The notes under the pieces: model-generated
Database searches by the model: none
Seen by the model: the letters and a program-made list of their open reading frames with translations, nothing else
Told to the model about the DNA's origin: nothing
In this document: positions 1 through 50,587 of the stretch, in pieces
Layout: each line of letters opens with the position of its first letter
Position numbering within the stretch: position 1 is the stretch's first letter
Program-made: the position numbers and the translations under genes
Source of the DNA: an uncultured Phascolarctobacterium sp.
Lineage (GTDB): Bacteria; Bacillota; Negativicutes; Acidaminococcales; Acidaminococcaceae
Reading direction: 5' to 3'
NCBI GenBank assembly: GCA_947629685.1
Contig: CANREP010000013.1
Location: 1-50,587 of the forward strand
Length of the DNA: 50,587 nucleotides

Positions 1-16
1 TTTGTACATTATCTGA

Positions 17-334
17 TTATTCTTCCAAGGCTGCAACGCGTACGCCCAATAAATCCAGTTCATTGGCAAACTCTGATGCCAGACGGTCAACGTCAGCACC
101 TTTAGCCATAGCTTTAGCTACTATCTGCGCCATTTCATAACGGGTTAGCAGACGATTGCCGCCATAGCTGCCGTCAGGATAGCCGTCTATGATGCCGGCA
201 GCAGCCAGCCTTTTGATACTGCTATACGCCCAGTGCCCCTGTGGTACGTCGCTGAACGGATTAGCAGCCAAAGCAGAGACACTGACGCCTAAAGCTAAAA
301 GCATGGAAAAGATTACTGTTTTTTTCATGATCAT
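17..334 (-). CDS. Short SLH-domain protein (OmpM-like N-terminus)
   Basis: A 105-residue protein with a signal peptide (about residues 1-23, ending ALAA) and one S-layer homology domain (about 24-85, with FSDVP, HWAY, IDGYPDG and TRYEMA). It ends as the predicted coiled coil begins (LDLLGVRVAALEE). In Negativicutes such SLH domains bind peptidoglycan polyamines and anchor OmpM-type porins, which are normally about 400 residues or more with a C-terminal barrel; the barrel is absent here. The ATG at 334 is chosen because AGGAG lies 6 bases upstream (341-345). The TAA at 19-17 is followed in frame by five open codons (S-D-N-V-Q) to the window edge, so this may be a full-length OmpM gene broken by a stop, or a genuine short SLH protein. 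Confidence 0.8.
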   Translation of the reverse strand: MIMKKTVIFSMLLALGVSVSALAANPFSDVPQGHWAYSSIKRLAAAGIIDGYPDGSYGGNRLLTRYEMAQIVAKAMAKGADVDRLASEFANELDLLGVRVAALEE

Positions 335-419
335 GTCACACTCCTAAATTTTCAGCCGTCTTCAAGAATGTGAGAGTGATCTGCGAGCAGACTTCTTAAA
401 ACAGCATATATTACTTTAT

Positions 420-447
420 ATTATAAATTACTTTACTATTAAGTCAA
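420..447 (-). promoter_or_regulatory. Promoter of the SLH gene
   Basis: On the minus strand, -35 TTGACT (447-442), a 16-base spacer and -10 TATAAT (425-420). The predicted start near 413 leaves a leader of about 80 bases before the ATG at 334. Flanking DNA is very AT-rich. Confidence 0.65.
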
Positions 448-528
448 TTATTTCTTTAGAATTATATTACTATTTATAGTTAAATCTAAATGAATTTTAT
501 TATCAGATTTATTTAAACTTAGACAAAT

Positions 529-568
529 AAAAACTCCCTTCTGTGTTTTCTCACAAAAGGGAGTTTTT
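529..568. terminator. Bidirectional intrinsic terminator after the phosphonate transporter
   Basis: A stem AAAAACTCCCTT / AAGGGAGTTTTT with an extended inner helix (CTGTG/CACAA) and T tracts on both strands. It lies 15 bases downstream of the binding-protein stop codon at 583. The rest of 335-582 holds only the SLH promoter and leader. Confidence 0.85.
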
Positions 569-582
569 ATTGACCTGCAGGA

Positions 583-1581
583 TTATTTTTTGATAAGTTC
601 CTGATGTTTTTTCAGCAGTTCAACAGTAAGGGTTTCTTTAAAGTTTTTCGGATTGGCTGGTTTATTCTCTGCTGCCACGGTTTCACCCTCATAGAGAGCA
701 ACCGGGTAGATTTTCAGCAGTTCAGGACGTGCATTTTTAGCAATACATTCGGCAATCTTTTTAGCCTGTTCATTTTCTTTTGCGCCTTTATCTACTACGG
801 CAACAGCTTCTGTCAGCATAAAGTTGCCTTCTGCCGGGTCAACGAAGTCTACGGGCAAGCCTTTTTGTTTATCGGCAACAGCCTGATGACGCAGGCCAAA
901 ACCAACAGCTACTTCGCCGGCACGGATTTTTTTCAGCGGGCCGGAGCCGGATTTTTCCAGATGCGGCACAGCGTTTGCTTCAATCTGTTTCATGATGGCA
1001 GCACCGTCTTTTTCGCCATATGCGTTCAGTACAGCCTGAGTCATCAGCCACGCAGTAGAAGAGCCCATGATATCAGGTACGGAAATATGGCCTTTGTATT
1101 GAGCGGCTGCCAAATCTTTAATTGCTTTCGGGGCAGGCAGGCCTGCTTTTTTCAGTTCTTCAGTATTGACAAACAGAGAGCCGCAGTTGCCGATGGTAGG
1201 AAGATAGAAAGATGCATGGGGCGCCAGCGGTTTGTTAACGTCAGCCAAATCAATGAACATGGGATGTTCTTTTTGGGCGCTGTCTAAATAGTAAGACGTC
1301 ATTTGTACTACGCCGGCTTCAATATTTTTGCCTTCGGCAGAAAGCTTGCCGCCCAATTCGGAAGTGCCGAAGGACTGCATGAGATATTTGCCGCTGAAAC
1401 CGTTTTTATCCAGAGCTGCTTTAATAGCAACCTGAGCTTCTTCATCGGCATTAGTATAAATTACGGTAGGCTTCACATCTGCCGCAGCCTCTTTTTTCTC
1501 CTCGCCGCCGCAGCCTGCAATGCCTGCAGCCAAACACATCATCATCATTGCTGTGCAAAACAACTTAGCAAAACTTTTCAT
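583..1581 (-). CDS. Phosphonate-type ABC transporter substrate-binding lipoprotein
   Basis: A 332-residue extracytoplasmic solute-binding lipoprotein: signal peptide and lipobox ending in GIAGC (Cys24), then a charged linker and a two-lobe fold of the iron(III)/2-aminoethylphosphonate family (opening VIYTNADEEAQ; GNCGSLFVNTEELKKAG in the middle; FVDPAEGNFMLTEAVAVV near the hinge). It is the last gene of a three-gene transporter operon and overlaps the permease stop by 17 bases; AAGGAG precedes the ATG. Its position directly after the C-P lyase genes suggests a phosphonate ligand. The family also binds ferric iron and other small ligands, so the substrate is inferred from context only. Confidence 0.8.
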   Translation of the reverse strand: MKSFAKLFCTAMMMMCLAAGIAGCGGEEKKEAAADVKPTVIYTNADEEAQVAIKAALDKNGFSGKYLMQSFGTSELGGKLSAEGKNIEAGVVQMTSYYLDSAQKEHPMFIDLADVNKPLAPHASFYLPTIGNCGSLFVNTEELKKAGLPAPKAIKDLAAAQYKGHISVPDIMGSSTAWLMTQAVLNAYGEKDGAAIMKQIEANAVPHLEKSGSGPLKKIRAGEVAVGFGLRHQAVADKQKGLPVDFVDPAEGNFMLTEAVAVVDKGAKENEQAKKIAECIAKNARPELLKIYPVALYEGETVAAENKPANPKNFKETLTVELLKKHQELIKK

Positions 1582-3247
1582 CTGAATACTCCTTTGCTTT
1601 CAATAATTTTTTTACTTTTTTATACAGAGGAAAGCCCTCTTTTTCAGCAAGTACGTCGAAAACAGTCTTTACAACAATATTAGTCAGGAAGATCAGTAAG
1701 GAAAGAACGAATACTTCATCGAACTTTTCAAAATACTGCAGCTCCTTGATTTTTGTGGTAATGACCATTGTTCTTGCGCCTGCCAGAAAAACAACTGCGC
1801 TGATTGTCACCATAGCGTTGACAAAGAAATAACTCAGCATCTGATAAATAGTCGCCTTGGAATTGGGAATAACTACTTTGATTACTGTTTTCAGCCAGGT
1901 ATCGCCCATCAGAAGCCCCGTAGTCTCCCAGGATTCGTTCATCTTGGCCAGCGAGGATTTAATCATCAGATAAGGCGTAGTGAAAAAGTGCAGGATATTG
2001 GCAATAATCAGGATAGCAAACGTATTCTGCAGCGAGCTGCCGGAGAAGACGAAGATAAAGGCAACACCCAGCACCATGCCTGGCACGGTATTGGTAACCA
2101 TGGCGATAACGTCCATAATCACTTTGCAGTATCTGTGCAAATCAGAACGGGCGTTGACCATGGCCGCACCGTAACATAAAACTGTTCCGGCAACGGCGGT
2201 AATACCGGCCACCAGCAAAGAATTTATGTAAATATCAAGCAGCGCTCTGTCACCAAGCACACGCCTGACAGTATCCAGCGTAAATACCGGCTGATAGGGC
2301 CAGCTTTTTACAAAGGGTACAATGAACATAATGGCAAAGACGGAGATAAACGCCAGCGTCACAGCAGCAAAGAAGACAGTAAAGATACTGTCGCGTACCA
2401 GGGAACGCTGAATTTCATAACGGCTGAGCTTGTTATAACGGAAATTGAATTTTTCCATATATCGCAGCAGCGCCACACTGATAACAGACGGTATCAGCAT
2501 CATGACAGCGATAACGCTGCCGCTGCTGAAATTGGGCAGCGCGCCCATCATCTGCATGTACAGCTCTACGGCGATTACTTCGTATTCACCGCCGATAGAT
2601 ACGGGTATACCAAAGTCCGTAAAGCTCAGGAAGAAGGAAAGGATAAAGGCTGCAAGCAAACTGCCTGTCAGCGGTCTGACGCTGGTCACGAGGAAAGTAC
2701 GGATTGCGCTGTCGCCCATGATTTTAGAAACGGTGATAAAGTTCTTATCAATATAGAAAAAGGCGTTATACAATACCAGAAAAGCCGGCGGCAGCGTATA
2801 AATAATGTAGGAAATCAGCAGGCCCCAAAAGCCGTAGATAGGAAAAAGCTGCGTATCTAAAAGCCTGGTAATCAAGCCTTGCTTACCAAACGAATAAATA
2901 ACGGCAAAGCCGTAGGTTATCGACGGCAGAAACATTGGCATCATAATTACCAGCTGCAGCATTTCTTTAATCTTATGCGGCAGCCGCGTCATGTGCAGAC
3001 CGTAGGCTAAGAAAAAAGCCAGCACCGTAGTAATCAGCGCTTCTGAAGACGCAATTACAAAACTGTTGCCAAAAGCTTGCAGGAACTTTTCACTGCCGAG
3101 CATCTGCTGGTAATTTGCCAGTCCCAGTCCGCTGCCGGTCTGCAGAGATTTTAAAGCCAGGTTTCCCAGCGGCAGACCTAAGAAAACAGCAAAAATCACA
3201 CATACCAGCACAAAGCACAGCTTTAATTCAAAACTTTTCCTGTTCAT
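1565..3247 (-). CDS. Phosphonate-type ABC transporter permease, fused two-domain form
   Basis: A 560-residue inner-membrane protein with about twelve membrane segments. It holds two tandem binding-protein-dependent permease domains, the layout of FbpB and of the PhnU-type permeases in 2-aminoethylphosphonate importers (usual length about 550). Each half shows the loop that couples to the ATPase: SKIMGDSAIRTFLVTSVRP in the first half and LLMGDTWLKTVIKVVIPN in the second. The ATG at 3247 overlaps the ATPase stop (ATGA), so the two are translationally coupled, and the binding-protein gene begins inside its 3' end. Confidence 0.85.
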   Translation of the reverse strand: MNRKSFELKLCFVLVCVIFAVFLGLPLGNLALKSLQTGSGLGLANYQQMLGSEKFLQAFGNSFVIASSEALITTVLAFFLAYGLHMTRLPHKIKEMLQLVIMMPMFLPSITYGFAVIYSFGKQGLITRLLDTQLFPIYGFWGLLISYIIYTLPPAFLVLYNAFFYIDKNFITVSKIMGDSAIRTFLVTSVRPLTGSLLAAFILSFFLSFTDFGIPVSIGGEYEVIAVELYMQMMGALPNFSSGSVIAVMMLIPSVISVALLRYMEKFNFRYNKLSRYEIQRSLVRDSIFTVFFAAVTLAFISVFAIMFIVPFVKSWPYQPVFTLDTVRRVLGDRALLDIYINSLLVAGITAVAGTVLCYGAAMVNARSDLHRYCKVIMDVIAMVTNTVPGMVLGVAFIFVFSGSSLQNTFAILIIANILHFFTTPYLMIKSSLAKMNESWETTGLLMGDTWLKTVIKVVIPNSKATIYQMLSYFFVNAMVTISAVVFLAGARTMVITTKIKELQYFEKFDEVFVLSLLIFLTNIVVKTVFDVLAEKEGFPLYKKVKKLLKAKEYSDEKFC

Positions 3248-4017
3248 CTTGCAGCCCCTGCTGCAGCCGCAGGCAGATTGCCAAACAAACGGAAAATATT
3301 GTCGCGTTTAATACGCAGCTGCGATAAGATAAATTTTTCTACAAACTGGGTTTGCGGCTGACTGACAATAACCTGCGGACGGTCAAACTGGGAAATTTTG
3401 CCTTCATTGATAATCAGCACTTTATCAGACAGGGTCAGCGCTTCTTCCGGGTCGTGGGTAACGATAATCGTCGTTAGGTTATACTGCTTGGCAATCAGCT
3501 GAATACGTTCTTTGATAGATTCCTTGATAACGCCGTCCAGTGCGCTCAGCGGTTCGTCCAAAAGCAGTATTTTCGGCTTCATGACCAAAGTACGCGCCAG
3601 CGCTACTCTCTGCTTCTGACCGCCGGAAAGCTGGTCGATACGTTTTTTCAGATGTTCCTTGAGCCCTAAAAGATTTACCAGTTCTGCAACTTCTGCCGGC
3701 GTAGAAATACCCGGCTTATTGCGCAGTCCGTAAATAATATTGTCGTAAGCATTGAGATTGGGAAACAGTGCATAATCCTGAAATACGATATTGAAGCCGC
3801 GGTCTTGCATCGGCACCTTGCTCAAATCCTGTCCGTCAAAAATAATCTGACCGGAGCTTATTTCAGTCAGCCCCAGGATAACGTTTAAAAGAGTGGTCTT
3901 GCCGCTGCCTGACGGCCCCAGGATAGATACAATCTCGCCAGTTTCTATTTTCAGAGATATATCATCAAGGATTGTCTTGTTGTCATAACTTTTTTTAATA
4001 TTTTTTAACTCCAGCAT
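3244..4017 (-). CDS. Phosphonate-type ABC transporter ATP-binding protein
   Basis: A 257-residue ABC ATPase of the FbpC/PotA/PhnT group. Walker A is GPSGSGKTT (about 35-43), the signature is LSGGQKQR, Walker B is ILLLDEPLSALD and the switch histidine lies in VTHDPEEAL. At 257 residues it has little of the C-terminal TOBE regulatory domain found in longer relatives of about 350. It energises import with the fused permease and lipoprotein downstream. GGAGG at 4024-4028 lies 6 bases before the ATG, and a promoter precedes it, so the transporter can be expressed apart from the phn genes. Confidence 0.85.
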   Translation of the reverse strand: MLELKNIKKSYDNKTILDDISLKIETGEIVSILGPSGSGKTTLLNVILGLTEISSGQIIFDGQDLSKVPMQDRGFNIVFQDYALFPNLNAYDNIIYGLRNKPGISTPAEVAELVNLLGLKEHLKKRIDQLSGGQKQRVALARTLVMKPKILLLDEPLSALDGVIKESIKERIQLIAKQYNLTTIIVTHDPEEALTLSDKVLIINEGKISQFDRPQVIVSQPQTQFVEKFILSQLRIKRDNIFRLFGNLPAAAAGAAR

Positions 4018-4073
4018 TATGAGCCTCCATCTGCAAATGTAAAGATTTGTACAGTAAATTCTTGTTAATCTTT

Positions 4074-4102
4074 ATTCTACTGACGGTATTTGTCCATTTC
4101 AA
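4074..4102 (-). promoter_or_regulatory. Promoter of the transporter operon
   Basis: On the minus strand, -35 TTGAAA (4102-4097), a 17-base spacer and -10 TAGAAT (4079-4074). It lies in the 196-base gap between the PHP gene and the ATPase gene. Just upstream (about 4101-4134) AAGTGT and ACACTT form a spaced inverted repeat that could be an operator. No convincing terminator for the phn genes was found in this gap, so readthrough from phn is also possible. Confidence 0.6.
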
Positions 4103-4213
4103 GTGTATTTACGTTCATTTAACTAACACTTTACCTGTTCTTAATAATCTGCAGATTTGTTGAACATATATTTTACATACTGTCTTGCAGAGCGCAATAC
4201 GGCTGCTGAAAAA

Positions 4214-5023
4214 TCATTCTGCCAGCAGCCGCACGGTTGCTTCTGCAGGGCTGTAATGCCCCAGCTCATGGATGGTCTTAGTATATATGCCGTGGTAATC
4301 GCTGCCGCCGGTACAATATAAGCCATATTTTTCAGCCGCTGCCAGCACTTTTTCTTTGTCTGCCGTGCTGTGCATAGGATGCAGCAGTTCTATGCCCCAT
4401 AATCCAGCTTCTTTCAGCTGCGGCAGCATGGCAAAATTATCCTGCTGTCCGGGATGCGCCAAAACGGCTTTGCCTCCGTCGGCATTTATGGCCTGCACTG
4501 CTTCTGCAGCGTCCACATAAGTAATATCGAAATCGCAGGGGCCGTTCTGCTTGAATAAGGTATAGTAAACCTTGCCGAACAGTTCGTCCTCCTGACCGGA
4601 ATCAACGAGATACTTTAAAATATGCTGCTTATAGATGTATTTACCGGCGTAACGGCGTACATCCTTTTCTGTTATCTTATAACCCAGCTCACGTAAAATT
4701 TCTATCTTGCGCAGCGAGTTGCCATGCCGGCGCAGCAATAACGGCTCGCAAAGCGCAGTGATATGCTCGCCGCCGCTGTAATTAAAGCCCAGGATATGAG
4801 CCTTTTTGCCGCTGGTAAAATCATAAGCGGAAATTTCTACACCCGGCAGCGCCTTAATGCCATAGCCTGCCGCTAAAGCAATACCTTCTTCATAACCGGC
4901 TACTGAATCATGTTCAGTAAACGACATTACTTTAATGCCCAAAGCAGCGGCCTTTTGCAGAATCTGCTCTCTGGTATCGCTGCCGTCTGAAAGAGTTGAA
5001 TGAATATGTAAATCAGCAACCAT
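4214..5023 (-). CDS. PHP-family phosphoesterase of the C-P lyase locus
   Basis: A 269-residue PHP-domain metal hydrolase. Metal-binding motifs are DLHIHS (His6, His8), TEHD (Glu37, His38, Asp39), PGVEISA, LAHPG and a late GSDYHG. Relatives include TrpH/RNase AM (YciV). A PHP enzyme in a C-P lyase cluster of Eggerthella lenta has been reported to hydrolyse both ester bonds of 5-phosphoribosyl 1,2-cyclic phosphate, giving ribose 5-phosphate and phosphate. Placed directly after phnL, with no phnP or phnN in the locus, this protein is the likely finishing enzyme. That role is inferred from position; a 3',5'-nucleotide phosphatase is the alternative. AGGAG precedes the ATG at 5023. Confidence 0.82.
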   Translation of the reverse strand: MVADLHIHSTLSDGSDTREQILQKAAALGIKVMSFTEHDSVAGYEEGIALAAGYGIKALPGVEISAYDFTSGKKAHILGFNYSGGEHITALCEPLLLRRHGNSLRKIEILRELGYKITEKDVRRYAGKYIYKQHILKYLVDSGQEDELFGKVYYTLFKQNGPCDFDITYVDAAEAVQAINADGGKAVLAHPGQQDNFAMLPQLKEAGLWGIELLHPMHSTADKEKVLAAAEKYGLYCTGGSDYHGIYTKTIHELGHYSPAEATVRLLAE

Positions 5024-5035
5024 GGCTTATCGCTC

Positions 5036-5734
5036 CTATTCTGTAAAACTGCCCTGAGAAAGATTGTAGACTCTGTCGCACAGGCCTTCCATAAATTCCA
5101 GGTCATGGAAGATGCCCAGCATGGAGGTGCCTTCGTTTTTCAGTTTCAGCAGCAGATCACGTACTAAAAGCTTGGTATCCGGGTCAAGGCTCGCGGTAGG
5201 CTCGTCTAAAAGCAACAGGCGCGGAGCTTTGACCATTGCATGGGCCAGATTCAGACGCAGTTTTTCGCCGCCGGAGAAGGTGGCTGGATACAGTCCCCAT
5301 AAATCACGGCGCAGACGGAAATAATCCAGCATCTGGGCAGCGCGCTTTTCTGCTTCCGCTTGCGAGAAACCTGCTTCCAAAGCAGCGTCTGTTACATGCC
5401 GGAAAGCAGTAGTACGCGGCAAAATAGCAAGGAATTGGGAAACATAACCGATTTCTGCCCTGCGCAGATTGATAATCTGTCTTTCGTCAGCATTTACCAG
5501 ATCAACAGGGCCATAAGCCAGCGAATTGTACCAGACGTGGCCCTCTGTTGCCAGATAGGTACGGTAAATGCAGCGCAGTACGGTAGACTTACCGGCGCCG
5601 GAAGTACCTACGATACCGATAAAAGAGCCTTTATCCAGCTCAAAGGAAATATTGCGGCAGCTGCTGATAAGTTTCTGCTGTTCGTGCAGATAAAAGTTTT
5701 TCGACAGGTGCTCGATTTTTAAAATAGCCTTCAC
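5036..5734 (-). CDS. phnL: C-P lyase accessory ABC-type ATPase PhnL
   Basis: A 232-residue ABC-type ATPase: Walker A GTSGAGKST (about 43-51), signature FSGGEKLR, Walker B LLLLDEPTASLD, switch IFHD. In E. coli PhnL stacks on PhnK in the C-P lyase core and, with PhnG, H and I, takes part in coupling the phosphonate to ATP. It starts at GTG (5734); the G is shared with the phnM stop (TAGTG), and GAGGAGGAAG precedes it. PhnL and PhnK are told apart from transporter ATPases by this context and by the tight overlaps with phnM. Confidence 0.9.
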   Translation of the reverse strand: MKAILKIEHLSKNFYLHEQQKLISSCRNISFELDKGSFIGIVGTSGAGKSTVLRCIYRTYLATEGHVWYNSLAYGPVDLVNADERQIINLRRAEIGYVSQFLAILPRTTAFRHVTDAALEAGFSQAEAEKRAAQMLDYFRLRRDLWGLYPATFSGGEKLRLNLAHAMVKAPRLLLLDEPTASLDPDTKLLVRDLLLKLKNEGTSMLGIFHDLEFMEGLCDRVYNLSQGSFTE

Positions 5735-6942
5735 TATGCTTCCTCCTCATTACGATAGGTATTCTTCACTACGCAGCAGCCGTTTACCCAGGTAGAAAGC
5801 AAGAGCGGTACGTTATCCGTATCTCTGGCAACTACTAAGAAGTCTGCCCATTTGCCGACTGCGAGTGCGCCGGTCTCGCCGCTGATGCCAGCCGCTGCAG
5901 CAGGATTGCTGCTTACCAGGGCACAGGCTTCCGGCAGCGTCAGGATATTTTTATCGTAAAGATAAAATACTGCCCGCAACAGCGCCTGCGGATAATAGTC
6001 ACTGCATAAAATATCGCCGCAGCGTGCTTTAATTGCCGTCTCAGCGGACAGATTGCCGGAATGGCTGCCGCCTAAAAGGATATTCGGCGCGCCTAAGAGC
6101 GGCTGCAAGCCGCATTCTTTAGCTTTCCTGGCAACCTCCAGGCTGATGGGAAACTCGCTGACAGTAACTCCGGCCTTGGCATTGGCCAGTATCTTTGCTT
6201 CCGTATCGTCATCATGGCTGGCAATGGGGATATTGTTCTGTTTTGCAGTTTCCAGCAGCGCTTGCAGCTTTGCGCCGGTTACCATAGGTTTATTCTGCTC
6301 TCTCTTAACCAGGTCGGCAAATTCCTTATCTGTCAGGTCTTTCCCTTCCCCGGGCAGATGACGGCGGTAAATCTTCAAATCACGATATTGCCCCTGCCCT
6401 GGACGATGATCCATTAAAGAAACAAGCCCGACTTTTTTCTCTGCCAGCAGCTGCCGTACCAAATCATAACATTCCAGATTATCCAGCTCATAGCGCAGAT
6501 GGAAACGATTATGAATCAGACGTCTGCGGCGGCGCTTAGCATCTACAAGGCCGATTAAGCGTTTTACACAGGGCGCTGTACGGATAGCTTTCGCATCCCA
6601 GCTGCCTTCTCTGTACATGGCAACCGAATGGAAAATAGTAGTTATCCCGCACTGAGCCAGCTGCTTTTCCGCTTCATCCAGCGCCATATCCATATCTAAA
6701 AATGCTGTCGAGCGGGGCTGGATAAGATTTTCAATCATATCGGAGTGAATGTCGATGAAACCCGGCATAACATAAGCGCCGGCAGCATCGTAGATTTCCG
6801 CATCCTCACGCAGCTTTTGCGGCAGACTGCTCATCAGACCGACGCCTGCAATTTTTTGTCCTGCAATGTGAAGGTAGGCATTACTTAAAAGTTTATCTGG
6901 CAAAACCAGACAAGCGTTGATTATAATTTTGTTTTTCTGCAT
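5734..6942 (-). CDS. phnM: Alpha-D-ribose 1-methylphosphonate 5-triphosphate diphosphatase
   Basis: A 402-residue amidohydrolase that removes diphosphate from the phosphonylated ribose triphosphate before C-P cleavage. The first metal motif is in PGFIDIHSDMIE; later ligand-bearing segments include SLMDHRPGQGQ, ASHDDD and CSDYYP. The gene lies between phnK and phnL, the reverse of the E. coli K-L-M order. An in-frame TTG at 6954 abuts the AGAGG site with no spacing, so the ATG at 6942 is preferred although its spacing of 12 is long. The C-terminus ends at the phnL start. Confidence 0.9.
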   Translation of the reverse strand: MQKNKIIINACLVLPDKLLSNAYLHIAGQKIAGVGLMSSLPQKLREDAEIYDAAGAYVMPGFIDIHSDMIENLIQPRSTAFLDMDMALDEAEKQLAQCGITTIFHSVAMYREGSWDAKAIRTAPCVKRLIGLVDAKRRRRRLIHNRFHLRYELDNLECYDLVRQLLAEKKVGLVSLMDHRPGQGQYRDLKIYRRHLPGEGKDLTDKEFADLVKREQNKPMVTGAKLQALLETAKQNNIPIASHDDDTEAKILANAKAGVTVSEFPISLEVARKAKECGLQPLLGAPNILLGGSHSGNLSAETAIKARCGDILCSDYYPQALLRAVFYLYDKNILTLPEACALVSSNPAAAAGISGETGALAVGKWADFLVVARDTDNVPLLLSTWVNGCCVVKNTYRNEEEA

Positions 6943-6957
6943 AGCTATTTTCAACCT

Positions 6958-7812
6958 CTATAATAAAGAATGTACCAGCTGCTGAGTATAAGGATGCTGC
7001 GGGTCGTCAAGAATCTGGTCGGTCAGGCCGCGTTCAATAATCTTGCCCTCAAGCATGACGACGGTTCTGTCTGCCAGCATACGGATAACAGCTAAATCAT
7101 GGGATACCAGCAGGATGGAAACGCCAAACTCCTGTCTGATGCGGCGAATCAAATCCAATACCTTAGCCTGTACGGAAAGGTCAAGACCGGTTGTAACCTC
7201 GTCCAGCAACAGTACCTGCGGATTATTGGCCAAGGCTTTGGAAATCTGTACTCTCTGCTGCATACCGCCGCTGAAATTTTTCGGCGGCTCTTTCATTCTG
7301 CCCGGCAGTATCTCTACCGCTTCTAACAACTGGCTTGCTCTTGCCGTCATGCTGCCGAAATTGCGTCCGCCGGCGGCAATAAGTTTTTCTGCAATATTGC
7401 CTGCCGCCGAATAATCCATCCGCAAACCAAGCACCGGGTTTTGATAAACCATGCCCATCATGTGATTGCGGATGTATTTTTTCTGCTGCGCCGTCGCTGC
7501 AAACATATTGGCTTTACCTGCGCCATACGCCTGCAGATAAGCGCTGCCCTCCGTTACTGGGAAATCAAAATAAATACTCTTCATCATGGTAGACTTGCCG
7601 GAGCCGGATTCGCCTACCACGCCTAAAATCTCGCCCGGATACAGTTCCAGATTGACATCATTGCAGGCCCAGACCGTCTTGCAGTGAGGGCAGCTATTTT
7701 TCAGCAGCGGCTGTCCGTTCAGGCAATAATCGCAGCCCTGTCCATAGCGCACGGTAAGTCCGCGTACCTCAAGAATAGGTTTTTCTTTCTTATTATTTTT
7801 TACGGTCTGCAT
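6958..7812 (-). CDS. phnK: C-P lyase subunit PhnK, ABC-type ATPase with a Cys4 insertion
   Basis: A 284-residue ABC-type ATPase that docks on the PhnGHIJ core in E. coli, where it binds PhnJ. Walker A is GESGSGKST, signature FSGGMQQR, Walker B LLLLDEVTTGLD, switch VSHD. Before the Walker region lies an insertion with two CxxC pairs (Cys27/Cys30 and Cys41/Cys44), absent from E. coli PhnK and consistent with a structural zinc or iron site; such inserts occur in many Firmicute homologues. The ATG at 7812 overlaps the end of phnJ by 13 bases and has AGGAG upstream. Confidence 0.9.
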   Translation of the reverse strand: MQTVKNNKKEKPILEVRGLTVRYGQGCDYCLNGQPLLKNSCPHCKTVWACNDVNLELYPGEILGVVGESGSGKSTMMKSIYFDFPVTEGSAYLQAYGAGKANMFAATAQQKKYIRNHMMGMVYQNPVLGLRMDYSAAGNIAEKLIAAGGRNFGSMTARASQLLEAVEILPGRMKEPPKNFSGGMQQRVQISKALANNPQVLLLDEVTTGLDLSVQAKVLDLIRRIRQEFGVSILLVSHDLAVIRMLADRTVVMLEGKIIERGLTDQILDDPQHPYTQQLVHSLL

Positions 7813-8651
7813 CCCTGTTCTCTCCTTTTGGCGCAATAGCCTGTATCGCTGCATTCATAATACTTAGCTCCTGTCTCTTCGTCCGTCAGCTCGTCCAGAT
7901 AAACGCCCTCCGCGCCGCACAAATGGCAGCGTTTGCCGGTAAAATTTTCTGTTTCAAAAGGAATATCGTCAAATTCCAGCGGCATAACCCTGGTATGCGG
8001 CGGAATAGCGTAAATTTTCTTTTCGCGGCCTGCGCCGAAAAGATACAGGCAGTCGCTGTCGTTAAGTTTCGGAGTATCATAACGGGGTATCGGACTGGGG
8101 TTCATAATGTAACGGTTCTCTACCAGTACGGGATATTCCGCGCTGATACCGATTTTGCCGCAGCGCAGCAAATCTTCGTACAAAGTCAGCCACATGGGGC
8201 TGTATTCTCCCTCCGCGTGCATTTTCTTGGTTACCGCTTCGCGCGGCTCTACAATACGCAGCGGCTCCGGGGTCGGTACCTGCAGTACCAGGATCTGTTC
8301 TTTCTTCAAAGGGATTTCAGGAATACGGTGGCGGGTTTGGATAATAGAAGCTGCTTCGGAATCAGTAGTTATTTCCACACCGGTACAGGCAGAAACAAAT
8401 TTTTTAATGTTTACTGCATTGACGCTGTCATCACTGCCCTGGTCAATAACCTTGAGCACATCTTCTTTACCGATAACTGAAAGTGTAATCTGGATACCGC
8501 CTGTGCCCCAGCCTCTGCCGATTGGCAGCTCCCTGCTGCCGAAAGGCACCTGATAACCGGGAATAGCAACAGCTTTCAGCAGGCTGCGTCTGATTTCCCG
8601 CTTGGAATTTTCATCTAAAAAAGCAAAATTATAATGTTTCTGGTCTATCAT
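7800..8651 (-). CDS. phnJ: C-P lyase catalytic radical-SAM subunit PhnJ
   Basis: A 283-residue radical S-adenosylmethionine enzyme that cleaves the C-P bond of ribosyl 1-phosphonate 5-phosphate to the alkane and 5-phosphoribosyl 1,2-cyclic phosphate. The unusual cluster motif is intact: CxxC-x21-C-x5-C at Cys242, 245, 267 and 273, matching E. coli 241/244/266/272 shifted by one. Gly32 in AIPGYQ, the glycyl/thiyl relay residue of the E. coli enzyme, is at the same position. The N-terminus aligns almost residue for residue with E. coli (YNFAFLDE, KAVAIPGYQVPFG, GWGTGGIQ). All catalytic features are present, so the enzyme is predicted active. Confidence 0.96.
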   Translation of the reverse strand: MIDQKHYNFAFLDENSKREIRRSLLKAVAIPGYQVPFGSRELPIGRGWGTGGIQITLSVIGKEDVLKVIDQGSDDSVNAVNIKKFVSACTGVEITTDSEAASIIQTRHRIPEIPLKKEQILVLQVPTPEPLRIVEPREAVTKKMHAEGEYSPMWLTLYEDLLRCGKIGISAEYPVLVENRYIMNPSPIPRYDTPKLNDSDCLYLFGAGREKKIYAIPPHTRVMPLEFDDIPFETENFTGKRCHLCGAEGVYLDELTDEETGAKYYECSDTGYCAKRREQGCRP

Positions 8652-8663
8652 CTTGCTGCTCCT

Positions 8664-9704
8664 TTATTCACGCACTCGGTCCAGCTTGGACTGGAAGGTT
8701 ACATAATGCGGCAGCTTCAGATGTGAAATAAAGCCCTGCATTTCCAGACAATCACCATGGGTCAGTACGAATTCTTCATCCTGCGAAGGAGTATTGCCAG
8801 TAGTATTCAGGCTGGCATCGGCAATAGACATTGCGATAGCTTTGGTTTCATTGTTGCCGATGACGCAGCCGTAGCCGCCGGACAATCGTATCTTATCAAA
8901 CTCTTCCTTAGTTTCTTCATGTACAGGCCAGAGAGCCTCTACCTCGGTAACATTCACAGCGCCGATGCAGATAGCTTCGCCTGCTTCCAGCGGATAGGGG
9001 ATCATAATATCTACATAGCCGCTGCGCAGCTCGCTTACCGTAGGATGTACGGCGCCATAACCACGCATGGCGCTGTAGGCAACACCTTCCAAAAAGCCTG
9101 CTTCACTGCGCGCCATAGTCTGCAGGCGGGCACTGCGCGGTGCCGGAAAGGTAAGCACATGCGTGGTAATATCATACGGCTGGGTATCGTCCTTTTCCGG
9201 CTGTTTAAGTATGCCGTCTGCCTGCAGCAGCTCGTCTACACGGCCGCAGTAAATATCTGCCGCCGTTTCTTGCGCAGCAGTTACAGCAGCCTGCTTGCCC
9301 TTTTCTTCTGACAGAGAAAAATCCAGCAATCTGTGCGCGTAGTCAAAGCTTGCGCCCAAAATCTGCTCGCCGGGAATATCTTTAAAAGCGGCAGAAATCC
9401 TGCGCATAATCCGCATATCTTTACAATCGGCAGGCAAAGAATAATAATCGCGTTTCAGAGTACTGCGATAAGCACGCAGCAAAAATACTGCTTCTTCCAC
9501 ACTGCCCTTGCTTTGTTTTAACGCCAGCGCCGCATATTCCGGCGCGTACATGCCTGCCTCGCTCATTACCTTGTCTGTTAACAGGGGCATATCCGTTAAA
9601 ATCGTCTGTACTTCCAGTCTGCCGTTGCTTTGATAAACTTCGTCCAGCAGTTTAAGAGACTGCTCGATAGCGGCTTCGCCGCCTTTTACTGCTACGTATG
9701 CCAT
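8664..9704 (-). CDS. phnI: C-P lyase core subunit PhnI
   Basis: A 346-residue nucleosidase-like subunit of the PhnGHIJ core. With PhnG, H and L it joins the phosphonate to the ribose of ATP, releasing adenine (E. coli knowledge; 354 residues there). The N-terminus MAYVAVKGGEAAIEQS is characteristic of PhnI. The ATG at 9704 is preceded by GGAGGAG with ideal spacing, so an upstream in-frame extension is not used. It overlaps no neighbour: phnH ends at 9713 and phnJ begins 12 bases after its stop. Confidence 0.93.
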   Translation of the reverse strand: MAYVAVKGGEAAIEQSLKLLDEVYQSNGRLEVQTILTDMPLLTDKVMSEAGMYAPEYAALALKQSKGSVEEAVFLLRAYRSTLKRDYYSLPADCKDMRIMRRISAAFKDIPGEQILGASFDYAHRLLDFSLSEEKGKQAAVTAAQETAADIYCGRVDELLQADGILKQPEKDDTQPYDITTHVLTFPAPRSARLQTMARSEAGFLEGVAYSAMRGYGAVHPTVSELRSGYVDIMIPYPLEAGEAICIGAVNVTEVEALWPVHEETKEEFDKIRLSGGYGCVIGNNETKAIAMSIADASLNTTGNTPSQDEEFVLTHGDCLEMQGFISHLKLPHYVTFQSKLDRVRE

Positions 9705-9712
9705 AACTCCTC

Positions 9713-10294
9713 CTATTGCACTTTGCACAGACGCGGAACTGCCATGAGCTCGTTAGCCGCGCTGATAAAGATTAAATCAACTCCGCAGGGATATTCCTGC
9801 TGCACTTCCTGCCGCAGACGGCAGATGGTTTTGATATATTCAGTAGTGTGTACCGCAAGCCTACCGTCGATACCGGGGCCGCTTATTTCTGCAGCCGTTT
9901 CCCCATCCAGCTGCGGGCACCAGATAATAAACGTGCAGGACTGCTGAGGATCAGACAGTGTGCCTTGCTTAGCTTCGCTTAAAAGCTGACGGATATTTTC
10001 ATAATTGAGCATCCCTGTCAGATAAATAAAATCCGCTTTCTGATAATCAGCCGGAACAGCAAGGGTATAATCATGCAGCTGCTGCGCCAGCTCTATATTT
10101 TTCTCAACATAATAGGTGATTTCATTATCCATCAGCGTAGAGCCTGCTGCCAGCACTGCGCCAAGTTCTGACTGAAAACCGCCTGCTTCTTTATCTATGC
10201 TGCTTTTCTGAAAAGGATTAGCCATAGACTGCAGCAGTTTGCGAAACAGCGACTGTGCGTCATGGACTGCATCAAAAGAATAAACCTGTTGCAT
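9713..10294 (-). CDS. phnH: C-P lyase core subunit PhnH
   Basis: A 193-residue protein, nearly the length of E. coli PhnH (194). It opens AVHDAQSLFRKLLQSMANPF, the PhnH N-terminal pattern, and belongs to the fold related to PLP transferases that has lost cofactor binding. It is part of the PhnGHIJ complex. The ATG at 10294 follows the phnG stop by 4 bases with GGGGGA upstream; a longer in-frame version would run deep into phnG and lacks a ribosome site. Confidence 0.9.
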   Translation of the reverse strand: MQQVYSFDAVHDAQSLFRKLLQSMANPFQKSSIDKEAGGFQSELGAVLAAGSTLMDNEITYYVEKNIELAQQLHDYTLAVPADYQKADFIYLTGMLNYENIRQLLSEAKQGTLSDPQQSCTFIIWCPQLDGETAAEISGPGIDGRLAVHTTEYIKTICRLRQEVQQEYPCGVDLIFISAANELMAVPRLCKVQ

Positions 10295-10298
10295 CTCA

Positions 10299-10733
10299 CT
10301 ATTCCCCCATCGTATTAAAGTCGACCTTAGAACGGCGCAGTGCGGCATTCAGCTTACCGCGCGCTGCCAGCTGCTCTTTTTCCAACTGCCTGATAGCCTT
10401 ATCCAAAGCCTCGCATTCCGGCAGCATGCCATTGTAGGCTGCGTCTATAACAGCTGCGGCAGTAACCTTGACAAAATCGTCTCCCATCATGACAGCCGCA
10501 CCTTTAAAACCGGCAACCTCCACAATACATTCACTGCACAGCGCTTCCCCCAAATAAAACAGAGAAGCTTTCACCGGCTCTCTAAACTGCAGCATCGTCA
10601 GCGTCTTTTGGGCTGGCCGCACAATACTTACCTGATATTTTTCCTGCAGCGGCCGGCTCAGCTGTCCAACTTCACTACCCGTCGCAGCAGCCAGTATCTT
10701 AGTGTACTGTCTCCTGCTTAATAACTGTTCCAC
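10299..10733 (-). CDS. phnG: C-P lyase core subunit PhnG
   Basis: A 144-residue first structural subunit of the PhnGHIJ core. The start RRQYTKILAAA parallels E. coli RQHWMSVLA. An ATG lies at 10751, but it has no ribosome site; inside it GGAGG (10746-10742) sits 8 bases before an in-frame GTG at 10733, which also matches the family's N-terminus better, so GTG is chosen. The following phnH is spaced by 4 bases, and the phnG-H-I-J-K-M-L-PHP genes appear to form one transcript. Confidence 0.88.
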   Translation of the reverse strand: MEQLLSRRQYTKILAAATGSEVGQLSRPLQEKYQVSIVRPAQKTLTMLQFREPVKASLFYLGEALCSECIVEVAGFKGAAVMMGDDFVKVTAAAVIDAAYNGMLPECEALDKAIRQLEKEQLAARGKLNAALRRSKVDFNTMGE

Positions 10734-10785
10734 GGTTATAACCTCCGTCATTGCAAAAGTTCATGCGTTTTAACGCAAGTCCAGC

Positions 10786-10814
10786 ATAACATGTACCATG
10801 AGGTAAAACATCAA
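10786..10814 (-). promoter_or_regulatory. Candidate phn operon promoter
   Basis: On the minus strand, -35 TTGATG (10814-10809), a 17-base spacer and -10 TGTTAT (10791-10786). The spacer holds the inverted repeat CATG-GTA-CATG, and GCGTT-AA-AACGC lies just downstream (10765-10776); either could be an operator. A TATGCT with an upstream TG is an alternative -10 here. Evidence is motif quality and position only. Confidence 0.4.
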
Positions 10815-10859
10815 ATCCAGGTTAAATGTCCTTTGCAGAAATTTAACAATCCTGAATGT

Positions 10860-10895
10860 AAAAAAATCTTTACAGAGCATTGCTCCGTAAAGATT
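10860..10895 (-). terminator. Terminator between the RpiR-type regulator and phnG
   Basis: On the minus strand a stem AATCTTTAC-GAGCA / TGCTC-GTAAAGATT with one mismatch, followed by a run of seven T. It lies 16 bases after the regulator's stop and well before phnG, separating the regulator transcript from the phn operon. Confidence 0.8.
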
Positions 10896-10911
10896 TTCAC
10901 CAAGAAAAATA

Positions 10912-11742
10912 TTAAATTATATCATGCTGAAAGATTTTGCCTGCATTGCGGATATTTTCCCTGCAGCCTTCGTCCTTCAGCAGCAGCGCCTGATACAGCA
11001 TATCATTAAATACCACCTGGGCAACGCGGGAGTTGACCCAGCCGGCACCCGGATGCAGGTCCGGCAGAACAAAAATATAATCGGCATATGCAGTCAGCGC
11101 AGAATTGCCGTTGCCTGTAATAGCTACCGTTACCGCTCCGCCGGCTTTGGCGCTGCGCAGCGCTTCTACCGTCACTCTCGACTTGCCGGACTGAGATATA
11201 CCTATGGCCACATCTCTGGCAGATAAATGCTCTGCGCTCACCTTCTGAAAAAACATATCCGTATAGGTACGGCAGTTCATACCCAGATACAGCAACTTTC
11301 CCGCCAAGTCTACGGCGCTGCCCACGGAACATTCTACTCCGTAAATATCAATCATCCTGGCACGGCGTAAACATTTGATAACAGCATGGAAATCATCTTG
11401 AGCAATTCCGTGTGCCAGCGCAGCCAAAATATTAACGGCATGAGATACCACTGCAGCAGGCACACTGTCTATACTCATTTTACCTGTCTGCTCCGGCGGC
11501 TGCACCTGCGCGCTGTCTCCGGCGCACACGCAGCGCAAAAACTCTTTCCAGCTGCCGAAGCCACATTTATGCAGACAGCGTACAATCGTCTGCTGCCCTG
11601 CTCCGGCTGCGGCAGCGCATTGCCGCAGCGTATACGTGGCCAGCTCTTTTTCTTCTGCCTGTCCCAGCAGAAAATCTGCCGCCTGTTTTTCCGCTGCCGA
11701 TAAACTTTTATAATTTACTTTCAATGCCTGTACCCAGTTCAT
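10912..11742 (-). CDS. RpiR-family transcriptional regulator (HTH plus SIS domain)
   Basis: A 276-residue regulator: an N-terminal RpiR helix-turn-helix (about 1-77; LSAAEKQAADFLL, AAAAGAGQQTIVRCLHKCGFG) and a C-terminal SIS sugar-phosphate-binding domain (about 105-260; YGVECSVGSAVDLAGKL, GISQSGKSRVTVEAL, VAITGNG). SIS domains of this family bind phosphosugars. It heads the C-P lyase locus, where a PhnF-type GntR regulator would be expected, and so may sense a ribose-phosphate intermediate of the pathway; that is inference. An upstream TTG (11763) is in frame, but ATG 11742 has AAGGGTG at proper spacing. The gene has its own promoter and terminator. Confidence 0.88.
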   Translation of the reverse strand: MNWVQALKVNYKSLSAAEKQAADFLLGQAEEKELATYTLRQCAAAAGAGQQTIVRCLHKCGFGSWKEFLRCVCAGDSAQVQPPEQTGKMSIDSVPAAVVSHAVNILAALAHGIAQDDFHAVIKCLRRARMIDIYGVECSVGSAVDLAGKLLYLGMNCRTYTDMFFQKVSAEHLSARDVAIGISQSGKSRVTVEALRSAKAGGAVTVAITGNGNSALTAYADYIFVLPDLHPGAGWVNSRVAQVVFNDMLYQALLLKDEGCRENIRNAGKIFQHDII

Positions 11743-11756
11743 CTTTTCACCCTTAT

Positions 11757-11769
11757 GGAGCAACGCTCC
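11757..11769. repeat. Palindrome in the regulator leader
   Basis: GGAGC-AAC-GCTCC, a perfect inverted repeat with a 3-base centre, 15 bases upstream of the regulator ATG. It may be a small leader hairpin or an autoregulatory operator. The terminator stem after the same gene contains a related GGAGCA/TGCTC element. Confidence 0.4.
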
Positions 11770-11785
11770 GTTTTTCTTACTTTAC

Positions 11786-11814
11786 AGCATAGCTGTCTGA
11801 ATCATATTTTACAA
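11786..11814 (-). promoter_or_regulatory. Candidate promoter of the RpiR-type regulator
   Basis: On the minus strand, -35 TTGTAA (11814-11809), 17-base spacer, -10 TATGCT (11791-11786). Each hexamer matches consensus at 4 of 6 positions. Confidence 0.45.
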
Positions 11815-11923
11815 GCAAGCCCAGGCATACTTTACATAAAATTAACCTTACGCCAGTTTTTAACGCTACAATTTTGCTCTTATTATGTTTTCGCAACAGA
11901 AAAACTAATTTCTTTAATTTTAT

Positions 11924-11940
11924 TAGTATATACTATTTAT
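11924..11940. promoter_or_regulatory. CcpN-like operator candidate upstream of dcuB
   Basis: TAGTATATACTATTTAT, containing the perfect 12-bp palindrome TAGTATATACTA (11924-11935). The same 17 bases occur at 26016-26032 inside the promoter of the ccpN-like gene, and an 11-of-12 version lies over the -10 of ppsA. Here it sits 24 bases upstream of the dcuB -35, so the mode of action may differ. Confidence 0.5.
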
Positions 11941-11959
11941 AAAAATTGTACTCTATCTC

Positions 11960-11987
11960 TTGCTTTTTAACAGCAATACTGTATAAT
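11960..11987 (+). promoter_or_regulatory. dcuB promoter
   Basis: -35 TTGCTT (11960-11965), 16-base spacer, -10 TATAAT (11982-11987). The predicted start is near 11994, giving a leader of about 70 bases. Confidence 0.6.
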
Positions 11988-11989
11988 AT

Positions 11990-12002
11990 ACTGTATTACA
12001 GT
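11990..12002. promoter_or_regulatory. ACTGT palindrome over the dcuB transcription start
   Basis: ACTGT-ATT-ACAGT, a perfect inverted repeat with a 3-base centre, located at the predicted +1. ATACTGTAT is also directly repeated across the -10 region (11977-11985 and 11990-11998 in part). A repressor site is plausible; the protein is unknown. Confidence 0.35.
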
Positions 12003-12062
12003 CAAAATTTTCAAACAATTTATCTTAACTGTAAAATATCTATTTCTATTCGGGAGGTTTTC

Positions 12063-13406
12063 ATGGAGATTATTTTAGGTTTTCTCGTCCTCATGTCCTG
12101 TCTTGTACTGGGCATACGTCATGGCGGTATCGGCTTAGCGGCTATCAGCGGTATCGGCCTTGTTATCTATACTTTTATTTTTGGCTACAAACCGGGCAAG
12201 CCGCCTATCGACGTTATGCTGACCATTATGGCGGTAGTAACCTGCGCCGGCTTTCTGCAGGCTTCCGGCGGCCTTACCGTCATGCTCAAATATGCGGAAA
12301 AATTTCTGCGCAATAATCCTAAACATATAACGGTATTCGCACCGCTGACCACCTGGTTTTTAACCGTATTATGCGGTACCGGCCACGTTGTTTATACCAT
12401 GTTTCCCATTATCTATGACATCGCCATCAAACAGGGAATCCGTCCTGAACGCCCCATGGCCGTTTCTTCCATTGCGTCTCAGATGGGCATCTGCGCTTCG
12501 CCGGTATCCGTTGCCGTTGTTTCCGTAGTCGGCTTCATGGCAGCCGCCGGACACCAGTTCAGCATTATGCAGATTCTTGCCATCTCTATTCCTGCAACCT
12601 TTATCGGCGTACTCTGCGCCGCTATCTGGAGCTACCGCCACGGTCTGGAACTGGCAGACGACCCTGCTTTTCAGGAGCTTATCAGCGACCCTGAGCAGAA
12701 AGAATATGTTTACGGTAATACAGAAAGCCTGCTGGATAAAAAACTGCCTTCTTCCTTCTATCACGCCATGTTTATCTTCTTTGCCGGTATCCTCGTTATT
12801 GCCGTCCTCGGCAACTTCCCCGCTCTGCTGCCGCATTTTGCCGCTAAGGCAGGCGCTGCCCCCAAACCCATTTCCATGACCATCGTCATCCAGATGGTTA
12901 TGCTGTTTGTCAGCGCACTTATCCTGCTCTTCTGCAAAGTTAAAGCCAAAGAAGTAGGCAACAGCCAGGTCTTCCGTTCCGGCGTAGTAGCGCTGATCTC
13001 CGTTTACGGTGTTGCCTGGATGGCTGATACTTATTTTGCTAACCATATGGGCATCCTCAAAGACTTTCTCGGTCACGCAGTACAGTCCTATCCGCTGGCC
13101 TACGCCATCGTACTCTTTTTGACTTCCAAGCTGGTCAACTCTCAGGCTGCGGCAATCGCAATCGTCATGCCGATTGCGCTGAATGTAGGTATGGATCCGC
13201 TGCTTATCCTGTCCTTTATTCCGGCCTGCTATGCTTACTTCTTCCTGCCTACTTATCCTTCCGATTTGGCCTGCATCGGTTTTGACCGTTCCGGCACTAC
13301 CCATATCGGCAAGTTTGTCTTAAATCACAGCTTTATGATGCCTGGCCTCGTAGGCGTCTTCATGGCCTGTGTGGCAGGCTATTTTATAGCCCATACCATT
13401 CTGTAA
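12063..13406 (+). CDS. dcuB: Anaerobic C4-dicarboxylate transporter DcuB
   Basis: A 447-residue inner-membrane carrier (E. coli DcuB has 446). It is very close to DcuB rather than DcuA: KPPIDVML, LQASGGL, LCGTGHVVYT, GIRPERPMA, ASPVSVAVVS, LLDKKLP, LPTYPSDLA and FDRSGTTHIG. DcuB exchanges fumarate, malate or aspartate for succinate during anaerobic growth and can import dicarboxylates. The ATG at 12063 has GGGAGG at 12052-12057; an in-frame upstream extension to 11946 lies within the promoter and is not used. Monocistronic, ending in a strong terminator. Confidence 0.95.
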   Translation: MEIILGFLVLMSCLVLGIRHGGIGLAAISGIGLVIYTFIFGYKPGKPPIDVMLTIMAVVTCAGFLQASGGLTVMLKYAEKFLRNNPKHITVFAPLTTWFLTVLCGTGHVVYTMFPIIYDIAIKQGIRPERPMAVSSIASQMGICASPVSVAVVSVVGFMAAAGHQFSIMQILAISIPATFIGVLCAAIWSYRHGLELADDPAFQELISDPEQKEYVYGNTESLLDKKLPSSFYHAMFIFFAGILVIAVLGNFPALLPHFAAKAGAAPKPISMTIVIQMVMLFVSALILLFCKVKAKEVGNSQVFRSGVVALISVYGVAWMADTYFANHMGILKDFLGHAVQSYPLAYAIVLFLTSKLVNSQAAAIAIVMPIALNVGMDPLLILSFIPACYAYFFLPTYPSDLACIGFDRSGTTHIGKFVLNHSFMMPGLVGVFMACVAGYFIAHTIL

Positions 13407-13411
13407 TCTGT

Positions 13412-13452
13412 AAAAAGGAAAGGAACCTGTTATCAGGTTCCTTTCCTTTTTC
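13412..13452. terminator. Bidirectional terminator between dcuB and the macro-domain gene
   Basis: A near-perfect 18-bp stem AAAAAGGAAAGGAACCTG closing on a TTAT loop, with T tracts on both strands. It serves the convergent dcuB (+) and macro-domain gene (-). Confidence 0.9.
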
Positions 13453-13455
13453 ATC

Positions 13456-14274
13456 TTATCTGCTGCCCAAAAGCGGCAGCTCGCTGGCCGCCAGCACCTT
13501 ATTGATACCTTCCCAGTCGCAGCTTCCCTGCTGCAGGAAAAATTCTGCCGCCAGCAGCGTTTGCAGGAAACATAATCTGCCTGCTTCACCGTCCATACTG
13601 CCCTGGAGATACTGCTCCCAGCGGCTGTGCCACTCTGCGGCAGGCAAATCGGCCGCAGACTGGTATTTTTCCCGCAATTTGTCGCAGTACAGCTGCAGCC
13701 GGGACAGCCATGCTTTTTCCGATAACGTTAAAGCAGCCGCGTAAGCAGGCAACGCTCCCGCAATATATTCGTGCGCTGCGTAATATGCTGCGCCGCCCAT
13801 CTGAAAGCTGTCCTTATCCAACAAGACTATATATACCTGCAGCTGAGCATGAGTTAGCAAAAAGCTTTCGATAGTCTTTACCGCCACATTCAGCGCCTGC
13901 GCTTTAGGATAACCGTACACGCCGGCAGAAATTACTGCAAAAGCTACGCTCGCGCAGTCATGCGCAGTTGCTAAACGCAGCGAATTGCGATAACAGGCGG
14001 TCAACAGCTCCTTTTCATTCTTGCTGCCGCCCTGCCATATCGGCCCAACCGTATGAATAACATGCTTACACGGCAGCCGGTAACCCCAGGTAAGCTTGGC
14101 TTCCCCAGTCGCACAACCGCCTAAGGTACGGCATTCTTCCAACAGCTGCGGCCCGGCCGCCCTATGGATACAGCCGTCGACGCCACCGCCGCCCAGCAGA
14201 TGCGGCGCTGCTGCATTGACTATCGCATCCGCTTTGACCTTAGTAATATCCGTTTCTAAAAATTTTAGTGGCAT
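13456..14274 (-). CDS. Macro-domain protein with a C-terminal extension
   Basis: A 272-residue protein. Residues 1-170 form a MacroD/YmdB-type macro domain: DITKVKADAIVNAA, LLGGGGVDGCIHRAAG (ADP-ribose phosphate loop), GCATGEA, VIHTVGPIW and ISAGVYGYP. Such domains hydrolyse O-acetyl-ADP-ribose or remove ADP-ribose from proteins. About 100 further residues (175-272), rich in Leu, Ala and Trp and probably helical, are not part of the usual 170-180-residue enzyme and are not recognised. GAGGGA precedes the ATG. Monocistronic, converging on dcuB. Confidence 0.88.
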   Translation of the reverse strand: MPLKFLETDITKVKADAIVNAAAPHLLGGGGVDGCIHRAAGPQLLEECRTLGGCATGEAKLTWGYRLPCKHVIHTVGPIWQGGSKNEKELLTACYRNSLRLATAHDCASVAFAVISAGVYGYPKAQALNVAVKTIESFLLTHAQLQVYIVLLDKDSFQMGGAAYYAAHEYIAGALPAYAAALTLSEKAWLSRLQLYCDKLREKYQSAADLPAAEWHSRWEQYLQGSMDGEAGRLCFLQTLLAAEFFLQQGSCDWEGINKVLAASELPLLGSR

Positions 14275-14301
14275 AAGCTTCCCTCTCCCTGTTTTTTCTT
14301 A

Positions 14302-14310
14302 ATTATAACA
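14302..14310 (-). promoter_or_regulatory. Extended -10 promoter of the macro-domain gene
   Basis: On the minus strand TGT-TATAAT, an extended -10 about 28 bases before the ATG. No good -35 lies at the usual distance. Confidence 0.4.
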
Positions 14311-14459
14311 CGCTGACTGAATGACCGTTCATCTGATAAATATTGAAATTTCTGTAAATCACCTGGATACAGCAGGTTTTTACAGTCAAATGTGGAATTA
14401 AGAGGTAATTTCACTGCCGGATTTGTCCAACAAAATAATCATTGAAAGAGGTGGAAACA

Positions 14460-15287
14460 ATGTCTAAAAAAATAACAGCTGGCTTGGCCGCTCTCAGCCT
14501 GGCGCTTTTTTTGCATATTCCCTGTTACGCTGCAGATGCACTGGCAACCGAACCCGTTGTAAACCAAAATACTGCTTCTGACGCTGTCCAGGCACCTATA
14601 CAGCCTGCCGTTATCGAAACCGGCAGCTTCGCCGGCGCGACAGTAAATATCAGCCTGCCACTTATTGACGACAGCCATCTGCAGTATATGCAGGATTTTT
14701 TCAGTGCCAATATCGCCCGCAGCCTGTATGCTTACCTGCCTTATGCCAGCAGCGAGTATGGCCGTCCTAACCCTCTCTGCTTTAAAGAAAGTTATACCTT
14801 GACAGACATCAGCAATATTGCCAAAGTTTCTGATTTCATTCACAAACGCCGGAACGCCGAGGCCGAAGCACGTCAGGAATATTCTAATCGTTACCAGATG
14901 TTTGCCGATTATGAAGTCAAACTCAATAACAGCGACTATCTATCCATCCTGCAATCCATTTACACTTATAGCGGCGGCGCTCATGGCCTGACGGTACGTT
15001 ACAGTATGACGGCAGACCGGGCCACCGGCCGGGCAGTAAAGCTGGCGGATATTTTTGCCGATAAAACATACCTGAACACTTTAAACGCGCTTGCCGCCAA
15101 CCAAAATCAGGAAATAACGCTGTTTGACAAAGTACGGCTTACCGGCAGCGAAGACTTTTATCTGACTGATAAAGGTCTTACAGTTTATTTCCAGTTATAT
15201 GAAGTCGCCCCTTATGCGGCAGGCTTTGTCGAATACTTCTTCCCATATGAAGCAATCGCTCCGCTGATGGCTAAAAAACATATATAA
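14460..15287 (+). CDS. Secreted DUF3298-type protein
   Basis: A 275-residue exported protein: signal peptide (about 1-25, ending CYAA), a low-complexity linker, a DUF4163-like part, and a C-terminal DUF3298 domain (about 160-270) with the hallmark YTYSGGAHG, followed by LADIF and FFPYEAIAPLM. The family includes RsiV and the accessory half of deacetylase PdaC; its own biochemical role is unknown. The ATG at 14460 has AGAGGTGG upstream and is preferred to an in-frame ATG at 14442, which would sit before that site. No TM anchor or catalytic domain is visible. Confidence 0.78.
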   Translation: MSKKITAGLAALSLALFLHIPCYAADALATEPVVNQNTASDAVQAPIQPAVIETGSFAGATVNISLPLIDDSHLQYMQDFFSANIARSLYAYLPYASSEYGRPNPLCFKESYTLTDISNIAKVSDFIHKRRNAEAEARQEYSNRYQMFADYEVKLNNSDYLSILQSIYTYSGGAHGLTVRYSMTADRATGRAVKLADIFADKTYLNTLNALAANQNQEITLFDKVRLTGSEDFYLTDKGLTVYFQLYEVAPYAAGFVEYFFPYEAIAPLMAKKHI

Positions 15288-15293
15288 TAGGAA

Positions 15294-15329
15294 GAAGCTG
15301 CCAAACATCAGTCTGGCAGCTTCTTTTTT
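15294..15329. terminator. Terminator between the DUF3298 gene and the NhaC gene
   Basis: Stem GAAGCTGCCA / TGGCAGCTTC followed by TTTTTT on the plus strand. The minus strand has a shorter usable T tract, so it may also end the antiporter transcript. Confidence 0.85.
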
Positions 15330-16632
15330 AAGCAGTGCGTTCCTCTTTGCTGAAAAAGATAAAGATAATGACGCTGACGCCCATCAGAATCGGATAAAAC
15401 AGATAAGGCATGATATCCAGCGGAGTAATTCCTGTCAGCGCCGCTGCCGACAGCAGCTGTGCACCGTAAGGCAGCAGTCCCTGTCCCACGGAAGCAAAAA
15501 TATCCAGCAGCGATGCGCTGCGCTTCGGCGAAATATTATAGGCGGAAGCAATCCTATGCGCTAACGGCCCAGCCAATACAATAGCAATAGTATTATTAGC
15601 CGTAGCGATATCCATCAGCAGCACCAGGATACCGATACCCAGCTGCGCGCCTCTAAACCCGGAAACACTGCTCTGCACATAGTGCAGGATCCAGGCAAAA
15701 CCGCCGTTCATCCTGACCAGCGCGCTGATGCAGGAAGCCAGGATAGCAATGATGGTGATTTCATACATGGAGGCCAGTCCGGCTCCGACAGTCGCAAGAA
15801 TTTTCCCTGCCGCCAAAGACCCGGTATATAATCCGGCCACAACGGAAAGCACCGAGCCGCCGATCAGCAGCGTAAAAACATTTACTCCGGCCAGCGCCCC
15901 AAGCAGTATCAAAAGATATGGCACTACCTGGATAACATTATAGCCCGTATCCGTACTTTGTTTGTAGTCGCTGCCGCTGGCAATAACCAGAAAAATGATA
16001 GCCGTAAGCACAGCCGCAGGCATGACGATCCTGATATTAGCCAGAAATTTATCCTTCATGGCGCAGCCCTGCGTGCGTACTGCAGCAATAGTAGTATCGG
16101 AAATCATAGAAAGATTATCGCCGAACATTGCGCCGCACACTACTGCGCCGATACATAAGGGCATCTCATAGCCAGTCTTGCCGCTGATATCAATGGCGAT
16201 GGGCGCCAGCGCGGCAATCGTACCCATGGACGTACCCATGGAAATAGAAATAAAACAGCCCATGATAAAAAGTCCCATTACCGCCAGGTAGGCAGGAATA
16301 AAAGACAAAGCCAGATTGACGGTGCTTGTTACACCGCCGGCCGCCGTAACTACGGCAGAAAAAATACCCGCTAACAGATAGATAAGGCACATGGTAATGA
16401 TGTTGCTGTCACCCGCGCCGCTGGAAGCGACATACAGCTTCTGCTCGAAAGAAAAACGTTTATTCTGCAGCAGCGCTACCAAAAGAGCTATCAAAAAAGC
16501 CAGCGTCGTCGGCATAAGATAAAAATCTCCCGTTACCAGGCCGCTCCCCACGAACAAAACGATAAAAACCCCGATAGGCAAAAGAGCAGCGAAGCTTTTA
16601 TCTGCTTCATACTCTAACAAATGCTGAAACAT
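15328..16632 (-). CDS. NhaC-family sodium/proton antiporter
   Basis: A 434-residue inner-membrane protein with about ten to twelve helices. It has the NhaC family segments GTSMGTIAALAPIA, GAVVCGAMFGDNLSMISDTT and ATANNTIAIVLAGP. Family members exchange sodium for protons or couple sodium to organic-acid exchange (as MleN does for malate and lactate), so the exact substrates are unknown. ATG 16632 is chosen because AGGGG lies 7 bases upstream; the in-frame TTG at 16638 abuts that site. A sodium cycle fits the sodium symporters that follow upstream. Confidence 0.82.
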   Translation of the reverse strand: MFQHLLEYEADKSFAALLPIGVFIVLFVGSGLVTGDFYLMPTTLAFLIALLVALLQNKRFSFEQKLYVASSGAGDSNIITMCLIYLLAGIFSAVVTAAGGVTSTVNLALSFIPAYLAVMGLFIMGCFISISMGTSMGTIAALAPIAIDISGKTGYEMPLCIGAVVCGAMFGDNLSMISDTTIAAVRTQGCAMKDKFLANIRIVMPAAVLTAIIFLVIASGSDYKQSTDTGYNVIQVVPYLLILLGALAGVNVFTLLIGGSVLSVVAGLYTGSLAAGKILATVGAGLASMYEITIIAILASCISALVRMNGGFAWILHYVQSSVSGFRGAQLGIGILVLLMDIATANNTIAIVLAGPLAHRIASAYNISPKRSASLLDIFASVGQGLLPYGAQLLSAAALTGITPLDIMPYLFYPILMGVSVIIFIFFSKEERTA

Positions 16633-16669
16633 ATCCAATCCCCTTTTACTGAAAATATCGACTTTCTAT

Positions 16670-16678
16670 ATCATATCA
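16670..16678 (-). promoter_or_regulatory. Candidate extended -10 promoter of the NhaC gene
   Basis: TGA-TATGAT on the minus strand between the upstream terminator (16702-16740) and the gene. No strong -35 is seen. Confidence 0.3.
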
Positions 16679-16701
16679 AATTTTCACAATTTCTGCACAT
16701 A

Positions 16702-16740
16702 TAAAAATACAGGGCCGCCTGTTTACACAAGACGACCCTG
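16702..16740 (-). terminator. Terminator of the riboswitch-controlled symporter gene
   Basis: On the minus strand CAGGGTCGTCTTGT pairs with ACAGGCGGCCCTG (with G-U pairs), followed by TATTTTT. It lies 13 bases after the symporter stop codon. Confidence 0.75.
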
Positions 16741-16753
16741 CAAAATTTTTCTG

Positions 16754-18097
16754 TTATTTTTTCTGTTCTTGCAGATGCTGCTGATATTTTTTAGTTTCAG
16801 CCACGATAACGCCGGTCAACGCCAACAGCGCAATCAAGTTAGGAATAGCCATGAGGCCGTTGACGATATCTGCCAGCACCCAGATTTCTTCCAGTTTCAG
16901 GAAAGGACCGCAGGCAATGAGGCCGATGAAGATCAGACGGTACGGAAGGATGGCCTTAACGCCCAGCAGATATTCCACGCAACGTTCGCCGTAGTAGTTC
17001 CAACCCAGGATAGTGGTAAACGCAAACAGTACCAGGCCAATCATCAAAAGCAGGCTGCCAAAAGTCGGGAAGCCCATTACAAAGGCCTGCTCTGTCATAG
17101 CCGCGCCGTTCAAATCGCCCTGCCATACACCGGTAACTACCAGGGTAAGGCCGGTCAGGGTGCAGATAATGATGGTATCGATAAAGGTACCAGTCATGGA
17201 AATCAGGCCCTGCTCAGCAGGCCATTTGGTTTTAGCCGCAGCAGCGACGATAGGAGCACTGCCGAGACCGGATTCATTGGAGAATACGCCGCGGGCAACA
17301 CCGTTGCGCATCGCCATCATAACGGTAGCACCCAGGAAACCGCCGGTTGCAGCAGTAGGATTAAAAGCAGATTCGATAATCAGCGCTACAGCGCCGGGAA
17401 CTTTATCAGCAAAAGTAAGCAGGATACCGATGGTAGTAACAAAATATAACAACGCCATCAGAGGAACGACTTTGCCTGCAACACGAGCAATGGATTTCAG
17501 ACCGCCGATAGTTACAACAGCTACCAGTACGGTCAGCGCAATGCCGGTGTAAATTACGGGGATACCTGCAGAAATCCTGGTGATTTCTACGATAGAGTTA
17601 ACCTGGGCAAAAGTACCGATGCCGAAGTACGCGCACAAAACGCCGAATACTGCAAAAATAACCGCCAAAGGTTTATATTTTTTGCCAAGCCCGTTTTCAA
17701 TATAGTACATCGGGCCGCCGGAAATAGCTCCGTTAGCGTCGACAGTGCGGTATTTTACTGCCAGCAGACATTCCGCATACTTGGTAGCCATACCGAAAAA
17801 AGCGGCCATCCACATCCAGAAGATAGCGCCCGGGCCGCCAGCTTTGACTGCCGTAGCCACGCCTACGATATTGCCGGTACCGACGGTTGCAGCCAGCGCC
17901 GTGCATAAGGCTCTAAAACTGTTGACATCGCCGCTGCCTTCATTCTTAGCACTGAAAATCAGCTTCAGCGCATCTCCCAGCTTAAAAACCTGCAGTAAAT
18001 TTAATCTGATGGTCAGCCAGATGCCGGTACCTACCAGCAGCGCCAAAAGCGGCGGTCCCCAAACAAAAGTATCAATTTGATTCAATAATTCCAGCAT
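16754..18097 (-). CDS. AGCS-family glycine/alanine:sodium symporter under a glycine riboswitch
   Basis: A 447-residue sodium:amino-acid symporter of the AGCS family with about eleven helices. Family motifs are FRALCTALAATVGTGNIVGVA, GGPMYYIENGLG, FSNESGLGSAPI (the AGCS signature) and GWNYYGERC. It imports alanine or glycine into the cytoplasm. A tandem glycine riboswitch with a terminator lies directly upstream, so glycine is the likely inducer and substrate. It is about 70 percent alike, by eye, to the next symporter upstream, which lacks the riboswitch. AGAGGGAG precedes the ATG. Confidence 0.93.
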   Translation of the reverse strand: MLELLNQIDTFVWGPPLLALLVGTGIWLTIRLNLLQVFKLGDALKLIFSAKNEGSGDVNSFRALCTALAATVGTGNIVGVATAVKAGGPGAIFWMWMAAFFGMATKYAECLLAVKYRTVDANGAISGGPMYYIENGLGKKYKPLAVIFAVFGVLCAYFGIGTFAQVNSIVEITRISAGIPVIYTGIALTVLVAVVTIGGLKSIARVAGKVVPLMALLYFVTTIGILLTFADKVPGAVALIIESAFNPTAATGGFLGATVMMAMRNGVARGVFSNESGLGSAPIVAAAAKTKWPAEQGLISMTGTFIDTIIICTLTGLTLVVTGVWQGDLNGAAMTEQAFVMGFPTFGSLLLMIGLVLFAFTTILGWNYYGERCVEYLLGVKAILPYRLIFIGLIACGPFLKLEEIWVLADIVNGLMAIPNLIALLALTGVIVAETKKYQQHLQEQKK

Positions 18098-18133
18098 TGT
18101 TAAACTCCCTCTCCATTGTATTTTTAAGTAAAT

Positions 18134-18164
18134 AAAAAACCAGAGTATCCAAAATACTCTGGTT
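18134..18164 (-). terminator. Riboswitch expression-platform terminator
   Basis: On the minus strand AACCAGAGTAT / ATACTCTGGTT with a 5-base loop and TTTTTT. It falls between the glycine aptamers and the symporter ribosome site, so glycine binding probably prevents its formation (an ON switch, as known for this class). Confidence 0.85.
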
Positions 18165-18178
18165 TGAGGTCAATGAAG

Positions 18179-18202
18179 ATATGACACTGCAGCATGTCAT
18201 AT
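18179..18202. repeat. Hairpin between aptamer 2 and the terminator
   Basis: ATATGACA-CTGCAGCA-TGTCATAT, an 8-bp perfect stem that can extend inward through CTGCAG. It may be a spacer helix of the expression platform or a pause site. Confidence 0.5.
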
Positions 18203-18210
18203 ATACAGCT

Positions 18211-18378
18211 TTGTCTCTGTCCACTGGCCTGAGAGATAAGGATGTTGCCATCCGTGCACCTTCGGCGCCCATTTAAGGGACTCTCCAGAGTTGTGTCCAT
18301 ATACGGTTCCGCCTGTTCAAGCACCTGAGAGTTTTGCTCCTTCGGTAGGTAAAAACCTTCTCCCATATACATCATCCA
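18211..18378 (-). promoter_or_regulatory. Tandem glycine riboswitch (gcvT class)
   Basis: Two glycine aptamers in series on the minus strand. Aptamer 1 begins near 18378 (ATATGGGAGAAGG, then CCGAAGGAGCAAA and ACTCTCAGG). Aptamer 2 begins ACTCTGGAGAG, then GCGCCGAAGGTGCACGG and ATCTCTCAGGCCAGTGGACAGAG. The conserved CTCTCAGG and CCGAAGG elements are present twice. The downstream gene is an AGCS symporter, a known target for this class, not the gcv glycine-cleavage genes. Confidence 0.95.
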
Positions 18379-18401
18379 CTCAATATTTACTTATGTGTGT
18401 A

Positions 18402-18429
18402 ATTATAGCACTTTTTTACTGATATGCAA
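18402..18429 (-). promoter_or_regulatory. Promoter of the glycine riboswitch transcript
   Basis: On the minus strand TTGCAT (18429-18424), 16-base spacer, TATAAT (18407-18402). Transcription would start about 15 bases before the first aptamer. Confidence 0.7.
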
Positions 18430-18456
18430 GCACTTTTTCTAATTTTTTATTTTTTC

Positions 18457-19845
18457 TTATTGTTTCTGCACAGCTTCAGTAAACTGGTTAATCTGTCTCT
18501 TGCGGCTGTGTACTTTTTCCCAGTAAACGAAATATGCCTTAGTTTCGGCAACTACTACGCCGCTGAGGCCGATAAGGGCAATCAGGTTCGGCACAGCCAT
18601 AAGGCCATTAACGATATCAGCCAGCACCCAGATCATTTCCAGTTTCAGGAAAGCGCCGATTGCCACCAGGCCGATGAAGATGTAACGATACGGTTTGATA
18701 CCTTTAACGCCGAATAAATATTCCACGCAGCGCTCGCCATAATAATTCCAGCCGATGATGGTGGTGAAAGCAAAGAGCACCAGGCCGGCAGTAAGGAGAT
18801 ATTTGGCCGCAGCCGGAAAAGCCGAAGAAAAAGCAGCCTCAGTCATAGCCGCGCCGTTAACGTCGCCGCACCATACGCCGCTGACAATCAGGGTCAGACC
18901 AGTCAGAGAGCAGATAATGATAGTGTCGATAAAGGTGCCGGTCATGGACACCAAGCCCTGTTCTGCGGGCCATTTGGTTTTAGCTGCCGCAGCCACGATG
19001 GGCGCACTGCCGAGACCTGCTTCGTTAGAGAAGATGCCGCGGGCAACGCCGTTACGCATAGCAACCATTACTGTAGCGCCCAAGAAACCGCCCATAGCGG
19101 CAGTAGGATTAAAAGCGCTGTGGATAACCAGCATGAAAGCATCCGCTACTTTATCAGAATAATACGCCAGTACGGAAACAGTAGTGATAACATAAAGTAC
19201 AGCCATGAAAGGAACTATCTTGCTGGCAACCTTGGCAATGGACTGCAGCCCGCCGATAGTAACAACGGCTACCAATATCGTCAGCACGGCAGCTGTATAG
19301 GTAACCGGGATACCCAGAGAAACCTCGGTAATGGAAGTAATAGCATTAACCTGGGTAAAAGTGCCGGAGCCCAGGCAGGCTGTCATAACGCCGAATATGG
19401 AGAACAGTATTGCCAGGGGCTTAAAGGATTTGCCGAGGCCCTGCTCGATATAATACATCGGTCCGCCGGAAGCGTTGCCGTTTTCATCCACTGTGCGGTA
19501 CTTAACTGCCAGCACGCCTTCCGCATACTTGGTAGCCATACCGAAGAATGCCGCCAGCCACATCCAGAACAAAGCACCCGGGCCGCCTGCCTTGATAGCA
19601 GTAGCAACGCCTACGATATTGCCGGTGCCGACAGTTGCAGCCAACGCCGTACATAACGCCTGAAAGCTGTTGATATCGCCGCTGCCGGAATTACGCGCCG
19701 TAAAAATCAGCGCCAGCGCTTTCGGCAGTTTCACTACCTGCAGCAATCCCAGGCGGATGGTCAGCAATACGCCCGTACCAATAAGCAAGATCATCAGCGG
19801 CGGACCCCATACAAAAGTGTCCACCATGTTCAAAAATTCCAACAT
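18457..19845 (-). CDS. AGCS-family amino acid:sodium symporter, second copy
   Basis: A 462-residue paralogue of the following symporter, with the same motifs (FQALCTALAATVGTGNIVGVA, GGPMYYIEQGLG, FSNEAGLGSAPI, GWNYYGERC) and an extra basic tail of about 15 residues. Alanine or glycine uptake with sodium is expected. No riboswitch precedes it; it has its own promoter at 19908-19936. No hairpin with a T tract is seen after it, so its transcript may run into the glycine riboswitch of the next gene. A GGGGGCG ribosome site precedes the ATG. The pair looks like a tandem duplication with diverged control. Confidence 0.92.
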   Translation of the reverse strand: MLEFLNMVDTFVWGPPLMILLIGTGVLLTIRLGLLQVVKLPKALALIFTARNSGSGDINSFQALCTALAATVGTGNIVGVATAIKAGGPGALFWMWLAAFFGMATKYAEGVLAVKYRTVDENGNASGGPMYYIEQGLGKSFKPLAILFSIFGVMTACLGSGTFTQVNAITSITEVSLGIPVTYTAAVLTILVAVVTIGGLQSIAKVASKIVPFMAVLYVITTVSVLAYYSDKVADAFMLVIHSAFNPTAAMGGFLGATVMVAMRNGVARGIFSNEAGLGSAPIVAAAAKTKWPAEQGLVSMTGTFIDTIIICSLTGLTLIVSGVWCGDVNGAAMTEAAFSSAFPAAAKYLLTAGLVLFAFTTIIGWNYYGERCVEYLFGVKGIKPYRYIFIGLVAIGAFLKLEMIWVLADIVNGLMAVPNLIALIGLSGVVVAETKAYFVYWEKVHSRKRQINQFTEAVQKQ

Positions 19846-19907
19846 ATTAACGCCCCCACAACTAATAAAATTTACATGAACTGCATATTTAGTAACTCAC
19901 GGGTTTT

Positions 19908-19936
19908 ATTGTAACATAAGAAAAAATATAACTCAA
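19908..19936 (-). promoter_or_regulatory. Promoter of the second AGCS symporter
   Basis: On the minus strand TTGAGT (19936-19931), 17-base spacer, TACAAT (19913-19908). The rest of 19846-20124 is AT-rich with no gene; I see no riboswitch in it. Confidence 0.65.
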
Positions 19937-20124
19937 TACAACAACAAATTGTATACACGTATTTTTTCTTTTTCTCCTTTCATATCCATAGCGTAACTTT
20001 GTAAAAATAAGCATATCTTATATAAATATGCAGACATATTTAGAGTATGCTATATACGCTTTCCAAATATCAAGCATAAAGATATATTATAAGCTGTATA
20101 GAATATGCCGCTGTTTCTAAAAGC

Positions 20125-20153
20125 AAAAAAGCGCAGACATTTGTCTGCGCTTT
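20125..20153 (-). terminator. Terminator of the tRNA transcript
   Basis: On the minus strand AAAGCGCAGACA / TGTCTGCGCTTT with a 2-base centre, then a T tract; located 11 bases after the tRNA-Ala CCA end. Confidence 0.88.
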
Positions 20154-20163
20154 ACTTTTAAAT

Positions 20164-20239
20164 TGGTGGAGACGAGGAGAATCGAACTCCTGACCCCCTG
20201 CTTGCAAGGCAGGTGCTCTCCCAGCTGAGCTACGCCCCC
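20164..20239 (-). tRNA. tRNA-Ala (TGC anticodon)
   Basis: A 76-base cloverleaf with encoded CCA. The acceptor begins GGGGGCG, the D arm is GCTC...GAGC, the anticodon loop is CTTGCAA (anticodon TGC), and the T arm is GGAG-TTCGATT-CTCC. Two G-U pairs in the acceptor stem. Confidence 0.96.
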
Positions 20240-20256
20240 AGGCAAGTTATATGTAT

Positions 20257-20331
20257 TGGTGGGCCCAGTAGGGTTCGAACCTACGACCAACCGGTTATGA
20301 GCCGGTGGCTCTACCACTGAGCTATAGGCCC
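20257..20331 (-). tRNA. tRNA with CAT anticodon (elongator Met, or Ile2)
   Basis: A 75-base cloverleaf with encoded CCA: acceptor GGGCCTA, D arm GCTC...GAGC with a short D loop, anticodon loop CTCATAA, T arm GTAGG-TTCGAAC-CCTAC. The first pair is G-C, so it is not initiator tRNA. The CAT anticodon may be read as Met, or as Ile after lysidine modification; the GGCTCATAACC anticodon arm resembles some tRNA-Ile2 genes, and I cannot settle this by eye. Confidence 0.9.
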
Positions 20332-20357
20332 ATATACATAAATAACTAACATATTGT

Positions 20358-20386
20358 ATTATATATTACTTTTATTTTGCTGTCAA
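20358..20386 (-). promoter_or_regulatory. Perfect-consensus promoter of the tRNA pair
   Basis: On the minus strand TTGACA (20386-20381), exactly 17 bases, TATAAT (20363-20358): full sigma-70 consensus. It begins 4 bases after the rpoD stop codon. No terminator separates rpoD from the tRNAs. Confidence 0.88.
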
Positions 20387-20389
20387 TAA

Positions 20390-21997
20390 TTATTCCAAGA
20401 AATCCTTGAGACGTTTACTGCGGCTCGGATGACGCAGCTTGCGCAGCGCCTTTGCTTCAATCTGGCGGATACGTTCACGAGTGACGCCAAAATGCTGTCC
20501 TACTTCTTCCAAAGTACGGGAGCGTCCGTCCTCAAGGCCGAAACGCAACTCAAGCACTTTCTTTTCACGCAGGGTCAGCGTCTCCAGCACTTCCTCCAGC
20601 TGTTCACGCAGCAGCGTAAAGGAAGTGGCATCCGCCGGCGCCGGTGCGTCATGGTCCTCGATGAAATCGCCCAGATGGGAGTCTTCTTCTTCACCGATAG
20701 GCGTTTCCAGAGAAACAGGCTCCTGCGCAATCTTCATAATCTCACGCACACGCTCTACGGTAGTATCCATTTCCTTGGCGATTTCTTCCGGCTGCGGCTC
20801 TCTGCCCAGCTCCTGCAGCAGCTGACGTGAAACCCTGATCAGCTTGTTGATGGTTTCTACCATATGCACAGGAATCCTGATCGTCCTTGCCTGATCGGCA
20901 ATAGCGCGGGTAATAGCCTGACGAATCCACCAGGTAGCATAGGTACTGAACTTAAAGCCTTTGTTGTAGTCAAATTTTTCTACTGCCTTAATCAGGCCCA
21001 GATTGCCTTCCTGAATAAGATCCAGGAACAACATACCGCGGCCCACATAGCGTTTGGCAATACTTACTACCAGACGCAGGTTAGCCTCTGACAGACATTT
21101 TTTAGCGTTATCGCCCTGACGCTGCACGGCTTTCAGCAGCTTTCTGTACTGTTCGTCCAGATTGACATATTCTTCGGACAACAGCACGTCTTTTTCCCTG
21201 CCGTCGGTCAGTCTTTCCTTTACTTCGCTGAGCAGGGCGCTCAGCTGATAAAGAGAATGGATTTCTGTATCGCTGGTCGGCTTATCAATGACCAGCTTGT
21301 CGCATTCGGGAATAAAGCAGCGCTGCTCCAACATCAGCCGCTGGAGATGCAGCCGTTCATCCCTGGTGAACTCAAAAATAAGATCCTGATAATCTTCAAC
21401 GGTATACGGATTACCTTCTTTATGGCGCGCAGCAATCATGTCCAGCACTCTGAAAACAGAACGCAGGGCGGTAATTTTTTCTTCATTAGCCAGTTCCGCG
21501 CTGATCCTGTCCAGCAGCTGCCTGGTGGTATCGTCACTGCTGAATACCGGTACGTCCAGCTCTACAGTTTTACCGCGCATCAGACGCTCTGCCTGTCTGC
21601 CCTTGTCCATACGTTTGGCAAGCTTTATCTCATCTTCACCAACCAGCAGGGGCACACGGCCGATTTCTTTCAGATACATACGTACCGGGTCGTCGATGCT
21701 GATACCCTCCGGCACCGACAGATTAGCCAGTTCCGCTTCGTTGATTTCCTCGTTATCGTCATCATTATCTACTACGGGCAGGATAGCGTCGTCATCGTCG
21801 CCATTGCTGTCGTCGACAATCTCCAGCCCTTTCCTGGTAATAACCTCGTAAAGGTTCTCCACATCTTCGGGGCCGATGGCTTCCACGCCCTGCATAAAGG
21901 ACATGATATCTTTATAAGTGAGAACACCATTTTTGCTTTTGCCTTTCTGGATGAGTTCGTCCAGCTGTTCCTTGGTATATTTGCAGTTATTATCCAT
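20390..21997 (-). CDS. rpoD: Primary sigma factor RpoD (SigA)
   Basis: A 535-residue housekeeping sigma factor. Domain order: an N-terminal region 1.1 with acidic tail, region 1.2 ([17 protein letters not shown], about 103-120), then about 160 residues without a match in the 371-residue Bacillus SigA, then regions 2.1-4.2 ([63 protein letters not shown]), nearly identical to Bacillus. The insertion is in the place of the proteobacterial non-conserved region. Of several in-frame ATGs, 21997 is chosen for AAGGAGGGG just upstream. It follows dnaG as in the classical macromolecular synthesis operon. Confidence 0.97.
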
Positions 21998-22022
21998 GGT
22001 GTCCCCTCCTTCCATCATTTTT

Positions 22023-23804
22023 TTAGCTTCCATAGAGTTTTTTGATTTCATGCTGTATCCTTTGACTTTCCATTAATTCATCAATAAACCGTTTATCGCC
22101 TGAGCGTTCAAATTCATCAGCTAAAAGACGGTGTTTTTCATATTGCTGCTTTAAAAATGCCTGTTTCATCTGCCGCAGGCAGTCGTCAATGATTTTGGCA
22201 CAGTCGCCGTCAGGAATATGCCGCGACAGCAGTCCCGCTATCACGGATACCTGCTCGTCATCCAGCAGGCCTGTCAACTTTTCTACCGGCTTGTCCTCAT
22301 CACACACGGATAACAAAGCATCAAAAATCTGCTTGTAGCCCTTTTGGACAAAACCCACTTCTTCAATCGTATCCTGACAATCTTCAGCCATGTCTGGGTG
22401 TTCCAAAAGCACTGCCAAAAGCACTGTTTCTGCCTGGTTTTCCGCAGCTATCATCTCCGGCGCTGCCGCACGGTTCAGATTCACAGCGGCAGCAGGATTC
22501 TTTCTGCGGGCGGCCTTGCGGTATTCCTCCGCTATCAGTCCCTCGTCGATAGTAAGCCTCTGCGCCAGTTTCCTGATATGTCCGGCAATCTCGATTTCAC
22601 TCTTACACTCTAATAGGAATGGTAGTATATTCGACACTGCCTCGACTTTTCCTGCTAAATTTGTAACATTATTTTGTCTGATGGTTTCCTCAACCTGAAA
22701 ATCTATACCATCTGGAGCCTGTCTGACAACCTCCAGAAAAGCATCCTTGCCATATTGCCGGATAAATTCGTCAGGGTCCTTGCCATGAGGAACGCCGGCA
22801 ACCTGTACCTGCAGCCCCGCTTCCCTGGCGATACTTACAGCCCTTACGGAAGCCCTGCGCCCGGCATCGTCGCTGTCATAACAAAATACTACATTATCGG
22901 TAATCCTTTTCAGTATCCTGGCTTGTTCAGCAGAAAACGCCGTGCCCATGGATGCCACTGCGTTGTTGATACCCGCGGTATGCAGGCTGATAGCGTCCAT
23001 ATAACCTTCTACGACGATTGCCTGGTGCTGCGCCTTGATATTTTTCACCGCTATATCCAGGCCGAAAAGCAAAAAGCGCTTGTTAAACAGCTCCGTTTCG
23101 CCGGTGTTCATATATTTAGGCTGCATATCGCTGCCGATAACCCTGCCGCCGAAGCCGACCACTCTGCCCCGCGCATCCTTGATAGGTATCATCACACGCC
23201 CGCGGAACTTATCGTAAGCGCCGCCGTTTTTTCCCGGCAGCGCAAGACCCGCTTTAATCAGTACCTCGGCGCTGCAGCCGCGTTTACCCAGCGAAGTCGT
23301 CAAAGCGGAAAAATTATCAATGGCATAACCGATGGAAAACTGCTCGATAATCTGCTGGGTGATACCGCGTCCGGCCAGATAAGCCAGCGCCGCCCGTCCA
23401 TAATGAGTACGCAGCAGGCACGACTGATAAAACCTTACCGCCAGTTCATTAGCTTCGCTTAGCTCTTTACGCTGTTTGTCGCGTTTAATTTCCTCAGCAG
23501 TCTTCTCTTTCTCAGGAATAGGGATTCCGTAGCGCGCCGCCAGCAATTTTACGGCTTCCAGAAAATTACAGTTCTCGCTTTTCATGATAAACTTAAAAAC
23601 ATCGCCGCCTTCGTGACAGCCGAAACAGTAAAACATATTCTTTTCGGCATTCACTGAAAAAGACGGTGTTTTTTCGCCATGAAAAGGACAGCAGCCCCAG
23701 AAATTTCTCCCGCGTTTCTTGAGCGCCACATAACCGGAGACAACTTCCACAATGTCGGCATGACTGCGGACCTGCTCTTTAAAATCGTTAAAATCTGCAC
23801 TCAT
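22023..23804 (-). CDS. dnaG: DNA primase DnaG
   Basis: A 593-residue replicative primase. The N-terminal CHC2 zinc finger is [13 protein letters not shown]...FYCFGC (about 39-63), followed by the catalytic core with [14 protein letters not shown] and the TOPRIM acidic pair in [12 protein letters not shown]; the C-terminus is the helicase-binding domain. It makes RNA primers on the lagging strand. ATG 23804 has AGGAG at 7 bases; the ATG at 23810 lies too near that site. The gene ends 25 bases before the rpoD start, consistent with cotranscription. Confidence 0.96.
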
Positions 23805-23918
23805 AAACATGCTCCTGACCTTTTAATCGTTACAAAATAATAATTCAATGTAATCCCTTAAAATCCTCTTTTTTTATGTAAACTTATTTATTTTTTCTAT
23901 AAATTAAGTAAAATTTAA

Positions 23919-23947
23919 TTGCCTTAGCCGGTAAAACAGTCTATAAT
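23919..23947 (+). promoter_or_regulatory. Promoter of the LptA-like gene
   Basis: TTGCCT (23919-23924), 17-base spacer, TATAAT (23942-23947). It is divergent from dnaG. Confidence 0.65.
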
Positions 23948-23972
23948 AATATAGTTACGTGAGGTGACCTAT

Positions 23973-24446
23973 ATGAAAAAATTCCTTATACTTTTACTTA
24001 TGCTTATCATGATACCCGTGAGCTGCCTGGCCGCAGAGCCCGTCATCCGCAGCGACACGCGTACTTTCAATCCTCTTACCGGCGTATATGATTTAGTCGG
24101 CAATGTCTATGTTCAGTTTCCTGCCCACGACAAAATGCTGACGATTACCGGCGACAAGACCCAGGTCATGCTGTACAACATGGAAGTACACGGTGTCGGC
24201 AATATTGCCCTTACCTATGACCAGCTCACTTTTCTGTGCGACAAAGTGGACGTCTATAACTCTGACCGTACTGCCTATGTAAACGGCAATCTGCGCTTTA
24301 CCCATGACAAGACCAAGATTACTGCCGACAGCGGTTCTTTCTGCTGGAAAACCAAGCTGGCTTCTTTCCACGGCAACGTAAAGGTTAACGGCGCACCGCA
24401 GCCTGGTGATGTAGTCTATAATGTGGAAGAGAAAAAATTCATCTAA
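23973..24446 (+). CDS. Small periplasmic LptA/OstA-like protein
   Basis: A 157-residue exported protein: signal peptide (about 1-20, ending CLAA), then a single OstA/LptA-type beta-jellyroll with the repeated turn pattern LVGNVYVQF, GVGNIAL, YVNGNLRF and FHGNVKVNG. LptA carries LPS across the periplasm. This protein is short and stands alone, away from lptB or lptC, so it may be an accessory paralogue. ATG 23973 follows GAGGTG by 6 bases; a GTG at 23964 overlaps that site and is rejected. Confidence 0.78.
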   Translation: MKKFLILLLMLIMIPVSCLAAEPVIRSDTRTFNPLTGVYDLVGNVYVQFPAHDKMLTITGDKTQVMLYNMEVHGVGNIALTYDQLTFLCDKVDVYNSDRTAYVNGNLRFTHDKTKITADSGSFCWKTKLASFHGNVKVNGAPQPGDVVYNVEEKKFI

Positions 24447-24451
24447 AAACT

Positions 24452-24495
24452 GCAAATAAAAAACGCTGACATTTTTGTCAGCGTTTTTTATTTGC
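24452..24495. terminator. Bidirectional terminator, long stem
   Basis: A 19-bp perfect stem GCAAATAAAAAACGCTGAC around a 6-base loop, with T tracts on both strands. It ends both the LptA-like gene (+) and ppsR (-). Confidence 0.92.
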
Positions 24496-24504
24496 CCTTT
24501 ATGT

Positions 24505-25338
24505 TCAGTCTTTAATGCCGTGGCGTTCTTTGTTCTTGCGCACGTATTCCAGGATAATACCTGCAGTTTCTTCAATAGCGCGGTTGGAAACATTGATAAT
24601 CGGACAATGTACTCGGCGCATGATGCCTTTGGCATATTCCAGTTCGTCGTTAATACGTTTCATATCCGCATACACGGCGGTATCGGACAAGCCCATGGTT
24701 TTCAATCGTTCGCTGCGGATCTCGTTCAGCTTGAACGGATCGATTAAAAGGCCGACAATCTTATAAGGCGGCACCTGGAACAGCTCATCGGGCGGTTGCA
24801 GCTCCGGCACCAGCGGTACGTTGGCAACCTTGACCTTTTTATGTGCCAGATACATACTGAGCGGGGTCTTAGAAGTACGGGATACGCCGATAATGACGAT
24901 GTCCGCTTTTAAGAGGCCCAGCGGATTTTTGCCGTCGTCATACTTAACGGCAAATTCCACCGCTTCCACACGTTTAAAGTATTCATGGTCCAGAGAGTGG
25001 ATAAGGCCTGCCTGATTTTTCGGGAAAAGGCCGGTAGTTTTTTCTACGGCTTTCAGCATGGGGCCGAGTACGTCCACTACCTGCAAATCAAGTTCCATAG
25101 CTTTATCTGCCATATGCTCGCGCAGTTCCGGCGATACGATAGTATAGCAGATAATGGCATTGGCTGCGGCAGCCTCATCTAAAATTTTATCAATCTGTTC
25201 CTTATCTTTGACATAGGGAACGCGAATAACGTCAAATTTTTCCTCTACAAACTGACTGGTGGTAGCCTTTACCACCGACTCTGCTGTTTCGCCGATAGAG
25301 TCGGAAACAGCATAGATTACAGGATTAACTTTATTTAT
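24505..25338 (-). CDS. ppsR: PEP synthase regulatory kinase/pyrophosphorylase (DUF299), non-standard start
   Basis: A DUF299 protein that switches PEP synthase (or PPDK) off by ADP-dependent phosphorylation of a Thr next to the catalytic His and back on by Pi-dependent removal. The P-loop is GVSRTSKTP. The conserved family start VIYAVSDSIGETAESV is encoded from about 25323, but no ATG, GTG or TTG lies between it and an in-frame TAG upstream. The first standard codon is a GTG at 25275, inside the conserved block. Possible starts are ATA 25338 (8 bases after AAAGGGGG) or ATT 25344; ATA gives 277 residues. It follows the ccpN-like gene, whose stop overlaps it. Its target, ppsA, is in this window. 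Confidence 0.85.
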   Translation of the reverse strand: MNKVNPVIYAVSDSIGETAESVVKATTSQFVEEKFDVIRVPYVKDKEQIDKILDEAAAANAIICYTIVSPELREHMADKAMELDLQVVDVLGPMLKAVEKTTGLFPKNQAGLIHSLDHEYFKRVEAVEFAVKYDDGKNPLGLLKADIVIIGVSRTSKTPLSMYLAHKKVKVANVPLVPELQPPDELFQVPPYKIVGLLIDPFKLNEIRSERLKTMGLSDTAVYADMKRINDELEYAKGIMRRVHCPIINVSNRAIEETAGIILEYVRKNKERHGIKD

Positions 25339-25990
25339 GATAATTACCCCCTTTACCCTCTGCCAGATCTACCAGCAGCCTGGTAAAATTAGTCTTGGTG
25401 ATACGTCCCACCACTTCATAGCTGCGTTTGCCGTCATCTACGGTCCTGACTACGGGCAGGCTGTCGATTTCATTATCGATAACCTTTCTGGCAGCAGCTG
25501 CCACTGATTCTTCTGGATGCGCCACGATGATTTTAGACAGCGGCGTCATGACCATGACGACAGGAATGTCGTGCAGATCCGCATTATTGATAGCGGCTTT
25601 TAAAAGGTCTTTGCGGGAAACCACACCTGCCAGAAGCCCCGCCTCATCTACTACGAAGATTGTACCCACGTCCTCCAGGAACATGGTTACAACAGCTTCA
25701 TAGGCGCTCTTTTCCTGGCTGATAGCCACCGGTACCGACTGCAGATCTTTGACGCAGATGCCGGAGATTTCCTCCATCAGCATTCCCAGCGTGTTCTTGC
25801 CTGTATAAAAATAGCCAACCTTGGGCCGGGCATCCAAGATGCCCCCCATCACCAAAATGGCCAAATCACTGCGCAGGGCTGCTCTGGTAACACTCAAACG
25901 CTCTGCAATATGCTCACCGGTAATAGGCCCTTCCAGACGCACAATTTCAGCAATACGTTTTTGTCTGTTACTTAAAGATATGATCTTCAC
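25331..25990 (-). CDS. CcpN-like transcriptional regulator (HTH plus two CBS domains)
   Basis: A 219-residue regulator: a DeoR/HTH-11-type winged helix (about 1-60; SNRQKRIAEIV, GPITGEHIAERLSVTRAALRSDLAIL) followed by two CBS domains (about 80-205; EDVGTIFVVDEAGLLAGVVSRKDLL and NEIDSLPVV). It matches B. subtilis CcpN along its length (212 residues there); CcpN represses gluconeogenic genes and senses ATP/ADP. GTG 25990 is chosen because family N-termini begin just there; a longer reading frame crosses the promoter. ppsR follows as in Bacillus, where the pair is conserved. A palindrome in its promoter suggests autorepression. Confidence 0.88.
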   Translation of the reverse strand: MKIISLSNRQKRIAEIVRLEGPITGEHIAERLSVTRAALRSDLAILVMGGILDARPKVGYFYTGKNTLGMLMEEISGICVKDLQSVPVAISQEKSAYEAVVTMFLEDVGTIFVVDEAGLLAGVVSRKDLLKAAINNADLHDIPVVMVMTPLSKIIVAHPEESVAAAARKVIDNEIDSLPVVRTVDDGKRSYEVVGRITKTNFTRLLVDLAEGKGGNYHK

Positions 25991-26007
25991 ACCCTTTCTA
26001 AACTGCT

Positions 26008-26037
26008 TATATAAGTAGTATATACTATTTATGACAA
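26008..26037 (-). promoter_or_regulatory. ccpN-like gene promoter with embedded palindrome
   Basis: On the minus strand -35 TTGTCA (26037-26032), 18-base spacer, -10 TATATA (26013-26008). The perfect palindrome TAGTATATACTA (26016-26027) fills the spacer, a classic repressor position, and 17 bases (26016-26032) are identical to the site upstream of dcuB. Confidence 0.55.
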
Positions 26038-26080
26038 ATTGGCTACTACATACACTAAATATTTTTTCTGTATATGGCAA

Positions 26081-26118
26081 TAAAAAAGAAGCACCGGGAA
26101 AACTTCCCAATGCTTCTT
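26081..26118 (-). terminator. Terminator of the FecBCD-type operon
   Basis: On the minus strand AAGAAGCATTGGGAA pairs with TTCCCGGTGCTTCTT (one G-U pair), then TTTTTTA. Confidence 0.85.
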
Positions 26119-26123
26119 ACTAT

Positions 26124-26906
26124 TCAGATTAAATCTACCGGCACCAGCGCCCGCTGGCCGTTGCTGCAGATAAATTCGTCTGCCTGCACGCCGAAAACAT
26201 CGGCTAACAGCCTGCCGGTGATGACTTCTTTCGGCACGCCGCTGGTAACCATGCTGCCAGCCTTGATGACCGCTACAAAATCGGCAAACTGGATAGCGTG
26301 ATTAAGCTCGTGCACAACCATGACTACCGTCAAGCCCAGCTCTTTATTTAGACGCGCCAACAGCTGCATAATTTCCAGCTGATGGCAAATATCCAGATAC
26401 GTAGTAGGCTCGTCAAGAAAAAGCACCTCCGGGCGCTGGGCCAACGCCATAGCTATCCACGCCCGCTGCCGTTCACCGCCGGACAGCGTACTTAAAAGGC
26501 GGTGCCGCATCCCACTCATGTTAGTCTGCGCTAAGGCCCATTCCACATGTTTCTGATCCTCGCTGCTACTGCCGCGCCCTAAAAAACCGCGGTGCGGAAA
26601 GCGCCCCATTTCCACCAGGTCGCTGACCGTCAGGTCGGCAGGAGCCTGCGGCGACTGGGTCAGGATAGCCAGACAGCGGGCAAATTCCCGGTGCGAAAAA
26701 CTTTTGATATCCCTGCCCTTGAAAGTTATACTGCCGCTGTAAGGCATTATACGGGAAATGGCTTTCAGCGTCGTACTCTTACCACAGCCGTTAGGCCCGA
26801 TGATGGCAGTTACCTTGCCTTCGGGGATTGCCAGCGACAAGTCTTTAACTATTGTCTTGCCGTCGATGCCGATATCGACGTGTTCTGCAGAAATAATAGC
26901 GCTCAT
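26124..26906 (-). CDS. Metal-chelate ABC importer ATPase (FecE/FepC type)
   Basis: A 260-residue ATPase: Walker A GPNGCGKST (about 37-45), signature LSGGERQR, Walker B VLFLDEPTTYLD, switch VVHELNHA. It powers the FecCD-type permease encoded just upstream; its ATG overlaps the permease stop (TGATG) with GGAGGG before it. Substrates of the family are ferric siderophores, haem or cobalamin; the sequence does not decide. Last gene of a three-gene operon ending in a terminator. Confidence 0.88.
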   Translation of the reverse strand: MSAIISAEHVDIGIDGKTIVKDLSLAIPEGKVTAIIGPNGCGKSTTLKAISRIMPYSGSITFKGRDIKSFSHREFARCLAILTQSPQAPADLTVSDLVEMGRFPHRGFLGRGSSSEDQKHVEWALAQTNMSGMRHRLLSTLSGGERQRAWIAMALAQRPEVLFLDEPTTYLDICHQLEIMQLLARLNKELGLTVVMVVHELNHAIQFADFVAVIKAGSMVTSGVPKEVITGRLLADVFGVQADEFICSNGQRALVPVDLI

Positions 26907-27934
26907 CAGATTTCCCTCCTTAATAAGAATAAGAAGAAGGGCGCGCCTAAAAAGGCCATGATAATGCCTACCGGCAATTCCACCGGCGCAAAGATAACTC
27001 GGGCAAAAGTATCGCTTAAAGTTACCGTAGCAATGCCCAAAAGTCCGGCCGCAGGCAGCAGATAGCGGTAATCACTGCCTATCAAAAGCCGCGCTGCATG
27101 AGGCACAATAAGCCCAACAAAGCCTAAAAGTCCCACCACGCTTACAGCGCTGGCAGCCAGCAGCGCTGCTACGGCCGTCATCACGATGCGGGTTATTTCT
27201 ACGTTTACGCCCAGTCCGCGCGCCATCTCGTCCCCCAGCTGCAGGACATTGAGATAGGCCGCTCCAGCCAATGCCAGCACAAGTCCCAGCACTGCATACG
27301 GCAATATGATATGTACATGAGGCCAGCTTCTGGCAGCTAAGCCGCCAACCATCCACATCAGCGCGCCATGTACCCTGTCGCTGTAAAAAATCATCAGCCC
27401 GCTGATGCCTGCGCTCAAAAAGGCGGACACCGCCACGCCGGCCAAAATGATGCGCACCGGCTTGATGCCGTTCTTCCAGGCCAGGATATAGATGCACACC
27501 GCAGCCACCATTGCACCCACAAAGGCTACCGGCGTAATCAAGTATTCCAAGGCCGGAAACAAAATCATAATAACGACGCCCGCCAGCCCCGCGCCGGACG
27601 AAATGCCGATAATATGCGGGTCAGCCAGCGGATTGCGCATTACAGCCTGCAAAATAGCCCCTGCCAAAGACAGGTTGACGCCTACCAGCGCCGCCACGAT
27701 AGTACGCGGCATACGGATATTCCAGATAATCTGGCTCTGCGGGTCTGTACCCGGATGCAGCAGGATCTCTATAATTTCATTGAAAGTTATGGTGCTGGCA
27801 CCCTTAGTCAGACTGAAAAATACGCCGCAGCAGGCCGCCAGCAGAAACAGCCCTATGACGCCTGCACGCCACAGCGACCTTGGGATGCCCATACGGGCAG
27901 CAGCTTCCGTTCCGTCGTAATGTTTATTTTCCAT
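26906..27934 (-). CDS. Metal-chelate ABC importer permease (FecCD family)
   Basis: A 342-residue FecCD/BtuC-type permease with about ten helices. Typical segments are WNIRMPRTIVAALVGVNLSLAGAILQ, NPLADPHIIGISSGAGL, AGVAVSAFLSA, LGFVGLIVPHAARLL and PVELPVGIIMAFLGAPFFLFLL. Two copies form the membrane channel. ATG 27934 (AGAGG, 9 bases) is preferred to a TTG at 27940. It overlaps the binding-protein stop by 11 bases. Confidence 0.9.
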   Translation of the reverse strand: MENKHYDGTEAAARMGIPRSLWRAGVIGLFLLAACCGVFFSLTKGASTITFNEIIEILLHPGTDPQSQIIWNIRMPRTIVAALVGVNLSLAGAILQAVMRNPLADPHIIGISSGAGLAGVVIMILFPALEYLITPVAFVGAMVAAVCIYILAWKNGIKPVRIILAGVAVSAFLSAGISGLMIFYSDRVHGALMWMVGGLAARSWPHVHIILPYAVLGLVLALAGAAYLNVLQLGDEMARGLGVNVEITRIVMTAVAALLAASAVSVVGLLGFVGLIVPHAARLLIGSDYRYLLPAAGLLGIATVTLSDTFARVIFAPVELPVGIIMAFLGAPFFLFLLRREI

Positions 27935-28877
27935 CTGCAAAAACCTCTGGATATACCTGACGCGCCATATACTCTACCGCCTTTGGATATTCCAGCCCAG
28001 GATTCAGCAGGAAGAGATTTTCCGGCAGCACATATACTTTACCGTTCTGCACGGCCTGCAGAGAAGCCCAAGCGGGATTATTCTTAAAATCTGAACGCAG
28101 ACGGTTTTCAATCTCCTCTGTTTTGCCCATAGAAGTAATAAAGATGATTTCCGGGTTCTGCTCCACCAAAGCTTCCATACTGTAAGGAGTTTTTTCCGAT
28201 TTACCGTTCAGCGCCTTGGCCGCCACGTTTTCAAAGCCCAGGATATCGCTGACGCAGCCGGCGATGCTGCGGCTGCCTTCCGTAGTCACGCTGCTGGCCG
28301 TAGCGTGCATAATGACGATTTTCTTTTTTTCTTGCGGCAGCTTATCTGTCACCGCCTTGATTTCGCTGTTCAAAAGATTGCATTCCTGCTCCGCCTTATC
28401 GGCAGTGCCGTAAATCTTGCCCAGCAGCCTTACCGTATCCTGTACCTCGGTATAGGTCTTCGCATCCAGTTCAATAACCTTAATATTATTGGATTCCAGC
28501 AGCGGCACGAACTTTTCATGCTGGTTTTTGCCTGCTAATACCAAATCAGGTTTCAACCCTACCAAACTTTCCATGTTGATGTTATAGACAAAGCCTATTT
28601 CAGGCGCGTCAAGCATAGAGTCAGGTACCGTAACAAGCTTAGAAGTTGCACGCCCCACAATAGAGCCGCCCACGGAATCAATCATGCCCAAATAGGACGG
28701 ATTCAGCGCCACTACGCGTTCCGGCTTGGCATCTAAAGCCACAGTGCGGCCGGCAGCATCGGTTATGGTAGCGTATTTGCCCTTGACCTCCTGCTTATCC
28801 GCCTGACCACCGCCGCAGCCTGCCGCCAACACCGCCAGCAGGCACAAAAAAATAACGGTTAATTTTTTCAGCCGCAT
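27924..28877 (-). CDS. Metal-chelate ABC importer binding lipoprotein (FecB/BtuF family)
   Basis: A 317-residue lipoprotein with lipobox LAAGC (Cys21) and a type III binding fold: ITDAAGRTVALDAKPERVVALNP at the start, IGFVYNINMESLVGLKPDLVLA, and FLLNPGLEYPKAVEYMARQVYPE at the end. It captures a metal chelate outside the inner membrane. GAGGTG precedes the ATG. The promoter carries a CTAAT-CTT-ATTAG palindrome at the start site, suggesting metal-responsive repression. I saw no B12-box elements upstream, so cobalamin is not specially favoured. Confidence 0.87.
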   Translation of the reverse strand: MRLKKLTVIFLCLLAVLAAGCGGGQADKQEVKGKYATITDAAGRTVALDAKPERVVALNPSYLGMIDSVGGSIVGRATSKLVTVPDSMLDAPEIGFVYNINMESLVGLKPDLVLAGKNQHEKFVPLLESNNIKVIELDAKTYTEVQDTVRLLGKIYGTADKAEQECNLLNSEIKAVTDKLPQEKKKIVIMHATASSVTTEGSRSIAGCVSDILGFENVAAKALNGKSEKTPYSMEALVEQNPEIIFITSMGKTEEIENRLRSDFKNNPAWASLQAVQNGKVYVLPENLFLLNPGLEYPKAVEYMARQVYPEVFADGK

Positions 28878-28941
28878 ATATGATCACCTCAAATAAAATA
28901 AGCTCCCGCACAGCTGTACTGCAGCGGAAACTGAGTGCGAA

Positions 28942-28954
28942 CTAATCTTATTAG
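28942..28954. promoter_or_regulatory. Operator candidate of the FecBCD-type operon
   Basis: CTAAT-CTT-ATTAG, a perfect 13-base inverted repeat just downstream of the predicted transcription start (about 28958). It can be extended by GTGC...GCAC flanks with a short offset. The regulator is unknown; it does not match the usual Fur box. Confidence 0.4.
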
Positions 28955-28964
28955 CACTTTATTC

Positions 28965-28993
28965 ATAATAACACAATTACCTGACCCAGTCAA
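28965..28993 (-). promoter_or_regulatory. Promoter of the FecBCD-type operon
   Basis: On the minus strand TTGACT (28993-28988), 17-base spacer, TATTAT (28970-28965). Confidence 0.65.
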
Positions 28994-29005
28994 TGTAAAA
29001 GCACC

Positions 29006-29034
29006 TTGTTAGCTTCCCGCGCCTCTGTTATAAT
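29006..29034 (+). promoter_or_regulatory. Promoter of the DUF896-rluA genes
   Basis: TTGTTA (29006-29011), 17-base spacer, TATAAT (29029-29034). Start near 29041, about 16 bases before the ATG. Confidence 0.7.
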
Positions 29035-29056
29035 GGCAAGCAGGGAGTGATTATCT

Positions 29057-29245
29057 ATGGAAATAAACGCACTGATTAAGCGTATCAACGAGCTGGCAGC
29101 CAAAAAGCGCAGCACCGGTCTGACTTTAGAAGAACAAATCGAGCAGAAAGAACTGTATCAGGAATACCTCGGCAACATCCGCAGCCAGCTCAAAGCACAG
29201 CTGGATAATATCGAAATCGTCGACAAAGAGGACATCAGGCACTGA
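29057..29245 (+). CDS. DUF896/UPF0291 (YnzC-type) small protein
   Basis: A 62-residue cytoplasmic protein of the DUF896 family: IKRINELAAKKRSTGLTLEEQIEQ is the family core, a helical hairpin. Bacillus YnzC is of this family; function not established, with a reported link to SOS-region genes. GGGAGTGA precedes the ATG. The stop TGA overlaps the next gene's ATG (TGATG), implying coupled translation. Confidence 0.88.
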   Translation: MEINALIKRINELAAKKRSTGLTLEEQIEQKELYQEYLGNIRSQLKAQLDNIEIVDKEDIRH

Positions 29246-29898
29246 TGGATGGTTTTGCCCTGTCTCCCGGCGTTATCGCCTACGAAGACGACTATCTGCT
29301 GATTATCGACAAACCGCCGGGTATGCTGATTCATCCCACCGTCAACGAAAGCGGCTGCACCCTGTACGACTACGTAGCCGCCTATTACCGGCAAAAAAAT
29401 TTGTCTTGCGGGATTCATCCCGTTTCCCGTCTGGACCGCAATACCTCCGGCCTGGTTATCTTTGCCAAGGAGCCGATTGTGCAGTTCTGGCTGTCGCAGC
29501 GGGAAATCGTCAAAGAATACCTGGCTGTCGTCACCGGACGTCTGAAGCAGGATGCCGGTATCATCGAAGCGCCCATCGCCAGGAAGGAAGGCAGCATTAT
29601 CGAGCGCTGCGTCAGCGCAAACGGCAAATACGCCAAAACTGCCTACCAGGTGCTGCACCGCGGCAATAACAGGACGCTTTTACAACTGCGTCTATTTACC
29701 GGGCGGACGCACCAGATACGCGTCCACCTGGCGCACATCGGCCATCCGCTGTACAACGACAATTTATACGGCACACCCGGGCCCCAGAGCAGGCACGCAC
29801 TGCACGCCTGGCGGCTATATTTCCTCCATCCGGTCAGCGACCTGCCGCTGGAGGTTACTCGTGAACTGCCGAAAGATTTAAGAAAAATTATATACTGA
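29245..29898 (+). CDS. RluA-family pseudouridine synthase
   Basis: A 217-residue RNA pseudouridine synthase without an S4 domain, the size of E. coli RluA. The catalytic motif is HPVSRLDRNTSGLVIFAK, with the nucleophilic Asp in RLDR; later motifs are KEYLAVV, FTGRTHQIRVHLAHIGHPLYND and HALHAWRL. It converts a uridine in rRNA or tRNA; the target site cannot be told. Coupled to the DUF896 gene. No terminator is seen between it and the aldolase gene 60 bases downstream. Confidence 0.9.
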   Translation: MDGFALSPGVIAYEDDYLLIIDKPPGMLIHPTVNESGCTLYDYVAAYYRQKNLSCGIHPVSRLDRNTSGLVIFAKEPIVQFWLSQREIVKEYLAVVTGRLKQDAGIIEAPIARKEGSIIERCVSANGKYAKTAYQVLHRGNNRTLLQLRLFTGRTHQIRVHLAHIGHPLYNDNLYGTPGPQSRHALHAWRLYFLHPVSDLPLEVTRELPKDLRKIIY

Positions 29899-29911
29899 AA
29901 CAGAAATAGTG

Positions 29912-29920
29912 TGCTATAAT
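29912..29920 (+). promoter_or_regulatory. Extended -10 promoter of the aldolase gene
   Basis: TGC-TATAAT, an extended -10 with no good -35 at the usual distance. Start near 29927. Confidence 0.5.
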
Positions 29921-29958
29921 TAACACAGCAGAATAACAATTTTAAGGAGGAATCTTTC

Positions 29959-30888
29959 ATGCCTTTAGTAACGTCCACCGAAATGTTTAAAAAAGCTTAT
30001 GAAGGCAAATATGCCGTAGGCGCCTTCAACGTTAACAATATGGAAATCATCCAGGGTATCGTTTCCGCTGCCAAACAGGAACAATCCCCGCTGATCCTGC
30101 AGGTTTCCGCAGGCGCACGCAAATACGCCAACCACATCTATCTGATGAAGCTGGTGGAAGCAGCCGTTGAAGAAAGCGGCCTGCCTATCTGCCTACACCT
30201 TGACCACGGCGAAGATTTTGAAATCTGCAAAGCCTGCGTTGACGGCGGTTTTACCTCCGTTATGATTGACGGCAGCAAACATCCCTTTGAAGAAAACATT
30301 GAAATCACCCGCCGCGTAGTAGAATACGCACACAATAAGGGCGTAGTAGTTGAAGCAGAACTGGGCCGCCTGGCAGGCGTGGAAGACGCTGTCAAAGTAA
30401 ATACCAAAGACGCTACCTACACCGACCCCGACCAGGCAGTAGAATTTGTAGAACGTACCGGCGTCGACTCTCTGGCTATCGCTATCGGCACCAGCCACGG
30501 CGCTTATAAATTCAAAGGCAAACCTGAACTGGACTTTGCCCGTCTGGAAAAAATCTCCAACATGCTGCCCAACTTCCCGCTGGTACTGCACGGCGCATCC
30601 ACCGTTATTCCCGCTTTCGTAGAAGAATGCAACAAATACGGCGGCCAGCTGGACGGCGCTCAGGGCGTGCCGGAAGATATGCTGCTTAAAGCAGGCAAAT
30701 ACGGCGTCTGCAAAATCAATATCGACACTGACCTGCGTCTGGCTATGACTGCTTCCGTGCGTAAATATCTGGCTGAACATCCGGCAGACTTCGATCCCCG
30801 TCAATATCTGAAACCTGCCCGCCAGGCTATCCATGACATGGTTGCTCACAAAATGCGCGACGTGCTCAACAGCTCTAACAGATTATAA
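29959..30888 (+). CDS. fba: Class II fructose-bisphosphate aldolase
   Basis: A 309-residue zinc-dependent aldolase that interconverts fructose 1,6-bisphosphate with the two triose phosphates. Metal and substrate motifs: HLDHGED (Asp/His at the zinc site), VVVEAELGRLAG, AIGTSHGAYKF, LVLHGAS and KINIDTDLRLA. The length matches the GatY/FbaA class of about 285-310. Strong AAGGAGG. In this organism it probably serves gluconeogenesis with PEP synthase. Confidence 0.95.
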   Translation: MPLVTSTEMFKKAYEGKYAVGAFNVNNMEIIQGIVSAAKQEQSPLILQVSAGARKYANHIYLMKLVEAAVEESGLPICLHLDHGEDFEICKACVDGGFTSVMIDGSKHPFEENIEITRRVVEYAHNKGVVVEAELGRLAGVEDAVKVNTKDATYTDPDQAVEFVERTGVDSLAIAIGTSHGAYKFKGKPELDFARLEKISNMLPNFPLVLHGASTVIPAFVEECNKYGGQLDGAQGVPEDMLLKAGKYGVCKINIDTDLRLAMTASVRKYLAEHPADFDPRQYLKPARQAIHDMVAHKMRDVLNSSNRL

Positions 30889-30898
30889 TTTGTACGAC

Positions 30899-30935
30899 AA
30901 AAAAGAGGCTTACAAAATTGTAAGCCTCTTTTTTT
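30899..30935. terminator. Bidirectional terminator between fba and the long minus-strand operon
   Basis: Stem AAGAGGCTTACAA / TTGTAAGCCTCTT around a 2-base centre, T tract on each strand. It ends fba (+) and the glycosyltransferase gene (-). Confidence 0.9.
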
Positions 30936-30938
30936 ACT

Positions 30939-32498
30939 TTATTTCTGCTCTAACAGGTAGATATCGGCAATCTCCGCCACCTGATGCAGATTGGCAGGCT
31001 GCGGTTGATTCTGCAGCAGTCTGCGGTATTCCAGACCTCTGACGAGGAAATATTTATGTTCGCCGTTTTGCAGGGCCTTAGCAAAAGCGTCCGTCCTCGG
31101 CACCATCTCCACGCCCGGCTTGCCAGCATAATACATAAAGCCCGGACGCAGGAATTTATCTACATAAATCACAGTCTCCTGCTCGCACTGCTGCTGATAC
31201 TCGGCGCTTATTGTTTTCACGCTGAAACGGTCGGCGACTTCCGGCAGCAGGAAAGCGAAAGCAACACACATCGTCACCACGCCGATCATTACATGCAGCC
31301 AGGCCGCCAGCTGTATATCACGATAATACCAGAGTGTGAACACAACCGCCGCCCCCAAAAGCAGCGTCAGCACGCCCAGCACCATGCCGCCGAAGACCAG
31401 TTCCGGCAGCTGCTGCCCGCCTACGATCCAGCCTATTCCCAACAGCAGGAACAATATTCCGCTGCCAGCAATCCAGGAGTAGAAAGTCGTATTATGACGC
31501 ATCTTCTGAATCATCCGCGAAATATTCCAGCCGATAATGATAGCCAGCGCCGGAAACATCGGCAGGATATAGGAGACCAGTTTAGTCTTGCAGACAGTAA
31601 AGAAAATAAAGACGAATACCCACCAGACATGCATAAAGACCAAAAGGCGCATATCATCGATACGGCTGTCGCTGATGGAAGCCTTGATGGACTGGACAAG
31701 CAGCCCCGTCCAGGGAAACAAGCCTAAGATAACTACCGGGAAATAGTACCAGAAAGTAACCCTGCTGGCGTGCTCAGGCGTAGTAAAGCGGGTAACGTTA
31801 TGAAAGCCCAGGAAAGTATTGATAAACTCTATCCCGTGCACCGTATACATAAGATAATACCAGGGCCCCGCAACCAACAGGTATACCAAAAGGCCGCGCA
31901 GCACATGCATACGGAAGATTTCCCGCAGCTGCCCCATAAAAAGCAGGTATAAAAAGATGATGATACCAGGGAAAACGATGCCGATAGGACCTTTAACCAG
32001 CGTCGCCAACCCCATGCAGACATACATCAGCCAGTATTTTTTATGCAGGAAACTTAAAAGCGCCCCAGTCATAAAAAACAGCAGCGACGTATCCGTTACG
32101 GCCGCCTTGCTGAGATAAAAAAACTGGATGCAGCTGGTCAGAATTAAAGATGACCAGAAACCGGCCCGCTCATTAAAGAGCTTAGTCACAGAAAAATACA
32201 GCATAAAAGCTGTCAGAGCCCCCATAAGCGCCGCAGGAAAACGCGCTGCAAACTCACTGCAGCCAAACACCTTGAAAGCTGCCGCTACCAGCCAATAATA
32301 CATCGGCGGCTTATCGTACCAGTATTCGCCGAAAATCCGCGGCGAAAGGAAATCTCCCGTTTGGAGCATTTCTCTGGCGGTTTCCGCATAAACCGGCTCG
32401 TCCGGGTCCAATAACGGCACCCCGCCGATGCCGAAAAATAAGGTAAAAATAATGACACAGGCTAAAATCAGCAGACTGTCTTTTTCAATCTGTTTCAT
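30939..32498 (-). CDS. ArnT-like glycosyltransferase (GT83/GT39 superfamily)
   Basis: A 519-residue polytopic inner-membrane protein with about twelve helices. The first loop has DPDEPVYAETAREM with the catalytic-type DPDE, then WYDKPPMYYWLVA; TLVKGPIGIVFP follows. ArnT-family enzymes move a sugar from polyprenyl phosphate to lipid A or other envelope acceptors on the outer face of the inner membrane. The C-terminal 120 residues form the periplasmic domain. It ends the long operon, after an epimerase, a membrane protein and a deacetylase. The ATG at 32498 has GGGGGA; its start is 5 bases past the epimerase stop. Confidence 0.85.
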   Translation of the reverse strand: MKQIEKDSLLILACVIIFTLFFGIGGVPLLDPDEPVYAETAREMLQTGDFLSPRIFGEYWYDKPPMYYWLVAAAFKVFGCSEFAARFPAALMGALTAFMLYFSVTKLFNERAGFWSSLILTSCIQFFYLSKAAVTDTSLLFFMTGALLSFLHKKYWLMYVCMGLATLVKGPIGIVFPGIIIFLYLLFMGQLREIFRMHVLRGLLVYLLVAGPWYYLMYTVHGIEFINTFLGFHNVTRFTTPEHASRVTFWYYFPVVILGLFPWTGLLVQSIKASISDSRIDDMRLLVFMHVWWVFVFIFFTVCKTKLVSYILPMFPALAIIIGWNISRMIQKMRHNTTFYSWIAGSGILFLLLGIGWIVGGQQLPELVFGGMVLGVLTLLLGAAVVFTLWYYRDIQLAAWLHVMIGVVTMCVAFAFLLPEVADRFSVKTISAEYQQQCEQETVIYVDKFLRPGFMYYAGKPGVEMVPRTDAFAKALQNGEHKYFLVRGLEYRRLLQNQPQPANLHQVAEIADIYLLEQK

Positions 32499-32502
32499 TG
32501 TT

Positions 32503-33438
32503 TTATATCCCCCGCTTATATTGCTGTGCATAATCATGGTAGGTACGGCGTACACCCTCCGTCAGCGGCATCTGAGGTACAAACCGCAGCAGTCTGCCAC
32601 AGGCTTCGTTATCCAGCACCGAGCGATAGATATCTCCTTCTCTGGCAGGTGCATAGCTCACATTGATGCTGCTCCCCACCGCCGCTTCAAACGCTGCCAG
32701 CAGCTGCTTCAAAGAAGTCTCCTGCCGCGTGGAAATATTGATGGTATTATACCCTTGCAATCTTACTGCTGCCAGCAGTGCCATTGCCACATCGCCGGCA
32801 TAGACGAAATCGCGGGTCTGGCTGCCGTCGCCGAACACCGTCACCGGTTTGCCCTGCGCCAGCAGCTTGCAGAAAATGCTGACCACGCCGCCCTCGCCGC
32901 CTGCACCCTGCCGCTCGCCATAGACATTGGCAAAACGCAGTACGGCCGTATGCATATGATAAAGCTCGTGGTAAATACGCAGATAATGCTCACTCGCCAT
33001 CTTGGTTAAACCGTAGAAAGACGTGGGCTGAAGCTGTTCCGTTTCTTTCAGTGGAATATGGGGATTGTCTCCGTATACGGCCGCGCTGGAAGAAAAGACG
33101 ATACTTTGCACTCCATATTTACGGCAACATTCCAACACATTCAGCAACCCCATCAGATTGACGTCGCAATCTTCCTGCGGATGCTCAAGGGAATACGGCA
33201 CCATGGTCTGACCAGCCAGATGGATAACAGCCTCAAAACGCTCCGCTGCAAACAGCTGTTCCAGCTTGGGTGAACGGATATCACCCTGCACCAGCCTGAT
33301 ACCCTCCGGCACATTCTCTTTACAGCCTGAGGAAAGGTTATCCAGAACTACCGCTTCATATTCGTTTTTCTGGGCAGCCACAAGCTGCAGCAGGTGCGAG
33401 CCGATAAAACCCGCGCCACCTGTTATCAAAAGTTTCAT
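32503..33438 (-). CDS. NAD-dependent sugar-nucleotide epimerase (GalE-like SDR)
   Basis: A 311-residue extended short-chain dehydrogenase: NAD-binding GGAGFIGSH (about 7-15), VVLDNLSSG, the Ser-Tyr-Lys triad with SSSAAVYG and YGLTKMASE, and FANVYGERQ. UDP-glucose/UDP-GlcNAc 4-epimerases look like this; substrate not certain. It probably makes the sugar nucleotide for the neighbouring glycosyltransferase. GGAGGG precedes the ATG, which overlaps the previous stop (ATGA). Confidence 0.88.
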   Translation of the reverse strand: MKLLITGGAGFIGSHLLQLVAAQKNEYEAVVLDNLSSGCKENVPEGIRLVQGDIRSPKLEQLFAAERFEAVIHLAGQTMVPYSLEHPQEDCDVNLMGLLNVLECCRKYGVQSIVFSSSAAVYGDNPHIPLKETEQLQPTSFYGLTKMASEHYLRIYHELYHMHTAVLRFANVYGERQGAGGEGGVVSIFCKLLAQGKPVTVFGDGSQTRDFVYAGDVAMALLAAVRLQGYNTINISTRQETSLKQLLAAFEAAVGSSINVSYAPAREGDIYRSVLDNEACGRLLRFVPQMPLTEGVRRTYHDYAQQYKRGI

Positions 33439-34436
33439 TCCTTGTCCCTCCCTAAATTAGTCATCGCCAGCACATTGGCTCCAAAAGCCCGTACCGATAC
33501 AAATGCTCCCAGCAGAAACGGCAGATATTCCGCCGTAAACCGCCACAGGACGGCCATGATGCCGTCCAGCCCATTAGGAAGGATATTGGAAAACAGTACG
33601 ACAAATCCGGCTTCGGCAATCCCGCTGCCGCCGGGCGTAGGCGAAAAATAGAGTACCAGATTAAGCAGTACCATCCTGCCCATAACCTGGAGTAAGTCAA
33701 AATCAATGTTCAATCCCGTAAAGAAAGCAGGCACGGTCGCATAAATACAAAGCAGGCTGACGCCTGATTCCAAAAACGCCTTCAATACTCTAAAAGGATG
33801 CTGCCCCATGACCACGAAGGCGTGCTTGAACTCCTTGTACCAGATAAAACAGTTACGCCTGGTATCATAGGAAAACTTGGCCGTGCAGATATACAGCCAC
33901 TGCTCCGGGTATTTGGTCCGCATAAGGAAAAAAGCAATCACCGGCAGCGAAGTAAACAACACCGAAACCGTCGTGATTACCGACGGCGGCATCCATCTGC
34001 TGATATCGCTGTCACTTTGCAGCACCACCGGCACCAGCAAGATCAAAAAGAAAATGGACATGATAGTACGCACCAGCACGACTACTGTCGCCTTTGCCAC
34101 CGGCACTCCGGCTTTCTTCATAAACATGATCTGCGCTATTGCGCCGCCGCTGGCTCCCGGCGTCACCAAGGCCAGGAAATAATTGCTCAGCACCACGTTG
34201 GCAACCTGCCGCACCGGCAGCTTTTCATCGGTAACATCCGCCAGAGTCATCAGCCGCAGCCCGTCAAAAGTAAGCCCTAAAGCCAGGCAGCCCAGAGCCA
34301 GCAATACGCACTGCAGATCGAACATGGTCAAATATTCCAGCGCCCGTATATCAAATGTAAAATAGATTACCGCAGCAGAAATAAGCAACACAAAAGCAAA
34401 CAATGCTGCTAAGCGGACCAATAGTTTTTTTGTCAT
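33435..34436 (-). CDS. Lysylphosphatidylglycerol synthase TM-region / UPF0104 membrane protein
   Basis: A 333-residue polytopic protein of the AglD/MprF-N family with about eight helices; family segments are NYFLALVTPGASGGAIAQ and LYFSPTPGGSGIAEAGF. These are implicated in flipping or transferring lipid-linked groups; no aminoacyl-transfer domain is fused here. In this operon, beside a GT and a deacetylase, a lipid-linked sugar flippase role is plausible but unproven. It abuts the deacetylase gene with a TAAATG junction and overlaps the epimerase start. Confidence 0.82.
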   Translation of the reverse strand: MTKKLLVRLAALFAFVLLISAAVIYFTFDIRALEYLTMFDLQCVLLALGCLALGLTFDGLRLMTLADVTDEKLPVRQVANVVLSNYFLALVTPGASGGAIAQIMFMKKAGVPVAKATVVVLVRTIMSIFFLILLVPVVLQSDSDISRWMPPSVITTVSVLFTSLPVIAFFLMRTKYPEQWLYICTAKFSYDTRRNCFIWYKEFKHAFVVMGQHPFRVLKAFLESGVSLLCIYATVPAFFTGLNIDFDLLQVMGRMVLLNLVLYFSPTPGGSGIAEAGFVVLFSNILPNGLDGIMAVLWRFTAEYLPFLLGAFVSVRAFGANVLAMTNLGRDKE

Positions 34437-35288
34437 TTATTTCAAACCACCAAAATTTATCAGAGAGACAGCATTCCGCTCTAATAAACGTTTATTTTCT
34501 ACTGAAAGGAAAGCCTGCAGCTCGTCCTCCCAGTGATAATTCCAAGTAAATTGCCGCGCCAATAGCTGGCTTTCGAGTCCCGGATGGGTCATAATCTCAC
34601 TCGTCCCGTCGGGCAAGCTCCTGATGATATTGCCCACCAGCGTTTCATTAAGATTGCCGCCGGCCAGCATCCCAAAAAAATGCTCAGGATAGTGCAGCCC
34701 CGCAGCTTTAGCCTTGCGCATAGCCATAGAAGCACAAAAAGAAAGTCCTGCGCGCCCCAGCTTCCTGCCGGCGCCCGCTGCAAATCCTCCGTCAAAACAA
34801 TAGCTTTCATGAGGATTTCTTATTTTGCCAATTTTATACTTACAACATAATTTTACCACTAAACTACTGATTATGGGTAGTACATGTGTGTGCTGATGAC
34901 TGTCAAGATGCGTTATTTTTATCCCGGTAGCCAGCCCGCGTTCTATCTGGGCGCACAGTTCGGTTTCCAGTTCGCTCATACTGACGCCGCCGCGATAAAA
35001 CCGGGCGGCAAAAGCCACGTAATCCGGCAGGAAAAGTCCCTGCTCATCCAACAGGCTGCGCACCTTTGCAGGCGCAGCTGCCGGAGGCACGCCGCCTACC
35101 AGCGTCAGGTGGATGCCCACTCCAAGGCCGGGATGTGCCAGCGCCAAGTCTGCCGCTTCCTCAAAAGCAGGCGCGCTGCACATCAGCGAGGTGCTGGTAA
35201 TAAAACCTTCCTGATAACCTCTGATAATCCCCTGATTGATCTGTGTATGTAAACCAAAATCGTCCGCATTGACGATAAGCTGCTTCAC
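34437..35288 (-). CDS. YdjC/ChbG/HpnK-type carbohydrate deacetylase
   Basis: A 283-residue YdjC-family deacetylase: N-terminal MKQLIVNADDFGL with the catalytic and metal Asp pair, GIHLTLVGG, and THLDSHQHTHV with zinc His residues. Relatives deacetylate N-acetylated sugars (ChbG on chitobiose, HpnK in hopanoid synthesis). GTG at 35288 is chosen because GGTGG precedes it and it gives the family N-terminus exactly; other GTGs upstream overlap rnhC. It may deacetylate the sugar made by the neighbouring enzymes. Confidence 0.85.
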   Translation of the reverse strand: MKQLIVNADDFGLHTQINQGIIRGYQEGFITSTSLMCSAPAFEEAADLALAHPGLGVGIHLTLVGGVPPAAAPAKVRSLLDEQGLFLPDYVAFAARFYRGGVSMSELETELCAQIERGLATGIKITHLDSHQHTHVLPIISSLVVKLCCKYKIGKIRNPHESYCFDGGFAAGAGRKLGRAGLSFCASMAMRKAKAAGLHYPEHFFGMLAGGNLNETLVGNIIRSLPDGTSEIMTHPGLESQLLARQFTWNYHWEDELQAFLSVENKRLLERNAVSLINFGGLK

Positions 35289-35304
35289 TTGCTTCACCAC
35301 CAGA

Positions 35305-36219
35305 CTATTTATCTTCACTCAGCTTAGCATAATTAGCAAAGTGCAGTTTGACATAAGCGCGTAGCGCCGCTCTGCCCTGCTGACGCAGAAGCTGCCGCGC
35401 CGCCTGTGTCGCCGCTTCGCCGCCTCCTTTGGGCAGCTCGAAACCGGCCTGCTCCGACAAAGCCTCCATTCTGCGCAAAAACTGCGCCCGCGCCAGGATA
35501 GAAGCAGCGGCAACGGCGATATCGCTTTCGGCCCGCGGCTGCTGCCTGCACTCAACGCCGGGAAACTTTACCGCCAACGACCTTACCACAGCGTCGGAAA
35601 CAGTAAATTGGTCAATCAACGCTCCGCTGCAGCCAGGCTGCTGCTCCAGCACTTTAGATAAAGCCGCAAGATGCCCGTAGCCCAGCAGCTGGTTAAGGTT
35701 GCCGCCCTCTTGCCGCACCTGTTCGTACCGCAAGTTGTAGACTTCCGGTTTCAGCTCCAGTACGCTGTAACTCAGAGCTATTTGCTTGATTTCTGCCTCC
35801 AGCTCCAATATCTTCTTATCTGTCAGCTGCTTGCAGTCTTTCACTCCTGCTTCACGCAGCTTTACAGCCGCTGTATCATCGACAGCCACGGCAGCCACGA
35901 CCAAAGGGCCAAAAAAATCTCCTTTACCCGATTCATCGCTGCCTGCCCAAAGACCTGCAAACTGCTTTTGCTGCCGGCTATTTGCCGGCGCAGCATCGCC
36001 GTTTACCGCACTTTTCAGAGCCGCTGCCAGACTGCCGGAACTGCCGCCCCACACCAGCTTTCTGCCTTTCTTGCCGTTGTAGACGCTCAGCGTGACCTTC
36101 TCGTCATTTTGAAGTACGGTAAACTGATGTCCGAAATTGATATCCTTTTCGGCGCTTATGGCTGCCACAGCGCTCAGCTTGCCGCGCACCGCCGCCAGAT
36201 ACTGTGCAAAATCATCCAT
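35305..36219 (-). CDS. rnhC: Ribonuclease HIII
   Basis: A 304-residue type 2 RNase H of the HIII subfamily, which removes RNA-DNA hybrids. It has the N-terminal TBP-like substrate-binding domain (about 1-80) and a catalytic domain with the start GSDESGKGDFFGPLVVAA, then LIDQF and AESDIAVAAASILAR; Asp-Glu-Asp-type metal residues are intact. GGAGG precedes ATG 36219, which lies within the 3' end of larC. It is a housekeeping gene inside an envelope operon. Confidence 0.93.
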   Translation of the reverse strand: MDDFAQYLAAVRGKLSAVAAISAEKDINFGHQFTVLQNDEKVTLSVYNGKKGRKLVWGGSSGSLAAALKSAVNGDAAPANSRQQKQFAGLWAGSDESGKGDFFGPLVVAAVAVDDTAAVKLREAGVKDCKQLTDKKILELEAEIKQIALSYSVLELKPEVYNLRYEQVRQEGGNLNQLLGYGHLAALSKVLEQQPGCSGALIDQFTVSDAVVRSLAVKFPGVECRQQPRAESDIAVAAASILARAQFLRRMEALSEQAGFELPKGGGEAATQAARQLLRQQGRAALRAYVKLHFANYAKLSEDK

Positions 36220-37501
36220 GCAGCATTTCCTCCGCTGCCTGAAACGCCGCTGTGTACACATCTTTCAAAGGCGTATGCTGCTCAGCCGCCAGCTTTCTGC
36301 AGTCCTCATATTCCGGCGCTAAACAGGTTATAGCGCCGCCATCGACGCCATACTTGACGCGCACCGTTCCATATGCAGTAGCTGCCTGCACAAAACCGCG
36401 CTCCAATACGCTGCGCCGCACATCATGATAGCGCACGCCCAAGGTGCCGGTTTCTGCAAAGACAATCCGCAGCAGCTCATGCAGCCTGGATTTTTCGCAC
36501 AGGAACACCAGCTTGCTGGCCGGGCGACCCTTTTTCATCATAATCGGCTCCGTCCAGGCATCCAGTGCGCCTTCCGCAAGCAGGCGCTGCACCGTATAAG
36601 CTAAGAGCTCGCCGCTGACGTCATCCAGATTGCAGGCAGCTTCTGTCACGGTCTCAGCCTGCTGCCGCACCGTGCCCACATACATGCGCAGCACATTGGG
36701 TATTGCTACATCCCGCGTACCGGCTCCATAGGCAATATAAGTCCCGGCAAAACCTGACGGCAAGCCGTCGCTGTATTCAGCCAGCACTTTCAGCAGCGCC
36801 GCTCCTGTCGGTGTTGTCATTTCCTTAGCCACGCTGCCTTTGCACTGCGGCATCTGCTGCAAGAGTTCAGCTGTCGCCGGCGCCGGTACAGGCATCAGGC
36901 CGTGAGCGCACTGCACAAAACCGTAGCCAGTTGTAACCTGGCCTACGTAAATTTTTTCTATACCAAGATACTCCAAGCCTAAAAGGCAGCCGACAATATC
37001 TATAATGGTGTCGATAGCCCCTACTTCGTGGAAATGCACTTCCTCGATAGGCTTGCCGTGTACTTTCGCCTCAGCTGCGGCAATAACACGAAAAACCTTT
37101 GCTGCCTTATTTTTTACCGCATCAGAAAGCCCGGAAGCGTCAAGAATTTCCATAATATCATGCAGATTGCGGTGCACATGCGTATGAGCAGGCGCTTCTT
37201 CATCATGCTGATGAACATGGCCGTGTTCATGATTATGTCCGTGATGCTCATGAACATGTCCATGTTCATGCATATGTTCGTGTTCATGGACATGTTCCTG
37301 TTCTTCGGGCAGCAGGACATTAAAATACGTAGAATCTATACCAAGCTTATTTACTTTTTTATATATCAGCTCATAAGCGCCCAGCTGCAGCTTCTGCAGC
37401 TCATTGCGCAGAGCTTCCAGAGGATAACCTGCATCCAGCAGCGCGCCTAACAGCATATTGCCGCTGATACCTGCAAAAGTATCAAGATAGACAGCTTTCA
37501 T
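36212..37501 (-). CDS. larC: Nickel-pincer cofactor metal chelatase LarC
   Basis: A 429-residue CTP-dependent enzyme that inserts nickel into the pincer nucleotide cofactor of LarA-type racemases. It starts LDTFAGISGNMLLGALLDAG and has EVHFHEVGAIDTIIDIVG and MTTPTGAALL. Residues 70-114 hold 20 histidines, a nickel-binding stretch longer than needed for catalysis. In Lactobacillus plantarum larC is split by a programmed frameshift; here it is one frame. GAGGTG precedes the ATG. larA and larE are not in this window. Confidence 0.92.
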   Translation of the reverse strand: MKAVYLDTFAGISGNMLLGALLDAGYPLEALRNELQKLQLGAYELIYKKVNKLGIDSTYFNVLLPEEQEHVHEHEHMHEHGHVHEHHGHNHEHGHVHQHDEEAPAHTHVHRNLHDIMEILDASGLSDAVKNKAAKVFRVIAAAEAKVHGKPIEEVHFHEVGAIDTIIDIVGCLLGLEYLGIEKIYVGQVTTGYGFVQCAHGLMPVPAPATAELLQQMPQCKGSVAKEMTTPTGAALLKVLAEYSDGLPSGFAGTYIAYGAGTRDVAIPNVLRMYVGTVRQQAETVTEAACNLDDVSGELLAYTVQRLLAEGALDAWTEPIMMKKGRPASKLVFLCEKSRLHELLRIVFAETGTLGVRYHDVRRSVLERGFVQAATAYGTVRVKYGVDGGAITCLAPEYEDCRKLAAEQHTPLKDVYTAAFQAAEEMLHG

Positions 37502-37505
37502 TTTT

Positions 37506-38264
37506 TCACCTCATATGATTGATAATGCTGGCCAGCCTGCCTGCGCCAAAACCGTTATCGATATTTACTACGGCTACGCCTGCGCTGCAGCTGTTCAGCA
37601 TCCCTAACAGGGCCGACAGCCCGCCGAAATTTGCGCCGTAGCCGACGCTGGTCGGTACGGCAATAACAGGTTTATCTACCAGGCCGCCTACGACGCTGGC
37701 GAGCGCTCCTTCCATACCGGCTATGACAATCAGCACATTAGCCGCGCGGATAATGTCCAACTGAGCAAAAAGGCGATGGATACCGGCTACCCCTACATCA
37801 TAAATCCTGGTAACATTATTGCCCATGATTTCAGCGGTAACAGCCGCTTCCTCCGCTACAGGAATATCACTGGTACCCGCCGTTATGACCGCCACAGTCC
37901 GTTTGGCATCTTTCGTCAGCGGGCTGCGCTCCAGCGCCACGATCTGCGCCTGCCGATAATAATGCACGTCAGAAACCTTTTCTCTGATAGCTGTATAAAC
38001 TTTTTCGTCTGCCCGTGTCGCCAGTACATTTTCGCTGCATTGGCTGAGCCGGCACATAATTTCGGCACACTGCTCCGGCGTCTTGCCCGCGCAGTAAATA
38101 ACCTCGGGAAACCCCTGCCGGTCATGACGGGCCGTATCGATACGGGCAAAGCCTAAATCGACGTACTGCAGCTGTTTTAACTGCTGCAGCAGCTGTGCCT
38201 CACCTATTTGCCCATCTTTATATTGCTGTACTGTTGCCAGGATTTTTTCATCCATTGCTGTCAT
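37506..38264 (-). CDS. larB: Nickel-pincer cofactor biosynthesis carboxylase LarB
   Basis: A 252-residue LarB, which carboxylates and hydrolyses nicotinic acid adenine dinucleotide as the first step of pincer cofactor synthesis. The C-terminal half is AIR-carboxylase-like (VITAGTSDIPVAEEAAVTAEIMG, IAGMEGALASVVGGLVDKPVIAVPTSVGYGA). ATG 38264 has AGGAG at 8 bases and lies within 15 bases of the pump stop, so it is co-translated. larC follows by 4 bases. Confidence 0.92.
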   Translation of the reverse strand: MTAMDEKILATVQQYKDGQIGEAQLLQQLKQLQYVDLGFARIDTARHDRQGFPEVIYCAGKTPEQCAEIMCRLSQCSENVLATRADEKVYTAIREKVSDVHYYRQAQIVALERSPLTKDAKRTVAVITAGTSDIPVAEEAAVTAEIMGNNVTRIYDVGVAGIHRLFAQLDIIRAANVLIVIAGMEGALASVVGGLVDKPVIAVPTSVGYGANFGGLSALLGMLNSCSAGVAVVNIDNGFGAGRLASIINHMR

Positions 38265-38277
38265 AATCGCTACTCCT

Positions 38278-41200
38278 TTACCGTTTTGCAGCCGCACGTT
38301 TTTCTTTCCACTCTTCAAACATCAGATAAATGATAGGCACTACCAACAGCGTCAGGATTGTAGAAGTAATCAAACCGCCTACCAGTACCACGCCCATGGA
38401 CTGACGCAGCTCAGCACCGGCGCCGATACCGAGGGCGATAGGCAGCATACCCAAAATAGTGGAAAAAGTCGTCATAAAGATAGGACGCAGACGCAGGGAA
38501 CATGCTTCCAAAACAGCTGTCCGCAAATCATAGCCTTTGCTGCGCTGCTGATTAGCATAGTCGATCAGCAGGATGGCGTTCTTCGTTACCAGGCCCAGCA
38601 GCATGGTAAAACCTATAAGGCTCATCATGTTGGCCGTCTGTCCCGCTACCAAAAGGCCCAGGACAGCGCCTATAACGGCGAAAGGCAGCGAAAACATGAT
38701 GATAAACGGCTGGGTAAAGCTTTCAAACTGCGCCGCCAGTACCATATATACAACGACGATAGCCAGAATAACGGCCTTGGCAATCTCATTGAAAGAACGG
38801 GCCATAGTGTCTGCCTGGCCAATCATCTTATAGCTGTAGCCGTCCTGCATATTCATCGAAGGAATAAGTTCTTTCTGAATCTTACCGATCAGGTCGCCTG
38901 GAGAAATGCCGACTGTATTGGCATAAACCACGATCTGCCGCTGCTTATCTTCTCTTTCAATACGCGTAGGGCCGGAGCCCAGCCTTACATCGGCCACGTC
39001 GCCCAAGCGCACAAACTCCCCGTTTTCTGCAGATACACGCAGGTTTTTGACATCGTTGATGTCGATACGCTTTTTCTGCGGCATCTGGATAATGATGTCA
39101 TAATCGTTATCACCGATGGTATAGCTGTTGCCGGTGCTTTTGCCCATGAAGGCCATCTCCACCACTTCGCCGACAGCGGTTGAATCAAGCCCCAGCGAGC
39201 TGGCCCGCGCCTGATCCAGTTTCACGATGATTTCCGGCTCTTCGTCGGAATCGGAAATATCCACATCCGTAGCGCCCGGCACCTGGCCGACCAGATCAGC
39301 CAGCTGCAGCGCGTACTGTTTGAGCTGCGCCATATCGCTGCCGCGCAGGCCTACCTGTACAGGGCGGCTGTCGCCGCGTCCGCCGCCTTGATTGGAGACG
39401 ACGGTTACGTTCAGCCCTTCGACGTTTCTGAATTCGCCGCGCAGTTCGTCCATGATTTCCTGCATACTGCGCTCACGTTCATTAGATGGCGTCAATCTGA
39501 TATCTATGGAACCCTGATTGACAGGATTACGTCCGTTACCGATGTTCAGAGCGGCAATGCGCACCTCCGGCATCGAAGAAATTCGCTCCTGCAGGGGTGT
39601 AGCCAGCGCTACCGTCTTTTCCATACTCGTGCCGATAGGCGCCTTAAAATTAACGCTGAACTCGCCGGAATCATAGGTAGGCTGGTATTCCGTGCCTACG
39701 AAAGGCAGCAGCATGATATTCAACAGCAGGGAAGCAACACCGATGGCCACGACTTTTTTCGGATGCTGCAGCGCCGCTTCCATGATTTCATTATAAACCT
39801 GTCTGATAAACTGGAAACCGTTTTCAAATTTATCTAAACAAAGCTGGAGATATTTATTTCTCGGCTTACTTTTTTCCTTAGTCTCATCCTTAATCCAATA
39901 GGCCGACACCATCGGCGTCAACGAAAAAGCGACTAAGGTCGAAAAGCCTACCGCAAAGGCTACCGTCAGGCCGAACTGTTTGAAATACTGACCGATGATT
40001 TCTCCCATGCTGCCGATAGGTACGAAAACGGCCATCAGCGTCAGGGAAACGGCTAAAATAGCCAGCGTCAGCTCTTCAGTAGCTTCTTTGGCAGCCTTGA
40101 ACGGCGTCTTGCCCATCTCGATATGCCGGAAGATATTCTCGATAACTACGATGGCGTCGTCGATAAGGATACCGACCGCCAAACTGAGCGCCATCAGCGA
40201 CATATTGTTCAAAGTAAAGTCCATCACGCGCATCAAAAAGAATGTGGCGATAACAGACGTCGGTATACACAGGCCGCCGATAATGGTAGCCCTGAAATTA
40301 CGCAGGAACAGATAGGTAATCAGCAGCGCCAGAAAACCGCCGAAAATAATCGTGTTCCACACGTCGCCGATATTTTCCCTGATGTACTGGGACTGGTCAC
40401 GGACAACCTCTACCTTGATGTCGGGCGGCAGCATCCGCTGCTTGATGATTTCCATCTTGGCGTTGAGCCCGTCGGTAACGTCAACCGTATTGGTCTTGGA
40501 CTGCTTGCGCACGCTGGCCATGACGCAGGGCACGCCGTTGGCGCTGGCAAAAGTGTCTTCATCCTCCCAATCGTCCACGACATCGACTACGTCGCCGATA
40601 TAGACGGGTCGGTTATTGACGTTAGTGATAGCTACGTTTTTGATATCGTCAATATTCTTATACTTGCCGACAGTACGGACAGTAATTTCCATATCCTTGT
40701 TTTTGGCCTTACCGCCGGGAGTATTGTAGTTTTCATCATTTACTTTGTCTAAGATGTTCTGAAAGGAAATATTGTATTCCGCCAGTTTTTCCGGCCTTAC
40801 CACCAGCCTGATAGCACGGGTGCTGGCGCCCAGTACCGTTACCTCGGAAACGCCCTCGACCATCTGCAGTTCGTCCTTGATGGAGTCTTCGATCAGACGG
40901 CGGATCTCGCCGCGGCTGCGCACTTCTGACGAAAAAGTATAGGCCACGATCGGGCGCGAACTTAAATCGACGGTCTGCACTGTCGGCTCGTCGATATCGT
41001 CCGGCAGACGTTTGCGCACGCTGGCTACTTTTTCACGCACCTCGCTGGCCATGGCCTGCGGGTCTACGCCCATATTGAATTCCAGCACCGTCTCGCTGTA
41101 GCCTTCCAGCACCGTAGACGAAATAGTCTTGATACCGGCAACCTGGCTGACGCGGTCTTCGATAGGCTTGGTAATCAGCGTTTCCATTTCCTCCGGCGAA

Positions 41201-41355
41201 GCGCCGTCGTAGGTGATGCGCACGCTGACGATAGGCATATCCACGTCAGGGTTCAAATCAACGCCGATTTCCGGGTAACTGCGGATACCGAATACGACCA
41301 GCAGCAGCACGAGCATCGTAGTAAATACCGGCCGGCGGATAAATGTTGCAATCAT
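38278..41355 (-). CDS. RND multidrug efflux pump (AcrB/HAE1 family)
   Basis: A 1025-residue inner-membrane RND pump with twelve helices and two large periplasmic loops. Proton relay residues are present: the Asp pair in LIDDAIVVIEN (TM4) and Lys in TKNAILLIDYA (TM10). It starts MIATFIRRPVFTTMLVLLLVVFGI, as AcrB homologues do. It expels drugs or lipids through an outer-membrane channel, with the adaptor encoded immediately upstream; no TolC-like gene is in the window. It opens within 2 bases of the adaptor stop. Confidence 0.95.
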   Translation of the reverse strand: MIATFIRRPVFTTMLVLLLVVFGIRSYPEIGVDLNPDVDMPIVSVRITYDGASPEEMETLITKPIEDRVSQVAGIKTISSTVLEGYSETVLEFNMGVDPQAMASEVREKVASVRKRLPDDIDEPTVQTVDLSSRPIVAYTFSSEVRSRGEIRRLIEDSIKDELQMVEGVSEVTVLGASTRAIRLVVRPEKLAEYNISFQNILDKVNDENYNTPGGKAKNKDMEITVRTVGKYKNIDDIKNVAITNVNNRPVYIGDVVDVVDDWEDEDTFASANGVPCVMASVRKQSKTNTVDVTDGLNAKMEIIKQRMLPPDIKVEVVRDQSQYIRENIGDVWNTIIFGGFLALLITYLFLRNFRATIIGGLCIPTSVIATFFLMRVMDFTLNNMSLMALSLAVGILIDDAIVVIENIFRHIEMGKTPFKAAKEATEELTLAILAVSLTLMAVFVPIGSMGEIIGQYFKQFGLTVAFAVGFSTLVAFSLTPMVSAYWIKDETKEKSKPRNKYLQLCLDKFENGFQFIRQVYNEIMEAALQHPKKVVAIGVASLLLNIMLLPFVGTEYQPTYDSGEFSVNFKAPIGTSMEKTVALATPLQERISSMPEVRIAALNIGNGRNPVNQGSIDIRLTPSNERERSMQEIMDELRGEFRNVEGLNVTVVSNQGGGRGDSRPVQVGLRGSDMAQLKQYALQLADLVGQVPGATDVDISDSDEEPEIIVKLDQARASSLGLDSTAVGEVVEMAFMGKSTGNSYTIGDNDYDIIIQMPQKKRIDINDVKNLRVSAENGEFVRLGDVADVRLGSGPTRIEREDKQRQIVVYANTVGISPGDLIGKIQKELIPSMNMQDGYSYKMIGQADTMARSFNEIAKAVILAIVVVYMVLAAQFESFTQPFIIMFSLPFAVIGAVLGLLVAGQTANMMSLIGFTMLLGLVTKNAILLIDYANQQRSKGYDLRTAVLEACSLRLRPIFMTTFSTILGMLPIALGIGAGAELRQSMGVVLVGGLITSTILTLLVVPIIYLMFEEWKEKRAAAKR

Positions 41356-41357
41356 CT

Positions 41358-42476
41358 TTATTTACCTGCCTTACTGAGATCTACCTTATTGCCTTCGCGC
41401 AGCTTGTTCTGACCGCCGGTAACGATGATTTCGTCTCCCTTCAGTCCGTCCAGTACCTCGGCGATCTTGTCATCCGTATACCCGATACTTAAAACCCGGC
41501 GTGTTACGATGCCCTCCTCATCCGCCACGAAGACCGTCTTCTGGTCATCGCGCATGACGATGGCATAGACAGGTATGGTCAGCACATCGTCGCGCCGCTG
41601 GGCAGTCAGATGTACGGTAGCAAAAACGCCTGCCAACAGCCCCTCGGGATTATCGACGCTGACCTCGGTTTCAAAGGTATGGGCAGGCAGATCCGCTACC
41701 GGGGAAATGCGCGTCACCCTGCCCGTCAGACTGCGGTTGCCAAAAGAAGTCAACAGGATGTCCGCTTCGTTGCCCACAGCCACCCCGTCTATCTGTCCTT
41801 CCGGGATATTGATAACTGATTTCAGCGTGCTGATATCAGCAACGGCAAACAGCGGCGTACCGGCCTTGGCATAATAGCCTTCCTGATAATAACGCTTGTA
41901 GACGATGCCGTCGGCAGGCGCAACTACCGCCGTACCGGCAGCCTTGGATTCCATCCCCTGCAGATTGCCGCGGGCATTTTTCAGTTTGGCCCTGGCATTG
42001 TCACGGGCAAAACGGTAATCATCCACTGCCTGCAGCGGCACGGCTCCCCTCTCGTACAGTTTTTCATACCGCAGCAAATCTTTCTCTGCTTTACGCAAAT
42101 CAGTTTCTGCATCCATATAGCTGCCGCGCGCCGCCAGCACATCGGCAGCAGTATCCGTCTGTTCCAGCAGGGCAAGGACCTGCCCCTTGACTACGCGGTC
42201 GCCCTCTTTGACATAGACCTTTTCCACACGCCCGTCCACTTTAGCCGCAATCTCTGCCTGCCATTCAGGGTCAAGACTGCCCGAAAATTCCAGCTGCGGT
42301 ACGATGGACGTCCGCTCTGGCCTGCCCAAGCTTACGGCAATAGCCTGCGAGCGCGACAATCTTGCCGCACGTTCCTTTTCATTTTGGATATTATTATAAA
42401 TTCTGAACGCCACAATCAGCATAACAGCTACAAGAATGCCAACCAGGATTCTGACTTTACGGTTCTTTAAATCCAT
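41358..42476 (-). CDS. RND efflux periplasmic adaptor (membrane fusion protein)
   Basis: A 372-residue HlyD/AcrA-type adaptor: an N-terminal membrane anchor (about 8-25), biotinyl-lipoyl half-motifs (AEIAAKVDGRVEKVYVKEGDRVVKGQVLALLE and AVVAPADGIVYKRYYQEGYYAKAGTPLFAVA, each cited in part), a short coiled-coil hairpin, and beta-barrel and membrane-proximal domains. Not a lipoprotein. ATG 42476 has GAGGTG. It is the first gene of the long operon, from the promoter at 42528-42557. Confidence 0.92.
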   Translation of the reverse strand: MDLKNRKVRILVGILVAVMLIVAFRIYNNIQNEKERAARLSRSQAIAVSLGRPERTSIVPQLEFSGSLDPEWQAEIAAKVDGRVEKVYVKEGDRVVKGQVLALLEQTDTAADVLAARGSYMDAETDLRKAEKDLLRYEKLYERGAVPLQAVDDYRFARDNARAKLKNARGNLQGMESKAAGTAVVAPADGIVYKRYYQEGYYAKAGTPLFAVADISTLKSVINIPEGQIDGVAVGNEADILLTSFGNRSLTGRVTRISPVADLPAHTFETEVSVDNPEGLLAGVFATVHLTAQRRDDVLTIPVYAIVMRDDQKTVFVADEEGIVTRRVLSIGYTDDKIAEVLDGLKGDEIIVTGGQNKLREGNKVDLSKAGK

Positions 42477-42527
42477 TTTCTCACACCTCAAACCAAGACT
42501 GTCCTGTTTTTATTTACAGATAATATA

Positions 42528-42557
42528 ATTATACAACTTTACGTGATATCTGCGCAA
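42528..42557 (-). promoter_or_regulatory. Promoter of the efflux/lar/envelope operon
   Basis: On the minus strand TTGCGC (42557-42552), 18-base spacer, TATAAT (42533-42528). The start near 42521 gives a leader of about 45 bases. Confidence 0.55.
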
Positions 42558-42563
42558 GAAGCC

Positions 42564-42585
42564 AAAACAGGCCTGTCCGGCAGGC
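42564..42585 (-). terminator. Weak terminator after pilO
   Basis: On the minus strand GCCTG-CCGGA-CAGGC followed by CTGTTTT. Short stem and T tract, so termination may be incomplete. Confidence 0.4.
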
Positions 42586-42605
42586 TAAGTATTAAATCGC
42601 CTGTA

Positions 42606-43166
42606 TCATTCCCCCGTGACGTACAGATAGATATTAAATACCGCCGTAAACTTAATATCACCTTTATTTTCGTCGCCTGTAATATTAACTTTATTTATAT
42701 TCACAAAGTTTTCACTTTTTTCCAGTTCATGCACGAATTTCAGCACACTGTAATAATTGCCTGCCAGCGTAATCCTGACCGGCTGACTTTTTAATTTTTT
42801 ATCGCCGTTATCAGTTTCGTTCAGCAACTTAATATCACTAATCGTGACGCCGCAGCTTTGCGCCTGCCGCTGCCACAGCGCCAGCTGTTCGCTGAAAACG
42901 ACCCGTACCGGCAGTCTGCGCTGCAGCTGTTCCAGCCTCTCGGTACGCTGGCGTAAGAACGCTTCGTAATCCTGATGCGCAGCGGCAAACTCCCGGTATT
43001 TACACAGTTCCCGCTGTAACAGCTCCTGCTGCCGCGCCTGTTCTCCCAGTTGATAAAACAACGGCGCAAGCAATAATTTATAGACCATAAAACATAGCGC
43101 TGCCGCGATAACCAGCTGCAGCCAGGCTTTTTTCTCTGCCGCAGCGTTTTCCAGTGACTCATTCAT
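42606..43166 (-). CDS. PilO-like type IV pilus / secretion assembly protein
   Basis: A 186-residue bitopic inner-membrane protein: helix at about 18-36, coiled coil (about 40-85, Arg/Glu/Gln rich), then a ferredoxin-like periplasmic domain (ITLAGNYYSVLKFVHELEKSENFVNI, cited in part). This is the PilO/GspM-type layout. It follows the PilM-PilN fusion and ends the module. ATG 43166 lies in the end of that gene, with GGAGCGGG upstream. Confidence 0.75.
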   Translation of the reverse strand: MNESLENAAAEKKAWLQLVIAAALCFMVYKLLLAPLFYQLGEQARQQELLQRELCKYREFAAAHQDYEAFLRQRTERLEQLQRRLPVRVVFSEQLALWQRQAQSCGVTISDIKLLNETDNGDKKLKSQPVRITLAGNYYSVLKFVHELEKSENFVNINKVNITGDENKGDIKFTAVFNIYLYVTGE

Positions 43167-44601
43167 TTTGCCCGCTCCCTTCGGCGACTGCCCGTACCGT
43201 GTAGCCAAGCAGTCCATTTGCCCGTTCTTCCTTGCTCTCTCTCAGTTCTACGCCTGTAAAACTGCCGCTGCCCTGTAACGAGGATATAAATTTTTCTAAT
43301 TCGCCCAGGCTCTCTGCCTTGCCGTAAAGAAATACTTCATGTTGACTCTCTCCCTGCTGTACCCTGTTCAGCCAACAGCCCTGCGGGATGGTACGTCCTA
43401 AAAGCTCCAAAAAACTGCCCCAGCCAAATTGCTTATTTTCCAAGGCAGCTATCCGGGCATCATATTCCCTGATGCTGCGTTCCGCGAGCTGCGCGGCTGC
43501 ATAACGCTGCCGCCAGACGTCCATAACGGCAATTTGCTGCTGTAATTTTTCTATCCTGCTGATTTGGTAAAGATTATAAGCATAAGCGCCGCACCAAACC
43601 GCAGCCGTAACAAGCAGCAAAGCGGCGGCAAGATAACGGGCCGCTTTAACTTTGCCTGTAGTTTCTCCGCTGCTGATAAAATTTATCCCATCATCGCCGT
43701 CAGCCAACAGCGCGCTACCTGCAGCCGTCAGAGCCGCTGCGGCACACTGCCTGCGTTCAGCATCATTCAAAAAGCCGCCCTGCCAGGACAACTTCCCGGT
43801 AAAATCGGCTGCCGCCAGGCAGTACTGCTGTCCGTACAACTCTCTGACTCCCTCCTGCCACGCAGCCAAAGCGACGCCGCCGTCCGTGTAAAAGATATTT
43901 CTTAGCTGAACGTTATATTTTTGCCAAACTGTTGCCGCCAAAGCAGCGACTTCTTTTTCTACGGCTGCCGTATCAGCATACACTTGAGCAGCAGCAGCCG
44001 GCAGCCCGTCGATAAAAGCAGTCAATTTCACTACGCCTTCCCGCTCTTTGGCAAGCAGGAAATTTCCCTGCCGCTGCTGCAAAAAGGCCGCCTGCGCAAG
44101 GGGCAGCACCGTAACCGCAGCTAATTTCAGCTGCAGTCTGCGGCTGAGCTCAAACAGCTGCGCCAGCACTTCCTGCGGCAAAGCGGCCAGCAGCACTGCC
44201 TGCATCCCCTCGGCTGGCGGCGCTGCCAAATAATCCAGACGATACGGTTTGCCTGCAAACGGCACATACTCTTCCGCTTCCCATTTCAACGCTTCCCGCA
44301 GCTCTGCCTGCGGCATCTGCGGCAAGACGAGCCGCTGCAGAAATACAGCGTCGCCATCCAGTACCAGGAGCAGCTTACCGACGGATGCCAGCTTGTTTTC
44401 TCTGAGCAGCTGCTCCAAAGCGTCCTGCAGTACCTCCGGCACAACAAGCGCTTCTGCCGCATCAGGCAGCGTTTTCTGCATTACTTTAAACACGCCGCTG
44501 CCTTTATCACCGACGACGGCTGCTGTCAGCTGCCTGCCGGTTACAGCAACGCAGAGACAATCATCTTTTCTTTTAAATCTCTCAACTATCTTCTTGATCA
44601 T
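43159..44601 (-). CDS. PilM-PilN fusion (GspL-like) pilus assembly protein
   Basis: A 480-residue protein: residues 1-310 resemble the actin-like PilM/GspL cytoplasmic domain (LLVLDGDAVFLQRLVLPQM, EALKWEAEEYVPF), one transmembrane helix lies at about 322-345, and the last 130 residues form a PilN-type periplasmic domain (coiled coil, then NRVQQGESQHEVFLYGKAES, cited in part). PilM and PilN are usually separate genes in type IV pilus loci, so this gene has the GspL-like fused form. It lies after the prepilin peptidase gene by 19 bases and overlaps pilO. Confidence 0.75.
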   Translation of the reverse strand: MIKKIVERFKRKDDCLCVAVTGRQLTAAVVGDKGSGVFKVMQKTLPDAAEALVVPEVLQDALEQLLRENKLASVGKLLLVLDGDAVFLQRLVLPQMPQAELREALKWEAEEYVPFAGKPYRLDYLAAPPAEGMQAVLLAALPQEVLAQLFELSRRLQLKLAAVTVLPLAQAAFLQQRQGNFLLAKEREGVVKLTAFIDGLPAAAAQVYADTAAVEKEVAALAATVWQKYNVQLRNIFYTDGGVALAAWQEGVRELYGQQYCLAAADFTGKLSWQGGFLNDAERRQCAAAALTAAGSALLADGDDGINFISSGETTGKVKAARYLAAALLLVTAAVWCGAYAYNLYQISRIEKLQQQIAVMDVWRQRYAAAQLAERSIREYDARIAALENKQFGWGSFLELLGRTIPQGCWLNRVQQGESQHEVFLYGKAESLGELEKFISSLQGSGSFTGVELRESKEERANGLLGYTVRAVAEGSGQNE

Positions 44602-44620
44602 GGCTTCTGTCCTTTTCCGT

Positions 44621-45313
44621 TTAATCGAATATAAAAAGCTGCCAGTAACAGCTCAACAACCCATTGCCCCATAACAGGGCTACTGCCGCCCCCAGGCACA
44701 AAAAAGGGCCGAAAGCAATAGCATCCCGCCGTTTCTTCCTCCCTGTCAGCAAAAACAGCGTACCTGCAATACCTCCTACAACAAAGGCCGTCAGCAGGCA
44801 CAGCAGGAGCTTGTCCAAACCCAGCCAAATACCTAAAACCGCTGTCAGCTTTACATCTCCCAGTCCCATACCGCCGCGGCTCAGCCAATACAGCGCGAAC
44901 ATAATGCCTGCACCGGCAATTAACCCTATAAATAAATCTGTCAGATTCTTCTGAAAATACCAGCTATAAAAAAATCCCGTTGCCGCCAGCAGCAGCGAGA
45001 CCTTATCTAAAAGCAGCTGACAATCGTAATCTATCAGCGCCTGCAACAGCAGGCAGCTCAGAAAAAGCCAACAGCAATAAAGTTCGTTCTGCGGCAGATA
45101 GAACACTCCTGCCAGAACAAAAAGCGCGCCTGTCACCGCAGCCGTCAGCAATAAGCGCCAACTGCTGCTCTCCGGCATTTTCTCTCCTTGCAGTACAAAA
45201 TCATCTCCCGCTTCTAAAGCTGTCAAGCGCACACGGCAAAAATCTATCAGCCACCCTGCCGCGCAGCCTGTAAGAAAATAAAGGAAAAACATCTTTGCAG
45301 CCTGCCAAGCCAA
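44621..45313 (-). CDS. pilD: Type IV prepilin peptidase (PilD family), short N-terminus
   Basis: A 230-residue inner-membrane aspartic protease with about seven helices. The catalytic aspartates lie in ALIDYDCQLLLD and GGMGLGDVKLTAVLG (GxGD motif). The N-terminal domain lacks the CxxC pairs of the zinc-bound methyltransferase domain, so it may cleave prepilins without methylating them. A TTG start at 45313 is chosen for GGAGGTG (45321-45327); the ATG at 45317 is out of frame. Its ribosome site lies only 3 bases after the T tract of the ppsA terminator. Confidence 0.85.
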   Translation of the reverse strand: MAWQAAKMFFLYFLTGCAAGWLIDFCRVRLTALEAGDDFVLQGEKMPESSSWRLLLTAAVTGALFVLAGVFYLPQNELYCCWLFLSCLLLQALIDYDCQLLLDKVSLLLAATGFFYSWYFQKNLTDLFIGLIAGAGIMFALYWLSRGGMGLGDVKLTAVLGIWLGLDKLLLCLLTAFVVGGIAGTLFLLTGRKKRRDAIAFGPFLCLGAAVALLWGNGLLSCYWQLFIFD

Positions 45314-45330
45314 CCATACACACCTCCGAC

Positions 45331-45367
45331 AAAAAAATACAAGGCTCCTGTTTGCACAGGAGCCTTG
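45331..45367 (-). terminator. Terminator of ppsA
   Basis: On the minus strand CAAGGCTCCTGT / ACAGGAGCCTTG with a 4-base loop, then TATTTTTTT. It is directly followed by the pilD ribosome site. Confidence 0.88.
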
Positions 45368-45383
45368 TTCATAAGCTCAGAGC

Positions 45384-47774
45384 TTATTTCCACTCTAAAT
45401 CTTCAACTTCTGCACGGCCGCGGCCGGTGAGAGCGTCAAGCATAACGCGCTGTTCAACCTGAGCAACGAGTTTCTTGGTGAATTTAACAGTATCCGGGTT
45501 TACGGAAATGCTGTCAATACCGCTCTTGATGAGGAATTCACAGAATTCAGGATATACGCTGGGAGCCTGACCACAGATGGAAACAGTCTTACCGTCCTTG
45601 TGAGCAACCTCGATCAGGTGACGTACAGCACGTTTAACAGCCAGGTTGCGTTCATCGTAGATATGAGAAACAGTATCGTTATCACGATCGCAGCCTAATA
45701 CGAGCATAGTCAGATCGTTAGAACCAATGGAATAACCATCAACATATTTATTAAATTGATCAGCCAGGATGATGTTGGAAGGAATCTCAGCCATCAGCCA
45801 TACTTTGAAATCCTTGCCGCGAGCCAGACCGCAGTCAGCCATGATCTTGGTAACTTTTTCGCATTCTTCCACGTTGCGGCAGAACGGAATCATAACATTC
45901 AGGTTTTTCAGGCCGAACTCTTCGCGTACTTTGCGTACAGCCATGCATTCCAGTTTGAATGCTTCAATGTATTTGGGGTCATAGTAACGGGAAGCGCCGC
46001 GCCAGCCAAGAAGTGCGGACGGTTCATAGGGCTCGAATTCGTCGCCGCCTTTCAGATCGCGGTATTCGCTGGATTTGAAATCGCTGAAACGCAGGGTAAC
46101 AGGTCTCGGTGCCATAGCCTGGCAAACCTGACGCATACCTTCAGCCAGCTGGTCGACAACTTTTTCCGGGTGGCCGGTCTTGATGAGATACAGAGGATGT
46201 TCATGGATATAAGTAGTCCAGATGAACTCTTCACGCATCAGGCCGATACCATCGCAAGGCAGTGTAGAATATTTTTCTGCCAGATCCGGGTCGCCCAGGT
46301 TCATATAAACCTTAGTGCCGGTGGGCGGGAAATACTCAGCCGCGGCAACAACCTGCTGAGCAGCCTGCTGCGGTTTTGCTTCTTCGATAATGCCTTCATA
46401 GACAACGCCATGAGTTGCGTCCACAGTTACGTCGATGCCGTCGGGAATAGTGGTGGTAGCAGCTTCACCGCGGCTCTTAGTACCTACGATACAGGGAATA
46501 CCCAGTTCGCGGCTGACGATGGAAGCATGGCAGGTCATTCCGCCGCTGTCGGTAACGATAGCTTTCGCTTTCTTCATAGCCGGTACCCAGTCAGGAGCGG
46601 TCATTTCAGTAACGAGGATTTCGCCTTCCTTAAATTCGTCGATACGGGAAGGATCGAGGATAACGTGTACTCTGCCGGAAACATTGCCCGGGCTGGCCGG
46701 CAGGCCTTTAACGATTACTTTGCGGTCAGCAGCTGCAGCTTTCGGAGCTTCATCTTTGGGAGCACCGCCGTTTTCCTTATTGCGGCGGCTCCATACGGTT
46801 TCAGGGCGGGCCTGGAGGATCCAGATCTTATTGTCGCGTTCATCAACGCCCCATTCCATATCCATGTAGCAGCCATAATGCTCTTCAATCTTCTTAGCAT
46901 AGCCTGCCAGTTCCAGAATCTGTTCGTCGGTCAGTTTCTGCTGGTTTTGTTCATCCAGCGGTACCATCTGCTCTTCGCAGTCGCCGCCGGCCTTACGTAC
47001 CAGTTTAACGTCCTGTACGTTAACATTCTTTTCGAGAATCTTATGTTCAGCTTTGGAAACGGTGTAGTTATCCGGGGTTACAGTACCTTGAACTACATAT
47101 TCGCCCAGGCCCCAGGCGCCTTCGATGAGGATGTTCTTGTCGTCGCCGGTAGCAACGTTAACGGTGAACATAACGCCAGCAGCTTTGGAGAATACCATCA
47201 TCTGTACAGCAGCGCTCAGCGCTACATCCAGATGGTCAAAGCCCTGTTTTTCACGATAGTATACGGCGCGGTCGGTAAAGCAGGAAGCATAGCATTCTTT
47301 AACTTTAGCGATAATGGTCTGCGCGCCCTGTACGTTCAGGTAGGTATCCTGCTGGCCTGCAAAGCTTGCGTCCGGCAGGTCTTCAGCAGTAGCGCTGCTG
47401 CGAACTGCAACATACGGCTGTTCGATACCCATTTTGTCGCCCAGTTCTTCATAAGCAGCCGCAATAGCGTCCTGCAGATCTTTAGGCATTTCTTTATCCA
47501 TGATAGCCTTGCGGATACGTGCGCATACGTCACGCAGCAAAGCGCTGTTTTCAACGTCGGTCAGTTCTGCGACAAGCGCACGAACTTCTTCTTGCAGACC
47601 GCTTTTTTCAAAGAAGTATCTGTAAGCATAAGCAGTGGTAGCAAAACCATAAGGCACCGGCACGTCGACTTTAGCAGTCATTTCGCCCAAAGAGGAGGAC
47701 TTACCGCCAACAATAGCCACGTCTTCTCGTTCCAACTGTTCGAACCAGAGAAGGAATTGATTTTCTTTTTCCAT
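45384..47774 (-). CDS. ppsA: Phosphoenolpyruvate synthase (pyruvate, water dikinase)
   Basis: A 796-residue enzyme that makes PEP from pyruvate with ATP to AMP and Pi, needed for gluconeogenesis from C4 acids. It follows E. coli PpsA (792 residues) along its length: GGKSSSLGEM, VRSSATAEDLPDASFAGQQ, GEYVVQGTVTPD, catalytic His416 in GGMTCHASIVSREL, and the C-terminal PEP domain with LRFSDFKSSEY, SIGSNDLTML and ICGQAPS. Thr414, two residues before the His, is the position phosphorylated by the PpsR regulator encoded at 24505. It is not PPDK, which has a different N-terminus. The palindrome over the -10 suggests CcpN-like control. Confidence 0.95.
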   Translation of the reverse strand: MEKENQFLLWFEQLEREDVAIVGGKSSSLGEMTAKVDVPVPYGFATTAYAYRYFFEKSGLQEEVRALVAELTDVENSALLRDVCARIRKAIMDKEMPKDLQDAIAAAYEELGDKMGIEQPYVAVRSSATAEDLPDASFAGQQDTYLNVQGAQTIIAKVKECYASCFTDRAVYYREKQGFDHLDVALSAAVQMMVFSKAAGVMFTVNVATGDDKNILIEGAWGLGEYVVQGTVTPDNYTVSKAEHKILEKNVNVQDVKLVRKAGGDCEEQMVPLDEQNQQKLTDEQILELAGYAKKIEEHYGCYMDMEWGVDERDNKIWILQARPETVWSRRNKENGGAPKDEAPKAAAADRKVIVKGLPASPGNVSGRVHVILDPSRIDEFKEGEILVTEMTAPDWVPAMKKAKAIVTDSGGMTCHASIVSRELGIPCIVGTKSRGEAATTTIPDGIDVTVDATHGVVYEGIIEEAKPQQAAQQVVAAAEYFPPTGTKVYMNLGDPDLAEKYSTLPCDGIGLMREEFIWTTYIHEHPLYLIKTGHPEKVVDQLAEGMRQVCQAMAPRPVTLRFSDFKSSEYRDLKGGDEFEPYEPSALLGWRGASRYYDPKYIEAFKLECMAVRKVREEFGLKNLNVMIPFCRNVEECEKVTKIMADCGLARGKDFKVWLMAEIPSNIILADQFNKYVDGYSIGSNDLTMLVLGCDRDNDTVSHIYDERNLAVKRAVRHLIEVAHKDGKTVSICGQAPSVYPEFCEFLIKSGIDSISVNPDTVKFTKKLVAQVEQRVMLDALTGRGRAEVEDLEWK

Positions 47775-47820
47775 GATTTTAGCTCCTTTGTGATATCATA
47801 TTCGGCTCGCGCCCTTAATA

Positions 47821-47857
47821 TAGTGTATACTATATCACATTTACGATGCTCATTCAA
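47821..47857 (-). promoter_or_regulatory. ppsA promoter with a CcpN-like palindrome over the -10
   Basis: On the minus strand TTGAAT (47857-47852), 17-base spacer, TATAGT (47834-47829). The plus-strand TAGTGTATACTA (47821-47832) matches the dcuB and ccpN-gene palindrome at 11 of 12 bases and covers most of the -10 and the start. The remaining gap to 48014 holds no gene. Confidence 0.6.
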
Positions 47858-48013
47858 GATATTTTACGCAAAAACTGCAATAAAATTTACAATTTTTATT
47901 TTGGACGCACGCCGTTATCTTTATATATTTTCTACCAAAATTATAATTTTCCTGCCGAGGCAGCATACGGCAAGGCATTAAGCACAGAAATATCTTACCG
48001 GCACAGCTTTGTC

Positions 48014-48041
48014 TTGCCAATAGCAGCAAAAATGATAAAAT
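48014..48041 (+). promoter_or_regulatory. Promoter of the small unknown gene
   Basis: TTGCCA (48014-48019), 16-base spacer, TAAAAT (48036-48041). Confidence 0.55.
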
Positions 48042-48068
48042 ATTAGTAGTAATTAAGGAGGAAGAAAC

Positions 48069-48296
48069 ATGATGCCTGCTATAAATATCTGCTCCGCACC
48101 AAGAGACTGCTGCGTGCCGCTCTTCTTTGACGACGGCCACGGCGACTACAACCGCAGCTACGAAAGAGATTACGACGATTTTGACTATGCGGATTATTCC
48201 ACCGACCACCGGGACAATAATTTCCGCAACTACGAAAAAAAGCGCCGCAAAACTAACAAAGAAATCATCGAAGATATGCTCAAACGCTGGGACTAA
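48069..48296 (+). CDS. Unrecognised small protein, acidic Tyr/Asp-rich centre with a basic tail
   Basis: A 75-residue protein that I do not recognise. Residues 1-20 contain two cysteines in APRDCCVP; residues 22-52 are rich in Asp, Tyr and Asn (DYDDFDYADYSTD); residues 53-75 are basic and helical (EKKRRKTNKEIIEDMLKRW). It has a strong AAGGAGG 7 bases before the ATG, a promoter and a terminator, so it is likely a real monocistronic gene. No signal peptide or membrane helix. It lies between divergent ppsA and convergent pepT. Possibly a nucleic-acid or metal-binding peptide; function unknown. Confidence 0.7.
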   Translation: MMPAINICSAPRDCCVPLFFDDGHGDYNRSYERDYDDFDYADYSTDHRDNNFRNYEKKRRKTNKEIIEDMLKRWD

Positions 48297-48297
48297 G

Positions 48298-48333
48298 AAA
48301 AAACCTGTAAAGAAATTTCTTTACAGGTTTTTT
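48298..48333. terminator. Bidirectional terminator between the small gene and pepT
   Basis: Stem AAAAAACCTGTAAAGA / TCTTTACAGGTTTTTT with a 4-base loop; T tract on both strands. Confidence 0.92.
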
Positions 48334-48350
48334 ATTCATATATTTACTTT

Positions 48351-49565
48351 TTATTTCTGCACCAGATTTACCAGCACTTCCGTAATCTTCGCCAGCGACT
48401 GCAGCGGCAGGTATTCAAAGCGCCCATGGAAATTATGTCCGCCGGTAAAAAGATTGGGACAGGGCAGTCCCATTTCCGAAAGTCTGGAGCCGTCGGTACC
48501 GCCGCGTACCGGCACGATGACCGGCTGTACGCCTGCCTGCAGCATGGCGTTTCGCGCCCGCTCGACAATCTCGTACACCGGCGTAATATATTCTTTCATA
48601 TTGCGATAGCAGTCTGTCAGCGTACATTCTACCGTGCCCGCGCCATATTTTTTATTCATAAAAGCAGCCAAATCAAGCAAAAACTGTTTGCGCTTGGCTA
48701 AAACCTCAGCATCATGGTCACGCAGGATCATATCGATTTCTACTTTATCCGTGCCGCCGTTAATGCGCAGCGTATGATAAAAGCCTTCATAGCCTTCGGT
48801 ATATTCCGGCCTTTCGCCTGCAGGCAGCGCCATCTGCCACTCGGCCGCCATAGTTACGGCATTGCGCATCTTATTCTTGCTGCTGCCTGGATGCACTGAT
48901 ATCCCGTGAAAAACCACATTAGCGTTGCAGGCGTTGAAGGTTTCGTAGTTCAGCTCGCCCAGCGCTCCGCCGTCGACGGTATAGGCAAAGTCCACTCTGA
49001 ATTTGTCCAACGGAAAATGCTCGGTACCTCTGCCGACTTCCTCATCAGGCGTAAAGCAGAGCACCACCTTGCCATGCAGGATCTCCGAATGCTGCAGCAA
49101 ATATTCGCAGGCCGATACAATAGCGCAGATGCCGGCCTTATCGTCAGCACCCAGCAATGTCGTGCCATCAGAAGTTATAATATCCTGCCCTATGTAATTG
49201 AGCAGCTCAGGAAACTCTTCCGGCGATAAAACATTTTCAGCATTCAGTCTGATATCGCTACCGTCAAAGTTACGGTGCACCTGCAGCTGCACATTGGCTC
49301 CGCTTGCTTCGCAGCTGGTATCCATGTGCGCCACCAGCCCTATCACCGGGCAGCAGCCGGTATTGGCAGGCAAGGTTGCCAGTACATAGCCATGTTCTGT
49401 TACCTCGACAGAGTACAATCCCAAATCTTTAAGCTCCTTGGCCAGAAAATCAGCCAGCACAAGCTGTTTGGCCGTACTGGGAAAACAGCTTGCTTTATCG
49501 TCAGAAGCCGTATCAAAAGCCACATAGCTTTGGAAACGCTGCAGCAGCTTTTCGTTATCCAACAT
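48351..49565 (-). CDS. pepT: Peptidase T (tripeptide aminopeptidase)
   Basis: A 404-residue cytoplasmic di-zinc M20 peptidase that removes N-terminal residues from tripeptides. Metal motifs are GLVAHMDTS (His, then Asp), GADDKAGICAI (bridging Asp), FTPDEEVGRG (Glu pair), and GGTDGSRLS; FTGGHNFHGRFEY holds the last His. E. coli PepT has 408 residues. ATG 49565 has GGAAGTG; two GTGs upstream in frame lack a site. It lies after folK, whose 3' end it overlaps, in a folP-folK-pepT operon. Confidence 0.93.
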   Translation of the reverse strand: MLDNEKLLQRFQSYVAFDTASDDKASCFPSTAKQLVLADFLAKELKDLGLYSVEVTEHGYVLATLPANTGCCPVIGLVAHMDTSCEASGANVQLQVHRNFDGSDIRLNAENVLSPEEFPELLNYIGQDIITSDGTTLLGADDKAGICAIVSACEYLLQHSEILHGKVVLCFTPDEEVGRGTEHFPLDKFRVDFAYTVDGGALGELNYETFNACNANVVFHGISVHPGSSKNKMRNAVTMAAEWQMALPAGERPEYTEGYEGFYHTLRINGGTDKVEIDMILRDHDAEVLAKRKQFLLDLAAFMNKKYGAGTVECTLTDCYRNMKEYITPVYEIVERARNAMLQAGVQPVIVPVRGGTDGSRLSEMGLPCPNLFTGGHNFHGRFEYLPLQSLAKITEVLVNLVQK

Positions 49566-50040
49566 TATTATCACTTCCACTTTGTTTTAATAAATCGTCT
49601 TTCAGCTGTGCAATAGTCTTTTTGAGGACAGGATGCAGCAAATCCGGCGCAATTTCTGCCAGCGGCAGCAGTACAAAATCCCTGTTCTGCATGTCTGGAT
49701 GCGGCAGCGTCAATTTATCGCCTGTTATACAGATATTTTCATACAGCAGCAAGTCAAGGTCGATATTGCGCTCGCCCCAATGGCGCAGGCGCACGCGCCC
49801 CATCCGCTGTTCCGTCGCCAGCAGCAGCTCAAGCAGCTCCAACGGCGCCAGTTGCGTTTCCACGCAGCAGACGCCGTTTAAAAAGGCGGGCTGGTCGGTT
49901 ACGCCGTAAGGCTCCGTTTCAATAAAAGAAGAAACTTTTACAATCTTGATTCCCTGTTCAGCCAATAAATGCAGCGCCTGCTGCAAGTTCTGCTGCCTGT
50001 CACCCAAATTGCTGCCAAGCGCTATATACGCTCTGGACAT
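49555..50040 (-). CDS. folK: 2-Amino-4-hydroxy-6-hydroxymethyldihydropteridine pyrophosphokinase (HPPK)
   Basis: A 161-residue pyrophosphokinase that activates the pterin for folate synthesis with ATP. Motifs: ALGSNLGDR at the start, FIETEPYGVTDQPAFLNGV, RWGERNIDLDLLLY-type core (written here HWGERNIDLDLLLY) with the metal Asp pair, and LPHPDMQNRDFVLLPL. GGAGGC precedes the ATG. It overlaps the folP 3' end, the classic folate gene order. Confidence 0.95.
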   Translation of the reverse strand: MSRAYIALGSNLGDRQQNLQQALHLLAEQGIKIVKVSSFIETEPYGVTDQPAFLNGVCCVETQLAPLELLELLLATEQRMGRVRLRHWGERNIDLDLLLYENICITGDKLTLPHPDMQNRDFVLLPLAEIAPDLLHPVLKKTIAQLKDDLLKQSGSDNNVG

Positions 50041-50587
50041 AAAACCGCCTCCAACATCCGTACAGCCTGCAGATTTTCCCGCACATCATGGACGCGCACC
50101 AGCTGCGCTCCGGCATAGACAGCCTGGCAGCTCAGCGCCAGAGTGCCGGAAAGCCGTTCTTCTGCCGGAATATTGCCCAATACAGCCCCGATGGTACTCT
50201 TGCGCGAAGCAGCCAGCAGCACAGGATAGCCTAATCCTGTCAGAGCCTTTAAATCGCGCATCAAAAGCAGGTTCTGCCGCACATCTTTGGCAAAGCCGAT
50301 GCCCGGATCAAGAATGATTTTATCCGCACCGACACCGGCAGCTCGCAGCAGTTCAGCCCGCTGCGCCAGATACGCGGCTACTTCTCCCACTACGTCCTCA
50401 TACTGGCAGTTCTGCTGCATATTTTTCGGCGTGCCGCGCATATGCATGAGGATAATCGGCGCGTTGCTTTCAGCAACCAGCGGCAGCATTTCTGCATCGG
50501 CTTCCATGGCGCTGATATCGTTGATGATGTCGGCCCCGGCAGTTAAAGCGGCTTTAGCCGTAGCGGCCCGGTAAGTATCTACCGAAA
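50022..50587 (-). CDS. folP: Dihydropteroate synthase, 5' end outside the window
   Basis: The C-terminal 187 residues of dihydropteroate synthase, which joins the activated pterin to p-aminobenzoate. The frame is open to the window edge (visible start SVDTYRAATAKAAL, then GADIINDIS, the conserved DHPS segment). Later motifs: LMHMRGTPKNMQ, DPGIGFAK and AASRKSTIG, with VRVHDV near the end. Only the beginning, including the first pterin-site segment, is missing. It overlaps folK by 19 bases. Confidence 0.95.
   Translation of the reverse strand, partial: SVDTYRAATAKAALTAGADIINDISAMEADAEMLPLVAESNAPIILMHMRGTPKNMQQNCQYEDVVGEVAAYLAQRAELLRAAGVGADKIILDPGIGFAKDVRQNLLLMRDLKALTGLGYPVLLAASRKSTIGAVLGNIPAEERLSGTLALSCQAVYAGAQLVRVHDVRENLQAVRMLEAVLCPERI

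Follow-up and report, generated by a model that had tools for sequence, protein, structure and literature searches.

A putative AUA start codon of the PEP synthase regulator gene ppsR, conserved in Acidaminococcaceae

Results

Genes and features of the ccpN-ppsR locus

The window, that is, the whole stretch of 50,587 nt that was analysed, belongs to a draft assembly of 44 contigs whose closest named relatives are Phascolarctobacterium, and it carries ccpN, ppsR and a gene for PEP synthase (Table 1). The PpsR protein covers the whole profile of PF03618, N-terminal block included (E 1.5e-103), and passes NF003742 (333.9 bits, cut-off 225), while it is filed only under this broader subfamily because it misses the cut-off of the narrow proteobacterial-type equivalog NF049928 (153.8 bits, cut-off 350). 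Its conserved N-terminal block aligns with the solved maize PDRP 5D0N. CcpN, with an HTH and two CBS domains, scores 288 bits against the equivalog NF053704 (cut-off 260) and is assigned to it. PpsR switches PEP synthase on and off and works catalytically, as is established for the family. A protein of the PEP synthase/PPDK type is encoded in the same window and, being the only PF01326 protein in the genome, the PEP synthase at 47774-45384 is the likely target of PpsR.

Five exact copies of the palindrome TAGTATAYACTA are present in the genome. Three are in the window, at 11924-11935 (C4-dicarboxylate transporter of the DcuA/DcuB family), 26016-26027 (ccpN-ppsR) and 47821-47832 (PEP synthase), and two further sites (G000:C11:22163, L286; G000:C21:19095, L290) stand before genes for acetate kinase and pyruvate:ferredoxin oxidoreductase (PFOR). 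These sites are candidate CcpN operators and could delimit a CcpN regulon of the pyruvate node. Elsewhere in the window, a glycine riboswitch aptamer (18207-18298, minus strand) immediately precedes a gene for a sodium:alanine symporter (16757-18169).

Table 1 Features of the ccpN-ppsR locus and of the PEP synthase gene (window coordinates).
Feature	Position	Strand	Basis or remark
ppsR read from ATA (277 aa), encoding a PEP synthase regulatory kinase/phosphorylase (DUF299)	24505..25338	-	PF03618, NF003742
GTG, earliest usual in-frame start codon of ppsR; rejected as start	25273..25275	-	
ATA, inferred start codon of ppsR	25336..25338	-	column is ATA in 40/50 distinct family regions, compensation when lost
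AAAGGGGG, Shine-Dalgarno (SD) site of ppsR, 8 nt before ATA	25347..25354	-	sequence and spacing survey
ccpN coding sequence from inferred start ATA 25981-25979; 8-nt overlap with ppsR	25331..25981	-	NF053704; start column comparison
AAAGGGTGTGA, SD-like region of ccpN, contains GTG 25990	25987..25997	-	
TAGTATATACTA, palindrome upstream of ccpN-ppsR, candidate CcpN operator	26016..26027	.	
PEP synthase gene, sole PF01326 protein of the genome	45384..47774	-	preceded by palindrome TAGTATACACTA, 47821-47832

Start regions of ppsR and ccpN

The open reading frame of ppsR on the minus strand (25368-24505) begins right behind TAG 25371-25369 and reaches its stop at 24505, and its first ATG, GTG or TTG is GTG 25275, which lies within the conserved N-terminal block. 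Reading the frame back to the TAG bears out the preliminary description, according to which no usual start precedes the conserved N-terminus. The same description is right that the block is encoded in frame, but its position has to be moved from 25323-25276, as the V of VIYAVSDS is GTA 25320, Pro precedes it at 25323 and the 16-residue block ends at 25273. Start-like codons of the frame downstream of the SD site are ATT 25344, ATC 25341 and ATA 25338; ATC 25368, also in frame, sits 5' of it. The SD site does stand 8 nt before ATA, as had been described, and the gene combines the lack of a usual start before the conserved N-terminus with a near-cognate codon at SD distance.

The upstream gene ends with TAA 25333-25331. 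GTG 25990 could be called as the start of ccpN, but it is an unlikely start because it lies inside the SD-like AAAGGGTGTGA, and comparison favours ATA 25981. Across 156 distinct loci the start column of ccpN holds ATA, ATT or ATC in 85 and ATG, GTG or TTG in the rest. Changes of the ccpN and ppsR starts are associated at a raw p of 0.008, with only 4 independent pairs on well-supported branches in a phylogeny-aware test. Of the 47 long frames without overlap in the window, only two that could be assigned to a family, ppsR and ccpN, have an SD pointing to nothing but ATA, ATT or ATC. One more frame flagged as startless, 47853-48320, matches no Pfam family; it seems spurious and is probably on the wrong strand.

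Conservation of the start codon in the family

Fifty distinct ppsR upstream regions were aligned from the family, taken as Phascolarctobacterium, Acidaminococcus and kin. The start column is ATA in 40 of them, and 39 of these 40 have no ATG, GTG or TTG in the column or in the next two codons. Among the ten other regions, ATG occupies the column in three and the codon upstream in one (L023), GTG or TTG is the following codon in five, and one has a lone ATC. Since nine of the ten regions that lost ATA have a usual start in the column or an adjoining codon, a usual start evidently replaces ATA. On a tree of 130 PpsR proteins the near-cognate state spans the family, interrupted by separate changes to ATG (L078; L022/L023), GTG (L010-L012) and TTG (L019/L020). 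In four loci (L058, L060, L080, L087) an in-frame stop lies 14-15 codons before the conserved PpsR block, and none of these loci shows an ATG, GTG or TTG at SD distance between the two.

In relatives the ppsR codon is therefore either retained or exchanged for a usual start in the same or an adjoining position, and this comparison with close relatives, which the preliminary description had proposed, upholds its reading of a rare-codon start, the distance to the SD being almost constant at 8 nt. The alignments give strong support to AUA 25338 as the start codon of ppsR, and translation almost certainly begins there and not on an AUG. Reinitiation from the ccpN stop at 25331, also suggested earlier, is possible in the window but not necessary, as ATA or ATT persists at ppsR where no gene overlaps, where ccpN lies up to 161 nt off and where no ccpN was found upstream.

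Survey of the phylum

The survey was widened to Negativicutes and a sample of the phylum, with 184 distinct ppsR upstream regions, all counts being of distinct sequences rather than of independent events. ATG, GTG or TTG at SD distance was found in 93 regions, only ATA, ATT or ATC in 88, and neither in 3. Since roughly half the ppsR genes sampled rely on ATG, GTG or TTG, a weak start is not essential to the role of PpsR. Outside the family AUA, AUU and AUC interchange at the start. The spacing from SD to ATA is 8 nt in 47 of 55 sites scored as ATA, a tightness that is partly built in as the scorer favours the candidate nearest 8 nt, while at usual starts it scatters from 3 to 12 nt. The length from SD to conserved block falls into a single class modulo 3 in 71 of the 88 near-cognate sites. 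At Succiniclasticum-type loci the scorer took ATC; ATA is one codon on, in the column that turned into ATG in L077. In one related genome group (L226-L228, L231) the SD of ppsR is followed by ATTGTG, which places ATT 8 nt and GTG 11 nt away.

Two other genes served as controls. With a closely similar method, an SD-positioned ATG, GTG or TTG was found in all 56 distinct dnaG loci, compared to 96 of 177 for ppsR (Fisher p about 1e-12, relatedness ignored), and a 160-aa neighbour gene had an SD-positioned usual start in 23 of 24.

Other genes of the genome with a probable AUA start

infC also appears to start on ATA in this genome (L268), and the 29 family loci read, this genome included (L256-L285), have ATA, or ATT in five; mostly a stop lies 10 codons before the conserved N-terminus, and the SD is TGGAGGTGA or similar. 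Given these infC starts, AUA should be usable for initiation in this organism. Scanning the genome for GGAGG-N7-9-ATA returned 89 sites, fewer than a reversed control pattern, and the sites whose frames were examined gave one convincing further gene besides infC. This gene, era, looks AUA-initiated (GGAGGTTGATTAACATA; G000:C16:12144-12160, minus strand; L413, L434), and among the 30 family loci read (including L435-L463) 18 have ATA or ATT and 12 have ATG at SD distance. An unusual initiator tRNA reading AUA was considered and set aside, as Met-type genes were seen with the CAT anticodon only; no tRNA with a UAU anticodon was among the tRNAs found in this draft, which may miss some.

Discussion

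Reading ATA 25338 as the start of ppsR has to be weighed against other explanations of the same region. ATC 25341 and ATT 25344 are in frame, 5 and 2 nt from the SD core respectively, but relatives differ freely in these two columns and keep ATA, and usual starts, where present, fall at the ATA column or the adjoining codon, which makes initiation at either codon improbable. GTG 25275 is the earliest usual start codon in frame, the one that a gene finder would choose, and the preliminary description had entertained it; no SD lies ahead of it, however, and the resulting protein would lack the conserved N-terminal block and hence VIYAVSDSIGETAES, although this block is kept in homologues, opens the PF03618 profile and can be aligned to the maize protein, so that we regard such a start as very improbable. 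Even less credence can be given to a +1 frameshift late in ccpN that would yield a CcpN-PpsR fusion. The two genes do overlap in different frames, with the SD-like AAAGGGGG before the ccpN stop, but the ATA or ATT site is the same in relatives with a distant ccpN or none found upstream. A sequencing error hiding an ATG, as had been considered, or a decayed ppsR could be suspected in a draft assembly, but the frame is intact and the same site recurs in dozens of independent genomes, including the isolates P. faecium DSM 14760, Acidaminococcus fermentans and Sporomusa ovata DSM 2662, which excludes a sequencing error and leaves this the least credible of all explanations.

The main rival concerns function rather than position. 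Perhaps AUA is the start codon but has no regulatory role, a drift that is tolerated because the strong SD, together with coupling to ccpN in many genomes, yields enough of a protein needed in catalytic amounts. Frequent switches between near-cognate and usual starts, and the interchange of AUA, AUU and AUC outside the family, fit such neutrality. Against it, ATA is kept in four fifths of the family regions though ATG is one mutation away, which argues for selection in its favour, whatever the cause, and in S. aureus the AUA of ccpN limits output and responds to the medium (PMC13009471). Neutrality is considered unlikely, if clearly the strongest of the alternatives.

We consider it probable that PpsR is throttled, and perhaps tied to IF3, by weak initiation on AUA that a strong SD at a precise distance rescues. 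AUA 25338 would be read by ordinary fMet-tRNA, which the strong SD 8 nt upstream would make possible, and the weak codon would cap PpsR synthesis, by analogy with ccpN and infC. Both cistrons of ccpN-ppsR, repressor and PEP synthase regulator alike, would then be throttled at initiation, and in genomes with the overlap the shared 8 nt may add coupling of ppsR to ccpN. On the same analogy IF3, growth state or nutrients may modulate initiation of ppsR. Conservation of the odd start suggests that PpsR output is held low, and scarcity of PpsR through its rare start is plausible. Little PpsR may suffice, given its catalytic action and the single PF01326 protein in the genome, and an excess could shut PEP synthase off.

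If so, start-codon stringency, exerted by IF3, could be linked to the switch to gluconeogenesis. A broader and rather doubtful proposal is that infC, era, ccpN and ppsR make up a small regulon of AUA (or AUU) starts in Acidaminococcaceae whose synthesis is set jointly by IF3 activity and the state of the 30S pool, which if true would tie ribosome status to the PEP/pyruvate switch. Regardless of mechanism, a rare class of start is conserved family-wide and recurs across the phylum in a metabolic regulator, and gene finders limited to ATG, GTG and TTG would truncate PpsR, here at GTG 25275. A search of the literature on start codons of DUF299/yqfL returned nothing relevant.

Comparison with known systems

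In E. coli, pcnB starts on AUU, a rare start limiting a protein that is harmful in excess. It resembles ppsR in using a rare start as a limiter but is an unrelated gene, and to our knowledge its AUU start is not a phylum-wide trait. One further study, going by its title, reportedly deals with a gene-specific preference for non-AUG starts. Closer in kind is infC, encoding IF3, with AUU in E. coli and AUA in S. aureus: as in ppsR, a near-cognate start has been kept in evolution, and in the genome studied here both genes have ATA. IF3 regulates itself, whereas PpsR is a metabolic regulator for which we know of no role in initiation.

The closest likeness is to ccpN of S. aureus and B. subtilis, the upstream gene of the same operon, with a conserved AUA start and a strong SD at a fixed distance. 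In S. aureus, ribosome profiling showed initiation on AUA, the codon and the SD being conserved in B. subtilis, and reporters with AUA gave about 10% (RPMI) to 30% (BHI) of the output of the AUG version (PMC13009471). No mention of yqfL/ppsR occurs in the main text of that study (Kohl et al. 2026, PMC13009471). While the start of ccpN in S. aureus was shown by profiling and reporters, that of ppsR is proposed from sequence comparison; here the second cistron appears to share this kind of start, and the survey reaches Negativicutes and clostridial families. The known AUA case of ccpN would thereby extend to both overlapping cistrons of the ccpN-ppsR operon, and ppsR appears as a further case in a known class of near-cognate-start genes, set apart by its breadth and by the involvement of both genes of the operon.
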